Source: Hyphomonas pacifica (GTDB lineage: Bacteria; Pseudomonadota; Alphaproteobacteria; Caulobacterales; Hyphomonadaceae). From it: a stretch of DNA of 64,000 nucleotides. The notes below the pieces were generated by a model. It saw only the letters and a list, made by a program, of their open reading frames with translations, made no database searches and was not told where the DNA came from. The translations under genes were made by a program, and so were the position numbers. The stretch spans positions 1 to 64,000 of the forward strand of contig NZ_AWFA01000009.1 of assembly GCF_000682675.1 (NCBI RefSeq), written 5' to 3'. Below are positions 1 through 64,000 of the stretch, piece after piece. The stretch's first letter is position 1, and each line of letters starts with the position of its first letter.

Positions 1-26
1 CGGGCGTCGCATGTGCAGCTGGAACC

Positions 27-1802
27 CTAGCTCAGTTGCAGTTCCACCAGCCGCTTATAAGCGCCGCTGTTCGCCATCAGCGTCTCATGACTGCCCTCTT
101 CCACGGCGCGCCCATCTTCCATCACGATGATCCGGTCAGCAGACCTCACGGTCGAAAGACGATGCGCAATGATCAGTGTCGTGCGCCCTGAGGAGAATTC
201 CGCCAGCGCCGCCTGCACCTTGGCTTCGCTTTCGGCATCCAGCGCAGACGTCGCCTCATCCAGCAGCAGGATCGGCGCGCCGCGCAGGATGGCGCGTGCC
301 AGGGCAATGCGCTGGCGCTGCCCGCCGGAGAGATTACGCCCCATCTCGCCCGCCGGGGCATCATAGCCGCCCGGCATTTGCGTGATGAATTCATGCGCAT
401 TGGCCGCGCGCGCCGCTGCTTCGATCTCGGCATTCGTCGCACCCAGCCGGCCCAGCGCGATATTGTTGCGGATCGTGTCGTCAAACAGCGCCGCGTCCTG
501 CGCGACCAGGCCGATATTTGCGCGCAGCGTATCGCCCACGACATGACGAATATCATGGCCATCAACCCTGACCTCGCCGCTCATCGGGTCATACAGGCGC
601 ATCAACAGATTGAAGACAGTCGACTTGCCCGCGCCGGACGGGCCGACAATCGCCACCGTCTCGCCGGGCTTTGCGGAAAAGCTCAAGCCGTGCAGCGCGC
701 GGGTGCCATCCGGATAGGCAAAGTGCACCTCGTCAAAGCGGATCTCGCCAGACACCCTGTTCAAACGCTCCGCATTCGGAAGGTCAGAGATATGGCAAGG
801 TGCATCGACAATCTCGAACACACGATCGGCTGCTGCGCCGCCTTCCTGCGCCACGGAGTTCAGCGTGCCCAGCGCGCGAAGCTCCGGCGAGACAATACCC
901 AGCGCCGCAATGAAGCCCAGCAGGTCGCCCAGCGTCATCGCACCTTCAGACATCCGCCAGGCCGCAAAGCCCAGAATACCCGCCAGCGCGGCGCCGCCCG
1001 CGACCTCAAGAATCGGGTCCACTGCCGCCCGGTTCGACAGCACTTTCAGGAACAGGCGGGACCGCTCGACAAAGCCTGTCTTGGCGCGCGACTTCTGATA
1101 TGGCTCCAGCCCATAGGCCTTCACCACGCGCGCAGATTGAAACCCTTCCGACAACAGGGACGTCACTTCGCCGATCTGCTGCTGCGCCTGCTTGGAGCGT
1201 TTGCGGATACGGTTGCCGAGGCCAATGACCGGGCCGAATGCAATCGGATAGGCCACCAGCAAGAGCAGGGTCAGCTGCCAGTCAATGTACAGCATCACTC
1301 CCAGCACACCGATCACGGTGATCACGCTCTTGGTGAAATTGTTGGCAAAGCGCAGCGCCGCATCGCGGATCGCGTTCACGTCATTGATGAAGCGCGACAC
1401 GAAATCGCCGGACGCATCGGCAGAGATGCGCGCATAGTCTCCATCCGTCAGGGAATCGAACTGGCTGGTCTGAACCAGAACCAGCCCGCGCTGAACGCCG
1501 GTATTGTTGAACAGCGTCATCAGATAGAGCGACAGCGCCCGCGCCGCCGACAGACCGATGATCGCCGCGGCGACCCAGCCGATCCAGTCGGCATCGGCCT
1601 CTGCCTGCGCGGTGGTTTCCCCAAAGGTCGCCTGCAGCTGGTCGCCCATCTTTTTCAGGATCAGAGAATAGCCCATGGCGCTGAGCGATGTCAGCAGGGC
1701 CATGAGCGTACCCGCAGCAAACCAGCCCATGTGCTGGCTGAAATAAGCCGAGAACAGTCGTCTCAGGCTCCCCTTTTGCCTGGGGGCCTTACGTGTCACC
1801 AC
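27..1802 (-). CDS. ABC exporter, fused membrane and ATPase domains (MsbA-like)
   Basis: This is a half-size ABC exporter of about 591 residues. The N-terminal membrane domain (about residues 20-300) has several hydrophobic helices. The ATPase domain has Walker A GPSGAGKST at 387-395, signature LSGGQ at 491-495, Walker B ILLLDE at 511-516 and the H-loop His at 547. Such proteins work as dimers in the inner membrane and export lipids, lipid-linked molecules or drugs; the layout fits the MsbA/LmrA type but the substrate cannot be read. The reading frame is open further upstream, but that stretch lies inside the inositol-monophosphatase gene. I therefore place the start at one of two adjacent GTG codons (1802 or 1799) just after that gene's stop, so the two are probably co-transcribed. 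Confidence 0.92.
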   Translation of the reverse strand: MVTRKAPRQKGSLRRLFSAYFSQHMGWFAAGTLMALLTSLSAMGYSLILKKMGDQLQATFGETTAQAEADADWIGWVAAAIIGLSAARALSLYLMTLFNNTGVQRGLVLVQTSQFDSLTDGDYARISADASGDFVSRFINDVNAIRDAALRFANNFTKSVITVIGVLGVMLYIDWQLTLLLLVAYPIAFGPVIGLGNRIRKRSKQAQQQIGEVTSLLSEGFQSARVVKAYGLEPYQKSRAKTGFVERSRLFLKVLSNRAAVDPILEVAGGAALAGILGFAAWRMSEGAMTLGDLLGFIAALGIVSPELRALGTLNSVAQEGGAAADRVFEIVDAPCHISDLPNAERLNRVSGEIRFDEVHFAYPDGTRALHGLSFSAKPGETVAIVGPSGAGKSTVFNLLMRLYDPMSGEVRVDGHDIRHVVGDTLRANIGLVAQDAALFDDTIRNNIALGRLGATNAEIEAAARAANAHEFITQMPGGYDAPAGEMGRNLSGGQRQRIALARAILRGAPILLLDEATSALDAESEAKVQAALAEFSSGRTTLIIAHRLSTVRSADRIIVMEDGRAVEEGSHETLMANSGAYKRLVELQLS

Positions 1803-1803
1803 C

Positions 1804-2895
1804 TCAGACGTGATGGTGATCTCCCGTTTCCGGGTCCAGCAGCTTGTGGGCGTGCAGGATGAAGTAACGGACTTCTGCATTGTCCACCGTGCGGTGGGCT
1901 GCATTTTTCCAGGCGTCGTACGCTTCCTTGTAGTTCGGGAAGGCGCCGACAAAGTCGACCTTGGAAAGATCTTCGAATTCCACTTCGGCCACATCCTTCA
2001 GCTCGCCGCCGAATACGATGTGGAGAAGCTGCTTGGTGTCGCGGGTCGCTTCGCCCATTTTTACTGGCTCCGTAATCTGTGCGGGGGCTATTTCAGCCGC
2101 CCTTTCCTGTGGGTCAGGTATATCCACAATTTCTGATCTGCGCACTAACAGAGGATGCAAGGCGTTTCCAGATGCGATGACGCTTCGTTGTGCAGGTACA
2201 TCGCGATTAAAGACGAGTTTTTCGCCCTTGTGTGTCGTTACGACACCGCCTGCCTCCTCAACGAGCACGGTTCCAGCGGCAAGATCCCAGTCAGACTTGT
2301 TACCCATGGCGATTGTTGCGTCCCACGCGCCGGAGGCGACAAAGGCCAGCCGCAGCAATGTGGCGTTCGGTTTCGGCTGCGCCAGGGTCAGCTCCGGCCA
2401 AGGTTCGTTCCAGCCCTTGTGGCGGATCATTTCCTTGGCCGCGATCATCCGGCAACCCTCTTCCGAGCGGCATTCTGACACGCGGATGGACTGGCCGTTC
2501 AGGAACGCCCCGCCGCCGCGCCGGGCTTCATAGAGCTGGTTCAGCTGGGGGGCATAGATCACGCCGCCCACGGCCTCGCCCTCTTCGACGATGGAGAGGC
2601 CGACGCACCAATAGGGATCATTGCGCATGAAAGCGCGGGTGCCGTCGATCGGGTCTACCACCCAGCAGCGATCTTTCATGCGGGCGTCCGGATTGTCCAG
2701 CGTCTCTTCAGACAGCCAGCCATACTCCCGGCGAAAGCGGGTCAGCCGCTCGGAGCATAGCCGGTTCACGGCAATATCAGCCGCCGTCACCGGGCTACCC
2801 CCGGATTTACGCCAGGTTTTGACCGCCGAGTCATCCAACATGAAAGACAAGGCGAGCTTGCCAGCCTCCTGCGCCACCTCTCGCAGGATCTTCAT
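1804..2895 (-). CDS. Inositol monophosphatase/CysQ-type phosphatase fused to DUF4170
   Basis: The first ~270 residues are an inositol-monophosphatase-superfamily enzyme. Seen motifs are the metal-binding Glu in LSEET (about residue 64), DPIDGT at 81-86 and SDWDLAAG near 205, with VEEAGG after it. Family members hydrolyse inositol phosphates or 3'(2'),5'-bisphosphate nucleotides; I cannot choose between these. Residues 284-363 match DUF4170, a small alphaproteobacterial domain of unknown function, which I know mainly as a stand-alone protein. The ATG at 2895 follows the pmbA stop by 19 bases; a TTG at 2928 is a weaker alternative. An in-frame ATG at 2058 preceded by GGAG could also give a separate 84-residue DUF4170 protein. 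Confidence 0.88.
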   Translation of the reverse strand: MKILREVAQEAGKLALSFMLDDSAVKTWRKSGGSPVTAADIAVNRLCSERLTRFRREYGWLSEETLDNPDARMKDRCWVVDPIDGTRAFMRNDPYWCVGLSIVEEGEAVGGVIYAPQLNQLYEARRGGGAFLNGQSIRVSECRSEEGCRMIAAKEMIRHKGWNEPWPELTLAQPKPNATLLRLAFVASGAWDATIAMGNKSDWDLAAGTVLVEEAGGVVTTHKGEKLVFNRDVPAQRSVIASGNALHPLLVRRSEIVDIPDPQERAAEIAPAQITEPVKMGEATRDTKQLLHIVFGGELKDVAEVEFEDLSKVDFVGAFPNYKEAYDAWKNAAHRTVDNAEVRYFILHAHKLLDPETGDHHHV

Positions 2896-2914
2896 GTCTT
2901 CAGACAGGGTGCGG

Positions 2915-4261
2915 TCAGCTGCCCGCAAGGCTCATATCCTCGATCAGAATGCTTGGCGCATCCCGCGTGCCCCGGAATTCCAGGTCCGATGCCGGGATCA
3001 ACCGTGCAAACATGGCCGGCAGGTCGCCTGCGATGGTGACTTCAGAAACCGGATAGGCAATCTCGCCATCCTCGAACCAGAAGCCCGCCACGCCGACGGA
3101 ATAGTCGCCGGTATTCGGGTTGATGGATGGGCCGAACATGTCGGTCACGAGCAGGCCCTTGCCGACCTGCTTCACAAGATCGGCAGGCGTCTTCTCGCCG
3201 GCCTTGAGATAGAGGTTTGATGTCGTGACCCCCGGCGGATCACCAAAGCCAAGCGCCGAAAAGCCGTTCGGCTTCAGGCCCAGCTGGCGTGCGGAGGGGG
3301 AGTTCAGCAGCCATTCTGTCAGGCGGCCATCCTCGATCAGATGCGTCTCACGCACCGGCAGGCCTTCGCCATCATGACTGCGAGAGCCCATGCCCATCGG
3401 GCGGAACGGATCGTCAATAATGTGAATGCCCTTGGCGAACACCTGCTCGCCCATTCTGTCCTTCAGGAAGCTGACGCCGCGTGCCACAGACGGGCCGGAA
3501 ATCGCGCTGAGGAAAGCCCCAATCAGGCTGGCAGAGACGCGGCGGTCATACAGGACAGCCGCTTTCTGCGTCGCAAGCTTGCGAGAGCCGAGGCGCGAAA
3601 TCGTGCGCTCGCCCGCTGTCTTGCCGATCTCTTCGGCGCTCGGGCGGTCCTTGGTGAAGCGGACAGACCAGCTGTCATAGTCCCGCTCCATATGGCCATC
3701 GCGTTCAGCCACGGCGGCCAGGCCCAGACTGGTCGAGGTGCCGGTCTTGTAGGCGGAAAAGCCATTACTGGCAGCCACCCAGCGGGAGGACCTGTTCCAG
3801 GCCGCGCCGCAGCCCGCCACAGTCTTCACGCCCGGCACAGACAGGGCGCTGGCTTCTGCTGTCAGGGCTTCTGTTTCCAGCACTTCCGCGGAGATTTCCG
3901 GCTCGCCGGTCAAATCCATGTCGAGGTCGCCGGTGGCCAACTCGTCCGGGCCTGGCAGACCGCAGAACTTGTCCTCCGGCACAGCCTTAGCCATCGCCAC
4001 GCAGCGCTCTGCCAGGGCCTTCAGCCCCTCGGGCGACAGGTCCGCGCCAGAGACATGCGCCTGACGTTTTCCATAGAAACAGCGCAGCGCGACAGAACGC
4101 CCCTCTTCGCGTTCAATGCTTTCAAGATTGCCATCGCGCACAGAGACACTGACGCCATCGGCAATGCCGATTCTTGCGTCGGAGGCATCGGCGCCTTCCT
4201 TGCGGCAATGGTCCAGAAGTCCGGCAAGCAGATCGGCCGGCGGTGTTGTGAAATCAGCCAT
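2915..4261 (-). CDS. pmbA: PmbA/TldE-family protein of the TldD/TldE protease system
   Basis: A 448-residue protein of the PmbA/TldD family. TldD and TldE (PmbA) form a heterodimeric cytosolic metalloprotease that processes small peptides and was first linked to DNA gyrase modulation and microcin B17. PmbA lacks the HExxH zinc site of TldD, and I see none here. Family-like segments are the N-terminal VSVSVRDGNLESIEREEGR region, a central LLYDRR-like stretch (AVLYDRRVSASLIGAFLSA) and the glycine-rich C-terminal part with NPNTGDYSVGVAGFW. The ATG at 4261 gives the usual family start; the frame extends to 4327, but that extra part has no family resemblance. No tldD partner is in the window. It is followed at close distance by the phosphatase gene, suggesting one transcript. 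Confidence 0.92.
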   Translation of the reverse strand: MADFTTPPADLLAGLLDHCRKEGADASDARIGIADGVSVSVRDGNLESIEREEGRSVALRCFYGKRQAHVSGADLSPEGLKALAERCVAMAKAVPEDKFCGLPGPDELATGDLDMDLTGEPEISAEVLETEALTAEASALSVPGVKTVAGCGAAWNRSSRWVAASNGFSAYKTGTSTSLGLAAVAERDGHMERDYDSWSVRFTKDRPSAEEIGKTAGERTISRLGSRKLATQKAAVLYDRRVSASLIGAFLSAISGPSVARGVSFLKDRMGEQVFAKGIHIIDDPFRPMGMGSRSHDGEGLPVRETHLIEDGRLTEWLLNSPSARQLGLKPNGFSALGFGDPPGVTTSNLYLKAGEKTPADLVKQVGKGLLVTDMFGPSINPNTGDYSVGVAGFWFEDGEIAYPVSEVTIAGDLPAMFARLIPASDLEFRGTRDAPSILIEDMSLAGS

Positions 4262-4332
4262 GTAGCGTAGATGGACTGCGCCGCCTGACTGCGCAACTGC
4301 GGGAGTCAGGCAACAGGCCCGTTCCAACCAGC

Positions 4333-4364
4333 AAAAAGGGCGCCAGCACTGGCTGACGGCCCTT
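4333..4364 (-). terminator. Rho-independent terminator after the 91-residue membrane protein gene
   Basis: On the minus strand, outer arms AAGGGC and GCCCTT enclose inner complementary arms AGCCAG and CTGGC, followed directly by a run of five T. It lies 28 bases past the stop of the gene at 4392-4667 and before the pmbA start, so it should separate the two units. Confidence 0.75.
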
Positions 4365-4391
4365 CAGTTCCCCCCGAAACATGGCGTCTGC

Positions 4392-4667
4392 TCAGTCGTC
4401 GCGGCGCGCGTCCGGCAAGCGGTCATTGATGTCGTCGCGAATGTCCAGCAGCGTCACGATCAGGCCGCAGACCAGGCTCGCCGCGATCCAGCCACCAACG
4501 GTGAAGATGACAAAGTCAGCCACCTGGGCAAGTGTGCCGCTAAGGCCCAGCAGCTCCCCCGAAAACTCGCCGCGATTGTACAGGCCAAGTGCGATACCGG
4601 CGACGACAATGGCGATATAGGCCACGTAAACCATCGTCCGGAAGCTGTTGATGATGAAGAACTTCAT
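4392..4667 (-). CDS. Small inner-membrane protein, function unknown
   Basis: A 91-residue protein with two clear hydrophobic helices, about residues 10-30 and 50-75, joined by a short loop containing NRGEFSGEL, and a charged C-terminal tail (DIRDDINDRLPDARRDD). This predicts an inner-membrane protein with both ends probably in the cytosol. An AAGGGGA ribosome-binding site stands just before the ATG at 4667, and a good terminator follows the stop, so it is likely a single-gene unit. I do not recognise a named family. Confidence 0.75.
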   Translation of the reverse strand: MKFFIINSFRTMVYVAYIAIVVAGIALGLYNRGEFSGELLGLSGTLAQVADFVIFTVGGWIAASLVCGLIVTLLDIRDDINDRLPDARRDD

Positions 4668-4776
4668 GGTATCCCCTTCCTTAACTCCGCGACACTTCTA
4701 AGCGGATTGCTGTCTCACGTCACGTTAATACACGCGAGAAACGAAGTTGAGCCTCCCAAGCGGGGGCAATTCTGCA

Positions 4777-5100
4777 TCAGTCTGCGACACTTGCCTCATC
4801 CGGCTGCGACAGCTCACACGACACCATCTCTGTCAGAACACTCGCAAATTCGAGCTGTTCTTCCATCTTCAAGGATCTGACGAACTTGCTGACATCGCGC
4901 TTCTCCCGGCCGACCGCCGCAGCGGTTCGGCGGAACAGGTCCGGCGGCAGATTCTTTTCCATGGCCACAGTAATGCACTGGCATGTCTCAGGATTTTCAC
5001 CCCCTGCCACACAGGTTTCCGTCAGGATTTCCCGGTCAGATTTCTGATTGCAAGCAGTCAGGGCCGCCAATGCCGCAAAGGTCAGGATAAGCACGCGCAT
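4777..5100 (-). CDS. Small putative lipoprotein, function unknown
   Basis: A 107-residue protein beginning MRVLILTFAALAALTACNQ, a typical lipoprotein signal with lipobox LTAC and Asn after the Cys. The mature part carries further cysteines (TCVAGGENPETCQC and a Cys near the C-terminus), so disulfides in the periplasm are plausible. The frame extends upstream to 5133, but the signal peptide fixes the start at 5100. It lies between two genes on the same strand with no overlap. I recognise no family with a known role. Confidence 0.72.
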   Translation of the reverse strand: MRVLILTFAALAALTACNQKSDREILTETCVAGGENPETCQCITVAMEKNLPPDLFRRTAAAVGREKRDVSKFVRSLKMEEQLEFASVLTEMVSCELSQPDEASVAD

Positions 5101-5161
5101 TCGGGCAGCTCCGATCTGTCTGGCCCAAACCAAGCATGAAATTAACCAGCAGGTAAAGCAC

Positions 5162-5878
5162 CTATTCCCGGTTCAGGATCTTGTCGACCTGGATGCCTTT
5201 ACCAAAGTCACGCATGAAATCTTCCTTCACTTTCAGGCGATCATAATCCTCTTCCACCCAGTCCAGGAAAGGCTTCCAGTCTTCCTTTGCGCGCCCGGCA
5301 TTATAGTCGGCATAGGCTTGGAAGAAGGCGTCCAGCATGCCCGTCTTGCCGTGCTTCACATGCAGATATTTCAGCGACAATTGCTCCACCGCCTCTTCAA
5401 ACGGCACGTTTTCGCGCAGCAATTTGTAGAGAACGGACATCAGCCCCGCCCGGTCCGCGCCGGATTTACAATGCATCAGGGCCGGGTAGTCGATGCTCTC
5501 GAACAGCTCTTTCGCAGCAAACAGGGCCTCTTTGGTCGGCGTATCGCGGGAAAAGACCTGGAAGTCGACCAGAGTGATTCCCGCTTTCTCGCAGGCCTCT
5601 TTCTCCAGCAGATAATAGCCCTTTGTGCTTTCGCCGCGCAAATTCAGGATCGTGCGGATGCCAAATTTCTCGGCATATTCCACCACTTTCTTCGGTGAGG
5701 GCTGGTTCGCCCGCCACATCTCGGGCGAGATCTGATGCAGATTGGAAAAGGCCGCGCGCAGGAAACCGTGATCCTGCCAGACCAGTTCCCGGCGGGCCCG
5801 GGCCCGGCCTTCGCGCGTCGTGAGGTCAGCCGCCACATGGGGCGTCTTCCGCTTTTTCTTGGACCTGATCTTTACCAT
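5162..5878 (-). CDS. Dual-specificity/tyrosine phosphatase-like protein
   Basis: A 238-residue protein with the Cys-based phosphatase signature HCKSGADR: Cys137 is the nucleophile and Arg143 binds phosphate. The upstream segment IRTILNLRGES (about 74-84) is typical of bacterial DSP-like phosphatases, with a candidate general acid in the region around residue 105-115 (DFQVFSRDTPT). Family members dephosphorylate proteins, phosphoinositides or small molecules; the substrate here is unknown. The start at 5878 is chosen because the conserved region follows a basic leader (MVKIRSKKKRK) and no homology is evident in the longer open frame. There is no signal peptide, so it should be cytosolic. It is divergent from the sigma-factor cluster beginning at 6031. 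Confidence 0.85.
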   Translation of the reverse strand: MVKIRSKKKRKTPHVAADLTTREGRARARRELVWQDHGFLRAAFSNLHQISPEMWRANQPSPKKVVEYAEKFGIRTILNLRGESTKGYYLLEKEACEKAGITLVDFQVFSRDTPTKEALFAAKELFESIDYPALMHCKSGADRAGLMSVLYKLLRENVPFEEAVEQLSLKYLHVKHGKTGMLDAFFQAYADYNAGRAKEDWKPFLDWVEEDYDRLKVKEDFMRDFGKGIQVDKILNRE

Positions 5879-6030
5879 TGCCCTGCGGATTAGCCGCCCC
5901 TCCTTCTGCCTGCAAGCAATAGCGTCAGAAAGAAAATGACGTCCCCCTGCATCCAAACGCACCCCTGCCTGCATCTCACAATCAAAGGCGCCGCAGTGAG
6001 CGCCAACAAAACCCTTGAAGGAGCTTCATT

Positions 6031-6399
6031 ATGGAAGACATCATCGTACCGCTTGGCCTGTTTGCCATGACTGTCGGAATTGTCTGGCTGGTCAGCCATT
6101 TCAATTTCAAGAAACGCAAAACCATCCACGAAACCGTGCGCGAAGCCATAGACAAGGGCCAGATTCTGGACCGCGAGATGATCGAGCGCCTGGCGCTGGT
6201 GACGGACCCGGTGCGGGCTGATCTGCGCCGCGGCGTGCTGTTCCTTGCCGTCGGGATCGCCTTTGGCTTTCTTGGGGTTATGGTCGGAAGTGAACAGGGC
6301 GAAGCCATCAAGCCGATGATCGGCGTGGCCTCATTTCCGGTATTCCTGGGTCTGGCCTATCTTGGTCTCTGGGCATTCGGCCGCCGTGAGACGGCCTGA
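6031..6399 (+). CDS. Small membrane protein next to ECF sigma factor (DUF6249-like)
   Basis: A 122-residue membrane protein with an N-terminal helix (about 5-24), a soluble stretch rich in charged residues (30-65) and two more helices (about 70-88 and 95-115). A GAAGGAG ribosome-binding site precedes the ATG. The layout resembles the DUF6249 family, often encoded beside an ECF sigma factor; that assignment is from memory of the family shape. It ends 31 bases before the sigma-factor start on the same strand. A role in membrane sensing for the sigma factor is possible but is inference only. Confidence 0.78.
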   Translation: MEDIIVPLGLFAMTVGIVWLVSHFNFKKRKTIHETVREAIDKGQILDREMIERLALVTDPVRADLRRGVLFLAVGIAFGFLGVMVGSEQGEAIKPMIGVASFPVFLGLAYLGLWAFGRRETA

Positions 6400-6430
6400 G
6401 CTGAGACTGGTCTCCGAAGGAGGGCGCGAC

Positions 6431-6958
6431 ATGCGCAGCGATCCAGACCTGGCCGCAGACGCCGCACGAGGCAGCGAGGCAGCCTATGCCGAGCTGGTGC
6501 GGCGCCACCAGGCCCGCGTGCGGGGCATGGCCCGGCGGCTGACCGGGTCTGCCAGTGACGGGGACGATATTGCCCAGCTGACCTTTCTGAAGGCCTGGCA
6601 GAAAATCGGCACCTATACCGGCGGCACCTTCTCGGCCTGGATCTGCACCATCTGCTGGCGGGAATATCTGCAACTCCGCCGCAAGCAGAAGATCGAGATC
6701 GAGTTTGACGAAACGGCAGAGATCATTCCGTTCGAGCGTACCCAGTCCGATGAGGTGGGTGACCAGATGGACCTGACCAATGCCTTGCAGAAACTGACAG
6801 AAGCCCAGCGCGTGTGCGTCACGCTCTGCGTCGCGGCGGGCCTGTCACATCGCGAAGCGGCCGACGCCACGGGCTGGCCGCTCGGCACCGTAAAATCCCA
6901 TGTGATGCGCGGCGTGGACGCGCTCCGCAAACACCTTGCAAGCAGCCAAGTGGCGTGA
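6431..6958 (+). CDS. ECF-type RNA polymerase sigma factor
   Basis: A 175-residue sigma-70 factor of the extracytoplasmic-function class. Region 2 spans about residues 15-80 (AYAELVRRHQARVRGMARRL, then DDIAQLTFLKAWQKI). Region 4 spans about 115-170 with the helix-turn-helix GLSHREAADATGWPLGTVKSHV. An AGGAGGG sequence 7 bases ahead fixes the ATG at 6431. It sits between two small membrane proteins, a common arrangement for sigma factors controlled by membrane-bound partners. Target promoters cannot be read from the window. Confidence 0.92.
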   Translation: MRSDPDLAADAARGSEAAYAELVRRHQARVRGMARRLTGSASDGDDIAQLTFLKAWQKIGTYTGGTFSAWICTICWREYLQLRRKQKIEIEFDETAEIIPFERTQSDEVGDQMDLTNALQKLTEAQRVCVTLCVAAGLSHREAADATGWPLGTVKSHVMRGVDALRKHLASSQVA

Positions 6959-6968
6959 TGGAGTACAG

Positions 6969-7319
6969 ATGATGCGTGAACAGGAACCCTATTCAGACCT
7001 CACCGATCTTTTTACGGCAGAGGATCGCAAGCTGGACCCGGCGCCGTTCGTTCAGGACGTGATGGGCAATATCCGCCGCAAGGCCCTGATGCGCCGCGTT
7101 TTGCTGGGCGCAGTCGGCCTGGCAGGGGCAAGCGTTGCCGCGATGCAATTGCCAAAACTGCTGTCCGGCTGGACCGGCCTGGATTTGGCCCTCACCAAAT
7201 CCGTCGTCGACGCGAGCAAGGATGCGAGCCTTCTGTCCACGGTGGACCCGCTCTGGCTGGCCGTCGGCGGCGTCGTAGCCCTCAGCCTCCTCGCCGTCAC
7301 AACCTGGGAACGGACCTAG
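6969..7319 (+). CDS. Putative membrane anti-sigma-like protein downstream of the sigma factor
   Basis: A 116-residue protein starting at the double ATG 6969/6972, 10 bases past the sigma-factor stop. The first ~40 residues are soluble and acidic, and are followed by RRKALMRRV and two hydrophobic helices (about 45-62 and 92-110). Position and topology suggest an anti-sigma factor that holds the sigma factor at the membrane, but there is no recognisable zinc-binding HxxxCxxC motif, so the role is inferred from context only. It ends just before a REP-like palindrome pair. Confidence 0.7.
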   Translation: MMREQEPYSDLTDLFTAEDRKLDPAPFVQDVMGNIRRKALMRRVLLGAVGLAGASVAAMQLPKLLSGWTGLDLALTKSVVDASKDASLLSTVDPLWLAVGGVVALSLLAVTTWERT

Positions 7320-7335
7320 GCTCCTTCCCGCCATC

Positions 7336-7397
7336 CTTCGACTCCGCTCAGGATGAGTGCCGTAATTGACGCGCGCTCATGCGGAGCGAAGTCGAAG
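7336..7397. repeat. REP-like inverted pair, copy 1
   Basis: Two 22-base arms (7336-7357 and 7376-7397) are inverted copies with 19 of 22 matches by hand alignment. The core of each arm reads AGCGAAGTCGAAG or its complement. The element lies between convergent genes (anti-sigma-like and maf) and shares its core with the pair at 37882-37972. It may serve as a transcription end for both genes. Confidence 0.8.
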
Positions 7398-7411
7398 CAC
7401 GGGCGCGGGTG

Positions 7412-7996
7412 TCAAGGCTTGCGCCACCCCATCCCCTCAAGCAGGGCTTTGGTCTCATAGAGCGGCAGGCCGACAATGGTGGTGTAGCTGCCGCTGATAT
7501 GGGTGATGAAGGCACCGGCCATGCCCTGGATGCCATAGCCGCCCGCCTTGCCCTTCCATTCGCCGCTGGCGATGTAGGCGGCGATATCCTGATCGGTCAG
7601 CCGCTTCATCTTGACCCGGGCGAGCACGGTGCGGCTGGCGATGCGGCCATCCGGGGCCTTCACGGCGACCCCTGTGATGCATTGATGTGCGCGGCCTGAT
7701 AATTGGCGCAGGAAGTGTTCGGCCTCTGCCTCATCCGCCGCCTTCTCCAGATTTCGCTGGCCCATCGCGACAACCGTATCAGCCGCCAGCACATAGCCCG
7801 CTTCTGGGCAGGCCTCGGCCTTTTCCACCGCCAGACGCTCCGCCAGCGCACGTGGCGACTCGTCCTTGCGACGGGATTCGTCAATGTCGGTCGGGTGGAT
7901 CGCGTCCGGCACAATCCCGATCTGGGCGAGCAAGTCTCGCCGCCGGGGACTCGCACTGGCGAGGATCAAAGGGGCGTGCCCGGAGGACGCCATCAT
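7412..7996 (-). CDS. maf: Maf-family nucleoside triphosphate pyrophosphatase (dTTP/UTP type)
   Basis: A 194-residue Maf/HAM1-fold enzyme. It shows the N-terminal LASASPRRRDLL substrate-binding motif (about 12-23), the catalytic VLAADTVV segment (about 69-76) and GGYGIQGMAGAFI (about 152-164). The GxYGIQG form is that of the YhdE-type subgroup, which hydrolyses dTTP, UTP and modified pyrimidine nucleotides to monophosphates and pyrophosphate. This house-cleaning activity is linked historically to septum inhibition. It begins 2 bases after the infA stop, with alternative starts at 7996 and 7993, so translation is probably coupled to infA. Confidence 0.93.
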   Translation of the reverse strand: MMASSGHAPLILASASPRRRDLLAQIGIVPDAIHPTDIDESRRKDESPRALAERLAVEKAEACPEAGYVLAADTVVAMGQRNLEKAADEAEAEHFLRQLSGRAHQCITGVAVKAPDGRIASRTVLARVKMKRLTDQDIAAYIASGEWKGKAGGYGIQGMAGAFITHISGSYTTIVGLPLYETKALLEGMGWRKP

Positions 7997-7998
7997 GA

Positions 7999-8217
7999 TT
8001 ATTTGAAGCGGTAGGTGATGCGGCCCTTGGTCAGGTCATAGGGCGTCATTTCAACCATAACCTTGTCACCGGTCAGCACGCGGATGCGGTTCTTGCGCAT
8101 CTTGCCAGCGGTGTGGGCAATGATTTCGTGGTCATTTTCGAGTTTCACGCGAAACGTCGCGTTCGGCAGCAGTTCGACAACTGTGCCTTCAAATTCGATC
8201 AGTTCTTCCTTCGACAT
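7999..8217 (-). CDS. infA: Translation initiation factor IF-1
   Basis: A 72-residue S1/OB-fold protein, [20 protein letters not shown] at the start and GRITYRFK at the end, the standard length and sequence pattern of bacterial IF-1. IF-1 binds the 30S A site together with IF-2 and IF-3 during initiation. The bases 8218-8358 upstream must hold its promoter, since the next gene (TolC-like, same strand) ends at 8359. It is followed directly by maf. Confidence 0.98.
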
Positions 8218-8358
8218 GCAGTCTCCAAATCAGGGCGGTCCATTGCGCCGCCGAAACGCATATAAGGGGCGCATAACGGTTTGCACGGATTCCGGCAAGA
8301 TTTGAAGCTCAGCAAGGCAATATAAGCCGTTTTCCGGAATTTCCGTACTTCTGACATG

Positions 8359-9633
8359 TCAGGGCATGAGGCTGAGTTCCAGATCAGACGACAAGGCGCG
8401 CAAACGCGCCGATGCCAGTTGCAGCTCCACCCCTGCCCGAAGGCGCGCAATCTGGGCATCGCGATAGGCATTTTCGGCGTCCAGCGCATCCACCAGAGTG
8501 CGCGCGCCGGCATCATATTCCTTGTAGGCGCCTTCCGCCGCCAGGCTCGCCGCAGCTTCTGCGCGGGTCGCAGCCTTCAGAGCCAGACGTCGCGCCTCGA
8601 TATCGCCCCACAGGCTGCTGACGGCTTCCTTCAGCTGAACTTCGGCCACGCGAACGCCTGCGGTCGCTGCGCTGCGCCCTGCCCGCGCCTCACGCGCGCT
8701 CGCGGATTTGAGGCCGCTGGTATAGAGCGGCACCTCGACCGAAACGAACGCGCCGACATCACTGATCGGGTCTTCAAAGAAGAAATAGATGTCCTCGCCC
8801 GTCGTCGCCCGTGCCTTGAGGGAGACTTTCGGACCGAACCGGCTGCGTGCTTCCTGAACGCGCTTGTCGGCGGAGGCCTCACTGGCGCGCGCGGCGGCGA
8901 GGTCAGGATTGGTCTCCAGTACATGGGCCAGCGATTGCTGAAAGTCTGTCGGCATCTCCCCCGGCAGCGCGACCGGATGGGCCGGGCTTGGCTTGTCCAG
9001 GCCGGTCAGGCGAGCCAGCCGGGCCTCCGCTGCGGCCAAAGCGGCGCGGTAGCCTTCCTGCTGTGCCTCAGCCGAGGCGAGGCGCGACTGGGTAAGCGCG
9101 ATATCTGTACGCGTGACGAGGCCCTGATTGAACTGCGCCTCTGTCTGTTGCAAGCGGAGACGGAAGGTCTCGACCTGTTGACGGGCAACGGCAAGTTCCT
9201 GGTCCGCCAGCCAGGCACGGGCATATGCGTCGAACGTGTTGAGCACCGTCTGCTCTCGCGCGCTGAGCAATTGCGCGGCGGCGGCTTCACGCTGCGCACG
9301 GGCCGCGTCGATCGCCGCAGCATTGGCGCCGGAGGTAAAGACCGGCCATTCCGCCTGCAGACCAATCTGGCGCGGCACCTGGGAGATGCGGTCAGTCGTG
9401 AAGTCTGTCTCAAGCGCGCCGACCTGGGCCTGAAGACCTGCCGTGGGACCGGTCTTGGCGCGTGCAACGTCTAGACCGGCTTCACTGCGCTCCATCCCGG
9501 CAGAGGCCTGATCGAGCGAGGGGTCATATTGCAGGGCAGCCTCAAGGGCCTGCTGCAGGGAGACAGACTCAGCCGCCGCCAGCGGCGCAAGCGCCATCAG
9601 GCAGGCCCCAGAGAGAAGCGCGCGGAGACTCAT
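8359..9633 (-). CDS. TolC-family outer-membrane efflux protein
   Basis: A 424-residue outer-membrane factor with a signal peptide (MSLRALLSGACLMALAPLAAAES) and the duplicated TolC repeat: SVSLQQALEAALQYDPSLDQA near the start and LAHVLETNPDLAAARASEAS near residue 230. Long alanine/arginine-rich helices follow each, as in TolC trimers that form a channel across the periplasm. No lipobox is present. It is the last gene of the sqr-trxC-DUF2892 operon, overlapping the DUF2892 stop by the four bases ATGA. The probable partners are the RND adaptor and pump encoded divergently at 12099-16371, which lack their own outer-membrane gene. Confidence 0.93.
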   Translation of the reverse strand: MSLRALLSGACLMALAPLAAAESVSLQQALEAALQYDPSLDQASAGMERSEAGLDVARAKTGPTAGLQAQVGALETDFTTDRISQVPRQIGLQAEWPVFTSGANAAAIDAARAQREAAAAQLLSAREQTVLNTFDAYARAWLADQELAVARQQVETFRLRLQQTEAQFNQGLVTRTDIALTQSRLASAEAQQEGYRAALAAAEARLARLTGLDKPSPAHPVALPGEMPTDFQQSLAHVLETNPDLAAARASEASADKRVQEARSRFGPKVSLKARATTGEDIYFFFEDPISDVGAFVSVEVPLYTSGLKSASAREARAGRSAATAGVRVAEVQLKEAVSSLWGDIEARRLALKAATRAEAAASLAAEGAYKEYDAGARTLVDALDAENAYRDAQIARLRAGVELQLASARLRALSSDLELSLMP

Positions 9634-9833
9634 TTGAAAGCGTTACCGGACTTCAGGCCCAGCGCCTTGAAGATCATCGCCGCCGGGCAAAAGCTGGTAA
9701 AGGCAGCCTGGAACAGGTTTAGCCCGACAAAGGCCGTCAGCAGAAACCAGTAAGGCGAAACAAAATAGCCAAGTGCCAGGCTGGCAAGCACCATAAGGCC
9801 GGCAAAGGCAAAAACTGCGCGGTCGATATTCAT
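9630..9833 (-). CDS. DUF2892 membrane protein (YgaP membrane-domain type)
   Basis: A 67-residue protein with two hydrophobic helices separated by a very short turn (about 6-25 and 28-48), ending SFCPAAMIFKALGLKSG. This is the DUF2892 pattern; in E. coli YgaP the same domain anchors a rhodanese domain to the membrane. Here a separate rhodanese is encoded in the divergent operon. A GAAGGAG ribosome-binding site fixes the ATG at 9833. The family is thought to take part in sulfur or persulfide handling at the membrane. It sits between trxC (20-base gap) and the TolC-like gene (four-base overlap). Confidence 0.85.
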   Translation of the reverse strand: MNIDRAVFAFAGLMVLASLALGYFVSPYWFLLTAFVGLNLFQAAFTSFCPAAMIFKALGLKSGNAFK

Positions 9834-9853
9834 GGAAATACTCCTTCCACAGA

Positions 9854-10312
9854 TCAGGCAGACAGCCTGAAGGTTGATTTTATCCAATTGATCAGCCCAT
9901 CCCCGGTTTGCGCGCCGGGCTGTTGAGCGATCTTCTTTGCATCCTTCCAGGCGATCAATGTCGGGATGCCCCGAATACCGAGGCCTGAGGACGCGGACTG
10001 GTTCTGGTCTGAATTCAGCTTGAAGAAGCGCACCTGCCCGGCAAAACGGGTGGCGGCCTCAGCATAGGCCGGGGCCATCATACGGCACGGGCCGCACCAG
10101 GGCGCCCAGACATCCAGCACATAGGCACCGGTATCGCGCGCTTGCAGGCGCGCCAGCATCTTTTCGTCAATATCAACCGGCTGGGGTGTGGCTAGGCTGG
10201 TCTTGCATTTGCCACAGCGCCCGCCGGTCAAAGGCTGGCCGACTGATACGCGGTTCGTTGCGCCGCAATGGACGCAGACCAGCATCCGGGTGTCGACGGA
10301 CGTGTCTGTCAT
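9854..10312 (-). CDS. trxC: Thioredoxin 2 (TrxC) with N-terminal zinc finger
   Basis: A 152-residue thioredoxin. The N-terminal zinc-binding cysteines are C13, C16, C33 and C36 (CVHC and CGKC), and the active site is WCGPC at 72-76, followed by the cis-proline segment GIRGIPTL. This architecture defines TrxC, a cytosolic protein-disulfide reductase often induced by oxidative or sulfur stress. It starts 9 bases after the sqr stop, so it is in the same operon. In this setting it could reduce protein persulfides or the persulfide formed on sulfide oxidation, which is inference from context. Confidence 0.95.
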   Translation of the reverse strand: MTDTSVDTRMLVCVHCGATNRVSVGQPLTGGRCGKCKTSLATPQPVDIDEKMLARLQARDTGAYVLDVWAPWCGPCRMMAPAYAEAATRFAGQVRFFKLNSDQNQSASSGLGIRGIPTLIAWKDAKKIAQQPGAQTGDGLINWIKSTFRLSA

Positions 10313-10321
10313 GAAATGCCT

Positions 10322-11596
10322 CTATGTTTTCAGCTTGTGCGTGTTGATCAGGTTCAGTGCGGCATTCTCGAACACATTGTCAGACTTGCCGGTGCGTACC
10401 TTGCGCAGGAAGTATTTCTCGAAGGCGACCTTTGCCATATGGACCCATCCGCCGGATACGGACCAGTTGACATTGCGCGGCGGAATTTGCGGCTGCGCTA
10501 CAAAGGCCACACCGCCATCCCCAAAGTCAGCGATGCAGATGGCATTCCAGGTCGCCTCATGCGTCGGCTCCTTGCCGCGCAGGATCTCGCCGATGTTTTC
10601 TGCCGTGGCGGTGACCATGGATTCGATCATGAAGCCCGTCTTCGGCACACCGACCGGCACAGGCGTCTTTCCGGGCGGGGCGATGGCTATGCACACGCCG
10701 ATGCCGAAGATTTCCGGGTATTTCGGATTGCGCTGATGCGTATCCGTAATGACGAAGCCCTTCGGGTTTACGAGGCCGTCAATATCGCGCACAGCCGGAA
10801 CGCCGCGGAAGGCCGGCAGCATCATGGAAAATTTCATGGGCAGCTCATGCGTTTGTTTGACAGAGCCATCCTCGTTGACTTCCTCCACGATCATTTGTCC
10901 GGGTTCGATCTTTTTCACGCGGGCATTGGTGATCCATTTGATGTGACGCTCCCGCATCTCGCTTTCAAGCAGGCCCTTGGTGTCGCCTACTCCGTCGAGG
11001 CCAAGATGCCCGATATAGGGCTCTGAAGTGACGAAGGTCATCGGCACCTTGTCACGAAGTTTGCGCTTGCGCAGTTCGGTCTCGATAATCATGGCCGTTT
11101 CATAGGCCGGGCCGAAACAAGACGCGCCCTGCACAGCACCGACGATGACAGGGCCGGGATCTTTGCAAAACTCTTCAAACGCATCGTGGCCCGCTTGGGC
11201 GTGATCTATGTGGCAGACCGACTGGGTGTAGCCGCCATGGGGGCCTAGGCCTTCAATCTCGTCAAAGGCCAGTTCCGGTCCTGTCGCGATCACCAGATAG
11301 TCATAAGGCACGATCTGACCATCCGTCATCAGAATGTTTTTCTCTTCGGGCTGCAGCTTCTCGGCCTTGCCGATCAGCAACTCAACGCCGCGCTGCTTCA
11401 TCGGCTTTTCGAGATCGACCAGAATGTCCTTTCGCTCTCGCCAACCGACCAGGACCCAAGGGTTCGAAGGCACGAATTGGTAATAGGAGGTCTCGTTGAT
11501 ACAGATGACCTCATCTTCCTTGCGCGCCGAATTTCGCACTTCATAGGCTGCGATGACGCCGCCCAACCCCGCCCCCAAAATGACAATCCTGGCCAT
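10322..11596 (-). CDS. sqr: Sulfide:quinone oxidoreductase
   Basis: A 424-residue flavoprotein that should oxidise sulfide and pass electrons to the quinone pool at the membrane surface. The FAD-binding GAGLGG lies at 8-13, ATGPELAFD at about 104-112 and the C-terminal GFMIESM segment near 321. The three redox cysteines of characterised type I enzymes are present at 128, 160 and 354 (SVCH, GASCFG, AICIADFGD), which argues for true SQR over a general NADH dehydrogenase. The ATG at 11596 has AGGGAG ahead of it. It heads an operon with trxC, DUF2892 and a TolC-like gene, and faces the rhodanese operon across 156 bases. Confidence 0.92.
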   Translation of the reverse strand: MARIVILGAGLGGVIAAYEVRNSARKEDEVICINETSYYQFVPSNPWVLVGWRERKDILVDLEKPMKQRGVELLIGKAEKLQPEEKNILMTDGQIVPYDYLVIATGPELAFDEIEGLGPHGGYTQSVCHIDHAQAGHDAFEEFCKDPGPVIVGAVQGASCFGPAYETAMIIETELRKRKLRDKVPMTFVTSEPYIGHLGLDGVGDTKGLLESEMRERHIKWITNARVKKIEPGQMIVEEVNEDGSVKQTHELPMKFSMMLPAFRGVPAVRDIDGLVNPKGFVITDTHQRNPKYPEIFGIGVCIAIAPPGKTPVPVGVPKTGFMIESMVTATAENIGEILRGKEPTHEATWNAICIADFGDGGVAFVAQPQIPPRNVNWSVSGGWVHMAKVAFEKYFLRKVRTGKSDNVFENAALNLINTHKLKT

Positions 11597-11620
11597 GATG
11601 AACTCCCTGGTTCTTTTCTG

Positions 11621-11664
11621 ATACGAATACTTTACTTTATATTCGTATTTTATAAAATGCGCAA
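11621..11664 (-). promoter_or_regulatory. Candidate sqr promoter overlapping two operator-like palindromes
   Basis: Read on the minus strand, TTGCGC (11664-11659) and TATAAA (11641-11636) are separated by exactly 17 bases, as in a sigma-70 promoter for sqr. Inside the spacer lies the perfect 12-base palindrome ATTTTATAAAAT (11647-11658). A second inverted repeat, ATACGAATA/TATTCGTAT (11621-11629 and 11640-11648), straddles the -10. Both are placed where a repressor would block the polymerase. The likely binder is the ArsR-family protein encoded at 16371-16691. Confidence 0.5.
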
Positions 11665-11695
11665 TATGTCGCATAGATGCAAGCGGGGAGTGCTT

Positions 11696-11738
11696 GTATC
11701 TACCCTTAAAGGCGCCTCGTGCGCATACGTATAGATAC
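11696..11738 (+). promoter_or_regulatory. Candidate operator region before the rhodanese operon
   Basis: An inverted pair GTATCTA (11696-11702) and TAGATAC (11732-11738) brackets the region, and the perfect palindrome ATACGTAT lies at 11725-11732. The ATACG element also occurs in the repeat near the sqr -10, which suggests the same regulator binds both sides. I find no convincing -35/-10 pair for the plus strand here. A GGAGG sequence follows just before the rhodanese ATG. Confidence 0.35.
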
Positions 11739-11752
11739 TGGAGGATTGCCCC

Positions 11753-12112
11753 ATGGCCGACGAAAGAGACCTGTCCCCAAACACCGTGTTTGAAGACCTG
11801 AAAGCAGGCCGCATCATTCTGGTGGACGTTCGCGAGCCCGCAGAATTCGCCAATCAGCGCATTCATGGCGCGCTGCTGAACCCGCTATCGACCTTTGAGC
11901 CGAAGGCTGTCCCGACAGACACGGCAAGGCGCGTTGTGTTCCAGTGCGGGTCCGGCAAACGCTCCCGCCAGGCGCTGGAGGCATTCATGGCCGAGACAGG
12001 CGCAGACGCTGCGCATCTGGCTGGTGGAATCGGCGCGTGGAAGCAAGCCGGCCTGCCCTGCGTGCAGATCAATCCCGCGACAGGACAGGTGGAAGATCAT
12101 GGCCGTTACTAA
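11753..12112 (+). CDS. Single-domain rhodanese (sulfurtransferase)
   Basis: A 119-residue rhodanese-like protein. The active-site loop is CGSGKRS with the catalytic Cys at 65, and the CH2A-type segment VDVREPAEFANQRIHGALLNP lies at about 24-44. Such proteins carry a persulfide on the Cys and transfer sulfane sulfur between small thiols, cyanide or proteins. A GGAGG site 8-12 bases ahead supports the ATG at 11753. Next to SQR and a persulfide-sensor-like regulator, its likely job is to handle the sulfane sulfur made by SQR. It overlaps the adaptor gene by 14 bases. Confidence 0.93.
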   Translation: MADERDLSPNTVFEDLKAGRIILVDVREPAEFANQRIHGALLNPLSTFEPKAVPTDTARRVVFQCGSGKRSRQALEAFMAETGADAAHLAGGIGAWKQAGLPCVQINPATGQVEDHGRY

Positions 12113-13082
12113 AGCATTCCTGACCGCCACAGCTTTGACGCTGCTGTCTGGTATGGCGGCAGGGCAGACGCTGGAAGTCGAGACATCGACCGTAATGGAT
12201 TACCGCCCGGTCGTTGCCCGGATTGAAGCTGGCGACACCGCCACCGCGCGCTCCCGCCTGCAAGGCGTGGTCAGCCGCCTGACCATTGATGAGGGTGATG
12301 TCGTCTCCGCCAGCCAGGTGGTTGCCGTCGTGACCGATGGCACACTGGCCCCTCAACTGGCGGCCCTTTCCTCCCGCATCCAGGGACTTGAGGCCCAGAT
12401 CCGTCAGGCCGAAGAAGACCTTGCCCGCAATGAAGCCCTGTTCAAGGAAGGCTTCTTCCCGAAGGCACGCCTGGATGAGCAGCGTACCGGGCTGGACGTG
12501 TTGAAGCGTACCCTGTCTTCGGCACAATCGGAACGCCGTGCCCTGTCGGCCCGTCAGGCCGAAGGCCAGATCCGCGCGCCGGCAGATTCCCGCGTCACGG
12601 AAGTGAATGTCGTGGAAGGCTCAATCGTATCGCCTGGCGAAGTGATCGCCAGCTTTTCGACGCTGGACGGCATTGTGCGCCTGTCCCTGCCTGAGCGCCA
12701 CGCGGCGCAGATGGCAGAAGGCGAGACCGTCACGCTACGCCTGCCCGCACGCGGCGGCGACCTACAGACAGCCACCATCGTCAAGGTTTATCCTGAGCTG
12801 CGCAATGGCGAGGTAATCGCGGATGCGACTGTACCTGGCGGCCTGAAGGCGCTGGTGGGCGAACGCGTGGACGTGCTGGCACCTGTAGGCGAGCGCCGTG
12901 CGATCCGTGTGCCGAAAGAATATATCTCTACTCGCTATGGCGTGGACTTTGTCCGCGTTCTGGTCGGCGACCGCTTTGTGGAAGCGCCCGTCGCACTGGC
13001 TGCGCCGCTGGCCGACACAGACGGCCAATATGAAATCCTGAGCGGCCTTCGCCCCGGCGACCGTATCGAGAAACCGGAGTGA
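12099..13082 (+). CDS. RND efflux periplasmic adaptor (membrane fusion protein)
   Basis: A 327-residue HlyD/AcrA-type adaptor with a signal peptide (MAVTKAFLTATALTLLSGMAAG) and no lipobox. The lipoyl halves are RLQGVVSRLTIDEGDVVSASQVVA (about 54-77) and the segment IRAPADSRVTEVNVVEGSIV (about 155-174). Between them is a short helical hairpin (about 85-150), followed by a beta-barrel domain. The frame is open further upstream, but the signal peptide and the overlap with the rhodanese gene point to the ATG at 12099. It links the RND pump encoded 4 bases downstream to an outer-membrane channel, probably the TolC-like protein of the divergent operon. Confidence 0.92.
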   Translation: MAVTKAFLTATALTLLSGMAAGQTLEVETSTVMDYRPVVARIEAGDTATARSRLQGVVSRLTIDEGDVVSASQVVAVVTDGTLAPQLAALSSRIQGLEAQIRQAEEDLARNEALFKEGFFPKARLDEQRTGLDVLKRTLSSAQSERRALSARQAEGQIRAPADSRVTEVNVVEGSIVSPGEVIASFSTLDGIVRLSLPERHAAQMAEGETVTLRLPARGGDLQTATIVKVYPELRNGEVIADATVPGGLKALVGERVDVLAPVGERRAIRVPKEYISTRYGVDFVRVLVGDRFVEAPVALAAPLADTDGQYEILSGLRPGDRIEKPE

Positions 13083-13086
13083 TCCG

Positions 13087-16000
13087 ATGAAAGCCGACAT
13101 TTCAGGCTCCATCACGCGCGCGACGATCCGCTCGCCTCTGACGCCGCTCTTCCTGCTGACCGCGCTGGCGGTAGGGCTGATCGCCCTGCTGACCATTCCG
13201 CGTGAGGAGGAACCGCAAATCTCCGTTCCGATGGTGGACATCATGGTCTCCGCACCCGGCCTGCAGGCACCCGATGTAGTGGAGCAGGTGTCCAAGCCGC
13301 TGGAAGAGATCGTCATGGCGATCCCAGATGTAGAGCATGTCTACTCCCAAAGCCGGGATGATGGCGCGATGGTCACGGCCCGATTCGATGTCGGTACGGA
13401 TGCGGATGACGCCATCCTGCGTATCCACGAGAAGATCCGCGCTAATATGGACCGCATTCCGTCCGGCGTACCAATGCCGCTGGTCGTCGGCCGGGGCATT
13501 AATGACGTCCCGATCGTGACGCTGACCCTGTCGCCTGAGGACTGGACCGGGGATCTCTGGAACGACACCAGCCTGCGCATGCTGGCGGATGAGTTGCAAA
13601 AGGAATTGATCAAGGTGCCGGATGTCGGGCTGACCTCACTGGTTGGCGGACGCGATCTGGTGATGCGTGTGGAGCCGGATATTCAGGCGCTGGCTTCCTA
13701 TGGCGTGCCGCTTCAGACGCTGGTCGCCTCTGTCGGACAGGCTGCCTCGGCGCTGCCGGTTGGCACCGCGCGGCAGGATGGCAATTCGCTGCTTGTGCAG
13801 GCCGGGGACCGGATGGACTCGCTGGCAGAACTGGAGAAGCTGGAAATCAGCGGCGCGAACGGACGCACGGTCTATCTGTCCGATGTCGCGACGGTGACGG
13901 TAGATGGCGCGGAAACGGAATCGCGTGTCTGGACGCTGGAACATCATGCGGGCGACGATGCCTTTGTCGCGCGGCCCGCTGTGACGCTGGCGCTGGCCAA
14001 GCGGCCCGGCGCAAATGCGGTGAAAGTGGCCGAGGCCATTCTGGCGCGGGTCGACACGCTGAAGGGGCAACTGATCCCAGAGGGTGTGCGTGTGGACGTG
14101 ACCCGCGACTATGGCGAGACGGCCAATCACAAGGCCAATGAACTCTTGTTCCATCTCGGGCTGGCGACGGTCTCCATCGTTGTGCTGATCGCCTTCGCCA
14201 TTGGCTGGCGCGAGGCGCTGGTGACGCTGATCGTGATCCCGACGACGATCCTGCTGACGCTGTTTGCGTCGCTGATGATGGGCTATACGATCAACCGCGT
14301 ATCTCTTTTCGCGCTGATCTTCTCCATCGGTATCCTGGTCGACGATGCCATTGTGATGATCGAGAACATTGCCCGGCACTGGGCGATGCGCGACGGACGC
14401 ACACGCATTCAGGCCGCCATTGATGCGGTCTCCGAAGTGGGCAACCCGACCATCATTGCCACAATGACCGTGATCGCCGCCCTGTTGCCGATGATGTTCG
14501 TCTCCGGACTGATGGGGCCCTATATGGCGCCGATCCCAGCGAATGCGTCGGCGGCGATGGTTTTCTCTTTCTTTGTCGCCGTGGGCATAGCGCCCTGGCT
14601 GATCATGAAGATTGCCGGACGAGCCAAACTGGCCGGACATGGCGATGAGGGCGGAGACGGCGCTGCGCATGGCGAAAACCGCCTGGGTGGTTTCTATCGC
14701 CGCATTGCGACGCCGGTCGTATCCTCCAAGCGCAATGCGTGGACTTTTCTGATCATTGTGGGTGTGACGACGCTGTCATCGCTTAGCCTGTTCTATTTCA
14801 AACTGGTGCCGGTCAAGCTGCTGCCGTTCGACAACAAATCCGAAATCCAGGTGGTTGTGGACCTGCCGGAAGGCGCAACGGTTGAGGACACCGAACGGTC
14901 CCTGTTCGCACTGGCCGATGCGATGCGAGATGTCGAGGAAGTCGAGTCCGTGCAGGCCTATGCGGGCACGGCTGCGCCGTTCAATTTCAATGGCCTGGTG
15001 CGCCACTATTTCATGCGCAACAGCCCGGAGCTGGGCGACCTGCAGGTGAATTTGTCCGAGAAGTCTCACCGTAAGCGGGCGAGTCATGACATCGCTCTGG
15101 ACCTGCGTCAGCGCCTACTGGCCGTACCGATGCCGGAGGGCTCAAGCGTGAAAGTGGTTGAAGTGCCACCAGGGCCACCGGTGATCGCGACGCTGATGGC
15201 CGAGATCTATGGCCCGACACCGGAAGCACGACGCGAGACGGCGGCCATTGTCCGCAGCTTCTTCGAGGAGACGGATTTCATCGTTGATGTGGACGATTCG
15301 ATTGGCGACCCGGCCCCACGTATGACGGTTTCCGTGAATGAGCCGAGTGCGGCGGATTATGGTATCGCCCAGCAGGACATTCTGGACACGATCGGCCTGG
15401 CCTTTGGCGGGCAGATTGTGGGCGTCTCTCCGCGCGGTGAAGGCCGCGATCCGCTGGACATTCAAGTGAAGCTGCCCAAGGCCGAACGCAACTGGTCTCA
15501 GGAGTTTGCCGCCATCCCGGTGCCGCGACGTCCGCTGGGGACGGGCCAGACGCCTGTGGAACTGGGCGCGCTGGTAGACGTATCGGAAGAGATGGGATCC
15601 CCAGTCATCTTCCGCCGTGACGGCTATTTCGCAGACATGGTGATGGGCGAACTTGCCGGGCGCTATGAGGCTCCGATCTATGGCATGTTCGAAATCCAGG
15701 ACAAGGTTAAGGCCTATGACTGGGCCGCGGCAGGCCTGAAACAGCCCGCCATCCGCATGTATGGCCAACCTGACAATGAAGCCGAAACCACACTGTTGTG
15801 GGATGGTGAATGGGAGATCACCTATGTCACCTTCCGCGACATGGGGCTCGCCTTCGGCGTTGCGCTGTTCGGCATCTATATTCTGGTAGTCGGCCAGTTC
15901 GGAACCTTCCGCGTGCCGTTGATCATTCTGACGCCTGTGCCCCTGACCCTGATCGGCATCATGATCGGTCACTGGCTGTTCGGGGCCCCCTTTACGGCAA

Positions 16001-16371
16001 CCTCCATGATCGGCTTTATCGCCCTCGCCGGGATTATTGTGCGCAACTCCATCCTGCTGGTGGATTTCGTGCGCCACCGGACCGACGACCACACACCGCT
16101 GAAGGATGTGCTGCTGGATGCAGGCGCGATTCGCTTCAAGCCGATCCTTCTGACGGCGCTGGCCGCCATGATCGGCGCAGCGGTGATCCTGAGCGATCCG
16201 ATCTTTCAGGGACTGGCGATTTCACTGCTGTTCGGGCTTGCGTCTTCAACAGCTCTGACTGTTTTGGTCATTCCTGCGATCTATATAGCCTTGAGGGGCC
16301 CGGACTGGATTCCGGCTGATAAAAACAAAACGCGGGCCATAGAGCCTGATACACAGGAGGTACCCAGCTGA
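13087..16371 (+). CDS. RND efflux pump, inner-membrane permease
   Basis: A 1094-residue RND transporter with the family's first helix near residues 20-40, a large periplasmic domain, helices 2-6 from about 340, a second periplasmic loop and helices 8-12 near the end. The helix-4 proton-relay aspartates are D419 and D420 (GILVDDAIVMIEN). In helix 10, where AcrB has a lysine, this protein has Arg986 (GIIVRNSILLVDF). It should use the proton gradient to export a substrate through the adaptor and a TolC channel. The substrate is unknown; the neighbours suggest a sulfur compound or a product of sulfide stress. Its stop overlaps the ArsR gene start (TGATG). Confidence 0.93.
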   Translation: MKADISGSITRATIRSPLTPLFLLTALAVGLIALLTIPREEEPQISVPMVDIMVSAPGLQAPDVVEQVSKPLEEIVMAIPDVEHVYSQSRDDGAMVTARFDVGTDADDAILRIHEKIRANMDRIPSGVPMPLVVGRGINDVPIVTLTLSPEDWTGDLWNDTSLRMLADELQKELIKVPDVGLTSLVGGRDLVMRVEPDIQALASYGVPLQTLVASVGQAASALPVGTARQDGNSLLVQAGDRMDSLAELEKLEISGANGRTVYLSDVATVTVDGAETESRVWTLEHHAGDDAFVARPAVTLALAKRPGANAVKVAEAILARVDTLKGQLIPEGVRVDVTRDYGETANHKANELLFHLGLATVSIVVLIAFAIGWREALVTLIVIPTTILLTLFASLMMGYTINRVSLFALIFSIGILVDDAIVMIENIARHWAMRDGRTRIQAAIDAVSEVGNPTIIATMTVIAALLPMMFVSGLMGPYMAPIPANASAAMVFSFFVAVGIAPWLIMKIAGRAKLAGHGDEGGDGAAHGENRLGGFYRRIATPVVSSKRNAWTFLIIVGVTTLSSLSLFYFKLVPVKLLPFDNKSEIQVVVDLPEGATVEDTERSLFALADAMRDVEEVESVQAYAGTAAPFNFNGLVRHYFMRNSPELGDLQVNLSEKSHRKRASHDIALDLRQRLLAVPMPEGSSVKVVEVPPGPPVIATLMAEIYGPTPEARRETAAIVRSFFEETDFIVDVDDSIGDPAPRMTVSVNEPSAADYGIAQQDILDTIGLAFGGQIVGVSPRGEGRDPLDIQVKLPKAERNWSQEFAAIPVPRRPLGTGQTPVELGALVDVSEEMGSPVIFRRDGYFADMVMGELAGRYEAPIYGMFEIQDKVKAYDWAAAGLKQPAIRMYGQPDNEAETTLLWDGEWEITYVTFRDMGLAFGVALFGIYILVVGQFGTFRVPLIILTPVPLTLIGIMIGHWLFGAPFTATSMIGFIALAGIIVRNSILLVDFVRHRTDDHTPLKDVLLDAGAIRFKPILLTALAAMIGAAVILSDPIFQGLAISLLFGLASSTALTVLVIPAIYIALRGPDWIPADKNKTRAIEPDTQEVPS

Positions 16372-16691
16372 TGCCAGCAGGCCACCAAATGAAAAGTGTT
16401 GATGCGTTAGAGCTGATGTCCGAGCGCATCCATGAAGCCTCTGAAGTGCTGAAGGCGATGGCGAGCGACACGCGCCTGAAGATCATGTGTGCCCTTAGCG
16501 ACGGGGAACTGGCCGTGAACCAGCTGGCCGAGATGACCGGGCAGTCGCAATCGGCCGTCTCGCAGCACCTGGCCAAGCTGCGCGCGGCAGGCTTGGTGGA
16601 GAGCCGCCGGGACGCCCAAACGATTTACTATCGTTGCAGTGGCGGCATTGGCGAAGCTCTGGTAAACACATTGTGTAACTTCTATCGCTGA
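16371..16691 (+). CDS. ArsR-family regulator with BigR/SqrR/YgaV-like cysteine pair
   Basis: A 106-residue winged-helix repressor. The DNA-binding helix is in QSQSAVSQHLAKLRAAGLVESRR (about 58-80), with YYR of the wing after it. Cys40 (KIMCALSDGE) and Cys102 (NTLCNFYR) match in position the pair that forms a tetrasulfide bridge in the persulfide sensors SqrR and BigR; a further Cys is at 89. There is no metal-site ELCVCDL motif as in ArsR or SmtB. AGGAGG 10 bases ahead supports the ATG at 16371; 16389 is an alternative. Last in the rhodanese-RND operon, it probably represses both divergent operons and is released by persulfides. Confidence 0.88.
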   Translation: MPAGHQMKSVDALELMSERIHEASEVLKAMASDTRLKIMCALSDGELAVNQLAEMTGQSQSAVSQHLAKLRAAGLVESRRDAQTIYYRCSGGIGEALVNTLCNFYR

Positions 16692-16777
16692 CGCAATCGG
16701 ACTTACCCGGCTGCGCGGCGGATGATTTTGGTCGGACGTGATGAATAGTCAGAATCGCGTCCCGGCATGATTTGGAC

Positions 16778-17839
16778 ATGGCGCAGGAACTGAACCAGGC
16801 ATATTTCGAGCTACACCAGATTGAGCCCATCCTTTCCTGGGCGGAAAAATCAGGTGTGGACATTGACGCCATTCTTGCCCGGCTGGGCATCAATGCGGCC
16901 GGGCGCACAAATCAGCCGCAAACCCGTGTCAGAATTGTCGACTATTACCGCATCCAGCGCGAGATCGCTCGCCTTATGGATGATTTGACCGCGCAGCTTT
17001 CAGAGCGCAAATTGCTCTACCAGACCGGCCCTTTCGTGGTGACGCAGATGCGCTCTGCCGTCACTCTTATGGATGCCATCCGCAGCTTAGCCTCTCACTT
17101 CAACATGATGCATGGTGGCAATTACAATAACATCCGCCAGAATGAGACAACGCTGACCCTGGTGGTGGATGATGCGAGCTTCCCCTACCGCTTCCGCGAT
17201 GACAGCGCCCTTACCCATTTCATTGGCGATGCCCTGCTCATCAAGACGCAGTGCCTGCTAGAGAGCATTTCCAATGGCACGGCCGGGCGCGCGCTGAAAC
17301 GAGTTGTTCTGAAGCGCGACCGGCAGGAATCCGGCAAGGAGCATCTGCGGTTCTGGCAAGTGCCGATCAGCTACGGCCACTCTGCCTACGAACTGGTTTA
17401 TGACATCGATGTCGCGTGCAAGCCCATTACCCCTGCCAGTGACGTGGATCTGACGACGGATGGGCTGTTCGACCGGGTGATCCAGTATCTGGAACAACTG
17501 TCGCCCACGGTCGATACGCGCTCCTATACAGCCCGGACGGAAGACCTGATTGCCGACGGTTATGAAACCCAACAGGCCGCCGCGAGCCAGTTGGGCATCA
17601 GCGTGGCCACTTATCGCCGCCGTCTGAGTGAAGAGAATACGAGCTTTCGAGACATTCTTCAGGAATCCCGTGCGCGGCGAGCGGGCCGGATGCTGGCACA
17701 AGGGGAAAGCGTCGCCCAGGTATCGGAAAAGCTCGGCTATTCCGATGTACGCGCCTTCACCCGCGCTTTCAAGAAATCGCGGGGCCTTTCCCCGGCCGCC
17801 TTTATGAAAAAGAGCGACCAACCTGTTACTGCGAAATAA
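16778..17839 (+). CDS. AraC-family transcriptional regulator
   Basis: A 353-residue regulator. The N-terminal ~200 residues look like the arabinose-binding-type domain of AraC regulators (ILSWAEKSGVDIDAILARLGI at the start). The C-terminal ~100 residues have the two AraC helix-turn-helices: AASQLGISVATYRRRLSEENTSF and VSEKLGYSDVRAFTRAFKKSRGLSP. The ATG at 16778 is preferred over a TTG two codons earlier. It is followed on the same strand by the TonB receptor, MFS and hydrolase genes and probably controls them in response to their substrate. Confidence 0.9.
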   Translation: MAQELNQAYFELHQIEPILSWAEKSGVDIDAILARLGINAAGRTNQPQTRVRIVDYYRIQREIARLMDDLTAQLSERKLLYQTGPFVVTQMRSAVTLMDAIRSLASHFNMMHGGNYNNIRQNETTLTLVVDDASFPYRFRDDSALTHFIGDALLIKTQCLLESISNGTAGRALKRVVLKRDRQESGKEHLRFWQVPISYGHSAYELVYDIDVACKPITPASDVDLTTDGLFDRVIQYLEQLSPTVDTRSYTARTEDLIADGYETQQAAASQLGISVATYRRRLSEENTSFRDILQESRARRAGRMLAQGESVAQVSEKLGYSDVRAFTRAFKKSRGLSPAAFMKKSDQPVTAK

Positions 17840-17960
17840 CACGTGAGCGAAAATGTTCACTCCGCCTGAGCCGTCGGGTCATCGCCTGCCGGGGCGGTTT
17901 CCAGCAATACTCCCCCCATAATGCCACACATATGTGGCCATAAATCCGTGGGAGGATAAA

Positions 17961-20255
17961 TTGAGACATCATCGCTTCAATACACTCAAGCTCGGCCTGG
18001 TTTCCGCCATTGCTCTAACCACGGGGCAATATATGGCCCATGCGCAGGACGATTCCGGCGAGCAGGAAGAAGCCCGTACGCTGGGGCGCGTGACGGTTAC
18101 GGCGCAACGCCGGGAAGAAGACCTGATCGACGTACCACTGTCGGTTTCCGCTTTTGACTCCGCTCAGCTGGAAGCCACCGGCGCAGTCGACATCACATCC
18201 ATCCAGCGCTCCACCCCGAACGCCACGATCGAAGTGGCACGCGGCTCGAACTCCACGCTGATCGCATTCATTCGCGGCGTCGGTCAGCAAGACCCACTCT
18301 GGGGTTTTGAGCCTGGCGTTGGCCTCTATGTGGACGACGTCTATATTGCCCGTCCGCAAGGCGCGATTCTAGACATCTTCGACATTGACCGCATCGAGGT
18401 TTTGCGCGGACCGCAAGGCACTCTCTATGGCCGCAACACGATTGGCGGCGCGATCAAATACGTCACTAAGAAAATGAGTGACGAGCCCGAACTGAAGGCG
18501 AAAGTGAATTTCGGCTCTTACAGCCAGCTCGACACGATCGTTTCCGGCTCAACCCCGATTGGCGATCAGTTTGCGATTGGCGGCGCCATCGCCAGCTATC
18601 AGCGCGACGGCTATGGCAAGAACCTCTTCACCGGCGCAGAACATTATGACAAGGATGTGCTGGCCTATCGCGTAAGCGCAGAATGGCAGCCGACCAGCGA
18701 TTTTTTCGTGCGCCTTGCCTATGACAAGTCGCAGGATGACTCCAATGCAAAGCACGGCCACCGCCTGTTGCCGAGCGCTGACGGAACCCTGCCGGTTACG
18801 GACAATGTCTATGACACGCACGGCGGCGCAGGCGACGACAACTCGGTCGAGACCGAAGGCTACTCCCTGACCGCGGAATGGGACGTCAATGACGCGGTCA
18901 CGCTGAAATCCATCACGGCCTATCGTGAGGGGCACACCGTAACGCCGATTGACTTTGATGCCCTGCCACAGCCGGACTTCGACGTTCCTGCCTATTATAA
19001 TGATGACCAGTTCAGCCAGGAATTCCAGATGCTGTACAATGGCGCCCGCTTCTCCGGCGTCGCGGGCATCTACTATCTCGACGGCAGCGCAGATGGCGCA
19101 TTCGACCTGCTGCTTTCCAGCCTGGGCGTCACAGTGTTCCAGGGCGGCAAGCAGGACAAGGAGAATTTCTCCCTCTACGGAGACTTTACCTATGATCTGA
19201 CAGACCGCTTTAGCGTGTCTCTTGGTGGGCGCTATACCAAGGATGAGACAACGGCAGATGTAACTCGTGAACTCTGGCTGGGGCTCGGCTCCGGCTCCTT
19301 CGATACGGATAACCAGACCTCCCTGTTCCTGGCGACCCAGACTGGATATACCGGCCTGAACAGAGAAGATGAAGAATTCACGCCGCGCATCTCCATCTCC
19401 TACAAGGCGACTGACGACATCAATCTGTATGCGACCTATGCACAGGGATTCAAGGCTGGCGGCTTTGACCCGCGTGCCCGGGCAGACCTTGACCCTCTCG
19501 GCCTTTCACAGGAAGGCTTCGGCCCGGAAAAGGTCGACAGTTATGAGATCGGGCTGAAGGGTAATTTCTTCGACAACCGTCTGCAGCTGAACACAGCCGC
19601 CTTCTATGCCGAATATACCGATCAGCAAATCACGGTACAAAGCGGCGCGGACTCCGATAATGACGGCATCAATGATACCTTCGTGTCGTCTGTCTTCAAC
19701 GCTGGCTCCTCCGAGTACAAGGGCCTGGAAATCGAGGGCAGCTGGTTCATCAGCGACGAGTTTACCCTGATGGGCAACCTTGGCTACATCGATGCCGAAA
19801 TCAAGGAGATCATCTCGGCGGGCGTGAACATTGCAGACCAGTTCGTGACGCAAAACACGCCGGAACTACAGGGCCAGCTATCGCTGAATTATATGAAGGA
19901 TTTCGGACCGGATTTCGGCGCCCTGTCCATCACGGGATCAGCCTCCTATCGTGACGAGTACTATCTCTTCAACGTGCCGAATGAAGGATTTGATCCGGGC
20001 ACAAATGTTATCTTCCCGCTCGGCGGACCTGCCCTGGACCCGGATTCCTATACACTGCTGGATCTGAGCCTTGTCTGGACTTCACCTTCCGAGAAACTGA
20101 AATTCGGCATCCATGGCCGAAATTTGACGGACGAGGAATACCGTGTCGCCGCGTATAACTTCGTCACGCCAAGCCAATTAGGGGCAGACAGCGCCTATTC
20201 CGCTTTCTACGGGCCGCCGCGCACTGTGACGGCCTCGATCTCATACGAGTTCTGA
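17961..20255 (+). CDS. TonB-dependent outer-membrane receptor
   Basis: A receptor of about 764 residues with a signal peptide (RHHRFNTLKLGLVSAIALTT...AHA), a TonB-box-like RVTVTAQRRE just after it, a plug domain with VGLYVDDVYIARPQG and VLRGPQGTLYGRNTIGGAI (about 115-165), and a 22-strand-type barrel ending in aromatic VTASISYEF. I place the start at TTG 17961 because GGAGG lies at 17951-17955 and the signal peptide follows at once; a GTG at 17934 is the alternative. It imports a substrate too large or rare for porins. A 10-base palindrome CACATATGTG sits at 17927-17936 upstream. The substrate is not evident; no siderophore genes are nearby. Confidence 0.93.
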   Translation: MRHHRFNTLKLGLVSAIALTTGQYMAHAQDDSGEQEEARTLGRVTVTAQRREEDLIDVPLSVSAFDSAQLEATGAVDITSIQRSTPNATIEVARGSNSTLIAFIRGVGQQDPLWGFEPGVGLYVDDVYIARPQGAILDIFDIDRIEVLRGPQGTLYGRNTIGGAIKYVTKKMSDEPELKAKVNFGSYSQLDTIVSGSTPIGDQFAIGGAIASYQRDGYGKNLFTGAEHYDKDVLAYRVSAEWQPTSDFFVRLAYDKSQDDSNAKHGHRLLPSADGTLPVTDNVYDTHGGAGDDNSVETEGYSLTAEWDVNDAVTLKSITAYREGHTVTPIDFDALPQPDFDVPAYYNDDQFSQEFQMLYNGARFSGVAGIYYLDGSADGAFDLLLSSLGVTVFQGGKQDKENFSLYGDFTYDLTDRFSVSLGGRYTKDETTADVTRELWLGLGSGSFDTDNQTSLFLATQTGYTGLNREDEEFTPRISISYKATDDINLYATYAQGFKAGGFDPRARADLDPLGLSQEGFGPEKVDSYEIGLKGNFFDNRLQLNTAAFYAEYTDQQITVQSGADSDNDGINDTFVSSVFNAGSSEYKGLEIEGSWFISDEFTLMGNLGYIDAEIKEIISAGVNIADQFVTQNTPELQGQLSLNYMKDFGPDFGALSITGSASYRDEYYLFNVPNEGFDPGTNVIFPLGGPALDPDSYTLLDLSLVWTSPSEKLKFGIHGRNLTDEEYRVAAYNFVTPSQLGADSAYSAFYGPPRTVTASISYEF

Positions 20256-20274
20256 TCTTAGCCGTCGAACTCAG

Positions 20275-20308
20275 GACTGGCGGGTGTGTCCTCCCGCGCC
20301 TGCCAGTC
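20275..20308 (+). terminator. Hairpin between TonB receptor and MFS genes
   Basis: Arms GACTGGCGGG and CCTGCCAGTC pair at 9 of 10 positions around a 14-base loop, followed by ATCCCTTTCT. It lies 20 bases after the receptor stop and may be a weak terminator or a processing site that sets the ratio of receptor to transporter. Confidence 0.5.
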
Positions 20309-20375
20309 ATCCCTTTCTGCTGGCGCTGCCCAAGGGCATCGCTGCCTTCCGGACTGCTCCAAAGGATCTGAACTG

Positions 20376-21680
20376 ATGAGCGCGGACATTACCCCCCCGA
20401 CACATGCCCTCCAGTCACCCCGCAATGCCTCGCGCGCCTATGTGCTGGGCTTGCTGACGCTGGTGTACACATTCAACCATATTGATCGGCAAATCCTTCT
20501 GATCCTGATCGAACCGATCAAGGAAGATCTCGACATATCTGACGGACGGATCGGGCTGTTGACTGGTTTTGTGTTTGCGGCTTTCTACGCGACATTCGGC
20601 ATTCCGATTGCGATGTGGGCCGACCGGGGAAACCGGAAGAACATTCTGGCCATTGCACTGGCGCTATGGTCCGGCATGACGGCGCTCTCCGGCATCGCGC
20701 AAAATTACTGGCAATTGCTGATCGCGCGCATGGGCGTCGGCGTGGGTGAAGCTGGCGGCACACCGCCCGCGACCTCCATCATCTCTGATCTCTACGCTCC
20801 GAAAGAGCGCGCCTTTGCACTGGGCATCTACACGGCAGGGATCGGCCTTGGCGTACTCGCAGGCTTTGCCATTGGCGGCTATGTCTACAAATATTTTGGA
20901 TGGCGCACGGCCTTTTTCGTCGCGGGCATTCCGGGCCTCATCCTGTCCGTAATTGTGTGGCTGACCATTCGCGAACCAAAACGCGGTGCCATCGAACAGC
21001 GCAGCGATGAAGGCGAAGCCTCCACCCTTGGCGAGACGATCCGCTTCATCGGAGGGCAGACATCTTTTCTCTGGATGCTGGCGGGTTGTTGCCTGATCTG
21101 TATCTCCGCAAACGCTTTCCTCGCCTGGACACCCAGCCATCTACAGCGCACCTACCAGGTGGGCCCGAGTGACATTGCCATTCCGCTCGGCCTGCTGATT
21201 GGCGGTGTGGGCAGTGTGGGCGCGATTATGCTGGGCCGTGTCTGTGACCGGCTCTCAGCAAATAATCTGGCCTGGCGCCCCTGGATGATTGCCGTCTGTG
21301 CAGCGCTGGCCCTGCCCTTTGCCTGGATGTTCCTTCAGGCCGATACGCTGAACATGGCCTATGCGTGGAATGTCGTGCCGGCCTTCATCGGCTTGATCTA
21401 TGCCAGCATCGCCTACACTGCATCGCAGGAACTGGTCGGTCTTCGTATGCGAGCTTTTGCCTCTGCCTTCATGTTGTTCTGCCTGACCTTTATCGGGATT
21501 GGCGGCGGCCCGAGCATTGTTGGCTATCTGAGCGAGTATTTTGCAGCGCAAGGCAATGAGACGCCCCTTAAGTCTGCGCTGGAGCTGATGCTGGGCTTCA
21601 ATGCGCTGAGCGTCGTCTTCCTGTTCATGGCAGGCTTCACCTATGCGCGTGATGCCAAGCGCGCGGCGGAGGCAGTCTGA
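20376..21680 (+). CDS. MFS transporter, spinster-like
   Basis: A 434-residue major facilitator with twelve predicted helices. TYVLGLLTLVYTFNHIDRQIL-type sequence (about residues 22-40) and the following DISDGRIGLLTGFVFAAFYA, with MWADRGNRKN in the 2-3 loop, are typical of the spinster group of alphaproteobacterial carriers often found with TonB receptors. It would move the substrate from periplasm to cytosol or export a product. AAAGGA precedes the ATG at 20376. Its stop overlaps the hydrolase ATG (TGATG), so the two are translationally coupled. Confidence 0.92.
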   Translation: MSADITPPTHALQSPRNASRAYVLGLLTLVYTFNHIDRQILLILIEPIKEDLDISDGRIGLLTGFVFAAFYATFGIPIAMWADRGNRKNILAIALALWSGMTALSGIAQNYWQLLIARMGVGVGEAGGTPPATSIISDLYAPKERAFALGIYTAGIGLGVLAGFAIGGYVYKYFGWRTAFFVAGIPGLILSVIVWLTIREPKRGAIEQRSDEGEASTLGETIRFIGGQTSFLWMLAGCCLICISANAFLAWTPSHLQRTYQVGPSDIAIPLGLLIGGVGSVGAIMLGRVCDRLSANNLAWRPWMIAVCAALALPFAWMFLQADTLNMAYAWNVVPAFIGLIYASIAYTASQELVGLRMRAFASAFMLFCLTFIGIGGGPSIVGYLSEYFAAQGNETPLKSALELMLGFNALSVVFLFMAGFTYARDAKRAAEAV

Positions 21681-22576
21681 TGCAAACGACGCCGCCCCCG
21701 CAACAGGCCTTGCCGTCAAAGCGGGATGTCTATTGGACATCCGCTGACGGATTGAACCTCTATGCGGCGGACTATGGGCCGAAAGATGCTGCGCTGACGG
21801 TGCTGTGCATGCATGGCCTGACCCGCAACCACAAGGATTTCGAGCCGATGATTGCCGGCCTGAACCTGCCAGTGCGGTTCATCGCGGTGGATGTGCGCGG
21901 ACGCGGGAAATCAGACCGCGCCGCCTCAACCGAAGGCTATCTGCCGCCTGTCTACGTGCAGGACATGGCCGCGCTGACCAAAAAGCTGAACCTGGAGAAT
22001 TTGGTGCTGGCCGGCACCAGCATGGGCGGCCTGATGTCCATGATCATGGCGAAGGTGATGCCGGAAAAGATCCGAGGGATTATCCTGAATGATGTGGGTC
22101 CAGTCGTCGAGCCCGCAGGTCTGCAACGCATCGCCAGCTATGCTGGCGGCAATGAAACTTTCCGCAGCTGGGTGGAGGCTGCCGCTGCCATAGGACGGAC
22201 ACAGGCTTCGGTCTATCCGGACTATGGCGCAGACGACTGGATGGCGTTTGCCAAACGCACCTGTAGAGAAGCCGATGATGGCAGCATCGTCTTTGACTAT
22301 GATCCGGCTATTGTGCAGGGAATGGGCGCGACCAAACCGGACTGGAAAACCAATTTCGCCATGTGGCGCCTATTTGGCGTGATGAAGGGCATTCCTCTGC
22401 TGATTATTCGCGGTGAGACGTCCGATATCCTGTCCGACAAGACCGCCCAGCGCATGCATCGTCGGCACAAGGGCAGCAGCTTGCTGACCATTTCAGGCCG
22501 GGGCCACACTCCTGCGCTGGATGAGCCAACCAGCCTGGCCGGAATACGGGCATTCATAACCGGCCTGATGGACTGA
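21680..22576 (+). CDS. Alpha/beta-fold hydrolase
   Basis: A 298-residue alpha/beta hydrolase. The nucleophile elbow is GTSMGG with Ser114, the oxyanion-hole segment is CMHGLTRN (about 43-50), and the catalytic His is in GRGHTPALDEP near 275. No signal peptide is seen, so it acts in the cytosol. The sequence resembles 3-oxoadipate enol-lactonase and other ester or lactone hydrolases, but the substrate cannot be fixed. Coupled to the MFS gene and downstream of a TonB receptor, it probably cleaves the imported compound. Confidence 0.92.
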   Translation: MQTTPPPQQALPSKRDVYWTSADGLNLYAADYGPKDAALTVLCMHGLTRNHKDFEPMIAGLNLPVRFIAVDVRGRGKSDRAASTEGYLPPVYVQDMAALTKKLNLENLVLAGTSMGGLMSMIMAKVMPEKIRGIILNDVGPVVEPAGLQRIASYAGGNETFRSWVEAAAAIGRTQASVYPDYGADDWMAFAKRTCREADDGSIVFDYDPAIVQGMGATKPDWKTNFAMWRLFGVMKGIPLLIIRGETSDILSDKTAQRMHRRHKGSSLLTISGRGHTPALDEPTSLAGIRAFITGLMD

Positions 22577-22667
22577 CCTGTTTTGGCGCATTTCCACGCT
22601 TCTAGAGGTAACAGAGTCTGTGGGCCGAAATGCCATGGACGCAATCCTGCCCGGCTGGAGACCAACC

Positions 22668-23090
22668 ATGCGCAAAGCCATCATCTACGCCCCTTCACTG
22701 TTCCTGCCCCTTATGCTGTATCTGGGCGTGATCATTTTCTCTGGTGGTGCCGACGAACGCTTGACGAAGGTGATGTTTCGCATACCGATGATTATGTCTA
22801 CACCCTGGGTGCTCACCTTGGGGGATTTTGTCCTATTCATCGGGCTGATCTGCCTGTTCGTGGAAATCATTAAATCTGCCAGCACACGGTCCGACGCAAT
22901 CGTGAACCATGCCTTGTCCATGCTATTACTGGTTTTCTGTGTTGTGGCTTTCCTGCTGTTTCCAGGGTTTTCAACATCCGTGTTCTTTCTGTTACTGATA
23001 ATGTGCCTGCTGGATGTTCTGGCGGGACCAATCATCAGTATTGTTGCAGCACGGAGAGATTTTGGTGTCGGCGAGAGACTCATCAGTTGA
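22668..23090 (+). CDS. Small four-helix membrane protein, function unknown
   Basis: A 140-residue protein with four hydrophobic helices (about 8-26, 45-63, 78-97 and 103-125) and a charged C-terminus. Topology resembles small membrane proteins often annotated only as hypothetical. The ATG at 22668 is preferred because the first helix follows directly; the frame is open from 22620. Its last 26 bases overlap the start of the PPP phosphatase gene, implying coupled translation. Confidence 0.75.
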   Translation: MRKAIIYAPSLFLPLMLYLGVIIFSGGADERLTKVMFRIPMIMSTPWVLTLGDFVLFIGLICLFVEIIKSASTRSDAIVNHALSMLLLVFCVVAFLLFPGFSTSVFFLLLIMCLLDVLAGPIISIVAARRDFGVGERLIS

Positions 23091-23808
23091 CAAGGCAGAT
23101 ACGTCTCGCCCGCCCGTCTATTACGCGATCGGGGATGTGCATGGCGAAAGCGACCGGCTGAAACGCCTGCATGACGCGATCCATGTCCGCCACGAAAGGC
23201 TATACGCGCAGTATGACTATAGGATCGTGCATCTTGGCGACTATGTCGACAGAGGTCCGGACAGTGCGGGTACGCTGGCCTTCCTGATGGAATGCCAGGC
23301 AGCGGATCCAAGCCGTATCATATGCCTGCGTGGAAACCATGAGCAGATCATGATCGAGGGGCATGATTCGGATGACATCAGCGCGCGCGACATGTGGCTG
23401 CGCAATGGCGGCAAGCAAACGTTGGAGAGTTATCAGAAGATGGGGCTGGAAGGCGTGCCACACTCTCACCTAGCCTGGCTGGAAAGCCTGCCGGATATTT
23501 ATGTCAAGGACGAGCAGAAGCTGATCTTTGTTCATGCGGGTGTCGACACAAGAGAGTATCCGAATTGCCGCCCTGGCAGACGGTTGTGGACACGGGCCTC
23601 AACCTTTTTTCGGACAGAGAACTGGGACAATCCGGAACTCTATGCGCACACTGTCGTGCACGGACATACTCCGACGGATGACTTCTTTCCGGATGTAGAG
23701 GGCGACATCTCGCGCCGCATCAATGTCGATACCGGCGCAGTCTATGGGGGACGCCTGACCGCCGTCTGCCTGACATGCCATGGAGAGCCCAGCTTCATTT
23801 ACGCCTGA
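23065..23808 (+). CDS. PPP-family Ser/Thr protein phosphatase (metallophosphoesterase)
   Basis: A phosphatase of about 247 residues with the full metal-binding set of the PPP family: GDVHG (23-27), GDYVDRG (58-64), GNHE (90-93) and a later VHGHTP. Two metal ions in the active site hydrolyse phosphoserine or phosphothreonine. No signal peptide or membrane helix is present. The start is GTG 23065 with GGAGA ahead; TTG 23062 is possible. It converges with the kinase gene ending at 23809, and is a candidate to reverse the work of the two kinases nearby. Confidence 0.9.
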   Translation: MSARDSSVDKADTSRPPVYYAIGDVHGESDRLKRLHDAIHVRHERLYAQYDYRIVHLGDYVDRGPDSAGTLAFLMECQAADPSRIICLRGNHEQIMIEGHDSDDISARDMWLRNGGKQTLESYQKMGLEGVPHSHLAWLESLPDIYVKDEQKLIFVHAGVDTREYPNCRPGRRLWTRASTFFRTENWDNPELYAHTVVHGHTPTDDFFPDVEGDISRRINVDTGAVYGGRLTAVCLTCHGEPSFIYA

Positions 23809-26181
23809 TTAGGGCAGACACGCCTGATCCGTCAGGGTCGAAAGCTCGTCCAGATCATGTGCGGAGTCGGGATCAGACAGCTTCTCCCGGATCGGCACGG
23901 TTTGCGCAGCCTTCTTCAGAAGCTCACAAGACCAAAGCGTTTCCCAGCCATTCATGGCTAGATCCGTCTCGACAGAATGGTCAAGCGCCATGAAGAGAAG
24001 CGATTCATAAAACAGATCATCCGGGAACTGTTGAACAAGACTGATCGAGAGCGCGGTCGCTTCTTCCAGGGCGGCCTTTGCCGCCTGATAATCCTGCAGG
24101 GTGACAAGGGTGTCGGCTTTCTTCATCAACATGGAGGAGAGGCCTTCCGGCCCGCCTGCATCCTGCGGGTCTGCCTCCTGTATCTGACGTGCGAGCGCGA
24201 CAGCTTTATCTGCATATTCAAGGCTCTCTGCCTTACCAGGCGTCTGCCGCAGGGCAGTCGACATTTCCCCGAGAGCCACCATTAACTGCGTCATCTGATA
24301 GTAGTTTTTAGGGCTATCTTTCAGCGCCTGCTCCCGGAATGAGATGGCATATTGCAACGGCTCAACAGCTTCCTCGCCGCGTTGCAGTTGCGTCAAGAAT
24401 TCCGCCTCCTGGATGGCCAGATAGGCTGCCATTTCCTCCCCACCGCCCAACTGGGCAAACATCTCCGGCGTCAATTCCTTGCGCCATTGCCGCACGCTTT
24501 CCAGTGCTGCTTCACTCTCTCCTTTGCTCAGCATGATCTGGAGCGCGTCCGTTCGGCAGCTCCAGACATGGCGCAGCAAAGTGCGCTCATTCGCATCGCC
24601 AATCGCTACCCCGCGCTGCGCGAGGGCAAGAGCTTTTCGGTTGGCCACCTCAGCCGCTTCAATATCATGCCGGTAATTCAGATTCTGCATGGTGACACTC
24701 CTCAGCACCATGACGAGTTCTGCCATGGTGGCAGTATCCTGAGGGTCACGCTGCAGCAACGCCTCCAGCGTGGACTCCGCGTCTTTCAGCAGGGCGTAGG
24801 AAGTATCCGTGTCGCCCAGATTGGCCATGCCGACGCCGCCATAAAGATCCGAAAGCCGCGATTTGATGATGCCGACTTCGAACATCACATCATCCGGGGC
24901 GTCTTCATCCACAGAAAGGTCGTTCACATAATCACGCACAACGTTCGCCAGCGCCTGACGCGGCTCCATGGTGCCGGAAACGCGGGAAATAGAGTCATAG
25001 ACATCATAGACGAGCGACTGGCTCAGCTCGCGGGCTTCGGCAAAACGCGTATTGGCGACACCAAGCGCCTTTTCTGCACGGGTATACTGAACATAGGTCG
25101 CCGCGAGAGCCGCACTCAGGCCAAGAAAGACAACCACCCCCGCCGCCACACTGATACTGTGCCGGCCGACGAATTTGCCGAAACGATAAAGCCCGCCTGC
25201 CCCGTGCGCATTCACGGCCCGCCCGGACAGATAGTTCTGGATATCCTCAATCAAGGCATCCACGGAAGCATACCTGTCTTCCGGTGCCGTTGCCGTCGCC
25301 ATGGCAATGATCGCCTGAAGGTCTGCGGTCTGACTCTCAGGACCGATCAGATCCTGAAGCAACTTCCCAAGAGAATAAATATCAGACAGGGTGTTGGCGC
25401 TGGCTCCCTGGCTGCGCTCAGGTGCGGCGTAACCTGGCGTGTAGCTAAGGCTGGGTTTCGCTGAGCCCCCTGCCGCCAATACGTGCTCCGCCCTGTCTTC
25501 CTGGGGGCGGGAAATGCCGAAATCAATCAGCTTGACCTGGCCATCCTGCGTCACCAGAACGTTTGAAGGCGTGATGTCCCGATGGATGACCAAATTCTGG
25601 TGCGCATAATGAACGGCATGGCAGAGGTCTAGAAACATGCGCAGGCGTTCCGATAGCGGGGTACTTTCCTCAGCCACCCAATCCAGTATCGGCTGCCCGT
25701 CCACATATTCCATCACGATATAAGGCGCACCATCCTCCATCTCCCCGCCATCATAGAGACGGGCAATGTTGGGATGGTTGAGGGCGGCCAGCGTCTGCCG
25801 TTCCCGCAGGAACCGGTCAATCAAGGCATCTGACAAGACACCGGGCCGGATGATCTTTATCGCGACTGTGTGATCGAAGTTCCCGGAAATGCGCACGCCC
25901 TTATAGACCGCGCCCATACCACCCTGGCCGATGACACTGGTGATTTGGTAAGCGCCAACGCGTTTAGGCGCTGCGGGCTCTACAATGTCCCCGCCGGCCC
26001 CCCCCGTTCTGAACCGTCCGGAGCCTGCCCCTTCTGCCGCAAGCATGGCCAGAACACGGTCTGCAAGGGCATGATTGTCTCCCGCCTGCTGGCGCACCCA
26101 TTCGGCACGCTCAGCCGATACGACATCCAGAGCACGCGAGAGCAGTTCCAGCGCCGCGCGCTCAAGAGATTCTGTGCTCAT
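23809..26181 (-). CDS. Membrane Ser/Thr protein kinase with C-terminal TPR-like region
   Basis: A 790-residue kinase. The glycine loop GQGGMGAV is at 85-92, the ATP-binding lysine is K109 (VAIK), HRD at 200-202, DFG at 220-222 and APE at 253-255. The position of the catalytic-loop lysine (HRDLKPxN in most kinases) is Thr204 (HRDITPSN). One membrane helix spans about 343-362. The last ~400 residues are helical, repeat-like and probably periplasmic, resembling tetratricopeptide repeats. Its ATG lies inside the end of the sigma-factor gene (20-base overlap). Kinases of this build are commonly paired with ECF sigma factors, which they may activate by phosphorylation. Confidence 0.92.
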   Translation of the reverse strand: MSTESLERAALELLSRALDVVSAERAEWVRQQAGDNHALADRVLAMLAAEGAGSGRFRTGGAGGDIVEPAAPKRVGAYQITSVIGQGGMGAVYKGVRISGNFDHTVAIKIIRPGVLSDALIDRFLRERQTLAALNHPNIARLYDGGEMEDGAPYIVMEYVDGQPILDWVAEESTPLSERLRMFLDLCHAVHYAHQNLVIHRDITPSNVLVTQDGQVKLIDFGISRPQEDRAEHVLAAGGSAKPSLSYTPGYAAPERSQGASANTLSDIYSLGKLLQDLIGPESQTADLQAIIAMATATAPEDRYASVDALIEDIQNYLSGRAVNAHGAGGLYRFGKFVGRHSISVAAGVVVFLGLSAALAATYVQYTRAEKALGVANTRFAEARELSQSLVYDVYDSISRVSGTMEPRQALANVVRDYVNDLSVDEDAPDDVMFEVGIIKSRLSDLYGGVGMANLGDTDTSYALLKDAESTLEALLQRDPQDTATMAELVMVLRSVTMQNLNYRHDIEAAEVANRKALALAQRGVAIGDANERTLLRHVWSCRTDALQIMLSKGESEAALESVRQWRKELTPEMFAQLGGGEEMAAYLAIQEAEFLTQLQRGEEAVEPLQYAISFREQALKDSPKNYYQMTQLMVALGEMSTALRQTPGKAESLEYADKAVALARQIQEADPQDAGGPEGLSSMLMKKADTLVTLQDYQAAKAALEEATALSISLVQQFPDDLFYESLLFMALDHSVETDLAMNGWETLWSCELLKKAAQTVPIREKLSDPDSAHDLDELSTLTDQACLP

Positions 26182-26746
26182 CCTGCCAATCCTCTTTCAG
26201 GGAATCCAGCAACCAGGCCCGGGCGACCCTCCAATTGCGCTTCACAGTGGATTCGGAGATGGCCTTCACTTCTGCGATCTCTTCCAGGGTCATGCCTCCG
26301 AAATAGCGAAGCTCAACGATTTCTGCTTTGTCCGGATCAATCACACTCAGGCGGATCAAGGCCTTTTCCAACTGATCGACCTCCAGACGCTCCGCGCCCT
26401 TGCCCGCCACTTTGGAGACAAGGGTTACTTTCCTGTGCTGACGCTTGTCTGAATTCTTCTTTCGAGCATGATCAATCAGTACACGTCTCATGGCGCGAGC
26501 TGCGAGCGCGAGGAAATGCGCCTTGTCGGCCCATTCAATCTGGTCAAGTCGCATCAGACGAATGACAGCTTCATTCACTAAATCTCCGCTGGATAGGGAG
26601 AGATTGCTTTCCGAACGGATCAAGGCAGCAGAGATGAGGCGCAATTCAGAGTATAATTGCGTGAAGAGCCGGTCACGGGCACCTATGTCCCCGTCCCTCC
26701 AGGCATCCAGCAGCTGTTTGGCTGACAGGTTTTCTTCAGTGCTCAT
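26162..26746 (-). CDS. ECF sigma factor paired with a Ser/Thr kinase (ECF43-like)
   Basis: A 194-residue sigma factor of the group recognised by the TIGR02999 pattern. Region 2 contains LFTQLYSELRLISAALIRSE and SSGDLVNEAVIRLMRLD with RRVLIDHARKKNSDKR after it. Region 4 has the helix-turn-helix MTLEEIAEVKAISESTVKRNW. GGAGG precedes the ATG at 26746. Members of this group lack anti-sigma factors and are usually next to a membrane kinase, as here, where the genes overlap. It is divergent from the SPFH-FHA-kinase run, whose promoter region it faces (26747-26876), so it may drive that run; this is inference. Confidence 0.92.
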   Translation of the reverse strand: MSTEENLSAKQLLDAWRDGDIGARDRLFTQLYSELRLISAALIRSESNLSLSSGDLVNEAVIRLMRLDQIEWADKAHFLALAARAMRRVLIDHARKKNSDKRQHRKVTLVSKVAGKGAERLEVDQLEKALIRLSVIDPDKAEIVELRYFGGMTLEEIAEVKAISESTVKRNWRVARAWLLDSLKEDWQDEHRIS

Positions 26747-26876
26747 TACGCACCTCCCCGGGCAAACTTGTCTCAAAAACCCCGATCTCACAAGGCATAG
26801 GAGCATTTTCAAAAAATTTTGTCCCCCGTGACCCGTTCGGCGACAGTCTGACGCCTTCCATTACGAGACCGAATTT

Positions 26877-27440
26877 ATGAGGCCCGTGATGCAAGAAACG
26901 TTGAACCAAATTCCGCCAGAAGCCTGGCCGTTCATTGACCTGATGTTCAATCTGACCATGGCGGCAGCGGGTATCTGGCTAGGCATCACGGTGTTTGTCC
27001 TGTGGCGACGCCATGCCTCAAACCTGACGCCTGTAAACTCTGCCGAGAAGAGCCGGAAGGTCCAGCCTGATTTTCTAAACGTGGATCACAAGGCACGCGC
27101 CGAGGCGATCAAGCGTGGGGAGGCCTTTGAGAAAGAGCTCGACGAGCGTGACATTGCCGAAAGGAAGGCCGAGGCCAGACGTCAGCGCGGCAAGGTCGGA
27201 CTGCTGCAACGTCTGTCAGGCATTGTCGCGCTGATCATGTCGCTCTTCACCATTGTTTCCATTATCTACGGCTCAATTTTCACCGTCACCCGTATGGGCG
27301 ACATGATGGAAGAATACTCCACCGCAGAGCGCCTGATCGCGATCATCCAGACCCATCCGATCGCATTCTCTGTCTGCGTCATCGTCATTCTCGCACGCAT
27401 CTACGCCTATTTCGCCAAGCCGGCACAGAAGGAGGGCTGA
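26877..27440 (+). CDS. Membrane protein heading the SPFH-FHA-kinase run, function unknown
   Basis: A 187-residue protein with three predicted membrane helices (about 20-42, 112-135 and 157-178) and a charged, probably coiled-coil stretch between the first two (about 55-108, rich in Glu, Arg and Lys). Starts at 26877 or 26889 are both possible. It ends 3 bases before the SPFH gene. I know no family for it; the position suggests a membrane anchor for the SPFH protein or kinase. Confidence 0.75.
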   Translation: MRPVMQETLNQIPPEAWPFIDLMFNLTMAAAGIWLGITVFVLWRRHASNLTPVNSAEKSRKVQPDFLNVDHKARAEAIKRGEAFEKELDERDIAERKAEARRQRGKVGLLQRLSGIVALIMSLFTIVSIIYGSIFTVTRMGDMMEEYSTAERLIAIIQTHPIAFSVCVIVILARIYAYFAKPAQKEG

Positions 27441-27443
27441 TCC

Positions 27444-29114
27444 ATGGCCTCGAACCCACTTGTCCTCACAGATCCCAACCTGCTGGCGGAATTTGTCCGC
27501 GAAAGTGAATTCAAGGCCTTTTTCGAAAAGCGCTTTGCCACACCGCCGGACTTTGCCGCACTTCTCTTCCGCAATGGTGAACTGATCGACACGTTCAAAG
27601 GTGCACATTTCTCCGTTGGCGGACTGGCTACCGCCCTTAAAGGTGTCGTCGGAGGATCGACCCATATCGCCATCATGCTGGCAGACTTGAAGCCATTTCA
27701 GGTTCAGTTGCCGGTCAAGGCTTTCTCGCGGGACAATGTTGAGATTGCCGGCCTGGCCACGCTGGAACTGCAACTGAACCCCGAAAAGCCATCCAATATT
27801 CTGGGCCTGATGGGCGGAGTGACACGCAAGCAGACCGACAAGACCACGGGCGATATGCCCGTAACAGGTCGCAAGGCGTTGTCACGCATTGATGTTCTGG
27901 ACCGTATCGCACCGCACTTCTCTGATCGCGTGATGGAGGCCATCGTCGGGCGCATGGACGCCGCCGACATTCGCGGCGAGACCGGCCTGCAGGACAAGAT
28001 TCAAGCCGACATGATGCAGGAAGCCGAACGTGTCGGCGGAGACATAGGCGTGCTGGTGAACGCCGTCTCCGTGCAATGGGCTATGAACGCGGTCGAGCGA
28101 GAAGCCTTTAAAAAGGCGCAAATTGAACGCCAGCAAGAGGCCATGGACTATCAGCTGCAATTGCTGAAGCGCGAGGTTGAACGCCAGTCTGATGCCACAG
28201 AAGTCAAGCTGAACGCCTCGGTCGACATGGCCAAGATCCAGAGCGCCAGTGAGGACGAACTTGCGCACATGGTTCTGCAAAGCGAGATCAGCTTCATTGA
28301 TGCCCGTGAGGCCGCCACGCGTCGTCAGGAAATGGAGGCGCTGGCGCATGAGATTGAAGTGCTACGGACCGAGCGCGCCGCAAAGATGGAAAATGACATC
28401 GCCGAAGCGAGCCATGTCACCGATCTGACCAATGAGGCCGGACGTCTGCGCGCTTCCGAGCGATCCATCGAGATGTTGGACGCCCAGCATGTGGCCCAGA
28501 TGAAGAAACTCGGCATCATGACCGATATTGAGCTCCGCGAACGCTCAGAGCGGATGGAAATGGAACTAGCTCGGATTGCCCAGGAGCAGTCGGCCAAGAA
28601 CCTGCGCTCCATCATGGAAATCGAAGCCGATGCAGCTGACCGGGATATCGACCGTGACATCCGACGTGACAAAAGCACGACAGACAATGAACTCGCCAAG
28701 ATGCGGGCAGACATGGAAAGCCGCACAGCACAGTTGACTGCGGGCTCTCAAATGACGCCCGAACAAATCCTGGCCATCAATGCCGGCCTCTCCGCAGATG
28801 TGGCCGAAGTGCTTAAAGAACAGGCGCGCGCCAAGACCAATAATTCCGAAGACTCCATGCAGATGATGAAAGAGCTCATCAAGGGCGCAACCGAAGAGCG
28901 TGAAGCCAGCCGCCAGCATGAGCTGGACATCCTGAAGGCAGGCATGTCTGGCGCCACAGGCGTCGCGCATGGCGCAGGTGGAAAACCCGGCAATAGCAGC
29001 GCCATGGAAGGGGCTGAACCCCCGCCGGATAAAGTGGAATGCCCCGAATGCGGACGGGTTCTAGCCGCAAAGGCTAAATTCTGCACCGGCTGTGGCCACA
29101 AGATGCGGACCTGA
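27444..29114 (+). CDS. SPFH-like protein with long coiled coil and C-terminal zinc ribbon
   Basis: A 556-residue protein in three parts. Residues 1-215 resemble an SPFH/band-7 domain (LPVKAFSRDNVEIAGLATLEL, then QDKIQADMMQEAERVGGDIG and VNAVSVQWA). About 215-500 is a highly charged coiled coil. C533, C536, C547 and C550 form a zinc ribbon (CPEC and CTGC). SPFH proteins make large ring or cage assemblies on membranes and recruit partners. No membrane helix is seen, so attachment may come from the upstream membrane protein. The assignment of the N-terminal domain is by pattern and needs a profile search. Confidence 0.8.
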   Translation: MASNPLVLTDPNLLAEFVRESEFKAFFEKRFATPPDFAALLFRNGELIDTFKGAHFSVGGLATALKGVVGGSTHIAIMLADLKPFQVQLPVKAFSRDNVEIAGLATLELQLNPEKPSNILGLMGGVTRKQTDKTTGDMPVTGRKALSRIDVLDRIAPHFSDRVMEAIVGRMDAADIRGETGLQDKIQADMMQEAERVGGDIGVLVNAVSVQWAMNAVEREAFKKAQIERQQEAMDYQLQLLKREVERQSDATEVKLNASVDMAKIQSASEDELAHMVLQSEISFIDAREAATRRQEMEALAHEIEVLRTERAAKMENDIAEASHVTDLTNEAGRLRASERSIEMLDAQHVAQMKKLGIMTDIELRERSERMEMELARIAQEQSAKNLRSIMEIEADAADRDIDRDIRRDKSTTDNELAKMRADMESRTAQLTAGSQMTPEQILAINAGLSADVAEVLKEQARAKTNNSEDSMQMMKELIKGATEEREASRQHELDILKAGMSGATGVAHGAGGKPGNSSAMEGAEPPPDKVECPECGRVLAAKAKFCTGCGHKMRT

Positions 29115-29119
29115 TCGAA

Positions 29120-30268
29120 ATGTCGAAGTCGTCCTCCTCCATCTTGCCTGCGCGTTCCCAGAGAGAATGCTGCTACACATCCGCATTGGATGAGGCAGCG
29201 ACCTTCTGCGCCGAGTGTGGCAAGCCTCTGCTACGCTGCATGGCGACGGAAGAATGCGGAGGCCTGCTGGATGATTCCGGTCTGTGTACGGTCTGTGTTG
29301 CGCCGCATATTGAAGTGGATGCCGGAGCGCTGACAGCCGTGAAAGTCGGCGGCGCTGTCAGCCTGCCGGTTTCCATTGCCAATCTTTCCCCCGTTGGACG
29401 CCCCCTATTCATAACAGGCCTGTGGAGCCGTGAAGGCACAGGCGATTGGCGGGAAGAAGATCTCGGTTGGGAAAGGTTAAGCACGGGCGAGAGCCGCCCG
29501 GCGAGCATCAGTGTAAACCAGATTACCAAACCTGGGGCCCATGGCGTGAAAATTCTCGTCGCCGTAGCCAGTCGCTGGCGTTGGCGGCAGGAATGCTATG
29601 CCTTCACAGCTGACCTGAAATTGACTGTCTCGGAAGATCGCACTGAGGCCGCGCCTATCGTGAATATCGGTGGGCAGAGTGCTGGCCATGGCAACACGGT
29701 GTATATTTCGGGAAAGACCGAAAAACACGAAGCGCAGATTCGGACCGAAGAGGCCTTGCAATTGCGTATGGTCCGCGCGGAAAAGGATGAAAGGCGGCTG
29801 GGCCTGCGCGGTATGGATGCCGACACATGGGTTCCCCGCAACACCGAATTCATATGGGCAGGCTTCGCCCCGGAACATGCGCCCAAGCGGGGACCGATCC
29901 TAACATCTGATGGCGTATTGGGTGCCGGCCGCAGCCGGGCGCGGGTCGAAGAAGGGCTGGGGGATGTTCGCCTGCTAGTGACAGATAGTACAGGCACCAT
30001 TGATGCCGAGGCCAGCAGGCTGCTCTCCCGCCGTCATTTCGAACTCTATGTCGAATGCGACCGTCTGACTCTGCGCGTGACCGGACAGGCCGGCCTGCGT
30101 ATCAATGGCGAGGCCTATGGCGAAGGCAAAACGATCATTCTGAATGATGGAGACATCATCTCTCCGGTAGTCTCTGCACCTGAAAGCCTGTCCCTGAAAG
30201 TTTCATTCAAATCTGACTACGGACGTGTTGGCAGTGTATGCCTGACGCGCTTCTCACACAGCCGGTGA
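29120..30268 (+). CDS. Zinc-finger protein with C-terminal FHA domain
   Basis: A 382-residue protein. Cysteine pairs at 30/33 (CAEC), 40/46 and 56/59 (CTVC) suggest a zinc-binding N-terminus. Residues 65-170 look like a beta-sandwich. The C-terminal FHA domain (about 262-375) shows the three key features: GR at 270-271, SRRH at 303-306 and NG at 329-330. FHA domains bind phosphothreonine peptides, so this is a likely reader of the kinase encoded next. There is no signal peptide or membrane helix. It starts 5 bases after the SPFH stop and ends 5 bases before the kinase start. Confidence 0.85.
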   Translation: MSKSSSSILPARSQRECCYTSALDEAATFCAECGKPLLRCMATEECGGLLDDSGLCTVCVAPHIEVDAGALTAVKVGGAVSLPVSIANLSPVGRPLFITGLWSREGTGDWREEDLGWERLSTGESRPASISVNQITKPGAHGVKILVAVASRWRWRQECYAFTADLKLTVSEDRTEAAPIVNIGGQSAGHGNTVYISGKTEKHEAQIRTEEALQLRMVRAEKDERRLGLRGMDADTWVPRNTEFIWAGFAPEHAPKRGPILTSDGVLGAGRSRARVEEGLGDVRLLVTDSTGTIDAEASRLLSRRHFELYVECDRLTLRVTGQAGLRINGEAYGEGKTIILNDGDIISPVVSAPESLSLKVSFKSDYGRVGSVCLTRFSHSR

Positions 30269-30273
30269 CCCTC

Positions 30274-31821
30274 ATGCCTTTATGCCCGAACTGTAAAACC
30301 GAGACCACCGCGCAGGACCGTTTCTGTCCGGAATGCGGCACCGTAACGAAACCGACTGCGGCTGACTTCAGCGAGGCCGGAATGATGACTTTGGGCGGGT
30401 TGGAAACGATTGATGATGCCACGACCCTATCAAGAACACGCCACCAGCAACAAGCGCTGGAGGCGGGCGAAGTGTTCGCTGACCGTTATATCATCGAAGA
30501 AGTCATCGGCCGCGGCGGGATGGGCCTGGTCTATAAGGCCAAAGACAAGGTGTCAGATCAGACGGTTGCGCTGAAGCTGATCCGCAGTGACCGGCTAGGC
30601 GGTGAAACGGCTGTGAAGCGCCTTATTAGTGAAGGGGTGACGGCACGCAATGTGCGTCACCCGAATGTTGTGGCTGTCTATGATGTTGGGGACGCGCATG
30701 GACAGCCCTATGTGTCGATGGAGTATCTGCAGGGACTATCCCTGCGCGGTTGGCACAGAAAAAAGATACAGGCGCGCGAAGATATTCCCTTGCGCCATGC
30801 CGCCCGTATCGTTGCCGAAATACTCGATGGTCTGTCTGCGGCGCATGCCGCGGGTGTGATCCACCGCGATCTGAAACCTGAAAACATCATACTGATGGAT
30901 GAGCCGACAGATGCAGCCGCCCCCCTCAAGATACTGGATTTTGGCATTGCCCAGGCCACCACAGGTACGCTGGACAGCGGCACAGGCACGGGTATTGGCA
31001 CGCCCCGCTATATGGCACCTGAACAGATAACCCATGCCAGCAGCGTTGGCCCAGCAGCTGATCTGTATTCCCTATCCGTGTTGTTCTACGAACTGTTGGT
31101 GGATGTTCTGCCGCAAGGACATTGGCAGCCCCCCTCTGGTGGACGGTCGGACGTGCCGCCCGGTATCGACAAGCTGATCGAACGCGGCCTTTCCAACCGT
31201 CCAGCCAGCCGCCCTCAAAGCGCAGCAGAGTACCGCAAGGAACTCGTAGAGGCAGTCAATCTGGGATATGTACCGCGCAAGAAAACTCGCGACACGCCGG
31301 GAGACGTCACTCACGACAAGAGCGGCCTGATCAAAATCATTTCACTGGCCACACTCGGCCTGGTGGGACTGGTCGTAATGATTGCGGGAATCGCGGCGAT
31401 ACTGGAACCGACGGAGCCACCGCCTCCGATCGGGCCATGCGACGGTCTGACAGGCAGCGCCTATCAAGCCTGCATAGATCCGGAGGAGCCCGTAAATCCG
31501 GTCAACAGATATCAATCCCTGAACGGACAATGGAATGATGGCATTGGCAGCATCTATTCCATGCGAGTCGATAATGATGGCTCTTTCTCAGGCACTGGCA
31601 CAAGCACGGATGGCTACTCCCTGCAGCTATCAGGTCGATTGAATGGTGTGAATGGATCCTACACCCTCACGGCCCCTGCGATCAGCGTATCCCTGAATGG
31701 ACGGCTGCTGTGGGACCGCGGCTGCCACATCAACTTTCAGACGTTCGATGCGTACAACAATCTTGTCAGTCAGGGACAGATGCATGTGAACCATCAGCCT
31801 GGTGGGCCATGCCCTTCATAA
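30274..31821 (+). CDS. Transmembrane Ser/Thr kinase with N-terminal zinc ribbon
   Basis: A 515-residue PknB-type kinase. The zinc ribbon is C4, C7, C18 and C21 (CPNC and CPEC). A threonine-rich linker (ETIDDATTLSRT, about 44-55) precedes the kinase domain: GRGGMGLV at 79-86, K101, HRDLKPEN at 197-204 and DFG at 222-224. One membrane helix lies near 348-370, followed by a proline-rich linker and a ~110-residue beta-rich extracytoplasmic domain with two or more cysteines. All catalytic residues are present. The linker threonines could be autophosphorylation sites read by the FHA protein, which is inference. The start at 30274 is chosen so that the zinc ribbon begins the protein; the frame opens at 30238. 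Confidence 0.9.
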   Translation: MPLCPNCKTETTAQDRFCPECGTVTKPTAADFSEAGMMTLGGLETIDDATTLSRTRHQQQALEAGEVFADRYIIEEVIGRGGMGLVYKAKDKVSDQTVALKLIRSDRLGGETAVKRLISEGVTARNVRHPNVVAVYDVGDAHGQPYVSMEYLQGLSLRGWHRKKIQAREDIPLRHAARIVAEILDGLSAAHAAGVIHRDLKPENIILMDEPTDAAAPLKILDFGIAQATTGTLDSGTGTGIGTPRYMAPEQITHASSVGPAADLYSLSVLFYELLVDVLPQGHWQPPSGGRSDVPPGIDKLIERGLSNRPASRPQSAAEYRKELVEAVNLGYVPRKKTRDTPGDVTHDKSGLIKIISLATLGLVGLVVMIAGIAAILEPTEPPPPIGPCDGLTGSAYQACIDPEEPVNPVNRYQSLNGQWNDGIGSIYSMRVDNDGSFSGTGTSTDGYSLQLSGRLNGVNGSYTLTAPAISVSLNGRLLWDRGCHINFQTFDAYNNLVSQGQMHVNHQPGGPCPS

Positions 31822-31906
31822 AAACACGCATTCTAACAAACACAGGTCTTCTAGGGCGCAACGCCTCTGGACCAGCCATACAGATCTAATATGGAAGGAA
31901 CACGAC

Positions 31907-32854
31907 ATGTCCGGTCACACATCAGACTACAGCCTGCACGGATGCATCTTCGAAACAAAGCCATCACCGGCCCCTACCCTGTCCGCTCCAAAGCTGAACT
32001 TACCGGATCGTATTGATCTGAGGGCCCTCTGCTCCCCCGTCGAGAACCAGCAGCGCACCAATTCCTGTGTTGCCAACGCCGTAGTGGGCGCATTGGAGTT
32101 TCATCAAAACAAAAACAAAATGCCTTTGACGGACCTATCACGCCTGTTCATTTATTATAATGCTCGATCGCTTTCCAAAAGTGAGCAACAGGATAGTGGC
32201 AGCTACATCCATCACGGCATGGCCGCCGTTCTGGCTTTCGGAGCCTGTGAAGCACGTATGTGGCCTTTTCAGGAAGCCATGGTGACCACGCAGCCCACGG
32301 AAGCCTGTTATAATAATGCCCGGAATTATGATGCCGTACAGTATGCCCGCACACCGCGCGGCGTGCCTGCCCTCACTGCGTTGTCGCAAGGCTTACCGGT
32401 TGTCTTTGGAATGTTCGCACCGGGAGATTACTACAAGGTCGCCAGCGAGACAGGACGCATGCCCCGACCCGACCAAATTGCAACAAACAAGCCCCCTTCC
32501 GGACATGCCATGCTGATCGTCGGCTATGATCTGACAGACCGCTGCTATCTCGTCCGCAACAGCTGGAGCGCCAGCTGGGCCGAGGGCGGTTATTTCTGGA
32601 TTCCTTTCGAAACTATGGACGCTTGGTCCCAGGAAGAGGACTTCTGGACGATTGGTGCGATTGAGCAAACCTCTGGTTTCTCACTTATGGGCCCCAGCAT
32701 TTCTGAAAGCATGACATCTGTCGGCGTCACAGAAGACCTGGTACAGTCCACGAGCCAGGGCGTCAGCGCCCTGCGGATGGGATTACGCCAACAGCTGAAT
32801 GAAGGCTTGGAGGCCGCCAAGAGAGACTTCCGAAACCGGTTGAGAGGCAAGTAA
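31907..32854 (+). CDS. Papain-family (C1) cysteine peptidase, cytosolic
   Basis: A 315-residue peptidase with the full papain-type active site: Gln48 or Gln49 of the oxyanion hole, nucleophile Cys54 (NQQRTNSCVANAV), His200 (PSGHAMLIVGYD) and Asn218 (VRNSWSASWAEGGYF). There is no signal peptide and no clear inhibitory propeptide, so it is probably cytosolic. The C-terminal ~80 residues are helical with no match known to me. GGAAGGAA stands before the ATG at 31907. It is the last gene of the run starting at 26877 and could be an effector of the kinase pathway or process one of its parts. Confidence 0.88.
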   Translation: MSGHTSDYSLHGCIFETKPSPAPTLSAPKLNLPDRIDLRALCSPVENQQRTNSCVANAVVGALEFHQNKNKMPLTDLSRLFIYYNARSLSKSEQQDSGSYIHHGMAAVLAFGACEARMWPFQEAMVTTQPTEACYNNARNYDAVQYARTPRGVPALTALSQGLPVVFGMFAPGDYYKVASETGRMPRPDQIATNKPPSGHAMLIVGYDLTDRCYLVRNSWSASWAEGGYFWIPFETMDAWSQEEDFWTIGAIEQTSGFSLMGPSISESMTSVGVTEDLVQSTSQGVSALRMGLRQQLNEGLEAAKRDFRNRLRGK

Positions 32855-32863
32855 TTACTCAGA

Positions 32864-35059
32864 CTAGGAGCGACCACGCCTTGCGCCGCTGGGCTGAGGC
32901 GGTCGGGCAGGTGTGCGCCGAGTGGCCAAGAATCTCTCGAAACTGGTAGAGTCCCCGACAACCCGTCCAGCAACGGAGAACCGGAAACTAATACTTTCCA
33001 TATCCTGACTTGAGTTCAGCACGGCCATCAACTCTGCCCGCGTGATGGCTTTCATATAATCTTCCAGCGACAGTACGCGCGCTGCCTTTGCCCGCGCTAT
33101 GGCCAATGGCGTATGCACTTCATAGCGCTGCAGGGGCCAGTAAGGGTCAATCAGCTGCTTGCGTTTCTTTTGTTTTCTCCGATCCCTCAGTAGAGAAACG
33201 ATATCCGTCTTGGGAAGCGTGGCAAAGGTCGCACTTTCTGCCTTGGAAAGCTGAACACTCTCCGGCGTGTTTATTTCAACAGGAGTTACCAAGAGGCCTT
33301 TGAGATGTGCCGCTCGCCCAACGCTTTCCTTGGCGGTCCAATAAGACAATGGGGCACTGAGCAACATGCCGATTGTCGCAGGCGCCAACCACGCGGCATA
33401 GATGGGGGAAATAGCAATCGCCGAAACCGTAAGCACTAGTCCCAACAGGGTTGCCGGTGCATTATGGCGCAGTGTCGTGAGAAAGCCATAGCCGCCCTGG
33501 CTGCGCTCCTGCGGAGACCAGCCAGTGTCTTTGCCCCGGAAGACATTGATCACCGCTCCAGTCTGCGTCGCCATCAGGATTGGAGCAATCAGCACAGAGA
33601 TGAACGTTTCGGTCAGAGTGCCCATGAAGGTTCGGGTTACACCTACCGTCTTGCGCCAACGGCTGGAAACAAGACCATAAATCAGGGCATATATCTTGGG
33701 CGCGAACAACAGCCCCATTGTCGCCAGGAACAACGTCAAGGCGCGCTCTGAGTCAATCACAGGCCAAGTGGGAAACAGAGAGGCCCCATCACTGAAATAG
33801 TTCGGGCGCATGAAACTGTTCTGAAGGGACAGCATCATGCCCAGCGTGATGAAGATGAGCCAGAGCGGTGAAGCCAGATAAGAGAAGATGCCGGTAATGA
33901 GGTGAAAGCGGTTCGTCCAGCTGAGGCCAGCCGTCTTGAGCAGTACGGCCATATGCTGCATGTTGCCCTGACACCAACGCCGGTCACGCTTGACCAGTTC
34001 GATGATTGTTGGTGGGCCCTGCTCATAGGAACCGCCTATTTCCGGGCGGATTTCCACATTCCATCCAGCACGCCGCAGGAAGGCCGCCTCGACAAAATCG
34101 TGACTGAGGATGGTGCCACCAAAGGGCGCCTTACCGGGAATATCAGGAAGACCGGCCGCCTCGGCAAGTGCTGACACGCGAATGATCGCATTGTGTCCCC
34201 AGAAATTGCCTTCATTCTGCGCCCACCAGGCCATGCCACCGCCAAGGATGGGACCATAAAGCGCAGAGGCAAATTGCTGGCAACGCGCAAACAATGTCGT
34301 GCCGCCGACGAGTTGTGGAATGGTCTGGATAAGCGCGGTGTGGGGAGCACGCTCCATCTCCTTCACCAGACGGACAATCGTGTCTCGCTCCATATAGCTA
34401 TCAGCATCAAACACGATCATATAATCATAGCGACCGCCCCAGCGCATGACGAAATCACGGACATTACCGGATTTGCGGTGATGGTTGATCGTGCGGCGGC
34501 GATACCGCACTGCCACCTCATGCCCGGCTGTTCTCAGAAGTTCCGTATAGGCCGCCTCTTCCGCCAACGCTATTTCAGGGTCTGTCGTGTCGCTGAGAAT
34601 GAAGCACTCATAAATGCCTGGCGACTCTTTCAGCATACGGGCCGTGGCAGACACCGTCGCAAAGACATGCTCAACGGATTCGTTATATATCGGAAAAGCG
34701 ATCACGGTACGCACATTATGAATACATATATCAGGCTCTTCCCCGCCCCCCCTGAATTCCGAAGACAGGGCGCCAACAAAGCCGATCGTTGCATTGATGA
34801 ATGCGAAGCAAATCCAGCTGATATTGATAACGAAGACAACCAGCAGCACCCATTCCAGCAGGGTCATCTCCGATGCCGCCAGAACCTCGTACATTTCCCG
34901 CGTCGCCCACAAGGTGAGCAGCATGGAAGAGAAGAAGACAAACAATTTGCGCCAGCGATAAGATGGAGTTTCAGCCTTGCGCCTGCCTTCCTGCGCCTTG
35001 AAAGCCTGATTTGGCATGGTCAGGGGGAATTCAGTCGGTCGAGGGCGCAGATCCGTCAT
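32864..35059 (-). CDS. opgH: Glucan glucosyltransferase OpgH (MdoH)
   Basis: A 731-residue inner-membrane glycosyltransferase of family GT2. It has N-terminal helices (about 35-55 and 68-95), a cytosolic catalytic domain with VFDADSYM and RRWCQGN (the D,D,D and RW signature), and several more helices in the C-terminal half. OpgH builds the beta-glucan backbone of osmoregulated periplasmic glucans from UDP-glucose. GGAG precedes the ATG at 35059, which overlaps the opgG stop by four bases (ATGA); an upstream ATG at 35083 is less likely. It converges with the peptidase gene. Confidence 0.93.
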   Translation of the reverse strand: MTDLRPRPTEFPLTMPNQAFKAQEGRRKAETPSYRWRKLFVFFSSMLLTLWATREMYEVLAASEMTLLEWVLLVVFVINISWICFAFINATIGFVGALSSEFRGGGEEPDICIHNVRTVIAFPIYNESVEHVFATVSATARMLKESPGIYECFILSDTTDPEIALAEEAAYTELLRTAGHEVAVRYRRRTINHHRKSGNVRDFVMRWGGRYDYMIVFDADSYMERDTIVRLVKEMERAPHTALIQTIPQLVGGTTLFARCQQFASALYGPILGGGMAWWAQNEGNFWGHNAIIRVSALAEAAGLPDIPGKAPFGGTILSHDFVEAAFLRRAGWNVEIRPEIGGSYEQGPPTIIELVKRDRRWCQGNMQHMAVLLKTAGLSWTNRFHLITGIFSYLASPLWLIFITLGMMLSLQNSFMRPNYFSDGASLFPTWPVIDSERALTLFLATMGLLFAPKIYALIYGLVSSRWRKTVGVTRTFMGTLTETFISVLIAPILMATQTGAVINVFRGKDTGWSPQERSQGGYGFLTTLRHNAPATLLGLVLTVSAIAISPIYAAWLAPATIGMLLSAPLSYWTAKESVGRAAHLKGLLVTPVEINTPESVQLSKAESATFATLPKTDIVSLLRDRRKQKKRKQLIDPYWPLQRYEVHTPLAIARAKAARVLSLEDYMKAITRAELMAVLNSSQDMESISFRFSVAGRVVGDSTSFERFLATRRTPARPPQPSGARRGRS

Positions 35060-36771
35060 TTCGCTCTCCAACGATAAAGCCATGTTTCGGTTAGTGGGGT
35101 TTCTCCCTTGTGCACAACGGTCCGTAGTTCCGCCATGCTGGCGCTACCAGGGTCCAGCTCAAAGCTTAGACGATACCGATCATCACCGGGATGCTTGCGG
35201 AGGGTCGGGTTCAAAATTTCACCGGCAGATGTCGTTATTTCCATTTCCGCGTCATCAAAATACTCCGATGGAGACTCATCATAATCCAGAATAAACAGAT
35301 AGCGTTTCTCGCCAGGTTTTTTTCCTGCACGGGTTTCGGAAACCGAGACAACTTGCGGCATGACCGAAGGCTTCAGGCCCCAATTCATAGTGTAGGAAAT
35401 CGTCTTGGCCTCTCCGGCCCGCCAGCTGTTCTTTGGTCGCCAGAAGACCGCAATATTGTCATTGTACTCATTGACGGTGGGAATTTCCACCAGCATCAGC
35501 TGGCCTTCTCCCCATTCTCCAGTCGGCTCAATCCATACATCTGGACGCTGATGATAGCCCGCCTCCAAATCGGAGAAATCATCGAACTTCCTGTGACGCT
35601 GCAACAGGCCAAACCCTTTTGGCTGGTCCTCGGTCAACACAGACACTTCAAGCTCTGCCGGGTTGAGCAAGGGCCGCCAGGCCCATTCGCCATTAGCCAT
35701 ATGGACGGCCAGCCCTTCTGAATCATGCACAGCTGGGCGGTAATCCGTGGCCTGCTTGACCACATCATGCGGCGAGAAATAATACATCGACGTCAGAGGC
35801 GAGAGCCCGACACGCTGGATTTCCTTGCGAGGGAAAAACGTCGCCTCTACATCCATGCGGGTTGTCTGGCCAGTGGTAACGAGGAACCTGAATGCGCCGG
35901 TCACGCTTGGGCTGTCCATCAGGGCGAACATTTCCACCTGATCATCTGCCGTGTCCGGATGGACGATCCAGAACTCCTTGAAGAAAGGGAACTCCTCGCC
36001 TTCCGGAGAGGCCGTGCCCAGGCCAAGCCCACGGGCCGATGCGCCATAAACATTTCCCGCCCCAAGCGCCCTGAAAAAGCTGGCCCCCTTGAAGCTCAGA
36101 ACCTCATCAAATTTACCTGAGCGGTTGATCGGCGCCAGCAAGCGCACACCGGCAAAGCCAAGCGTTTGGCGTGTATGCTTGGAAAGAGGCAGATCCTTGA
36201 AGTCAAACAGATCGGGATCGTAAGCCTTGGGCGTTACGTCCGCCCCATTCACCAGATTGATCTTTACTTCATGATTGAAAAGATAGCCGCGCGGATCGAA
36301 CAGAAAGCGATACCGGCCTTTGTCTTCCGGCCATCCCATATCGGATTCGGCAGGCAGGATTCTTCGATACTGGTCATAATTCATCGCCTTCGCATCATCC
36401 GGCACGGCGGGCGAAGGCTGGAATTCGGAAGCAGCCAGCCGCCGGGCTTGGTCAACAATATCCGACATTCCAAACTCGCGGCCCTGCATGACGACCTCAG
36501 GCTGCTGCGGCGATGGGGCTGGCGCATCAATCTGTTGCGGTACAGACTCTGCATCGAGATTGTAGAGCACAGAGCGCTGATCCACCCCCTCATCGGCCAT
36601 GTTCGGTGACACAGCCTCTGCTTCCTCACTTGTTTCTGCTTCAAGCACCGCAGGCTGCGCATCAGCCTCTGCCATCGTCGTGTTTTGCTGCGGCTCGGAA
36701 CACGCCGCCAGCAACGCGGCCACGCTCACCGCAAGAGTTCCCCCCGCCCGACAAAAATACCGTCCGTCCAA
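35056..36771 (-). CDS. opgG: Periplasmic glucan biosynthesis protein OpgG, lipoprotein-like
   Basis: A protein of about 571 residues. The C-terminal ~500 residues follow the OpgG/MdoG family (FGMSDIVDQARRLA, then YDQYRRI, RFLFDPRGYLF, KEFWIVHP and ALMDSPSVTGAFRF). OpgG acts in the periplasm on nascent glucans. The N-terminus ends its hydrophobic stretch with LAAC followed by Ser, a lipobox, and a ~60-residue acidic, proline-rich linker comes next. The E. coli protein has an ordinary cleaved signal, so membrane anchoring would be a variation. TTG 36771 has AGGTG at good spacing; GTG 36783 is the alternative. It is coupled to opgH. Confidence 0.9.
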   Translation of the reverse strand: MDGRYFCRAGGTLAVSVAALLAACSEPQQNTTMAEADAQPAVLEAETSEEAEAVSPNMADEGVDQRSVLYNLDAESVPQQIDAPAPSPQQPEVVMQGREFGMSDIVDQARRLAASEFQPSPAVPDDAKAMNYDQYRRILPAESDMGWPEDKGRYRFLFDPRGYLFNHEVKINLVNGADVTPKAYDPDLFDFKDLPLSKHTRQTLGFAGVRLLAPINRSGKFDEVLSFKGASFFRALGAGNVYGASARGLGLGTASPEGEEFPFFKEFWIVHPDTADDQVEMFALMDSPSVTGAFRFLVTTGQTTRMDVEATFFPRKEIQRVGLSPLTSMYYFSPHDVVKQATDYRPAVHDSEGLAVHMANGEWAWRPLLNPAELEVSVLTEDQPKGFGLLQRHRKFDDFSDLEAGYHQRPDVWIEPTGEWGEGQLMLVEIPTVNEYNDNIAVFWRPKNSWRAGEAKTISYTMNWGLKPSVMPQVVSVSETRAGKKPGEKRYLFILDYDESPSEYFDDAEMEITTSAGEILNPTLRKHPGDDRYRLSFELDPGSASMAELRTVVHKGETPLTETWLYRWRAK

Positions 36772-36846
36772 AACGCACCTCACTGGTGATTAGCGCCAAG
36801 CACATTCCACACCCGGTATGCTGCAGCGCAATACATACAAGTCCGC

Positions 36847-36868
36847 TTCCAATGCATAAGTATTGGAA
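36847..36868. other. Inverted repeat in the opgG upstream region
   Basis: Perfect 7-base arms TTCCAAT and ATTGGAA separated by 8 bases. A second small hairpin, GGACG/CGTCC, lies at 36901-36919. The stretch 36772-36957 must hold both the opgG promoter and the end of the mmsB transcript, so either repeat could be an operator or a termination signal. Neither has a following T run. Confidence 0.35.
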
Positions 36869-36957
36869 TGGTTGCAAAGCGAGCCGTTACGGAGGGGATT
36901 GGACGTTTGCTAGGCGTCCCTCAGACCAGGTTCAAAAGCGTGTTGTGGGGGTATTTG

Positions 36958-37851
36958 CTAATCCAGCTGGCGCTTGATGTCTTTCATCACACCGGAAAAA
37001 TCAAGGTCGCCATATCCTCTAGAGTCCAGATCTTCATAGATTTTTTCGGCCATCTCGCCGAGCATGATATCTGCCCCCGCGGCTTTGGCGGCACCTGCAG
37101 CCAGATGAAGATCTTTTAACATCATTGCGACAGCAAAACCCGGCTTGTAGTCGCGGTTTGATGGCGCCGTCGGCACCGGTCCGGGGGCCGGACAATAGCT
37201 CGTCATGCTCCAGCATTGGCCGGAGGCAGTAGATGAAATATCGTAAAAAGTCTGCGCATCCAGGCCCAGCTTTTCCGCCAGATTGAACGCTTCGCACGTG
37301 CCAATCATCGAGATGCCGAGAAGCATGTTGTTGGCAATCTTTGCTGCCTGGCCATTCCCGCTACCGCCAGCATGGAAGATGTTCTTCCCCATGGCGTCGA
37401 GGATAGGCTTTGCCGTCGCGAAGGCCTCGTCCGGGCCACCGACCATGAATGTCAGCGTACCGGCATCCGCCGCAGCTGTGCCACCGGAGACCGGCGCATC
37501 CACCATTGGGAAGCCTGCCGCCTCGGCCTTCGAAGCCGCTTCGCGTGCATCCTCAACAGAGATGGTCGAACAATCGAGGAACAACGTGCCCGGTGCGGTA
37601 TGGGAGGCGACGCCATCATCGCCGAAATAAACAGACAATACATGCTTGCCCGCAGGCAGCATGGAGACAATCACGTCCGCGCCACTCACCGCGTCGACCA
37701 GGGTCGCAGCGGGCTTTGCGCCCTGCTGCGCTGCCGCTTTCACGGCGTCAGTGTTCAAGTCGAACGCGCTGACGTCATGCCCCGCCTTGCACAGATTGGC
37801 ACACATGCCAGAGCCCATGTTTCCAAGCCCGATGAATGCGATCTTTGTCAT
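36958..37851 (-). CDS. mmsB: 3-hydroxyisobutyrate dehydrogenase
   Basis: A 297-residue NAD-dependent dehydrogenase. The Rossmann motif is GLGNMG (about 7-12), the substrate-binding DAPVSGGTAAADAGTL lies near 118-133, and the catalytic Lys is in GSGNGQAAKIANNM (about 163-176). It oxidises 3-hydroxyisobutyrate to methylmalonate semialdehyde in valine degradation. AGGGAGGAAAAC fixes the ATG at 37851. It follows the enoyl-CoA hydratase gene on the same strand after a 132-base gap that holds a REP-like pair. Confidence 0.95.
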   Translation of the reverse strand: MTKIAFIGLGNMGSGMCANLCKAGHDVSAFDLNTDAVKAAAQQGAKPAATLVDAVSGADVIVSMLPAGKHVLSVYFGDDGVASHTAPGTLFLDCSTISVEDAREAASKAEAAGFPMVDAPVSGGTAAADAGTLTFMVGGPDEAFATAKPILDAMGKNIFHAGGSGNGQAAKIANNMLLGISMIGTCEAFNLAEKLGLDAQTFYDISSTASGQCWSMTSYCPAPGPVPTAPSNRDYKPGFAVAMMLKDLHLAAGAAKAAGADIMLGEMAEKIYEDLDSRGYGDLDFSGVMKDIKRQLD

Positions 37852-37881
37852 GTTTTCCTCCCTTTGGCCCTTCAAAAAGCG

Positions 37882-37972
37882 CTCATGCTGAGCGAAGTCG
37901 AAGCATGTGGCGCGGGCCCGGCAAAACCTGGCGCGCAACCGGAACCCATGCTTGGACTTCGCTGAGGATGAG
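37882..37972. repeat. REP-like inverted pair, copy 2
   Basis: Arms of 26 bases at 37882-37907 and 37947-37972 are inverted copies with 23 of 26 matches by hand alignment. They share the AGCGAAGTCGAAG core with the pair at 7336-7397. The pair lies inside the mmsA-echA-mmsB unit, where it could form a large hairpin that changes mRNA stability or lowers mmsB expression. Confidence 0.82.
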
Positions 37973-37983
37973 TTCCTTAGGCA

Positions 37984-38757
37984 TTATTTATCCTTGAAGT
38001 CTGCGGCGCGCTTTTCGACAAAGGCGCTCATGCCTTCCTTCTGGTCGGCGGTGCCGAAGAGGCCCTGAAACAAACGGCGCTCAAACTTCACGCCCTCGGC
38101 GGTGGAGACCTCCAGCGCCCGCCCCACCATTTCCTTCGCCGCCATCAGCGACGGGATGGAGTAGTCGGCGATTTCCTTCGCCGCGCCCATGGCCGTGTCC
38201 ATCAGCGCATCATGCTCCACCACGCGGGACACAAGCCCGATCCGGTCGGCTTCAGCAGCGTCGATCATACGACCGGTCAGCACCATGTCCATCGCCTTCG
38301 CCTTGCCGACGGCTTTCGTCAGGCGGATGGAACCGCCCATTCCCGGCGTTACGCCCAACTTGATTTCCGGCTGGCCAAACTTTGCCTTTTCGGACGCAAT
38401 GATCATGTCGCACATCATGGCCAGTTCACATCCGCCGCCGAGTGCGAAGCCGTTCACCGCCGCGATCACCGGCTTGCGGCACGCCGCGAACCGGTCCCAC
38501 TGGCCGAAGAAATCATCGACATACATGTCGGAAAAGCTCTGCGGCTGCATCTCCTTGATGTCGGCACCCGCCGCAAAGGCCCGACCTTCCCCCGTCAACA
38601 CACTTACCGCGATATCCGGATTGCGGTCGATCTCGGCGAAGACATGCGCCACCTCACGCATGACCTGCTGGTTCAGCGCATTGAGGCTCTCCGGTCGGTT
38701 GATCGTGACCAGCGCAATGCGAGCATTATGTTCGAATGTGATTGTTTCGTAGCTCAT
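37984..38757 (-). CDS. Enoyl-CoA hydratase
   Basis: A 257-residue crotonase-family enzyme. The oxyanion-hole segments are AFAAGADIKEM (about 60-70) and NGFALGGGCELAMMCD (about 100-115), with the catalytic glutamates of classical hydratases present in GGGCEL and FGQPEIKLGVTPGMGG. It adds water to 2-enoyl-CoA esters. Between mmsA (7-base gap) and mmsB it probably hydrates methacrylyl-CoA in valine breakdown, though a general beta-oxidation role is possible. Length is normal for the family. Confidence 0.93.
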   Translation of the reverse strand: MSYETITFEHNARIALVTINRPESLNALNQQVMREVAHVFAEIDRNPDIAVSVLTGEGRAFAAGADIKEMQPQSFSDMYVDDFFGQWDRFAACRKPVIAAVNGFALGGGCELAMMCDMIIASEKAKFGQPEIKLGVTPGMGGSIRLTKAVGKAKAMDMVLTGRMIDAAEADRIGLVSRVVEHDALMDTAMGAAKEIADYSIPSLMAAKEMVGRALEVSTAEGVKFERRLFQGLFGTADQKEGMSAFVEKRAADFKDK

Positions 38758-38764
38758 GAAATCC

Positions 38765-40261
38765 CTATCCCATCGTCGGAATGATGAAGGCCTGATCGCC
38801 AATATCGCCTTCGGGCCAGCGCTGGGTGATCGTCTTGATCTTCGTCCAGAACCGCACGCCTTCCGGGCCATGCTGGTTCGTATCGCCAAAGGCCGAGCGC
38901 TTCCAGCCCCCGAACGTATGATAGGAGACCGGCACCGGGATCGGCACGTTGACGCCCACCATGCCGACATTCACCTGCGCCGCGAACTCGCGCGCCGCCC
39001 GGCCATTGCTCGTGAAGATAGCAACGCCATTGCCGTATTGGTGGTTGCTGGGCAGTGCGACGGCCTCTTCCAGTGTCTCGGCGCGCACCACCTGCAGCAC
39101 CGGGCCAAAGATCTCTTCCTTGTAGGATTGCATCTGCGGCGTGACATTGTCGAACAGGTTCGGACCAATGAAGTAGCCGCCCTCATTGCCTTGCAGGCTC
39201 AGGCCGCGGCCATCCAGCACCAGGTCTGCGCCCTCATCGACGCCCATCTGGATATAGCTTTCGACCTTTGCCTTGTGCGCGGCGGACACGACCGGGCCGT
39301 AATGCGCTTCAGGATCTGTTGAGACGCCGACCTTCAGATTGCGCGCAGCATCCACCATACGCTCAACAAACTCGTCGCCCGTCTTCTTGCCGACCGTTAC
39401 CGCCACAGGCAGCGCCATGCAGCGCTCGCCCGCCGAGCCATAGGCCGCGCCGACGATGTCTTTCACAGCCTGTTCCATGTTGGCATCCGGCAGGATGATG
39501 CCGTGGTTCTTCGCCCCGCCCATGGCTTGCACACGCTTGCCGTGTGCCGTGCCGGTGGCATAGACATATTGTGCGATATCAGACGACCCAACGAAGCTGA
39601 TGGCCTTGATCTCCGGATGCTTCAGAATGGCATCAACGACCACCTTGTCGCCATTCACCACATTCAGCACGCCTTCCGGCGCACCGGCTTCCAGCAGCAG
39701 CTCAGCCAAGCGCACCGGCACCGAAGGGTCCTTCTCCGATGGCTTCAGGATGAAGGTGTTGCCGCACGCGATCGCCACCGCCGACATCCAGCAGGGGATC
39801 ATGGCAGGGAAGTTGAATGGCGTGATACCGGCCACGACGCCCAGCGGCTGGCGCAGAGAATAGACGTCGATGCCGGGGCCTGCGCCCTCGGTATACTCGC
39901 CCTTCTGCAGGTGCGGGATACCGCAAGCGAACTCCACCACGTCGATGCCGCGCTGTACGTCACCCTTGGAGTCGGCCACCACCTTGCCATGCTCGGAGGA
40001 GAGCATTTCGGCCAGTTCGTTGACGTTCGCTTCCAGCAGGCGCTTGAACTCGAACATCACGCGGGCACGACGCTGCGGGTTCATCATCGCCCAAGCCGGG
40101 AATGCTTCTGCAGCATTTGCCACCGCGTCGCCGAGTTCCGCATCGGTCGCCAGCGAAACGCGGGCCTGAACCTCTCCGGTATTCGGATTATAGATATCGC
40201 CGAATCGGCCAGATGTGCCTGCAACAGACTTTCCACCAATGAAGTGATGCACTTCGCGCAT
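38765..40261 (-). CDS. mmsA: CoA-acylating methylmalonate-semialdehyde dehydrogenase
   Basis: A 498-residue aldehyde dehydrogenase. The catalytic Cys is in GSAGERCMAL (about 281-290), the N-terminal part has FIGGKSVAG, and PFNFPAMIPCWM and ILKPSEKDPS are typical of MmsA. The enzyme converts methylmalonate semialdehyde, CoA and NAD to propionyl-CoA, CO2 and NADH in valine and thymine catabolism. GGGAGCG precedes the ATG at 40261. It is the first gene of the minus-strand unit and divergent from a LysR regulator. Confidence 0.95.
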   Translation of the reverse strand: MREVHHFIGGKSVAGTSGRFGDIYNPNTGEVQARVSLATDAELGDAVANAAEAFPAWAMMNPQRRARVMFEFKRLLEANVNELAEMLSSEHGKVVADSKGDVQRGIDVVEFACGIPHLQKGEYTEGAGPGIDVYSLRQPLGVVAGITPFNFPAMIPCWMSAVAIACGNTFILKPSEKDPSVPVRLAELLLEAGAPEGVLNVVNGDKVVVDAILKHPEIKAISFVGSSDIAQYVYATGTAHGKRVQAMGGAKNHGIILPDANMEQAVKDIVGAAYGSAGERCMALPVAVTVGKKTGDEFVERMVDAARNLKVGVSTDPEAHYGPVVSAAHKAKVESYIQMGVDEGADLVLDGRGLSLQGNEGGYFIGPNLFDNVTPQMQSYKEEIFGPVLQVVRAETLEEAVALPSNHQYGNGVAIFTSNGRAAREFAAQVNVGMVGVNVPIPVPVSYHTFGGWKRSAFGDTNQHGPEGVRFWTKIKTITQRWPEGDIGDQAFIIPTMG

Positions 40262-40321
40262 AGGTCGCTCCCTTTCATTTTGACGAAAGCCTACAGCGCG
40301 CGTAAATTCAGGTAAATGGAC

Positions 40322-40347
40322 AATATCGCAGTTAATGGCTGCATATT
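40322..40347. promoter_or_regulatory. Candidate LysR operator between mmsA and its regulator
   Basis: An inverted repeat with half-sites AATAT(C)GCAG and CTGCATATT around a 7-base centre; the left arm has one extra C. It lies 15-40 bases before the LysR start and about 60-85 before mmsA, the normal place for an autoregulatory LysR site. Confidence 0.5.
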
Positions 40348-40361
40348 CGCAGGTAAACTAA

Positions 40362-41255
40362 ATGAATTGGGATGATCTTCGCCTTTTGCTGGATGTCAGC
40401 CGTCACCCGCGCCTGGCTGATGTCGCCACGCGCACAGGCCTCGACGCGACAACGATCAGCCGTAGACTGAAACGGCTGGAAACGGATCTTGGCCTCGAAC
40501 TGTTCGAACGCACGCCAAAGGGACATGTGCTGACACCAGCCGGGCTCGCTGTTGCAAACAAGGCTGAAGGCCTGGAGCATAGCGCTTCAGAGATTGTCGC
40601 CATGTCCGATCATGAAGGGCCGCTGGCTGCAGGCCGGGTCAGGCTGGGTGTGACGGAAGGGCTGGGCAGTCTGCTGATCGCGCCCGCCATGGCAGACTTC
40701 GCGGCACAGCATCCGCATATTGGCCTCGACATCATCGCCGTCTCAGGCTTTGTCAGCGTGCCGAAGCGCGAAGCGGACATGTCCATCATGCTAACCCGTC
40801 CAAAGGCGGGCCGCGTCAAGGTTCGCAAGATGTCGGATTATATCCTGCAGCTATACGCTCATCCGGATTACCTCGCGCGCAGCCGACCTGTTGAACGGGT
40901 GAGCGATCTCACCGAGCATGACCTGATCGGCTATGTGGACGATTTGATATATTCGGCCCAGCTGCGCTATCATGAAGACATTGCGCCCGGCCTGACGCCA
41001 CGCTTCTGCAGCCCTTCCATCGTCGCCCAATGGCAGATGGCACGCGAAGGCGCAGGCATTGCCGTGCTGCCGCATTTCATCGCGGTACGTGACCCGCACC
41101 TCGTTCGTGTACTGCCGGAAGCCGTGCGTATCGAACGCGCCTTCTGGCTGGCTGTGCACGAAGATGTTCACGGCACCGCGCGCGTGCGCGCCGTGAACAC
41201 TTTTCTGGATGGTCTGTTCGCCTCATCCGCTGAGCGTCTGATCGGAACGGCCTGA
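40362..41255 (+). CDS. LysR-family transcriptional regulator
   Basis: A 297-residue LysR regulator. The winged helix is at about 1-65 (LADVATRTGLDATTISRRLKRLETDLGLELFERT), followed by the linker helix and a periplasmic-binding-protein-like effector domain. It is divergent from mmsA and probably controls the valine degradation genes, perhaps in response to an intermediate such as 3-hydroxyisobutyrate; this is inferred from position. The ribosome-binding site is weak. It converges with the alpha-glucuronidase gene. Confidence 0.9.
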   Translation: MNWDDLRLLLDVSRHPRLADVATRTGLDATTISRRLKRLETDLGLELFERTPKGHVLTPAGLAVANKAEGLEHSASEIVAMSDHEGPLAAGRVRLGVTEGLGSLLIAPAMADFAAQHPHIGLDIIAVSGFVSVPKREADMSIMLTRPKAGRVKVRKMSDYILQLYAHPDYLARSRPVERVSDLTEHDLIGYVDDLIYSAQLRYHEDIAPGLTPRFCSPSIVAQWQMAREGAGIAVLPHFIAVRDPHLVRVLPEAVRIERAFWLAVHEDVHGTARVRAVNTFLDGLFASSAERLIGTA

Positions 41256-41265
41256 CAGGCTGGCG

Positions 41266-43425
41266 CTACTCGCCTTGCCCCGGCGCATTCGGGAAAGAGA
41301 GGCTCTTGTAATAGTCCAGATCATGCGGCGGTGGGGCTTCACCCGCCGGCAAGGGCAACTGGTTGATGCTCTGCCAGTAAGCGATGGAAGCATCGCGCCA
41401 CCATTGCGCCTCTTCATGCTGGATATTCAGATAGTCCGTCACCTGATTGAAACGTTCGGAATCAATCTCTCCCTTCAGGCTTGCCCATTCGGACTGCATC
41501 TCTGCAACGGTCGTGATACCACGCGCATAATGCGCCACAAGGGACTGCCACAGCGTGCTTCCATCCTGCATCTCATAATCCCATGGCACATGATGGAACC
41601 AAAGCAGCAGACTATCCGGCACCGTCTCAAGGCTCGCCCATTCTTGCGCGACCGGTCCGGCATATTGGTCTACAGCGTCAGAGCCCGTCTCGGTACGGTC
41701 AAAGCCGATACCGCCCCTGGTGGCCTTGTGATAATAATAGGGTGTCCAGTCCGCACGGCCAAGATCGTCCACCCACGGCGCGGGCCCGTAATGATGACCC
41801 GTGCCCATCAGATGAGTCAGGCCCAGCGGGGTCATATAATCGACAACCGCCTCACGGGATTTCATCATCATGTCCGTGATCTCATCCACAACTTCCGGCT
41901 TGCGGCTGAAGGTCTGCTTTACCCATTCGCGGGCAATATCTTCTGCCGATGCGTCAGGGTTCCAGGCGAGACGGCCAAATGCATACCAGTTGGCCTGATC
42001 AAAGATGGAACCTGCCCAGTTGCGATCCGTGCCGATATTTGAAACGCCCGCCATGCCCGTATAGGCGTAATCATACGTCTCGCCATCGACCACAGAGGCG
42101 ACCGTCGTGCCATCACCTTTGGTCTTTGTGTCAGCGGCGAGCACCTCCTCCCACAGCGTACCGAGATAGGCGAGGTGCGTGGAGAAGCCGAGATATTCCT
42201 TGGTGATTTGCAGCTCGATCATAAGCGGCGTTTCCGGCATGGCGCCGAACAGCGGATGGAAAGGCTCGCGCGGTTGGAAATCCAGCGGACCATTCTTTAC
42301 CTGAACCAGAACATTCTCCGCAAACTGACCGTCCAGCGGCACGAATTCGGTATAGGCCTGCCTCACCCTGTCCTCCGGCTCTTCCGCGGAGTAGACAAAA
42401 GCACGCCACATCACGACACCCCCATGCGGGGCAACCGCTTTAGCCAGCATATTGGCACCTTCGGCATGGCTGCGGCCATAATCCTGCGGACCGGGCTGGC
42501 CTTCAGAATTTGCCTTGACGAGAAAGCCTCCAAAATCAGGCACATAGTCATAGATCTCGTCCGTCTTGGCCTGCCACCAAGTCTGCACAGCTGGATCGAG
42601 CGGGTCCGCCGTGGCCAGCCCGTCCAGCTCAATTGGCGCAGAAAAGCGCGCAGTCAGATATACTTTGATGCCATAGGGCCGCAGCACATCAGCAATCGCG
42701 GCAACTTTTTCAAGATAGTGCGGAGTCAGCACCGTGGCATCAGAGTTCACATTGGTTAGCGAGGTGCCATTGATGCCAATCGAGGCGTTGGCACGCGCAT
42801 AGTCCGTATAGCGCGGATCGACATAACCTGGCAGGCGGTGCCAGTCCCAGATCGACTGGCCGGAATAGCCGCGCTCCACATGACGGTCGAGATTGTCCCA
42901 GTGGTTCAGCAGGCGCAGCTGTGTCTTCGGCCGGGAAATGACATCCAGATCCGCGATGGCTTCACCGGATGACATCCGGCGCAGATAGTCGAACACGCCA
43001 TACAGCACGCCAATATCAGACTGCGCCGCGATCAGGGTAACAGGCTTTCCATTGATGAGCGTGGACTGAAGGACATAGCCTTCCGTCCCGACCTCATCAG
43101 CATTCGGCAACGTGCCGTTCGGCAGTGTCGCACCGCAAGCCTCACTGGTCAGCACCAGCGCATGACGGCTGATCCTGTCGCCCTGTTTCAGCGGCGTACC
43201 AAGTATGGACGCACTGGCGCGTAAGATTTCGGAAAGCGCTGCGTCCAGAGTGGGCGACAGATCAGAACAGGCCGCAACAACGCTCCGGGGGGCACTCTTG
43301 GGGACCTGCTCCAGTTTTTCATAACGGAGCCAAAGTTCGTATCCGTCTTCCGCGACAGCTTGCTGGAAAAGACTGGAGGCGAGCAGGCAGAATGCTGCTG
43401 CGATGTGTGTGATAAAATTTTTCAA
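41266..43425 (-). CDS. aguA: Secreted GH67 alpha-glucuronidase
   Basis: A 719-residue glycoside hydrolase family 67 protein with a signal peptide (about 1-25, ending AVAED). Family regions include WDWHRLPGYVDPRYTDYARA, GTSLTNVNSD, and FLVKANSEGQPGPQDYGR with the probable general-acid Glu; the catalytic Asp and Glu pair should lie in LVQVKNGPLDFQPREPF and MIELQITKEYLG. It removes 4-O-methylglucuronic acid from xylo-oligosaccharides, here in the periplasm. The start is a TTG with a poor ribosome-binding site and no in-frame ATG nearby. No other xylan gene is in the window. Confidence 0.9.
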   Translation of the reverse strand: MKNFITHIAAAFCLLASSLFQQAVAEDGYELWLRYEKLEQVPKSAPRSVVAACSDLSPTLDAALSEILRASASILGTPLKQGDRISRHALVLTSEACGATLPNGTLPNADEVGTEGYVLQSTLINGKPVTLIAAQSDIGVLYGVFDYLRRMSSGEAIADLDVISRPKTQLRLLNHWDNLDRHVERGYSGQSIWDWHRLPGYVDPRYTDYARANASIGINGTSLTNVNSDATVLTPHYLEKVAAIADVLRPYGIKVYLTARFSAPIELDGLATADPLDPAVQTWWQAKTDEIYDYVPDFGGFLVKANSEGQPGPQDYGRSHAEGANMLAKAVAPHGGVVMWRAFVYSAEEPEDRVRQAYTEFVPLDGQFAENVLVQVKNGPLDFQPREPFHPLFGAMPETPLMIELQITKEYLGFSTHLAYLGTLWEEVLAADTKTKGDGTTVASVVDGETYDYAYTGMAGVSNIGTDRNWAGSIFDQANWYAFGRLAWNPDASAEDIAREWVKQTFSRKPEVVDEITDMMMKSREAVVDYMTPLGLTHLMGTGHHYGPAPWVDDLGRADWTPYYYHKATRGGIGFDRTETGSDAVDQYAGPVAQEWASLETVPDSLLLWFHHVPWDYEMQDGSTLWQSLVAHYARGITTVAEMQSEWASLKGEIDSERFNQVTDYLNIQHEEAQWWRDASIAYWQSINQLPLPAGEAPPPHDLDYYKSLSFPNAPGQGE

Positions 43426-43522
43426 CCCGATGACCTGATAGCTAAGAGGGGGGAGAATTCTGTGTCCTCCACCCCAAATGTTTGCGTTATCATTATGTAA
43501 CGCCTTAGCTATCGCCTGTCAC

Positions 43523-43546
43523 GGCCTCCGCTCGAAAGCGGAGGCC
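43523..43546 (-). terminator. Strong hairpin after putP
   Basis: A perfect 10-base-pair stem (GGCCTCCGCT with AGCGGAGGCC) and a CGAA tetraloop begin 4 bases after the putP stop. No T run follows on the minus strand, so it may protect the mRNA end or act with Rho. Confidence 0.65.
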
Positions 43547-43550
43547 CACT

Positions 43551-45113
43551 CTACTGGTTTTCGGCCATATGGGTCGACATGTCGTCAAAGCGGTCTGCAA
43601 CATGCGGCTTCACGTTCCGGCCAAATTTGCTGACCAGGTAAGCAGCCAGACCAGACAGGATAAAGCCCGGGATCATCGCATAGACGATGGATTCCAGCGG
43701 CTGCGCACCCTCTTCACCCGGAACCAGCGGCACATATAGCCAGACCAGCACGGTCACCGCGCCCACAATCATGCCTGCGAGTGCACCGTCCCGCGTCAGG
43801 TGACGCCAGAACAGGCTGAGCAGGATGATCGGACCGAAGGCAGAGCCGAAGCCTGCCCAGGCATTGGACACCAGGTCCAGAATGTTGCTGTTCGGATTGA
43901 AGGCAAGCGCGATCGCCACGAGGCTAACCACAACGGTCGCAATCCGGCCAATCATGACGAGTTCGGTTTGTGAGGCTTCACGGCGGAAGAAGGTCTTGTA
44001 GACGTCTTCTGTGATCGAGCTGGAAGAGACAAGCAGCTGAGACGAAATCGTACTCATGATCGCCGCCAAGATCGCCGCCAGCAGGAAGCCGGAAACCAGC
44101 GGGTGGAAGACAATCTGCGACAGCAGAATGAAGATCGCTTCGGAATCCGTCAGGTCTGCGCCAAGATCATGCTGGTTTACATAGGCAACGCCGACTGCGC
44201 CAACGAACACGGCACCGATAACCGTTACGAGCATCCAGCTCATCCCGATAATACGGGCGGTTTTGATATCCTTGAGGGAGCGGATCGCCATGAAGCGCAC
44301 AATGATGTGCGGCTGGCCAAAATAGCCAAGCCCCCAGGCCAGCAGGGAGATCAGCCCCAGGAAGGTCATGCCCTCTGGCCACATTTCGAAGAAGTGATCG
44401 CGGGTTGGTCCCACCGCGCCACTGACAGAGTCAATATAGGGCGGAGATTGCAGGATCGCCTCTTCCATGCCGCTCCAGCCGCCGACCACGAAGAATGCAA
44501 TCACCGGCACGACGATAAGCGCGAGGAACATGATGCAGCCCTGGACAAAGTCCGTCAGGCTGACAGCCAGGAAGCCGCCAACTACGGTATAGGCAAGCAC
44601 AACGCCGGCCGTCACGAATAGGCCGAGTTGGTAGTTGAGCCCGAAGGCCGATTCAAACAGCTTGCCGCCCGCCACGATGCCGGAGGACGTATAGACCGTG
44701 AAGAATATGATGATGACCAGCGCAGAGATGGTGCGCAGAGCATGCGAGGAGTCGTGGAAGCGTTTCTCGAAAAAGTCCGGAATGGTAATCGAGTCATCGG
44801 CGAGTTCAGTATAGACCCTGAGGCGCGGCGCCACGAACCGATAGTTCAGATAGGCACCAATAGTGAGGCCAACCGCGATCCATGCTGCTGAGAAGCCGCT
44901 GACATAAACGGCCCCAGGAAGCCCCATTAGCATCCAGCCACTCATGTCAGAGGCGCCCGCAGACAATGCCCCTACAGCCGGGTGCAGGTTGCGCCCGCCC
45001 AGCATGTATTCAGACACATCGCTTGTAGACTCTTTGTACGCATAGAGCCCGATAAGCATCATCAGGACAAAATACGCGCCAAGGGAAATCATTTCCGGAA
45101 GGCTGATCGTCAT
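43551..45113 (-). CDS. putP: Sodium/proline symporter
   Basis: A 520-residue sodium:solute symporter of the SSS family. Family features include YMLGGRNLHPAVGALSAGASDMSGWMLMGLPG in helix 2 (about 38-70), and GYFGQPHIIVRFMAI near the middle, which is typical of PutP. About 13 helices are predicted. It imports proline with sodium. The ATG at 45113 has AGGA ahead of it; the open frame further up overlaps a terminator. It follows proA on the same strand, separated by that terminator, so it should have its own promoter. Confidence 0.93.
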   Translation of the reverse strand: MTISLPEMISLGAYFVLMMLIGLYAYKESTSDVSEYMLGGRNLHPAVGALSAGASDMSGWMLMGLPGAVYVSGFSAAWIAVGLTIGAYLNYRFVAPRLRVYTELADDSITIPDFFEKRFHDSSHALRTISALVIIIFFTVYTSSGIVAGGKLFESAFGLNYQLGLFVTAGVVLAYTVVGGFLAVSLTDFVQGCIMFLALIVVPVIAFFVVGGWSGMEEAILQSPPYIDSVSGAVGPTRDHFFEMWPEGMTFLGLISLLAWGLGYFGQPHIIVRFMAIRSLKDIKTARIIGMSWMLVTVIGAVFVGAVGVAYVNQHDLGADLTDSEAIFILLSQIVFHPLVSGFLLAAILAAIMSTISSQLLVSSSSITEDVYKTFFRREASQTELVMIGRIATVVVSLVAIALAFNPNSNILDLVSNAWAGFGSAFGPIILLSLFWRHLTRDGALAGMIVGAVTVLVWLYVPLVPGEEGAQPLESIVYAMIPGFILSGLAAYLVSKFGRNVKPHVADRFDDMSTHMAENQ

Positions 45114-45145
45114 GTTGTTCTCGCTATCCTCGTAAATTTCAAGAA

Positions 45146-45169
45146 AGGCGCCGCTGCTACACGGCGCCT
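45146..45169 (-). terminator. Rho-independent terminator after proA
   Basis: On the minus strand, AGGCGCCG and CGGCGCCT pair perfectly around an 8-base loop, followed by TTTCTTGAAATTT. It starts 14 bases after the proA stop and separates proCA from putP. Confidence 0.75.
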
Positions 45170-45182
45170 GTACCAAATGTCT

Positions 45183-46445
45183 CTACGGTCGCGTTTGCCC
45201 CGCCCCGTGTACCAGATATTTAAAACTCGTCAGCTGCTCCAAGCCAACAGGGCCTCGAGCATGCATTTTGCCCGTGGCAATGCCAATTTCTGCACCCATT
45301 CCGAATTCTCCGCCATCAGAAAACTGTGTGGAGGCATTGTGCATGACCACGGCGCTGTCGATGCTGGTCATGAAACGGCGCGCAGCATCCTTGTCTTCGG
45401 TCAGGATCGCATCGGTGTGGCCGGAGGAATTCTTGCTGACAAAGCCGATCGCCTCGTCCAGACCGTCCACCAGTTTCACGGATGCGATGGCGTCGAGATA
45501 CTCTGTTGACCAATCCTCATCAGAGGCTTCGGCGAGGCGTGGTTCAATTTCGCGGGCCTCAGCATCTCCGCGCAGCTCGCATCCTTCCATAACGTCGACC
45601 AGTCTTGGCAGCACGTCCTTCGCAATGGCACGGTCAACCACGATGCTCTCAGTTGCGCCGCAAACACCGGTCCGGCGCAGCTTCGCATTCCGCACCACGT
45701 CAAGTGCCTTGTCGATATCGGCCTCGGCATGAATGTAGGAATGGCAATTGCCATCCAGGTGCAGCAGGGTTGGCACCTTGGCCTCATCGCGCACCAGTTC
45801 GACCAGGCCACGCCCGCCGCGCGGGATGACCAGGTCGACATAATCAACGGCATGGAGCAGCGCTTTCACGGCACCGCGGTCTGTTGTCTCTACCGTCTGC
45901 ACGGCTTTTCCCGGCAGACCAGCCGACTTGAGGCCTTTTTGCATGCACTTGACGATGACGCGCGTGGAATTGCCACTCTCCGATCCGCCGCGTAGAATCA
46001 CGGCGTTGCCGGACTTAAGACAAAGCGCACTGGCGTCCGCACCGACATTCGGGCGGGACTCGTAAATCATGCCGATCACGCCAATCGGCACAGCTACACG
46101 CTCAATCTTCAAGCCATTCGGTCGGTCTGTGGTGGAGAGGAGCCGACCGACGGGGTCAGGCAGCTCCGCAATTTGCTCAATTGCGGAGGCAATGCCCTCG
46201 ACACGTTCATCTGTCAGCTTGAGGCGGTCAATGAATGAGTCCGGCCGGGAATCTCCGACACTGGCAACATCTTCGGCATTCGCCTTCAGCAGCTCAGGCT
46301 TGGCCTCTCTCAAGGCTGTAGCCGCAGCTCGCAAGGCCTCATTCTTTTGATCTGTCGTGGCCGTCATAAGGGCCTTTGCAGCAGATTGTGCATCCGAGCC
46401 AAGCCCGGCGATATAGGCGGTTAAACGGGAGTCCAATGTGGTCAC
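45183..46445 (-). CDS. proA: Gamma-glutamyl phosphate reductase
   Basis: A 420-residue ProA. The catalytic Cys is in [15 protein letters not shown] (about 255-269), with [27 protein letters not shown] and [12 protein letters not shown] as family marks. It reduces gamma-glutamyl phosphate to glutamate-5-semialdehyde with NADPH, the second step of proline synthesis. The start is GTG 46445 with AAGGA ahead. It follows proC by 30 bases in the same unit and ends at a good terminator. Confidence 0.96.
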
Positions 46446-46475
46446 GTTTTGTCCTTTACTTGATTGTAGGGGCCC

Positions 46476-47255
46476 TCAGCGCAGCTCCACAGCGCGCTTG
46501 TAAGCAGCCTCCGTTGTTGCTTTCAGAAGCTTGGTCAGGGATCCGTCACCATTCAGCGCTTTCAGGCCGGCTTCAGTCGTGCCGTTCTTGCTGGTCACGG
46601 AATTGCGCAGATTTTCCGGATCGTCACCGGTTTCCAGAACCATCTGGATAGAGCCATTCAAGGTGCCCATGACGAGATCACGCGCCTGCTCAGCCGAGAA
46701 ACCAAGCTCCTGCGCGGCTTCGATGTAGGCGCGCGCGATTTCGAATACATAACCTGGGCCACTTCCAGCGACTGCTGTAACGCGGTCAAGCATGTCTTCC
46801 TCGCCGACCCAAACGGCTGTGCCAGCAGCTTCCATCAGCTCCTGGACAGCAGATTTGTGGGCATCGCCAGCATCTTCACTGGCATATAGGCCCGCAACAC
46901 CTGCACCAATTGCAGAAGGAAGGTTCGGCATAATGCGGACGACAGGAAATCCCGGCAGCGCTTTTTTCAGACGCTGAACCGAGCATCCTGCAGCGATGGA
47001 AGCGATCGCTCCATCCGAGGCAAGTACATTCTTATAGGCAGGCAGGATTTCGTCGATCATTTGCGGCTTTATCGCCACGATCAGCAGATCAAACTGCTCA
47101 TCTCCAATATCTTCGACCTTCTTCAGGAGGCGCGCTCCCTCAGGCTGTTGATCCAAAAACGGATCCACAATGGTGAACTCAGCCTCTACAGCCTTTACCC
47201 ATTGCGTCAGAAGGGCACCGCCCATTTTTCCACAACCCAGAAGAAGTATCTTCAT
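46476..47255 (-). CDS. proC: Pyrroline-5-carboxylate reductase
   Basis: A 259-residue ProC with Rossmann GCGKMG (about 7-12), PNLPSAIGAGVAGLYA near 116-131, and the C-terminal signature GSGPGYVFEIARAYIEAAQELG (about 164-185). It reduces pyrroline-5-carboxylate to proline with NADPH. AAAGG precedes the ATG at 47255. First in the proC-proA unit and divergent from proB over about 200 bases. Confidence 0.95.
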   Translation of the reverse strand: MKILLLGCGKMGGALLTQWVKAVEAEFTIVDPFLDQQPEGARLLKKVEDIGDEQFDLLIVAIKPQMIDEILPAYKNVLASDGAIASIAAGCSVQRLKKALPGFPVVRIMPNLPSAIGAGVAGLYASEDAGDAHKSAVQELMEAAGTAVWVGEEDMLDRVTAVAGSGPGYVFEIARAYIEAAQELGFSAEQARDLVMGTLNGSIQMVLETGDDPENLRNSVTSKNGTTEAGLKALNGDGSLTKLLKATTEAAYKRAVELR

Positions 47256-47297
47256 GCTCAGCCTTTCCATGTTTGCCTGACTCGCCACATAATAATA

Positions 47298-47410
47298 TTT
47301 GTTTAGAATTCAAATTATATACTGCAGGCACAGGGGTGGACGCTTCGAAAAAATCTACCATATACCCTGTTGATACGGGGCAACTGTGTATATGAGCAAC
47401 ACCCGCGGGT
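47298..47410. promoter_or_regulatory. Palindromes in the proC-proB divergent region
   Basis: The 197-base gap between proC and proB is AT-rich on the proC side. It holds TTTG-N9-CAAA (47298-47314) around GAATTC and the perfect palindrome ACCCGCGGGT (47401-47410), 43 bases before the proB ATG. Both promoters must lie here. The palindromes could be sites for a shared regulator, but nothing identifies it. Confidence 0.3.
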
Positions 47411-47452
47411 ATTTTGTAAGCTAATCATTTGCATCCCGCGGAAAATCTACCT

Positions 47453-48649
47453 ATGTCCGCCCCTAAGCTACTACGGGAGCATATTTTGCCTGCTAAAAAA
47501 CGCCTTGTCGTGAAAATCGGATCCAGCCTTCTCGCCAATCCTGACCTTCTCACGCCGCGCTGGGCATTCATACAACGACTTCTTGAAGACATCACGAAAC
47601 TTCGTAATGACGGATATGAAGTTGTCCTCTGCTCATCAGGTGCTGTGGCCCTTGGCCTGAACATGCTGGGCGAAAAACCGGAAACCGCCGGCCTTCGGGA
47701 TAAACAGGCTGCTGCGGCCTGCGGCATGCCGCTTCTTCTGAACGCCTACAAGCAAGTGGCACATGAATTCGGTTTTGATATTGCTCAGGTTCTGGTAACC
47801 CTACAGGACATGGAAGAGCGCAAGCGCTTCCTGAACACAAAGAACACTGTTCACCGACTTCTCCAGGGCGATATCCTGCCCATCGTGAACGAGAACGACT
47901 CCATCACGACCGAAGAAATCCGCGTCGGTGATAATGACCGTCTCGCCGCGAAAGTTGCCCAGATGATCCAGGCGGACCATCTCGTGATCCTGACCTGCAT
48001 TGACGGCCTGTATGACCGCAATCCCGAAGAGGAAGGTGCGCAGCTGGTCGAGGAGGTTTCCGATGTCAGCGAATATATTGCTGTAACAGATGGCACGAGC
48101 AGCCTCGGCAGTGGCGGCATGCTGACCAAGATGCAAGCCGCAAACATGGCCCAGAATGCTGGTTGCACCACGCTGATCGCCAATGGCGAGCATGAAGCGC
48201 CGGTATCATCGGTTCTTTACGGGGAACGTAAGCACACCAAGTGCATTGCACATACCAAGCCCGCCTCTGCATGGGCCGCATGGCTGACAGACCGCCTGCA
48301 AGTTGCCGGCAGCCTGGTGATCCGCGACGATGTCGCCAAGAAGATCGCCAAGGACATCGACCATATCCGTCACGAAGACATCAAGTCCATTCAGGGCCCA
48401 TATGTGAAGGGTGACGTGATCCACATTTATGATGAGCATGGTGAAGAAATTGCCCGCGGCATGACCAATTTCTCCTCAGAGGAAACCATGGTGCTGGCAC
48501 GTCATCCGGAAATCCCTCCCAAGGATCTTCTAGGATACCAGACCGGCGGCACCGTCATCAGCCGTGAAAACCTGATCATTCTGGAAGACCGCCACCTTCT
48601 ATGGGACAGCCCCAAGGAAGATACATTCGTGGAAGTTTCCGACAGCTGA
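47453..48649 (+). CDS. proB: Glutamate 5-kinase with PUA domain
   Basis: A 398-residue ProB. The amino-acid kinase domain (about 15-265) has VVKIGSSLLAN, LCSSGAVALG, NENDSITTEEIRVGDNDRLAA and LGSGGMLTKMQAA. The C-terminal ~120 residues form a PUA domain (SLVIRDDVAKKI onward). It phosphorylates glutamate to start proline synthesis and is normally feedback-inhibited by proline. The ATG at 47453 is preferred to the TTG at 47429. Its stop abuts the convergent MarR gene stop with no gap. proB is on the opposite strand from proA, unlike the usual proBA operon. Confidence 0.95.
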   Translation: MSAPKLLREHILPAKKRLVVKIGSSLLANPDLLTPRWAFIQRLLEDITKLRNDGYEVVLCSSGAVALGLNMLGEKPETAGLRDKQAAAACGMPLLLNAYKQVAHEFGFDIAQVLVTLQDMEERKRFLNTKNTVHRLLQGDILPIVNENDSITTEEIRVGDNDRLAAKVAQMIQADHLVILTCIDGLYDRNPEEEGAQLVEEVSDVSEYIAVTDGTSSLGSGGMLTKMQAANMAQNAGCTTLIANGEHEAPVSSVLYGERKHTKCIAHTKPASAWAAWLTDRLQVAGSLVIRDDVAKKIAKDIDHIRHEDIKSIQGPYVKGDVIHIYDEHGEEIARGMTNFSSEETMVLARHPEIPPKDLLGYQTGGTVISRENLIILEDRHLLWDSPKEDTFVEVSDS

Positions 48650-49126
48650 TCAATCCGGCTGGGATAGATCTCCCACCTCAAGGATAGGTGCCACATCCAG
48701 GCTCTCCGCGTTCATCATTGCAGCAAGTCTCTGCACAGATGAAACGAGGAGAGTCTTTTCCCACATTTCCAATGCCTCAAACCGCTTCAGGAACCCCTCT
48801 TGGAGCGGCTCTGGTGCGTCTGCCAGGTTTTTCCGGCCACGTTCTGTAATCACCACATCAATCACGCGGCGGTCATCCTGATTGCGCTTGCGTTCAACCA
48901 GGCCAGCCGCCTCCAACCGGTCGACAATCGACGTGACCGTTGCCTGCGAAAGATGGATCTGCCGCGCAATCTCGGACGGCTTGTCCCAGCCGGACCGCGC
49001 CAAAGTCTGCAGCACCAGCAATTGCGGCGCAGTAAGCCCGGATGTTTTGGCAAGGCGTTTGGAGTTCAGGTCGATGGCCCGCGTTATCTGGCGCAGGGCA
49101 ATAAGAAGATCATGATGGTCAGACAT
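48650..49126 (-). CDS. MarR-family transcriptional regulator
   Basis: A 158-residue MarR regulator. The winged helix spans about 35-100 (LTAPQLLVLQTLARSG, PSEIARQIHLSQATVTSIVDRLEAAGLVERKRNQDDRRV). The start at 49126 matches the normal family length. It lies 31 bases after the E1 gene on the same strand, so the two may be co-transcribed. The ligand is unknown. It could control the E1 gene. Confidence 0.9.
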   Translation of the reverse strand: MSDHHDLLIALRQITRAIDLNSKRLAKTSGLTAPQLLVLQTLARSGWDKPSEIARQIHLSQATVTSIVDRLEAAGLVERKRNQDDRRVIDVVITERGRKNLADAPEPLQEGFLKRFEALEMWEKTLLVSSVQRLAAMMNAESLDVAPILEVGDLSQPD

Positions 49127-49157
49127 GCATGCTAATAAGAAGACAAATCCAGAATCG

Positions 49158-51554
49158 TCAAATGTTTCGAGCGCTAAGCCGAATAGGACGCCCCACGGAC
49201 AAATGATTGGCAGCGGCTGTAATCGCATCGGCGTCGATCATGAAGTGCCGGTAGAGATCAGAGATCGTCCCGGTCTGACCGAAATGCTCCACGCCCAAGG
49301 GCATCGTGCGATGCCCCCTGACAGAGCCGATCCAGGCCAGCGTCGCTGGATGACCATCCGTTACAGTAATCAGCGTCGCATCCCGCGGCACGCCCGCCAT
49401 CAGCCGCTCAATCTGACTGGTTGCATCTTCCACGCCGCGCGCCCGGGCCCGGCGCGCCGCTGTCCAGCCGGAATTCAGCCTGTCAGCTGACGTGATCGCT
49501 AGAACGCCAATGTCTCGCCGGTCATTGCCGATGCGGCCAGCAGCTTCGATTGCTTCGGGCGCGACACAGCCCTGATAGGCAATGACGACTTCACAATTCG
49601 GGCCGGGTTCTCTCAACCAGTATCCGCCATCGACTACGCCGCGCCTAAACTCTTCATCATCACGCGCCTTCACGCCCGGCTGCTCCAGGGGACGGGTCGT
49701 CAGGCGCAAATAGACAGAGCCGCCCGTCTCGTCACGCAACCAGGTCCGCTCATCCGGATCCCCCTCGCCGCTGCGCTGGAGATAATCAAACGACCAGTCC
49801 ATGATGATGGAAAGTTCATCCAGAAAAGCCGGCTCGAACGAGACAAGCCCATCCTGGCTCATGCCGATCAGCTGCGCCCCAATGGATTGGTGCGCGCCGC
49901 CTTCTGGCGCCAACGTCACCCCCGAGGGTGTGCCCACGATGATAAAGCGTGCATCCTGGTAACAGGCATAATTCATGGCATCGAGTCCGCGCGCCACAAA
50001 GGGGTCATAGACAGTTCCGATCGGGATGATCCGCTCACCGAACAGGCTATGTGACAGCCCAGCTGCGCCCAGCAGCAGGAACAAATTCATCTCCGCAATG
50101 CCCAGCTCAATATGCTGACCTTCGGGAGAAAACTGCCATTTCTGCGTCGACGGAATGCGCTCTTCCCGGAATTTGTCCTCACGCGCATCCCGGGCAAACA
50201 GGCTGCGCCGGTTCACCCAGGGTCCGAGATTGGTCGAAGCCGTCACATCAGGAGATGTCGTCAGCATACGGTCGGCCAGCTCGCTATCAGTCTTCGCCAG
50301 CGCGTCGAGTATCTTGCCAAATCCCGCTTGCGTGGACAGCTCCCGGTCATCAAGAAATACGGGGCCGGGGCTTTTCACGATTGGCGCCTCATAGCGGCGG
50401 GCACCTTTGGAGAAGAACTCGGCCTTTTCCATGAACGCCCGCAGGCTGCCTGCATCATCAAGCGCGGCAAAAGGTTCCCACTCCTGGCCCTGCGGAACGC
50501 CCATCCGCTTCTGGAAATCGGCCATCTGCGCCGGATTCATCAGGCCGGCATGATTGTCCTTATGCCCCGCCAATGGCGTGCCCCAGCCTTTGATTGTATA
50601 GGCAAGAAACACGGTCGGCTGGTCATCCTGAATGCTGTCAAAGGCATTCATCAACGTCTCGACGCACTGACCGCCCAGATTGTTCATCAGGGCCGCCAGT
50701 TCATCATCCGAGCGCTTCTCTAGCAGTTCCGTCACATCGCCCTGATCGCCAATATCGTCCATCAGGCGTTTGCGCCATGCCTTGCCGCCCTGATAGGTCA
50801 GCGCAGAATAGTCCGTATTCGGACAGGACTGGATCCATTGCCTCAACGCCTCGCCGCCTGGCTCCCCAAAGGCTGCGCGTTGCAGCACGCCATGGCGCAG
50901 CACCACTGTGCGCCAGCCAAATGCCTTGAAGATCGCATCGATCTTTTCCCACAGCCCCTCGCGGACAACGCCGTCCAGGCTTTGACGGTTATAGTCAATG
51001 ATCCACCACGTGTTGCGAAGGCCATGCTTCCAGCCCTCCTGAAGGCATTCATAGACATTGCCTTCATCCAGCTCGGCATCACCGACCAGCGCAATCATCC
51101 GCCCAAGCGGCTTGTCAGCGGCCCATTTCTTGGCCTCCAGATAATCCTGCATGAGGGACGCAAATGCCGTGATCGCCACGCCAAGGCCAACCGAGCCCGT
51201 GGAGAAGTCCACATCATCTACATCCTTGGTGCGGCTGGGGTAGGATTGTGCGCCACCTAGAGCACGGAAACTCTCCAGCTTTTCGCGCGTCTGATTGCCC
51301 ATCATATACTGCATGGCGTGGAACACGGGCGAGGCGTGGGGCTTCACGGCAACACGGTCTTCCGGTTTCAGCTCATGAAAATACAACGCCGTCATGATCG
51401 AGACCATTGAGGCGCAAGAAGCCTGGTGGCCGCCAACTTTGACATCGCCATCTGATTTGGCGCGCAAATGATTGGCATTATGAACAATCCAGGCAGACAG
51501 CCAAAGCAGGCGCTGCTCAATTAATTTAAGATACTGTGTGGTGTCTTGCGTCAT
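49158..51554 (-). CDS. Orphan AceE/MdeB-like 2-oxoacid dehydrogenase E1 (transketolase fold)
   Basis: A 798-residue thiamine diphosphate enzyme. The cofactor site is GDAELDEGN (158-166) with IDYNRQ at about 186-191, the form found in homodimeric pyruvate dehydrogenase E1 (AceE). The pyrimidine and C-terminal transketolase domains follow (ELGIAEMNLFLLLGAAG, then ITVTDGHPATLAWIGSV). AceE is usually near 885 residues, and the shorter MdeB-type proteins act on 2-oxobutyrate or related acids. No E2 or E3 gene is adjacent, so it must borrow them or work differently. It decarboxylates a 2-oxoacid by family inference. It is followed by a MarR gene and preceded on the same strand by a TetR gene. Confidence 0.85.
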   Translation of the reverse strand: MTQDTTQYLKLIEQRLLWLSAWIVHNANHLRAKSDGDVKVGGHQASCASMVSIMTALYFHELKPEDRVAVKPHASPVFHAMQYMMGNQTREKLESFRALGGAQSYPSRTKDVDDVDFSTGSVGLGVAITAFASLMQDYLEAKKWAADKPLGRMIALVGDAELDEGNVYECLQEGWKHGLRNTWWIIDYNRQSLDGVVREGLWEKIDAIFKAFGWRTVVLRHGVLQRAAFGEPGGEALRQWIQSCPNTDYSALTYQGGKAWRKRLMDDIGDQGDVTELLEKRSDDELAALMNNLGGQCVETLMNAFDSIQDDQPTVFLAYTIKGWGTPLAGHKDNHAGLMNPAQMADFQKRMGVPQGQEWEPFAALDDAGSLRAFMEKAEFFSKGARRYEAPIVKSPGPVFLDDRELSTQAGFGKILDALAKTDSELADRMLTTSPDVTASTNLGPWVNRRSLFARDAREDKFREERIPSTQKWQFSPEGQHIELGIAEMNLFLLLGAAGLSHSLFGERIIPIGTVYDPFVARGLDAMNYACYQDARFIIVGTPSGVTLAPEGGAHQSIGAQLIGMSQDGLVSFEPAFLDELSIIMDWSFDYLQRSGEGDPDERTWLRDETGGSVYLRLTTRPLEQPGVKARDDEEFRRGVVDGGYWLREPGPNCEVVIAYQGCVAPEAIEAAGRIGNDRRDIGVLAITSADRLNSGWTAARRARARGVEDATSQIERLMAGVPRDATLITVTDGHPATLAWIGSVRGHRTMPLGVEHFGQTGTISDLYRHFMIDADAITAAANHLSVGRPIRLSARNI

Positions 51555-51673
51555 GGCTTTCCGGCAGCAGGTTTCATGGGGGTAACGACCATGATATCCG
51601 GGTAGCGCAGACTTACCGATTTGTCAGGCTCATTTGGGCTAAAAATGTCTTCCGTAAGGAAATATGGGGCATA

Positions 51674-52294
51674 TTATTTCGCCTTCTTGGGGTCCCCGTC
51701 CCAACAATCTCCCAGAATGCTTTCCAGAACAGGCTTCATGGTCTCAAGGAATGAGGCTCGCTCCTGTTCCGGATGTCGCAGGGCCCGCGCAGGAAGTCCG
51801 GACAGCATCGTAAAGAGAAGCTCAGTTCGTAGCTGAATAGAATCGAGGCCCGCACGCTCCAGAATGGCGCTGAATTCCTGCCGCATCACGGCGTCATGCT
51901 TTTGAAGAATATCCGCAACCGAGGGATTACGCTGCGCTTCGGCGAGAATTTCGAAGTTCAGAACCGTCCTGAAAGGATCTTCCTTGCGCATGATGATGTC
52001 AGATATCGTGCTGACAATACCCTCCTGCACCATCTGCGGTGTATCATTCTCAAACTCCCGCATACGCCCAAGCTGACGGCAAAGCTCTCGTTCCGTCACG
52101 GCCTCGACCAGCGAGTCCTTTGAAGGGAAATAGTGATACAGGTGGCCAACGCTGATGCCACAATCACGGGCGATCCCGGAGATTCCGGCCCCATGGAACC
52201 CCTTCTCGACAAAGTTCTTTTCCGCGCAATCAAGTATGGATGCGATGCGTGTTTCGCGCTTTGCGCTCATCCTTGTTCCTAGAATCTGGCTCAT
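51674..52294 (-). CDS. TetR/AcrR-family repressor of the adjacent efflux operon
   Basis: A 206-residue TetR regulator with the N-terminal helix-turn-helix GISGIARDCGISVGHLYHYFPSKDSLVEAV (about 37-66) and a ligand-binding helical C-terminal part. TAGGAAAC precedes the ATG at 52294; 52270 is an in-frame alternative. It is divergent from the acrA-acrB-oprM-like operon over 122 bases that include a promoter with a palindrome in its spacer. It most likely represses that operon and is released by pump substrates. Confidence 0.92.
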   Translation of the reverse strand: MSQILGTRMSAKRETRIASILDCAEKNFVEKGFHGAGISGIARDCGISVGHLYHYFPSKDSLVEAVTERELCRQLGRMREFENDTPQMVQEGIVSTISDIIMRKEDPFRTVLNFEILAEAQRNPSVADILQKHDAVMRQEFSAILERAGLDSIQLRTELLFTMLSGLPARALRHPEQERASFLETMKPVLESILGDCWDGDPKKAK

Positions 52295-52330
52295 TAACGT
52301 TTCCTACCCATAATTTGATGCACCGCCTCC

Positions 52331-52358
52331 TTGACTTGCTGCGACGCAGCATTAGATA
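52331..52358 (+). promoter_or_regulatory. Efflux-operon promoter with TetR operator-like palindrome in the spacer
   Basis: TTGACT (52331-52336) and TAGATA (52353-52358) are 16 bases apart, a good sigma-70 promoter. The spacer holds the palindrome GCTGCGACGCAGC (52338-52350), which would let a bound TetR dimer exclude polymerase. The adaptor ATG is at 52417. Confidence 0.6.
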
Positions 52359-52366
52359 GAGCGCTC

Positions 52367-52382
52367 ATTCTATATTTTGAAT
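52367..52382 (+). promoter_or_regulatory. AT-rich inverted repeat ATTC-N8-GAAT downstream of the efflux promoter
   Basis: ATTC (52367-52370) and GAAT (52379-52382) flank the AT-rich centre TATATTTT. It lies just past the predicted -10, near the transcript start, so it could be a second operator. Short enough to occur by chance. Confidence 0.3.
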
Positions 52383-52416
52383 AGCCTGCGGGCTGGTCAG
52401 TCGTCAAGGAACTTTC

Positions 52417-53601
52417 ATGCGCATACCCACACAAACCCTTTCGGCGCTGGTTATGGCCACTTCACTACTGCTTGCGGCATGTGGAAATGACTCCCCCTCA
52501 GCCGACATGAGCCAGCAACAGGCTGCTCCCCGTGTTGAAACAATGACGGCGGAACTGACCAGCGTGCCCAACACGATAGAGCTGTCGGGCCGCGCACGCG
52601 CCTATGCTGAAGCCGAAATTCGCCCCCAGGTGACCGGCCTCATCAAGGAACGCCTCTTCACGGAAGGGGATGTTGTTCAGAAAGGCCAAGCGCTCTATCA
52701 GATCGACGCGGCTGAATACGCTGCGGCGGCGCGCAGTGCGGAAGCTTCACTGGAGCGCGCCCAAGCAACGGCTGATGTCGCTCGCGAAACAGCCAATCGC
52801 TACAAGCGCCTCGCAGAAATCAACGCTGTCAGCCAGCAGGAATATGACCAAGCGGTCGCATCTGCACGCCAGGCCGAAGCCGACATCTCCATGCAAAAAG
52901 CCGCTCTGGATAGCGCGCGGATTGATCTGGCTCGTACCAAGATCACCTCTCCGATCACAGGCACGATCGGCCGCTCTTCTGTCACGCAGGGCGCGCTTGT
53001 TACGCAGAACCAAGCCGAACCTCTGGCGCGTGTGCTGCAACTCGATCCGGTCTATGTCGACCTTACGGTTTCAAGCTCCCGCATCCTGAACTGGCGCCAG
53101 CAGATGGCCTCCGGAGAGATTGCGACCACTGAGAGACGTACCATCCCGGTCAACATCCTGCTGAGCGACAATGACTCAAACGGTCTTGTCGGCGAACTGG
53201 AGTTCAGCGAGGTGAACGTTGATGAGAGCGCTGGCACCGTCGCTGTTCGGGTTGTGGTGCCCAATCCTGATGGCATCATTCTGCCTGGCATGTTCGTGAG
53301 AGCCAACTTTGCCGCCGGCAATTATGAAAATGTCTTCCTCCTGCCCCAGTCAGTCGTTTCAAGATCCGCCACTGGTCAGGCAACCGTCATGGTCGTCAAT
53401 GAGGATGGCACTGTGGAGCAGCGTGTCGTCGAGATTGCCGAACAGGTCGACAACCAATGGATCGTCACATCCGGCCTGAAGCCCGGCGAGAAGATCGCCG
53501 TGTCCAACCTCCAGTCCATCCGTCCCGGCATGAAAGTCACACCTATCTCCGCCGCCAGCAAGCTGTCTGCATCCCAGGATGCACGCGGCGGCTCGAAATA
53601 A
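52417..53601 (+). CDS. RND efflux adaptor lipoprotein, AcrA-like
   Basis: A 394-residue AcrA/MexA-type adaptor. The signal ends in lipobox LAAC (Cys near 22), so it should be anchored in the inner membrane. The lipoyl halves are RPQVTGLIKERLFTEGDVVQKGQALYQID (about 69-97) and ITSPITGTIGRSSVTQGALV, with a helical hairpin between and a beta-barrel and membrane-proximal domain after. CAAGGAAC precedes the ATG. First gene of a three-gene efflux operon controlled by the divergent TetR protein. Confidence 0.95.
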   Translation: MRIPTQTLSALVMATSLLLAACGNDSPSADMSQQQAAPRVETMTAELTSVPNTIELSGRARAYAEAEIRPQVTGLIKERLFTEGDVVQKGQALYQIDAAEYAAAARSAEASLERAQATADVARETANRYKRLAEINAVSQQEYDQAVASARQAEADISMQKAALDSARIDLARTKITSPITGTIGRSSVTQGALVTQNQAEPLARVLQLDPVYVDLTVSSSRILNWRQQMASGEIATTERRTIPVNILLSDNDSNGLVGELEFSEVNVDESAGTVAVRVVVPNPDGIILPGMFVRANFAAGNYENVFLLPQSVVSRSATGQATVMVVNEDGTVEQRVVEIAEQVDNQWIVTSGLKPGEKIAVSNLQSIRPGMKVTPISAASKLSASQDARGGSK

Positions 53602-53619
53602 GACCTACGGAAGTTTCAA

Positions 53620-56600
53620 ATGGCAAAATTCTTCATTGATCGCCCGGTATTTGCTTGGGTGATTGCGATCCTCATCATGCTGGCAGGCGGCCTGGCCCTG
53701 CGAACGCTTCCGGTTGCACAGTACCCAGATGTTGCCCCGACCACGATCAGCATCATGGGCAACTATCCGGGCGCATCGGCCAAAGCGGTGGAAAACTCTG
53801 TCACGCAGGTAATCGAGCAACAGCTGACCGGTCTTGACGGGCTCGACTACATCACCTCCACCAGCAGCTCGAACGGCTCTGCCACGATCAACCTCTCCTT
53901 CAAGCCGGGCACCAATCCGGATATTGCGCAGGTTCAGGTCCAGAACAAACTGTCTCTCGCAACACCTTTCCTTCCCGAACAGGTGCAGCGGCAAGGCGTG
54001 ACGGTCAGCAAGGCCAGTAACGGCTTCCTGCTGATTACCGCGCTGTACTCTCCGAACGGAACATATGACCAGACCGATCTGGGGGATTATGTCCGCTCCA
54101 ATATCTACGACACTGTCAGTCGCCTCAATGGTGTAGGCCGGGTTGAGGCATTCGGATCACGCTATGCCATGCGCGTCTGGCTGGAACCTGAAAAGCTGGT
54201 CCAGTACAAGCTGATGCCCTCTGACATCGTAAATGCGATCAAGGCACAGAATGCGCAGATTTCAGCAGGCTCCCTCGGCGGCGCGCCGTCAGTCGAAGGC
54301 CAGGAAATCAACGTCACCATCACCCTGCAATCCCTTCTCTCGACACCGGAAGAGTTCCGCAACCTTCTTATCCGAACGACTCCCGAAGGCGGCTCTGTCC
54401 GTCTTGAGGATGTTGCCAAGGTTGAGATGGGCGCAGAGAACTACGAGTTCATCTCGAAATATAACGGCATGCCCTCAACCGGTTTTGCCGTATCCCTTGC
54501 GACCGGCGCCAACGCACTCGACACGGCCGAGTTGGTGAAGAAGACGGTCGAAGGGATGTCCAAAGACTTTCCAGACGACATTGAATATGCCTTTCCGGTG
54601 GACTCCACTCCCTTCATCGAAACGTCCATTCACGAGGTTCAGAAGACCCTGTTTGAGGCCATCTTCCTAGTCTTCATTGTGATCCTGGTCTTCCTGCAAA
54701 GCTTCCGCGCCTCCTTCATCCCGATCATTGCTGTGCCTGTCGTGCTGCTTGGCACATTTGCCGTGCTGCTGGTCATGGGCATGTCCATCAACACACTGAC
54801 CATGTTCGCCATGGTGCTCGCCATCGGCCTTCTGGTGGATGACGCGATTGTTGTTGTGGAGAACGTCGAGCGCGTGATGCATGATGAGAAATTGCCACCG
54901 CGTGAGGCAACGATCCGTTCCATGGAACAGATCGTCGGCGCCCTTGTCGGCATCGCAGTTGTTCTGTCTGCTGTATTCGTGCCCATGGCCTTCTTCCCGG
55001 GCTCTGCGGGCATCATCTATCGCCAGTTCTCGGTGACCATCGTATCTGCCATGGCGCTATCCGTGCTGATCGCGATTGTGCTGTCCCCGGCGCTCTGCGC
55101 GACCATCCTGAAGCCAAAGGATCACTCGAAAAGCTCCTGGCTGGGCAAACCGGCCGAAGTCTTCAATACCGGCTTTGACAAGCTGACCGTCGGCTATGAA
55201 GCTGTGGTGAACCGCATCCTTAGACGGCGCCTGATCATGGTTGGCGTCTTCGCCATCATTGTCGCGCTGACGGGCCTTGCATTCACCCGCATCCCCAGCT
55301 CCTTCCTTCCTGACGAAGACCAGGGCAACTACTTTACCCTTGCCCAATTGCCGGCAAATGCCAGCCTTGAGCGCACCATGTCCGTCATGGATGAAGTCGT
55401 TGACTATTATCAGACGGAAGAAGGTGACAACGTTAAAGGTATATTCTCTCTCGCAGGCTTCAGCTTCGCCGGTCAGGGCCAAAATAACGGTATCGCCTTT
55501 GCCTCCCTGAAAGACTGGTCTGAGCGCCCCGGCAAGGAAAACTCCGTGCAGGCTATTGTCGGCCGCGCCATGGGGGAACTCTCCCAGATCGACCGGGCGC
55601 AGGTTTTTGCAATTTCCCCGCCCGCCATCCGCGAACTGGGCAATGCCAGCGGGTTTGACCTGTTCATTCAGAACACAGGTAACCTGTCCCATGAAGAGTT
55701 TGTGGGTGCCCGCAACCAATTGCTCGGTATGGCCGCCCAGGATCCGCGCCTTGCAGGTGTGCGCCCGAATGGCGTAGAAGATGGCCCACAATTTAATCTG
55801 AAATTGGATTACCAGAAGGCCCAGGCTCTCGGCGTGTCTGTCTCTGATGCGACGAGCCTGATGTCCACCATGTTCGGCGGCCTCTATGTAAATGACTTTA
55901 TCGACCGTGGCCGGATCAAGCGCGTCTATATTCAGGGCGATGCGAACGACCGCATGCAGCCGGAAGACATTTCCAACTGGTTTGTGAGAACCAGTTCCAA
56001 CGAAATGGCTCCGCTTGACGAGATGATTACCAGTGACTGGATCATTGGTTCACCTCAACTGCAGCGCTTCAACGGCATCTCCGCCCTGAACCTTCAAGGC
56101 TCCGCCGCACCTGGCCTGAGTTCAGGTGGTGCCATGGAGGCCATGGAAGAACTTATCGGTCAGCTACCGCCTGGCATCTCCTATGAGTGGAGCGGACTCA
56201 GCCGTCAGGAACGCCAGTCAGGCAACCAGGCAACCACCCTGTACGTCATCTCCATCCTGTTTGTGTTCCTCTGCCTTGCTGCCCTGTATGAAAGCTGGAC
56301 CATTCCGGTTTCCGTTCTGCTGGTTGCCCCGCTGGGTGTGGCTGGTGCTGTAGCAGGCGCAACATTTGGTGGATTTGCAAATGACGTCTTCTTCCAGGTA
56401 GGCCTTCTCACCACGGTCGGCCTTGCCTCCAAAAACGCCATCCTGATTGTCGAGTTTGCCCGCAACCTTGAGAATGAAGGCAAGGAACTGGTGGAAGCGA
56501 CGATCGAAGCCGTCCGTCTGCGTATCCGACCGGTTCTGATGACATCCTTCGCCTTTGCCTTTGGTGTGTTGCCTCTGGCACTCAGCAGTGGCGCAGGAGC

Positions 56601-56754
56601 TGCTGGTAGAAACGCCATCGGCACAATCGTGCTTGGCGGTGTGATCGCGGCCATGACCTTCAGCCTGCTTTTCGCTCCGCTCTTCTATGTTCTGGTGCGT
56701 AAACTGACTTCTCGTACCCCCAAACATGGCGACACAGCCGGAGACCCAGCATGA
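53620..56754 (+). CDS. RND multidrug efflux pump, AcrB-like (HAE1)
   Basis: A 1044-residue pump, the normal length of AcrB/MexB. The N-terminus MAKFFIDRPVFAWVIAI and the early ALRTLPVAQYPDVAPTTISI are diagnostic of HAE1 proteins. The helix-4 proton relay DD is in GLLVDDAIVVVENVERVM, and the helix-10 lysine is present in GLASKNAILIVEF. It exports hydrophobic or amphiphilic drugs with proton antiport. It starts 18 bases after the adaptor stop and overlaps the outer-membrane gene by ATGA. Confidence 0.96.
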   Translation: MAKFFIDRPVFAWVIAILIMLAGGLALRTLPVAQYPDVAPTTISIMGNYPGASAKAVENSVTQVIEQQLTGLDGLDYITSTSSSNGSATINLSFKPGTNPDIAQVQVQNKLSLATPFLPEQVQRQGVTVSKASNGFLLITALYSPNGTYDQTDLGDYVRSNIYDTVSRLNGVGRVEAFGSRYAMRVWLEPEKLVQYKLMPSDIVNAIKAQNAQISAGSLGGAPSVEGQEINVTITLQSLLSTPEEFRNLLIRTTPEGGSVRLEDVAKVEMGAENYEFISKYNGMPSTGFAVSLATGANALDTAELVKKTVEGMSKDFPDDIEYAFPVDSTPFIETSIHEVQKTLFEAIFLVFIVILVFLQSFRASFIPIIAVPVVLLGTFAVLLVMGMSINTLTMFAMVLAIGLLVDDAIVVVENVERVMHDEKLPPREATIRSMEQIVGALVGIAVVLSAVFVPMAFFPGSAGIIYRQFSVTIVSAMALSVLIAIVLSPALCATILKPKDHSKSSWLGKPAEVFNTGFDKLTVGYEAVVNRILRRRLIMVGVFAIIVALTGLAFTRIPSSFLPDEDQGNYFTLAQLPANASLERTMSVMDEVVDYYQTEEGDNVKGIFSLAGFSFAGQGQNNGIAFASLKDWSERPGKENSVQAIVGRAMGELSQIDRAQVFAISPPAIRELGNASGFDLFIQNTGNLSHEEFVGARNQLLGMAAQDPRLAGVRPNGVEDGPQFNLKLDYQKAQALGVSVSDATSLMSTMFGGLYVNDFIDRGRIKRVYIQGDANDRMQPEDISNWFVRTSSNEMAPLDEMITSDWIIGSPQLQRFNGISALNLQGSAAPGLSSGGAMEAMEELIGQLPPGISYEWSGLSRQERQSGNQATTLYVISILFVFLCLAALYESWTIPVSVLLVAPLGVAGAVAGATFGGFANDVFFQVGLLTTVGLASKNAILIVEFARNLENEGKELVEATIEAVRLRIRPVLMTSFAFAFGVLPLALSSGAGAAGRNAIGTIVLGGVIAAMTFSLLFAPLFYVLVRKLTSRTPKHGDTAGDPA

Positions 56755-58172
56755 GCCACAAACTAAATCTTCTTGCGGCAGCTAGCCTGATCACCCTGAC
56801 AGGCTGCATGAACATGGCACCGAAATATGAGCGCGTTGACATGCCTGTGCCGACGGAGTTTGGTTCCGCCACGGTCGAACGGGGCTATGAAGCTCCGCTC
56901 TACTGGGAAGGCGTCATCACCTCCCCGGCCCTGCGCAATCTTGTCGAACAGGCGCTGGAAAACAATCGCGATCTGAGAGCTGCAACGGCGAATGTCCGCG
57001 CTGCGCAGGCAAACCTTGTAAGCTCACGCTCGCAATTGTGGCCCTATATCAGCGCCGGCGCCAGCAGTCAGATTGCTGACACCTTCGATGATGGGTCTGG
57101 CCCCAACACTCGCTTTGTTGACAGCACCTACGCCCAAGTGGGCGTCGCGGCATGGGAACTGGATTTCTTCGGGCGGGTCAGCAATCTGAATGCTGTCGCC
57201 CTGCAGACCTATCTCGCGACGGCTGAAGGTGAACGCGCCGCCAGGATTGCCCTTGTGGCAACCGTTGCAGAGACATGGCTGCAACTCGCCTCCGATCAGG
57301 AATTGCTTCGCCTGGCCAACCAGACAGTGAGCAGTCAGTCTGAAAGCCTTTCGCTGACGAACGAATTGTTTGAAGCCGGCACGGCCAGCGAATTGGACGT
57401 TCGTCGGGCCTCTGCATCTGTCTCGCAGGCTCAGGCACAAGCGGCGCAATATGAAGCGGCCGTGCGGCGGGACCTCAATGCCCTTCGCTATCTGACGGGT
57501 GCGGAGCTTCCTGCAAACCTGGCCAACCAGGCCTCTCTCTTCCCCGCTCCGGTGAGAGTGGACGTTCCTGTCGGCCAGTCTTCCGCAGCCCTGCTGATGC
57601 GCCCCGACGTGATCGCCGCCGAGCGTCAGCTTCTGGCGGCCAATGCCAATATCGGCGCGGCGCGTGCGGCCTTCTTCCCGTCCATCTCGCTGACCGGGAA
57701 TGTGGGCATCGCCAGCGGCGATCTGGATGATCTCTTCAATGGCGATCCGACAAGCGGCTGGGCCTTCACGCCGAGCATCGACATACCAATCTTTGACTTT
57801 GGCAACCGTCAGGGTCGTCTGGATGCTGCCCGTGCAAATGCGGATGCTGCGCTCGCCAATTATGAAAGCACAATCCAGCAGGCCTTCCGTGATGTCTCTG
57901 ACACGCTCGCTGTTTCCGAGACAATTGACAAGCGGCTTGAGGCGCTTGAACAGCTGGCAGAGGACACAACCGTTACGCTGTCCCTGTCATCGGAACGCTT
58001 CAAGTCCGGTCTCGATGGTTACCTGACAGTGCTGGACGCTCAGCGGGAAGATTACAGCGCCAAACAACAGCTGATCATCGCCAATCTGGACCGCAACCTG
58101 AACGCCCTCGCGCTCTACCGCGCGCTTGGCACATGGGAACAGGAAGCGCAACCTGAAGCCGAAACCAACTAG
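56751..58172 (+). CDS. Outer-membrane efflux lipoprotein, OprM/NodT type
   Basis: A 473-residue TolC-family outer-membrane factor with lipobox LTGC (Cys near 20). Family marks are YWEGVITSPALRNLVEQALENNRDLRAATANVRAAQ, LLMRPDVIAAERQLLAANANIGAARAAFFPSISLTG (about 280-315) and a second helical repeat after it. It completes the adaptor-pump-channel set. Its stop codon TAG shares the palindrome CTAG with the stop of the convergent gene at 58169, a four-base overlap of stops. Confidence 0.95.
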   Translation: MSHKLNLLAAASLITLTGCMNMAPKYERVDMPVPTEFGSATVERGYEAPLYWEGVITSPALRNLVEQALENNRDLRAATANVRAAQANLVSSRSQLWPYISAGASSQIADTFDDGSGPNTRFVDSTYAQVGVAAWELDFFGRVSNLNAVALQTYLATAEGERAARIALVATVAETWLQLASDQELLRLANQTVSSQSESLSLTNELFEAGTASELDVRRASASVSQAQAQAAQYEAAVRRDLNALRYLTGAELPANLANQASLFPAPVRVDVPVGQSSAALLMRPDVIAAERQLLAANANIGAARAAFFPSISLTGNVGIASGDLDDLFNGDPTSGWAFTPSIDIPIFDFGNRQGRLDAARANADAALANYESTIQQAFRDVSDTLAVSETIDKRLEALEQLAEDTTVTLSLSSERFKSGLDGYLTVLDAQREDYSAKQQLIIANLDRNLNALALYRALGTWEQEAQPEAETN

Positions 58173-58720
58173 GCCGCAAAAGAGCCTGCCGGTTGCAGTG
58201 TCAGACTGCCAGGCTCTTTGCACTCTTTCCCCGGAAAGGCTTTTTCGAGCCAGACTCGGACTTCCTCTGTGTCGGCCTTGTCGACAATCCCGACCTTTAC
58301 GAGCAGGCGTTCGCCGCCCCCATAGATCAGCACATAAGATGGCCTGGCCTCTCTGGCCGCCATTCTGTCTTCACTTCCCGACTGTTCCAGCATCAGATTA
58401 GTGGTGGAGGCAGTGCCGGCATCCAGGCCCGTGAACACGACTTCGCCAGCATACCAACTGCTCACATCACCTCTATTCAGTTGCCAAACCGGCGATGGCT
58501 TCTGCCAGACCCAAACGCCTCCCGTTTCACTAAATCCAAGTGCCGTTTTGCCATAGGCCTGGATGAACTGGATCGTCGCGGGCACATTCGCTTCAAACTC
58601 CACCGCAGCCTCCTGTTTCAGCGTGTCGCTGGCAGTCTTGGCGAATGCTTTCAGCAAGCCAACAGCAGCAGACACAAAGACCAGTGCCGCAACGAAAATG
58701 ATGATGGTAGACGTGTCCAT
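58169..58720 (-). CDS. Membrane-anchored protein of unknown function
   Basis: A 183-residue protein with one N-terminal hydrophobic helix (MDTSTIIIFVAALVFVSAA...) and a soluble remainder with a tryptophan-rich part (VWVWQKPSPVWQLNRG). The ATG at 58720 is chosen because the helix starts there. The C-terminal half includes YVLIYGGGERLLVKVGIVDKAD. I know no family. It overlaps the stop of the efflux operon by four bases in convergent orientation. Confidence 0.7.
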   Translation of the reverse strand: MDTSTIIIFVAALVFVSAAVGLLKAFAKTASDTLKQEAAVEFEANVPATIQFIQAYGKTALGFSETGGVWVWQKPSPVWQLNRGDVSSWYAGEVVFTGLDAGTASTTNLMLEQSGSEDRMAAREARPSYVLIYGGGERLLVKVGIVDKADTEEVRVWLEKAFPGKECKEPGSLTLQPAGSFAA

Positions 58721-58838
58721 AATGCCCCGGGCAATCTCTTGTGGAGAGACCTGTCTAGGGGCATTGACCACAGATAACTACACCCTTGGGGGGTATAAGC
58801 GTTTGCGTGGCCTGTGTTTGCCAGACGCAACAGGGTCT

Positions 58839-60149
58839 CTATTCGTTGAACAAGTCCAACTGCTCGTCCTCTGAGCCGCGGGGGTCCACTTCGGCAATGG
58901 CATAGCTGGTCGCGGTGACGACGCCGAACGGCTCCTTGTCTTCCTCCGGCGTATTCTCATAACGCACAGCCCGTGTCACCATCAGCAGCGCCAACATACC
59001 CAGCGATACACCGGAGAACACAAACAGGCCCGGCGCACCGAGGGACCGTGTCATGACAAGACCTGCCAGCACAGGCCCAAGCGCGGAGCCTATGGCCCAG
59101 ATGGTCAGCATGCCCGCCATCATGGAGGTGACCTGTTCCGGGTTCGCGCGGTCCGCCGCATGGGCCACCGCGATGGCGTAACAGCTGAGGGAACCTGCCC
59201 CGAAAGCCAGCGCGAGCCCCAGAATAATCACAGCTGAGCCAGTTCCTGCAAACATCACCATGCCCGCTGATGCGGCTGCGCCGATCGTGGCCAGCACGCA
59301 AAGCACGAGACGCCTGTCCACACGGTCGGAGATTGTACCCGCCGGCCAGAGCGCCAGCATGGTGCCGATGGTCAGCGCCGCATTAAATTGCGCGGCAAAC
59401 ACGGTGCTGGTTTCCGGCATCACCTGAGAAGCATAAACTGGATAAAGCTGCGCAACGGCATTATTCACAATGCCCACCGTGAAGGCTGCATAGACCGCGC
59501 CCGGCGCTTTCCGAAATATCTGCCGGGGCCCGAACGGCACCGCGCCGGAGAAGGATGGCTGCGCACGGTTCGTCGCCGTCACGGGCAGCAGAGAAGCCGC
59601 AAACAAGGCGGCCAGCACCATGAAGCCTGTCGTGAGACTGCTGATACCCGCAATGACGAATGGCCCCGCCACAGCGCCTGTTTTGGAAACGAAGTAATAG
59701 AAGCCCAGCACCGCCCCGCGCTTGTCAGACGGCGCAGCATCGGCAATCCAGCTCTCGCCGGACGTCAGCAGTCCTGCGCAGCAAATGCCCAGAAACACCT
59801 GCAAGCCGGTCCACACCAGCACATTGATACTGAGCGTGTAAGCGAGCGCCACTATCGCCGCGATCGCCGCAAAGAAGGCAAAAGACCGGATATGCCCGAT
59901 CCGCTTGATCTCGAACGGAGACAGATTGGTCCCGATCAGAAAACCGAGGGAAAAGGCTGATGCCACAAGGCCCAGCGCCGCATTGGAAATACCTGCACTC
60001 CGCAAATTCAGCGCGATCAGAACCGACAGCGCAGACATTGCGGCCGCAAGAATGGTCAGCGCCGCAACAATCGCGAGAATGTTGCGATAACCGGACACGA
60101 CAGGCTCCGGTACTGAGGGGGTATCTGTTTCCATCATCGCCAGACCCAT
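58839..60149 (-). CDS. MFS transporter (YcaD-like group)
   Basis: A major facilitator of about 436 residues with twelve predicted helices. It has the early LNLRSAGISNAALGLVASAFSLGFLIG and GESWIADAAPSDKRGAVLGFYYF in helices 4-5, which resemble the YcaD/YfkF group. The C-terminal ~40 residues are acidic and cytosolic (TPEEDKEPF... EDEQLDLFNE). Starts at 60149, 60137 and 60134 are all possible. Substrate unknown. It lies downstream of the third RND system on the same strand after 75 bases, but shows no sign of coupling. Confidence 0.88.
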   Translation of the reverse strand: MGLAMMETDTPSVPEPVVSGYRNILAIVAALTILAAAMSALSVLIALNLRSAGISNAALGLVASAFSLGFLIGTNLSPFEIKRIGHIRSFAFFAAIAAIVALAYTLSINVLVWTGLQVFLGICCAGLLTSGESWIADAAPSDKRGAVLGFYYFVSKTGAVAGPFVIAGISSLTTGFMVLAALFAASLLPVTATNRAQPSFSGAVPFGPRQIFRKAPGAVYAAFTVGIVNNAVAQLYPVYASQVMPETSTVFAAQFNAALTIGTMLALWPAGTISDRVDRRLVLCVLATIGAAASAGMVMFAGTGSAVIILGLALAFGAGSLSCYAIAVAHAADRANPEQVTSMMAGMLTIWAIGSALGPVLAGLVMTRSLGAPGLFVFSGVSLGMLALLMVTRAVRYENTPEEDKEPFGVVTATSYAIAEVDPRGSEDEQLDLFNE

Positions 60150-60224
60150 AACCAGTAAATCCGCGCATTGGCACCCCTGATCATGCCGCGCGAACTGCAA
60201 GTTTCCTGAGGGGAGGAAAGCGGG

Positions 60225-61592
60225 TTAGATGTCACCAAATCCCAATGAGGCGTTCAGCGTAATGATTGCGGCGGCCAAATCTGCCTGCGTATCAATCACG
60301 GTCTCGCGGCTGGCAATCAACTGGCGCTGGGAATCCAGCACATCCAGAAAACTCGACAAGCCTTCCCGGTAGAGCGCTTCCAGCTGGCGATAGGCTGACT
60401 CGCTGGCCTCCACTGCGCGGTTCAGCTCATCAAGACGCTGCTGCAGCGCCTCGATGCGCACCAATGCTGTCTCAACTTCCTGAAGTCCCTCCAGCACGCT
60501 TGCGCGGTAATTCGCCAGGGCAATATCGGCCTGCGCCTTTTGCGCCTCCAGCCGTGCCTTGCGTGCGCCCGCATCAAAAAGCGGCACATCCAGAATAGCG
60601 GAAAGGCCAAGTGTGACCTGCTCTGTCACCGAATTGCTGGAACCTCCACGGGCCTGGATCGTGCCCGGTAGACGCAGAGAGGGATAAAGGTCAGCCTCCC
60701 GTGCGCCAACAGAGGCCAGCTCTGCCACCAATTGCGCCTCAGCCGCACGAATATCAGGGCGACGCCTCAGCAAGTCTGCTGGCACTCCGGCAGACAGCGC
60801 CCCCTGATAGGTCGGCAATTCTTCCTGGCGTTCAGTTTGCAGCACCAGATCTTCCGGGCTGCGGCCCGCGAGGACGGACAGCGCGTAATCAGCGCTTTTG
60901 CGTGTTGCTTCCAGCACGCCCTTTTGCGCACGGGTCCGCGCCAGGTCAGCGGCCACACGATCAACATCCAGAGCAGGCGAGAGGCCCGCGCTATAGCGAG
61001 ACTGTACAATCTCCAGCGTCTGCGTCTGCAGATCCAGAGAGGATTGCAACAATTCCAGACGTGCCTCGGCACGGCGCAATTCGATATATTGAAGCGCGGC
61101 CTGGCGTGTTACCAGCCGGCGCACATCATTGACGGAGATCCGCGCTGCTTCCAGACGCGCCATCGCAGCCTGCACGGAACGCTTGTTGCCGCCGGCAATG
61201 TCCACATCATAACCGAGCGTACCGCCGGCTGCCGCGCTGACATCGCCATCCACGCCGCCAGTGAGCACCGAATTCAGCTGCGTCTGCATGAAGCCATCAA
61301 AGGAAGGTAGCAAGGCAGAGCCTGCAATCGTGACGTCTGCCTCTCGCACGCGCACATTCGAGAGGGCAATATCAATATCGAGATTCTGCTCCAGTACGGC
61401 ATTCATGACGCGGGAAAACTCCGCATCATCGAACTTCTCCCACCACTCAGCATCAACAGCCTGCTCTGCAGACGGATTTATATGCGTCAGGTAGTCCTCT
61501 GACACCGTAATGGCTGGCGGCTCGGTCGATGGACCAACCATACAGCCCTGCAGCACAGCCAGGCAGACGATTGCTGAAATCGAATACTTCAT
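60225..61592 (-). CDS. Outer-membrane efflux lipoprotein of the third RND system
   Basis: A 455-residue NodT/OprM-type outer-membrane factor. The signal MKYSISAIVCLAVLQGCMVG has lipobox LQGC. Family marks are WWEKFDDAEFSRVMNAVLEQNLDIDIALSNVRVREA and LLRRRPDIRAAEAQLVAELASVGAREADLYPSLRL. It begins within the pump stop codon (ATGA overlap), so the order on the minus strand is pump then channel, the same as the operon at 52417-58172. Confidence 0.93.
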   Translation of the reverse strand: MKYSISAIVCLAVLQGCMVGPSTEPPAITVSEDYLTHINPSAEQAVDAEWWEKFDDAEFSRVMNAVLEQNLDIDIALSNVRVREADVTIAGSALLPSFDGFMQTQLNSVLTGGVDGDVSAAAGGTLGYDVDIAGGNKRSVQAAMARLEAARISVNDVRRLVTRQAALQYIELRRAEARLELLQSSLDLQTQTLEIVQSRYSAGLSPALDVDRVAADLARTRAQKGVLEATRKSADYALSVLAGRSPEDLVLQTERQEELPTYQGALSAGVPADLLRRRPDIRAAEAQLVAELASVGAREADLYPSLRLPGTIQARGGSSNSVTEQVTLGLSAILDVPLFDAGARKARLEAQKAQADIALANYRASVLEGLQEVETALVRIEALQQRLDELNRAVEASESAYRQLEALYREGLSSFLDVLDSQRQLIASRETVIDTQADLAAAIITLNASLGFGDI

Positions 61593-64000
61593 TCTGCAGG
61601 CCCCATATGCGTCTCAGGCGTTTCGCCATGAGCGCTTTTGAGTTCATGATCCAGCGCCTTGCCGCTGGAGGTCCGCGTGCTCGCAAACCGGGCGATGCCA
61701 AGATACAAAACAGGCGTCAGGAACAGGGTGAAGACAGCCGCCAACCCCAATCCACCGAACACGACCCAGCCAATCGCTTGGCGTGCCTCTGCCCCTGCCC
61801 CGCTGGACAGGATCAGCGGCACAGCGCCCAGCGCGGTGGAAATCACCGTAATCAGAATTGGGCGCACACGGATGGATGCCGCCTGTTGCACGGCGTCGCG
61901 CACAGACTTGCCTTCACCTCTCAACTGGTCCGCAAATTCGACCAGCAGGATCCCGTTCTTCGCCATCAGGCCGATCAACAGGATCAGACCGATCTGCGAG
62001 AAGATGTTCAGCGACGTTCCCGTCAGTGCCATCGCATAGATGGCCGCAGCAAGGCCGAATGGCACAATCAGCATGATCACCAACGGGCTGGTAATACTCT
62101 CAAACTGCGCGACGAGTGCCAGGAACACGATGACCAACGCAAAGCCGAAAGTCAGCAGCAATTCATGAGAGGACTCTTCCAGTGTGGCCGCCTCTCCCTG
62201 CAGCACAAGGTTCATCCCACTTGGCAGCAGCTCGGCTGCTATCGCCTGAATCTCTGCAACGGCGTCCGCCATCGGCGCGCCTGTTGCGACATCCATTTCA
62301 AATTGGATTGCCCGGCGCTGTTCCACACGGTCCAGCTGGGCCGCGACACCTTCTTCCACGATCTTGGTGAGGCTGGAGAGCGGAATCAACGCACCCGTGG
62401 ATGAGCGGACATAGAGGTTGCTTAGATCCGCTGGCGACACGATGGCTGTGGCCCGGGATTCCAGGAAGATCGGAATGGTCTCATCATTCACGTTCAGATC
62501 GACCAGATCCTCCCCTCCGACCATGGCTCTCAGAGTCAGGGAAATCTCTTCCAGGGGCACTTTCAGATCCGCCGCACGGCGACGGTCGATCTCGACGCGC
62601 AGCTGGGGCTGGGTCGGCTGATAGGAAATCTCCGGATTGGAGAGGATGGCGGATTGCGTTTCGATGCGGTTTGCCATCTCCCGCGCGACCTCGTAAATTT
62701 CCTGATAGTCCGCACCGGTGATAGCCACCTGAAGCCCTGCGCGGTTGCCCCACCCCACGGCCAGGCTGCTGCGCCCGAAGGCAGAGGCCCGTGCACCCGG
62801 AATATGCGATAGCGGCTCACGCAGGCTGGCGATAATGTCCTGCTGGCTTCTTTCGCGCTCTTCCCAAGGGGCCAGCTCCGCTGTCACCATGACGCGGTTC
62901 GGGTCCCACTGGCCGACAACGGTAAACAGGGATTGCACTTCACCGCTGTCGAGCAAGGGCTGGAAGATTTCCTCAATCTGATCGGCCTGGCGCTCCATAT
63001 AGGAGAGGCCAACGCCATCCGGCCCGGTCGCAAACACCTGAATGCGGCCGCGGTCTTCCGGTGGCACAAGCTCGCTGTTCAGATTCTTGAAGGCGAAATA
63101 AGCACCGCCTGCCAGCGCGATAGAGATCAGCACGGTAATGACCGGGTGCACCAGGCTGGCATTCAGCGCGCGGTCATAGCCGCCCTGCAGCACACTTCCG
63201 ATGGAGGAGATGAAACCCGATTTATGCTCTGTCTCTTCCTTGAACTTGAACTGCGCCGCAATCGCCGGCGCGATGGTCAGCGCCACAAAGGATGAGATGA
63301 TCACGGCAATGGCCAGCACAAAACCAAACTCCCGGAACAGGCGCCCGGTCATGGATGGCAGGAAGGAGATCGGCACGAACACGGCGACCAGCACAGCAGT
63401 CGTCGCGATGACGGCGAAGAACACCTGCTCTGTGCCCAGCACGGCTGCGGCGCGGCGCTTAAGGCCTTCGGATTGGCGGCGCTGGACGTTTTCCAGCACA
63501 ACAATCGCGTCATCCACGATCAGGCCGGTTGCCAGAACCAAGGCCAGCAGGGTCAGCAAATTGATCGAAAAGCCAAACGCCCAGATACCTGCCAATGTGC
63601 CGATCAGCGCAACCGGGATCGTCACAGCCGGAATGATCGTCGCCTTCAGGGAACCAAGCGACAGCCAGATCGTCGCGATCACGATCAGAATGGTAATCAG
63701 CAGGCTGGTAACCACTTCACTAACAGAGGTTTCGATGAAGACGGCCTCATCAGACGTGATCAAAACCTGCACATCCGGCAGGCGCTTGTTCAGCATCTCC
63801 ACCTTCTTCTTAATATTGCTGGAAATCGCGATCGTGTTGGATTGCGCTTGACGCACAACACCTAGACCGATCACCGGCGCACCATTCAGACGCAACATGT
63901 TCTCGGCATCCGCAGGCGCCAGAACCACATCCGCCACATCGCCAATGCGAATGGGGTCACGGATGATCACATCCTTTACCAGTGCTGGCGTTGCTGCTGT
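61589..64000 (-). CDS. RND efflux pump, 5' end outside the window (partial)
   Basis: The C-terminal 803 residues of an AcrB-like RND pump; the frame is open to the last base, so about 230 N-terminal residues are missing. The helix-4 aspartates are in GLIVDDAIVVLENVQRR and the helix-10 lysine in GLMAKNGILLVEF, so the proton relay looks intact. DRGRIQVFATGPDGVGLSYM in the periplasmic part and ALTGTSLNIFSQIGLILLIG near the end fit the MexF/MdtB-like multidrug group. An adaptor gene is expected just beyond the right edge. It is coupled to the outer-membrane gene by ATGA. Confidence 0.95.
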   Translation of the reverse strand, partial: TAATPALVKDVIIRDPIRIGDVADVVLAPADAENMLRLNGAPVIGLGVVRQAQSNTIAISSNIKKKVEMLNKRLPDVQVLITSDEAVFIETSVSEVVTSLLITILIVIATIWLSLGSLKATIIPAVTIPVALIGTLAGIWAFGFSINLLTLLALVLATGLIVDDAIVVLENVQRRQSEGLKRRAAAVLGTEQVFFAVIATTAVLVAVFVPISFLPSMTGRLFREFGFVLAIAVIISSFVALTIAPAIAAQFKFKEETEHKSGFISSIGSVLQGGYDRALNASLVHPVITVLISIALAGGAYFAFKNLNSELVPPEDRGRIQVFATGPDGVGLSYMERQADQIEEIFQPLLDSGEVQSLFTVVGQWDPNRVMVTAELAPWEERERSQQDIIASLREPLSHIPGARASAFGRSSLAVGWGNRAGLQVAITGADYQEIYEVAREMANRIETQSAILSNPEISYQPTQPQLRVEIDRRRAADLKVPLEEISLTLRAMVGGEDLVDLNVNDETIPIFLESRATAIVSPADLSNLYVRSSTGALIPLSSLTKIVEEGVAAQLDRVEQRRAIQFEMDVATGAPMADAVAEIQAIAAELLPSGMNLVLQGEAATLEESSHELLLTFGFALVIVFLALVAQFESITSPLVIMLIVPFGLAAAIYAMALTGTSLNIFSQIGLILLIGLMAKNGILLVEFADQLRGEGKSVRDAVQQAASIRVRPILITVISTALGAVPLILSSGAGAEARQAIGWVVFGGLGLAAVFTLFLTPVLYLGIARFASTRTSSGKALDHELKSAHGETPETHMGPAE

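Follow-up and report, generated by a model that had tools for sequence, protein, structure and literature searches.

Among the described systems closest to the locus reported here is the operon Dsui_3440-3443 of Azospira suillum PS, published in 2017, which encodes SQR, an RND pump, an MFP and an unknown protein. According to the accessible part of that report, a Bar-seq fitness screen under H2S pointed to this operon, its expression was high under H2S, and a DUF2892 gene located elsewhere rose about 10-fold under H2S (PMC5358917). An arsR or rhodanese gene accompanying the operon is not mentioned in that part of the text. A second point of comparison is the group of persulfide-sensing ArsR regulators SqrR, BigR, YgaV, HlyU and sHdrR, and the accessible text of a 2025 survey remarks that such regulators also adjoin RND pumps (PMC12423496). 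Both an SQR-RND operon and the placement of such regulators beside RND pumps are already known. Further points of comparison are the ygaVP genes of Escherichia coli, operons of the BigR-PDO type that oxidise persulfide, such as Xylella bigR/blh, and the tripartite pumps of the AcrAB-TolC/MexAB-OprM type. A paper on Allochromatium and pyrite also describes RND genes, as RND and CzcA-family components.

Gene content of the divergent operons

The window, the whole 64,000-nucleotide stretch of DNA that was analysed, comes from a marine, Hyphomonas-like alphaproteobacterium. Positions 8359-16691 contain tolC-DUF2892-trxC-sqr on the minus strand, divergent from rhodanese-adaptor-RND-arsR on the plus strand. 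Like Dsui_3440-3443, the locus combines SQR, RND and MFP genes, but in two divergent operons instead of a single one; Dsui_3441 is likened to the window pump by its description, not by subfamily placement. Pfam and NCBIfam upheld the family assignments of all eight genes, and the open reading frames agreed with the order, strands and spacings given in the initial annotation. On the minus strand, sqr and trxC are separated by 9 bases and trxC and DUF2892 by 20, and DUF2892 overlaps tolC by 4; on the plus strand, rhodanese and adaptor overlap by 14 bases, adaptor and RND lie 4 apart, and RND and arsR overlap by 1. The longest sqr frame starts at 11866, but homology begins only from the ATG at 11596, which sets the divergent gap at 156 bp (11597-11752).

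The sqr product (10322-11596, minus strand; 424 aa; Pyr_redox_2) matched solved sulfide-quinone reductase chains (3sz0 and others, presumably of Acidithiobacillus) with 487 bits over its whole length. Its Cys128, Cys160 and Cys354, which we take to be the catalytic cysteines, were invariant in all 76 homologues from the fetched loci. Full-length homology and these three cysteines identify the protein as a sulfide:quinone oxidoreductase, with the corresponding activity predicted. Next to it lies a TrxC-like thioredoxin (9854-10312, minus strand; PF00085, 7.9e-24; Zn_ribbon_Thio2 below cutoff), whose translation contains N-terminal CxxC pairs and WCGPC. The 67-aa DUF2892/YgaP-like membrane protein (9630-9833, minus strand; PF11127, YgaP-like_TM, 5.3e-12) has an FCP cysteine (Cys49) that 99% of 106 neighbours share. 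The single-domain rhodanese (11753-12112, plus strand; 119 aa; PF00581, 1.4e-12) has the active-site loop CGSGKRS, and its Cys65 is conserved in 100% of 90 neighbours. The E. coli ygaVP genes likewise combine an ArsR regulator, a rhodanese and a YgaP-type membrane domain. In YgaP, however, the last two are fused, whereas in the window they are separate genes in opposite operons, to which SQR, thioredoxin and the pump are added. No frame fusing rhodanese to a YgaP-type membrane domain was found among the loci searched.

Pfam, NCBIfam and the AlphaFold2 (AF2) model together showed a complete tripartite RND pump. It consists of a 1094-aa permease of an unnamed, sulfur-linked subfamily (13087-16371, plus strand; ACR_tran, 1e-147; model pLDDT 82), a 327-aa periplasmic adaptor (12099-13082, plus strand; HlyD/RND_mfp; TIGR01730 at 116.8 bits, above the cutoff of 94.9) and a 424-aa TolC-family outer-membrane factor (8359-9633, minus strand; Pfam OEP, 1.2e-54; TIGR01844 at 200 bits, below the cutoff of 225). 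The pump is indeed split across the two operons here, as initially described, but among 28 close relatives a tolC lies within 7 kb of the pump in just 14. In three-part anatomy and fold it is the same as AcrAB-TolC/MexAB-OprM (Z 44-47 against AcrB, AdeB and CusA), from which it differs by an identity of only 19-22% in the fold alignments and by its sulfur-linked subfamily.

Two features of the permease were considered and set aside. Cysteine is absent from every one of the 27 full-length pumps in the closest group and from 42/70, 18/33 and 7/13 in further groups, but from 0/12 full-length controls (1/20 counting partial hits) and 0/12 in a clade without sulfur genes. Since 4 of the 11 RND pumps in the same genome are also cysteine-free (the window pump included; a contig end truncates one of the 11), cysteine avoidance was given no weight as a mark of a reactive-sulfur substrate. 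An Arg-His loop motif occurs in 25/27, 66/69, 8/33 and 0/13 pumps of groups A to D, in 0/12 controls and in 11/12 pumps from the clade that lacks sulfur genes. Its distribution does not follow sulfur linkage, and it was discarded as a substrate hint.

Linkage of the pump to sulfur genes

Co-occurrence and control counts demonstrated that the gene arrangement is far beyond chance. Among 105 genomes of the family, the pump orthologue and this SQR were both present in 51 and both absent in 51, agreeing in 102. The co-occurrence that the initial annotation proposed to check was found, with this SQR in 51 of the 52 pump-bearing family genomes and 50 of the 51 pairs less than 2 kb apart, at 1.2-1.8 kb. 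In an evenly sampled set of 171 genomes of the class, from which the window's own genome was left out, 6 had both, 6 the pump only, 2 the SQR only and 157 neither (p 7.6e-7).

Two or more of the genes sqr, rhodanese, DUF2892 and arsR were present within 7 kb in 102 of 156 non-redundant pump loci (3 of 159 were removed as near-duplicates, and locus L189, a 1-kb placeholder, was left out), compared with 0 of 20 paralogous RND control loci; paralogue RND places beside the module in genomes G074 and G075 were not used as controls. These counts support the proposal that both operons belong to a single sulfur-linked unit with its own pump; the outcome that the initial annotation had named as a refutation, RND homologues lying mostly without sulfur genes, did not arise. 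In distant lineages, gene orders differ while the gene set stays much the same; in six loci with 35-37% RND identity (L179-L184), arsR, tolC, adaptor, RND, DUF2892, rhodanese and sqr all run in one direction.

The module is also sometimes plasmid-borne. The conjugative plasmid pISP1 of Sphingomonas MM-1 carries the same divergent layout without trxC, adjoining cytochrome bd genes, with identities to the window of 64% for SQR and 61% for the pump. Variants were found on an Asticcacaulis plasmid and an Azospirillum plasmid, with SQRs 66% and 61% identical, respectively, to that of the window.

The ArsR-family regulator and the intergenic palindrome

The regulator (16371-16691, plus strand; 106 aa; ArsR HTH) contains Cys40, Cys89 and Cys102. 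Among proteins of solved structure, those closest to it in sequence are HlyU, SqrR, NolR, YgaV and BigR, and it lies nearer to HlyU and SqrR than to the metal sensors SmtB and CzrA. The AF2 model aligned with SqrR (6o8k) at Z 15.4 (rmsd 1.4, 92 aligned, 44% identity) and with CzrA at Z 14.4 (24% identity), a comparison of folds that hardly separates it from metal sensors (Z 15.4-15.6 versus 14.4). Cys40 aligns with SqrR Cys41 and is present in 95% of 111 neighbouring regulators, 103 of which have a cysteine at position 40 together with another in the C-terminal stretch. The fold, the first cysteine and the sqr and rhodanese neighbours are those of the known persulfide sensors. The second cysteine differs. 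In the model alignment no cysteine occupies the position of SqrR Cys107; because model residues 15-106 align with SqrR 16-107, Cys102 takes the place of residue 103, and its offset from a conserved Tyr is 15 instead of 19. The regulator is SqrR/BigR-like, but with its second cysteine one helical turn before SqrR Cys107. The suggested BigR/SqrR/YgaV type holds for the nearest sequences and the Cys41 equivalent; it does not extend to Cys107 or to the BigR equivalog NF040642, where the score of 70.2 bits is under the curated cutoff of 155. This variant offers a test of how two sensing cysteines may be placed.

The divergent gap contains a 22-bp palindrome, TTCGTATTTTATAAAATGCGCA (11642-11663), the top palindromic motif from a search of 23 divergent gaps (5 of 28 were left out as too long). 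Its 18-bp core occurs only once in the 3.42-Mb genome at up to one mismatch, and 100 shuffles of the window gave no match. The palindrome is probably the operator of both operons. A promoter-like TTTACT-N16-TAAAAT (11631-11658, plus strand) overlaps it, from a consensus scan that performed no better than chance in this region (2 found versus 2.7 expected).

Possible roles of the pump

The conserved union of a sulfide-oxidising enzyme, a putative sulfur-sensing regulator and a dedicated pump suggests that the cell exports sulfur or something that arises in sulfide poisoning. The reading we tentatively favour is a mobile detoxification module that would respond to sulfide or persulfide, with zero-valent sulfur as the best guess for the pump substrate. 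The ArsR protein would repress both operons through the palindrome. By analogy with SqrR, BigR and YgaV, sulfide would lead to sulfane sulfur bridging Cys40 and Cys102, perhaps Cys89, and to release from DNA. SQR, as its homology predicts, would then oxidise sulfide at the membrane, pass electrons to quinone and yield zero-valent sulfur as polysulfide, S0 or a small-thiol persulfide. Rhodanese, the DUF2892 protein and thioredoxin may relay or reduce this sulfur, and any excess in the periplasm or the outer leaflet of the inner membrane could leave through the adaptor-RND-TolC pump.

Several observations count against this reading. The rhodanese and thioredoxin look cytoplasmic, whereas RND pumps generally pick up their substrates in the periplasm or the membrane. 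In the class sample, this SQR type is missing from 6 of the 12 genomes with the pump; in the 40-52% identity band, the SQR is present in only 5 of 45 pump loci; and none of the four genes occurs in a 12-locus pump clade at about 45% identity. Deletion of the whole A. suillum operon left the H2S oxidation rate unchanged, according to the accessible text (PMC5358917).

A bolder version, which we regard as rather unlikely, would make this widespread RND-TolC subfamily a dedicated exporter of zero-valent sulfur, plasmid-mobile with SQR and, in Hyphomonas and relatives, controlled by a persulfide sensor with the shifted second cysteine. We know of no settled account of how SQR-made zero-valent sulfur leaves the cell, for example to extracellular globules. 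If true, the proposal would supply the missing exit route for SQR-made polysulfide or S0 from Gram-negative cells, and a natural substrate class for pumps annotated merely as efflux RND permeases. A pump subfamily travelling with SQR and a persulfide-type sensor is a concrete, deletable candidate for that exit.

The strongest alternative, itself doubtful, is a multidrug or envelope-stress pump placed under a sulfane-sulfur sensor, which would expel organic poisons arising from sulfide-blocked respiration or adducts (quinone-thiol adducts, electrophiles, lipids) and not sulfur. The drug-type model NF033617 was the best-scoring for the permease, at 400.6 bits against 256.7 for the CusA/CzcA model TIGR00914, both under their cutoffs (1250 and 701). 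In some relatives arsR and the pump are retained where SQR is absent, and the accessible parts of two papers report sulfane-sulfur sensing by MarR-family regulators associated with antibiotic resistance (PMC11211675, PMC8614764). The persisting association of the pump with sqr, rhodanese and DUF2892, and its presence together with SQR on plasmids, argue the other way.

Export of metal ions or metal-sulfide complexes arising under sulfide stress is improbable, although it was proposed for the H2S-induced RND pumps of A. suillum in the accessible text (PMC5358917). The permease model does fit CusA (Z 44.4-45.1) and AcrB equally well; drug and metal pumps cannot be told apart by this fold comparison. 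However, the permease stays far under the CusA/CzcA cutoff, the adaptor reached only 86 bits on the CzcB model (cutoff 319), and the regulator sequence favours HlyU and SqrR over metal sensors. Slimmer still is the chance of a cyanide/thiocyanate module, in which rhodanese would make SCN- for export by the YgaP-like protein and the pump. E. coli YgaP has been proposed as an SCN- exporter (PMC4730233), but its in vivo substrates are called unknown elsewhere (PMC9774250), both as far as the accessible texts go, and the conserved SQR and SqrR-like sensor would be left unexplained. That the genes are mere neighbours and the pump is unrelated to sulfur is least credible: the 12-locus clade would fit, as would the 52-68% band, where 10 of 70 loci have none of the four genes (8 of 58 with full flanks), but not the fact that pump and SQR almost always occur together and side by side in the family, the gene set kept through reordering, or the paralogue controls.

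Returning to sulfur export, the initial annotation had presented it as an alternative to persulfide dioxygenase (PDO), reported as absent. By Pfam, none of the eight genes at 8359-16691 encodes a PDO, but the genome does (G000:C19:28401-29291), in a separate ArsR-rhodanese-TauE locus that may convert cytoplasmic persulfide to sulfite. BigR-PDO operons share the sensor family and the presumed signal with the window cluster and differ from it by their dioxygenase; the corresponding set of this genome lies on another contig (L214:7999-10409). A PDO was present in 46 of 52 pump-bearing and 39 of 53 pump-less genomes, a difference in the opposite direction (Fisher p 0.08), and export in place of PDO was rejected as a general rule. 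Export would thus be an addition to PDO and not a substitute. Six of the 52 pump-bearing genomes, three of them 99% complete (G047, G062 and G070), lack a PDO at E 1e-60, and in a few species export may replace it.

Organization of the sulfur module and its pump

Analyses of open reading frames, Pfam and NCBIfam matches reproduced the genes, strands and spacings of the initial annotation for the whole module (8359-16691). The minus-strand operon consists of sqr (10322-11596), trxC, DUF2892 and tolC, and the plus-strand operon of genes for a rhodanese, an adaptor, the RND permease (13087-16371) and an ArsR-family regulator (16371-16691), with a divergent gap of 156 bp (11597-11752) between them. 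The SQR aligned over its full length to solved sulfide-quinone reductases (487 bits), and its three key cysteines were invariant in all 76 homologues from the fetched loci. The active-site cysteine of the rhodanese was conserved in 100% of 90 neighbours, and the DUF2892 cysteine in 99% of 106. Directly downstream of the module lie genes for an AraC-type regulator and then a TonB-dependent receptor (16772-20255).

The genome (3.42 Mb) gave 11 RND matches in total; two further permeases lie in the window, at 53620-56700 (plus strand) and from 61697 to the window end (minus strand). The pump of the module shares 98% identity with its Hyphomonas beringensis counterpart. It has a normal RND fold (Z 44-47 to AdeB, AcrB and CusA alike), and scored nearer to drug-type than metal-type models, below every NCBIfam cutoff. 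It lacks cysteine, a trait that is no rarity among the RND pumps of this genome.

Association of the pump with sulfur genes

Among 105 family genomes searched, 52 contained a pump orthologue, defined by at least 62% identity to the window pump (the next among the matches listed reached at most 34%) and including one 230-residue fragment and one broken copy. SQR of the window type, the only type counted, was found in 53 (E 1e-30). Both were present in 51 genomes, the pump only in 1, SQR only in 2 and neither in 51; since these genomes are related, the co-occurrence p value does not represent a count of events. The contig is cut in the sole pump-only genome, and the two SQR-only genomes are fragmented. 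In 50 of the 51 pairs the genes share a contig, 1170-1825 bases apart. An even class-wide draw (172 genomes, minus the one that holds the window) gave 6 with both, 6 with pump only, 2 with SQR only and 157 with neither. One same-genus genome keeps SQR, but its pump orthologue is interrupted by stops and divided between two reading frames (G063:C3:1308068-1311279).

RND homologues found mostly without sulfur genes were one of the refuting outcomes named in the initial annotation; the neighbourhoods did not show this. The test loci were the best 80 of 172 by pump sequence plus 79 hand-picked across identity bands from the matches listed, leaving 156 after removal of 3 near-duplicates. Of the four genes sqr, rhodanese, DUF2892 and arsR, two or more lay within 7 kb of the pump at 102 of the 156 loci, and at least one at 121, with neighbour-gene profiles that were seeded from the test loci and may favour them. 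None of the four was found at 20 paralogous control loci, each taken from a different pump-bearing family genome, which represent only about five RND lineages in the tree. By identity to the window pump, at least two of the genes were present at 27/28 loci (68% or more), 50/70 (52-68%), 14/45 (40-52%) and 11/13 (33-40%); the corresponding counts for SQR were 27/28, 33/70, 5/45 and 7/13. A clade of 12 loci (L144-L154, L158), at about 45% identity to the pump of the module, had none of the four genes; its pumps average 4.2 cysteines, and two neighbour families without Pfam match recur there.

The gene set persists across lineages while gene order varies. Six loci from a single distant lineage (L179-L184) have arsR, tolC, adaptor, RND, DUF2892, rhodanese(s) and sqr in co-directional order; across that lineage (L179-L185, L188) the run from arsR to rhodanese(s) is mostly followed by sqr, and the surroundings repeatedly contain genes of the DUF302, carboxymuconolactone-decarboxylase-like and Crp-like kinds. 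The split of the pump between two operons, as first proposed, stands for the window but not as a general rule: TolC was close to the pump in only 14 of 28 close relatives, and in 11 of 13 loci of the most distant band. The cluster therefore supplies the outer-membrane factor often, not always. In a FastTree phylogeny rooted on the controls, sulfur-linked loci were spread over most of the deep branches, and switches between having none of the four genes and having some numbered at least 16. This pattern points to an ancient association that was lost repeatedly, in a tree that cannot separate loss from gain.

A tblastn search of 72,556 plasmid records matched the pump in 51, and layouts were described from 3 records among the 15 matches listed. 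Plasmid pISP1 of Sphingomonas sp. MM-1, typed as conjugative, carries TolC-DUF2892-SQR divergent from rhodanese-adaptor-RND-ArsR, with an SQR 64% identical to that of the window. Module variants were present on an Asticcacaulis plasmid (SQR 66% identical) and on p2 of Azospirillum brasilense (61%). We conclude that the SQR-sensor-pump module is real, conserved and mobile. On pISP1, cytochrome bd oxidase genes adjoin the module (L224:14192-17064).

The regulator and the divergent gap

The best matches of the regulator among solved proteins were HlyU, SqrR, NolR, YgaV and BigR. Its AF2 model (pLDDT 86.6) fitted HlyU and SqrR at Z of about 15; the metal sensor CzrA scored only slightly lower (14.4). 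Regulator residues 15-106 align with SqrR 16-107 (92 residues), so that Cys40 corresponds to SqrR Cys41, whereas Cys102 falls at residue 103, one turn before Cys107. Among 111 neighbouring regulators the second cysteine was at the shifted place in 45, at the usual place in 60, elsewhere in 2 and absent in 4; all 27 regulators of the closest loci had the shifted form.

From 28 divergent gaps gathered, 23 entered the motif search. A palindrome at 11642-11663, overlapping a weak promoter-like match, was the top palindromic motif across them, scoring at least 20 bits in 12 of the 23; its margin over shuffles is inflated, because shuffles ignore relatedness. Even when one mismatch was allowed, the 18-bp core had a single copy in the genome, and hence no second copy of that quality at the persulfide dioxygenase (PDO) locus.

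Persulfide dioxygenase and possible substrates

The reported lack of PDO was correct for the cluster but not for the genome. Another contig, C19 (L214:7999-10409), encodes a metallo-beta-lactamase-fold protein, a putative PDO by homology, which scored 410 bits against the bifunctional Blh model, over its dioxygenase part (whole-protein cutoff 625). The gene is divergent from those for an ArsR regulator with both cysteines, the second at the usual place, a rhodanese whose sequence has a hydrophobic stretch at the C terminus, and a TauE-family protein. PDO was found in 46 of 52 pump-bearing versus 39 of 53 pump-less family genomes. Its presence in this genome and in most pump-bearing relatives speaks against export as an alternative to PDO; the pump would therefore add to PDO and not replace it, with a few species as possible exceptions.

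Export of zero-valent sulfur is our leading guess for the pump, held tentatively at somewhat below even chance. Ranked next, and less likely, is a general pump that is induced by sulfur. Among close precedents, a study on Azospira suillum used Bar-seq to flag an operon encoding SQR, an RND pump and an MFP, whose expression was high under H2S; a DUF2892 gene increased about 10-fold. Deletion of the operon left the H2S oxidation rate unchanged, and the authors suggested metal-sulfide export (PMC5358917). A 2025 survey places regulators of this persulfide-sensing kind beside RND pumps as well (PMC12423496). Other reports describe sqr and a rhodanese gene as SqrR-controlled (PMC9995734), treat YgaV and YgaP (PMC9774250, PMC4730233) and SoxR (PMC10451225), and record an RND/CzcA set that was up in Allochromatium grown on pyrite (PMC11267869). 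Among the matches listed from open PMC full texts, there was no sulfane-sulfur transport test on any RND pump, and no description of the module's breadth, the pump subfamily or the shifted sensor cysteine. The module components and the bare SQR-pump association are already known.
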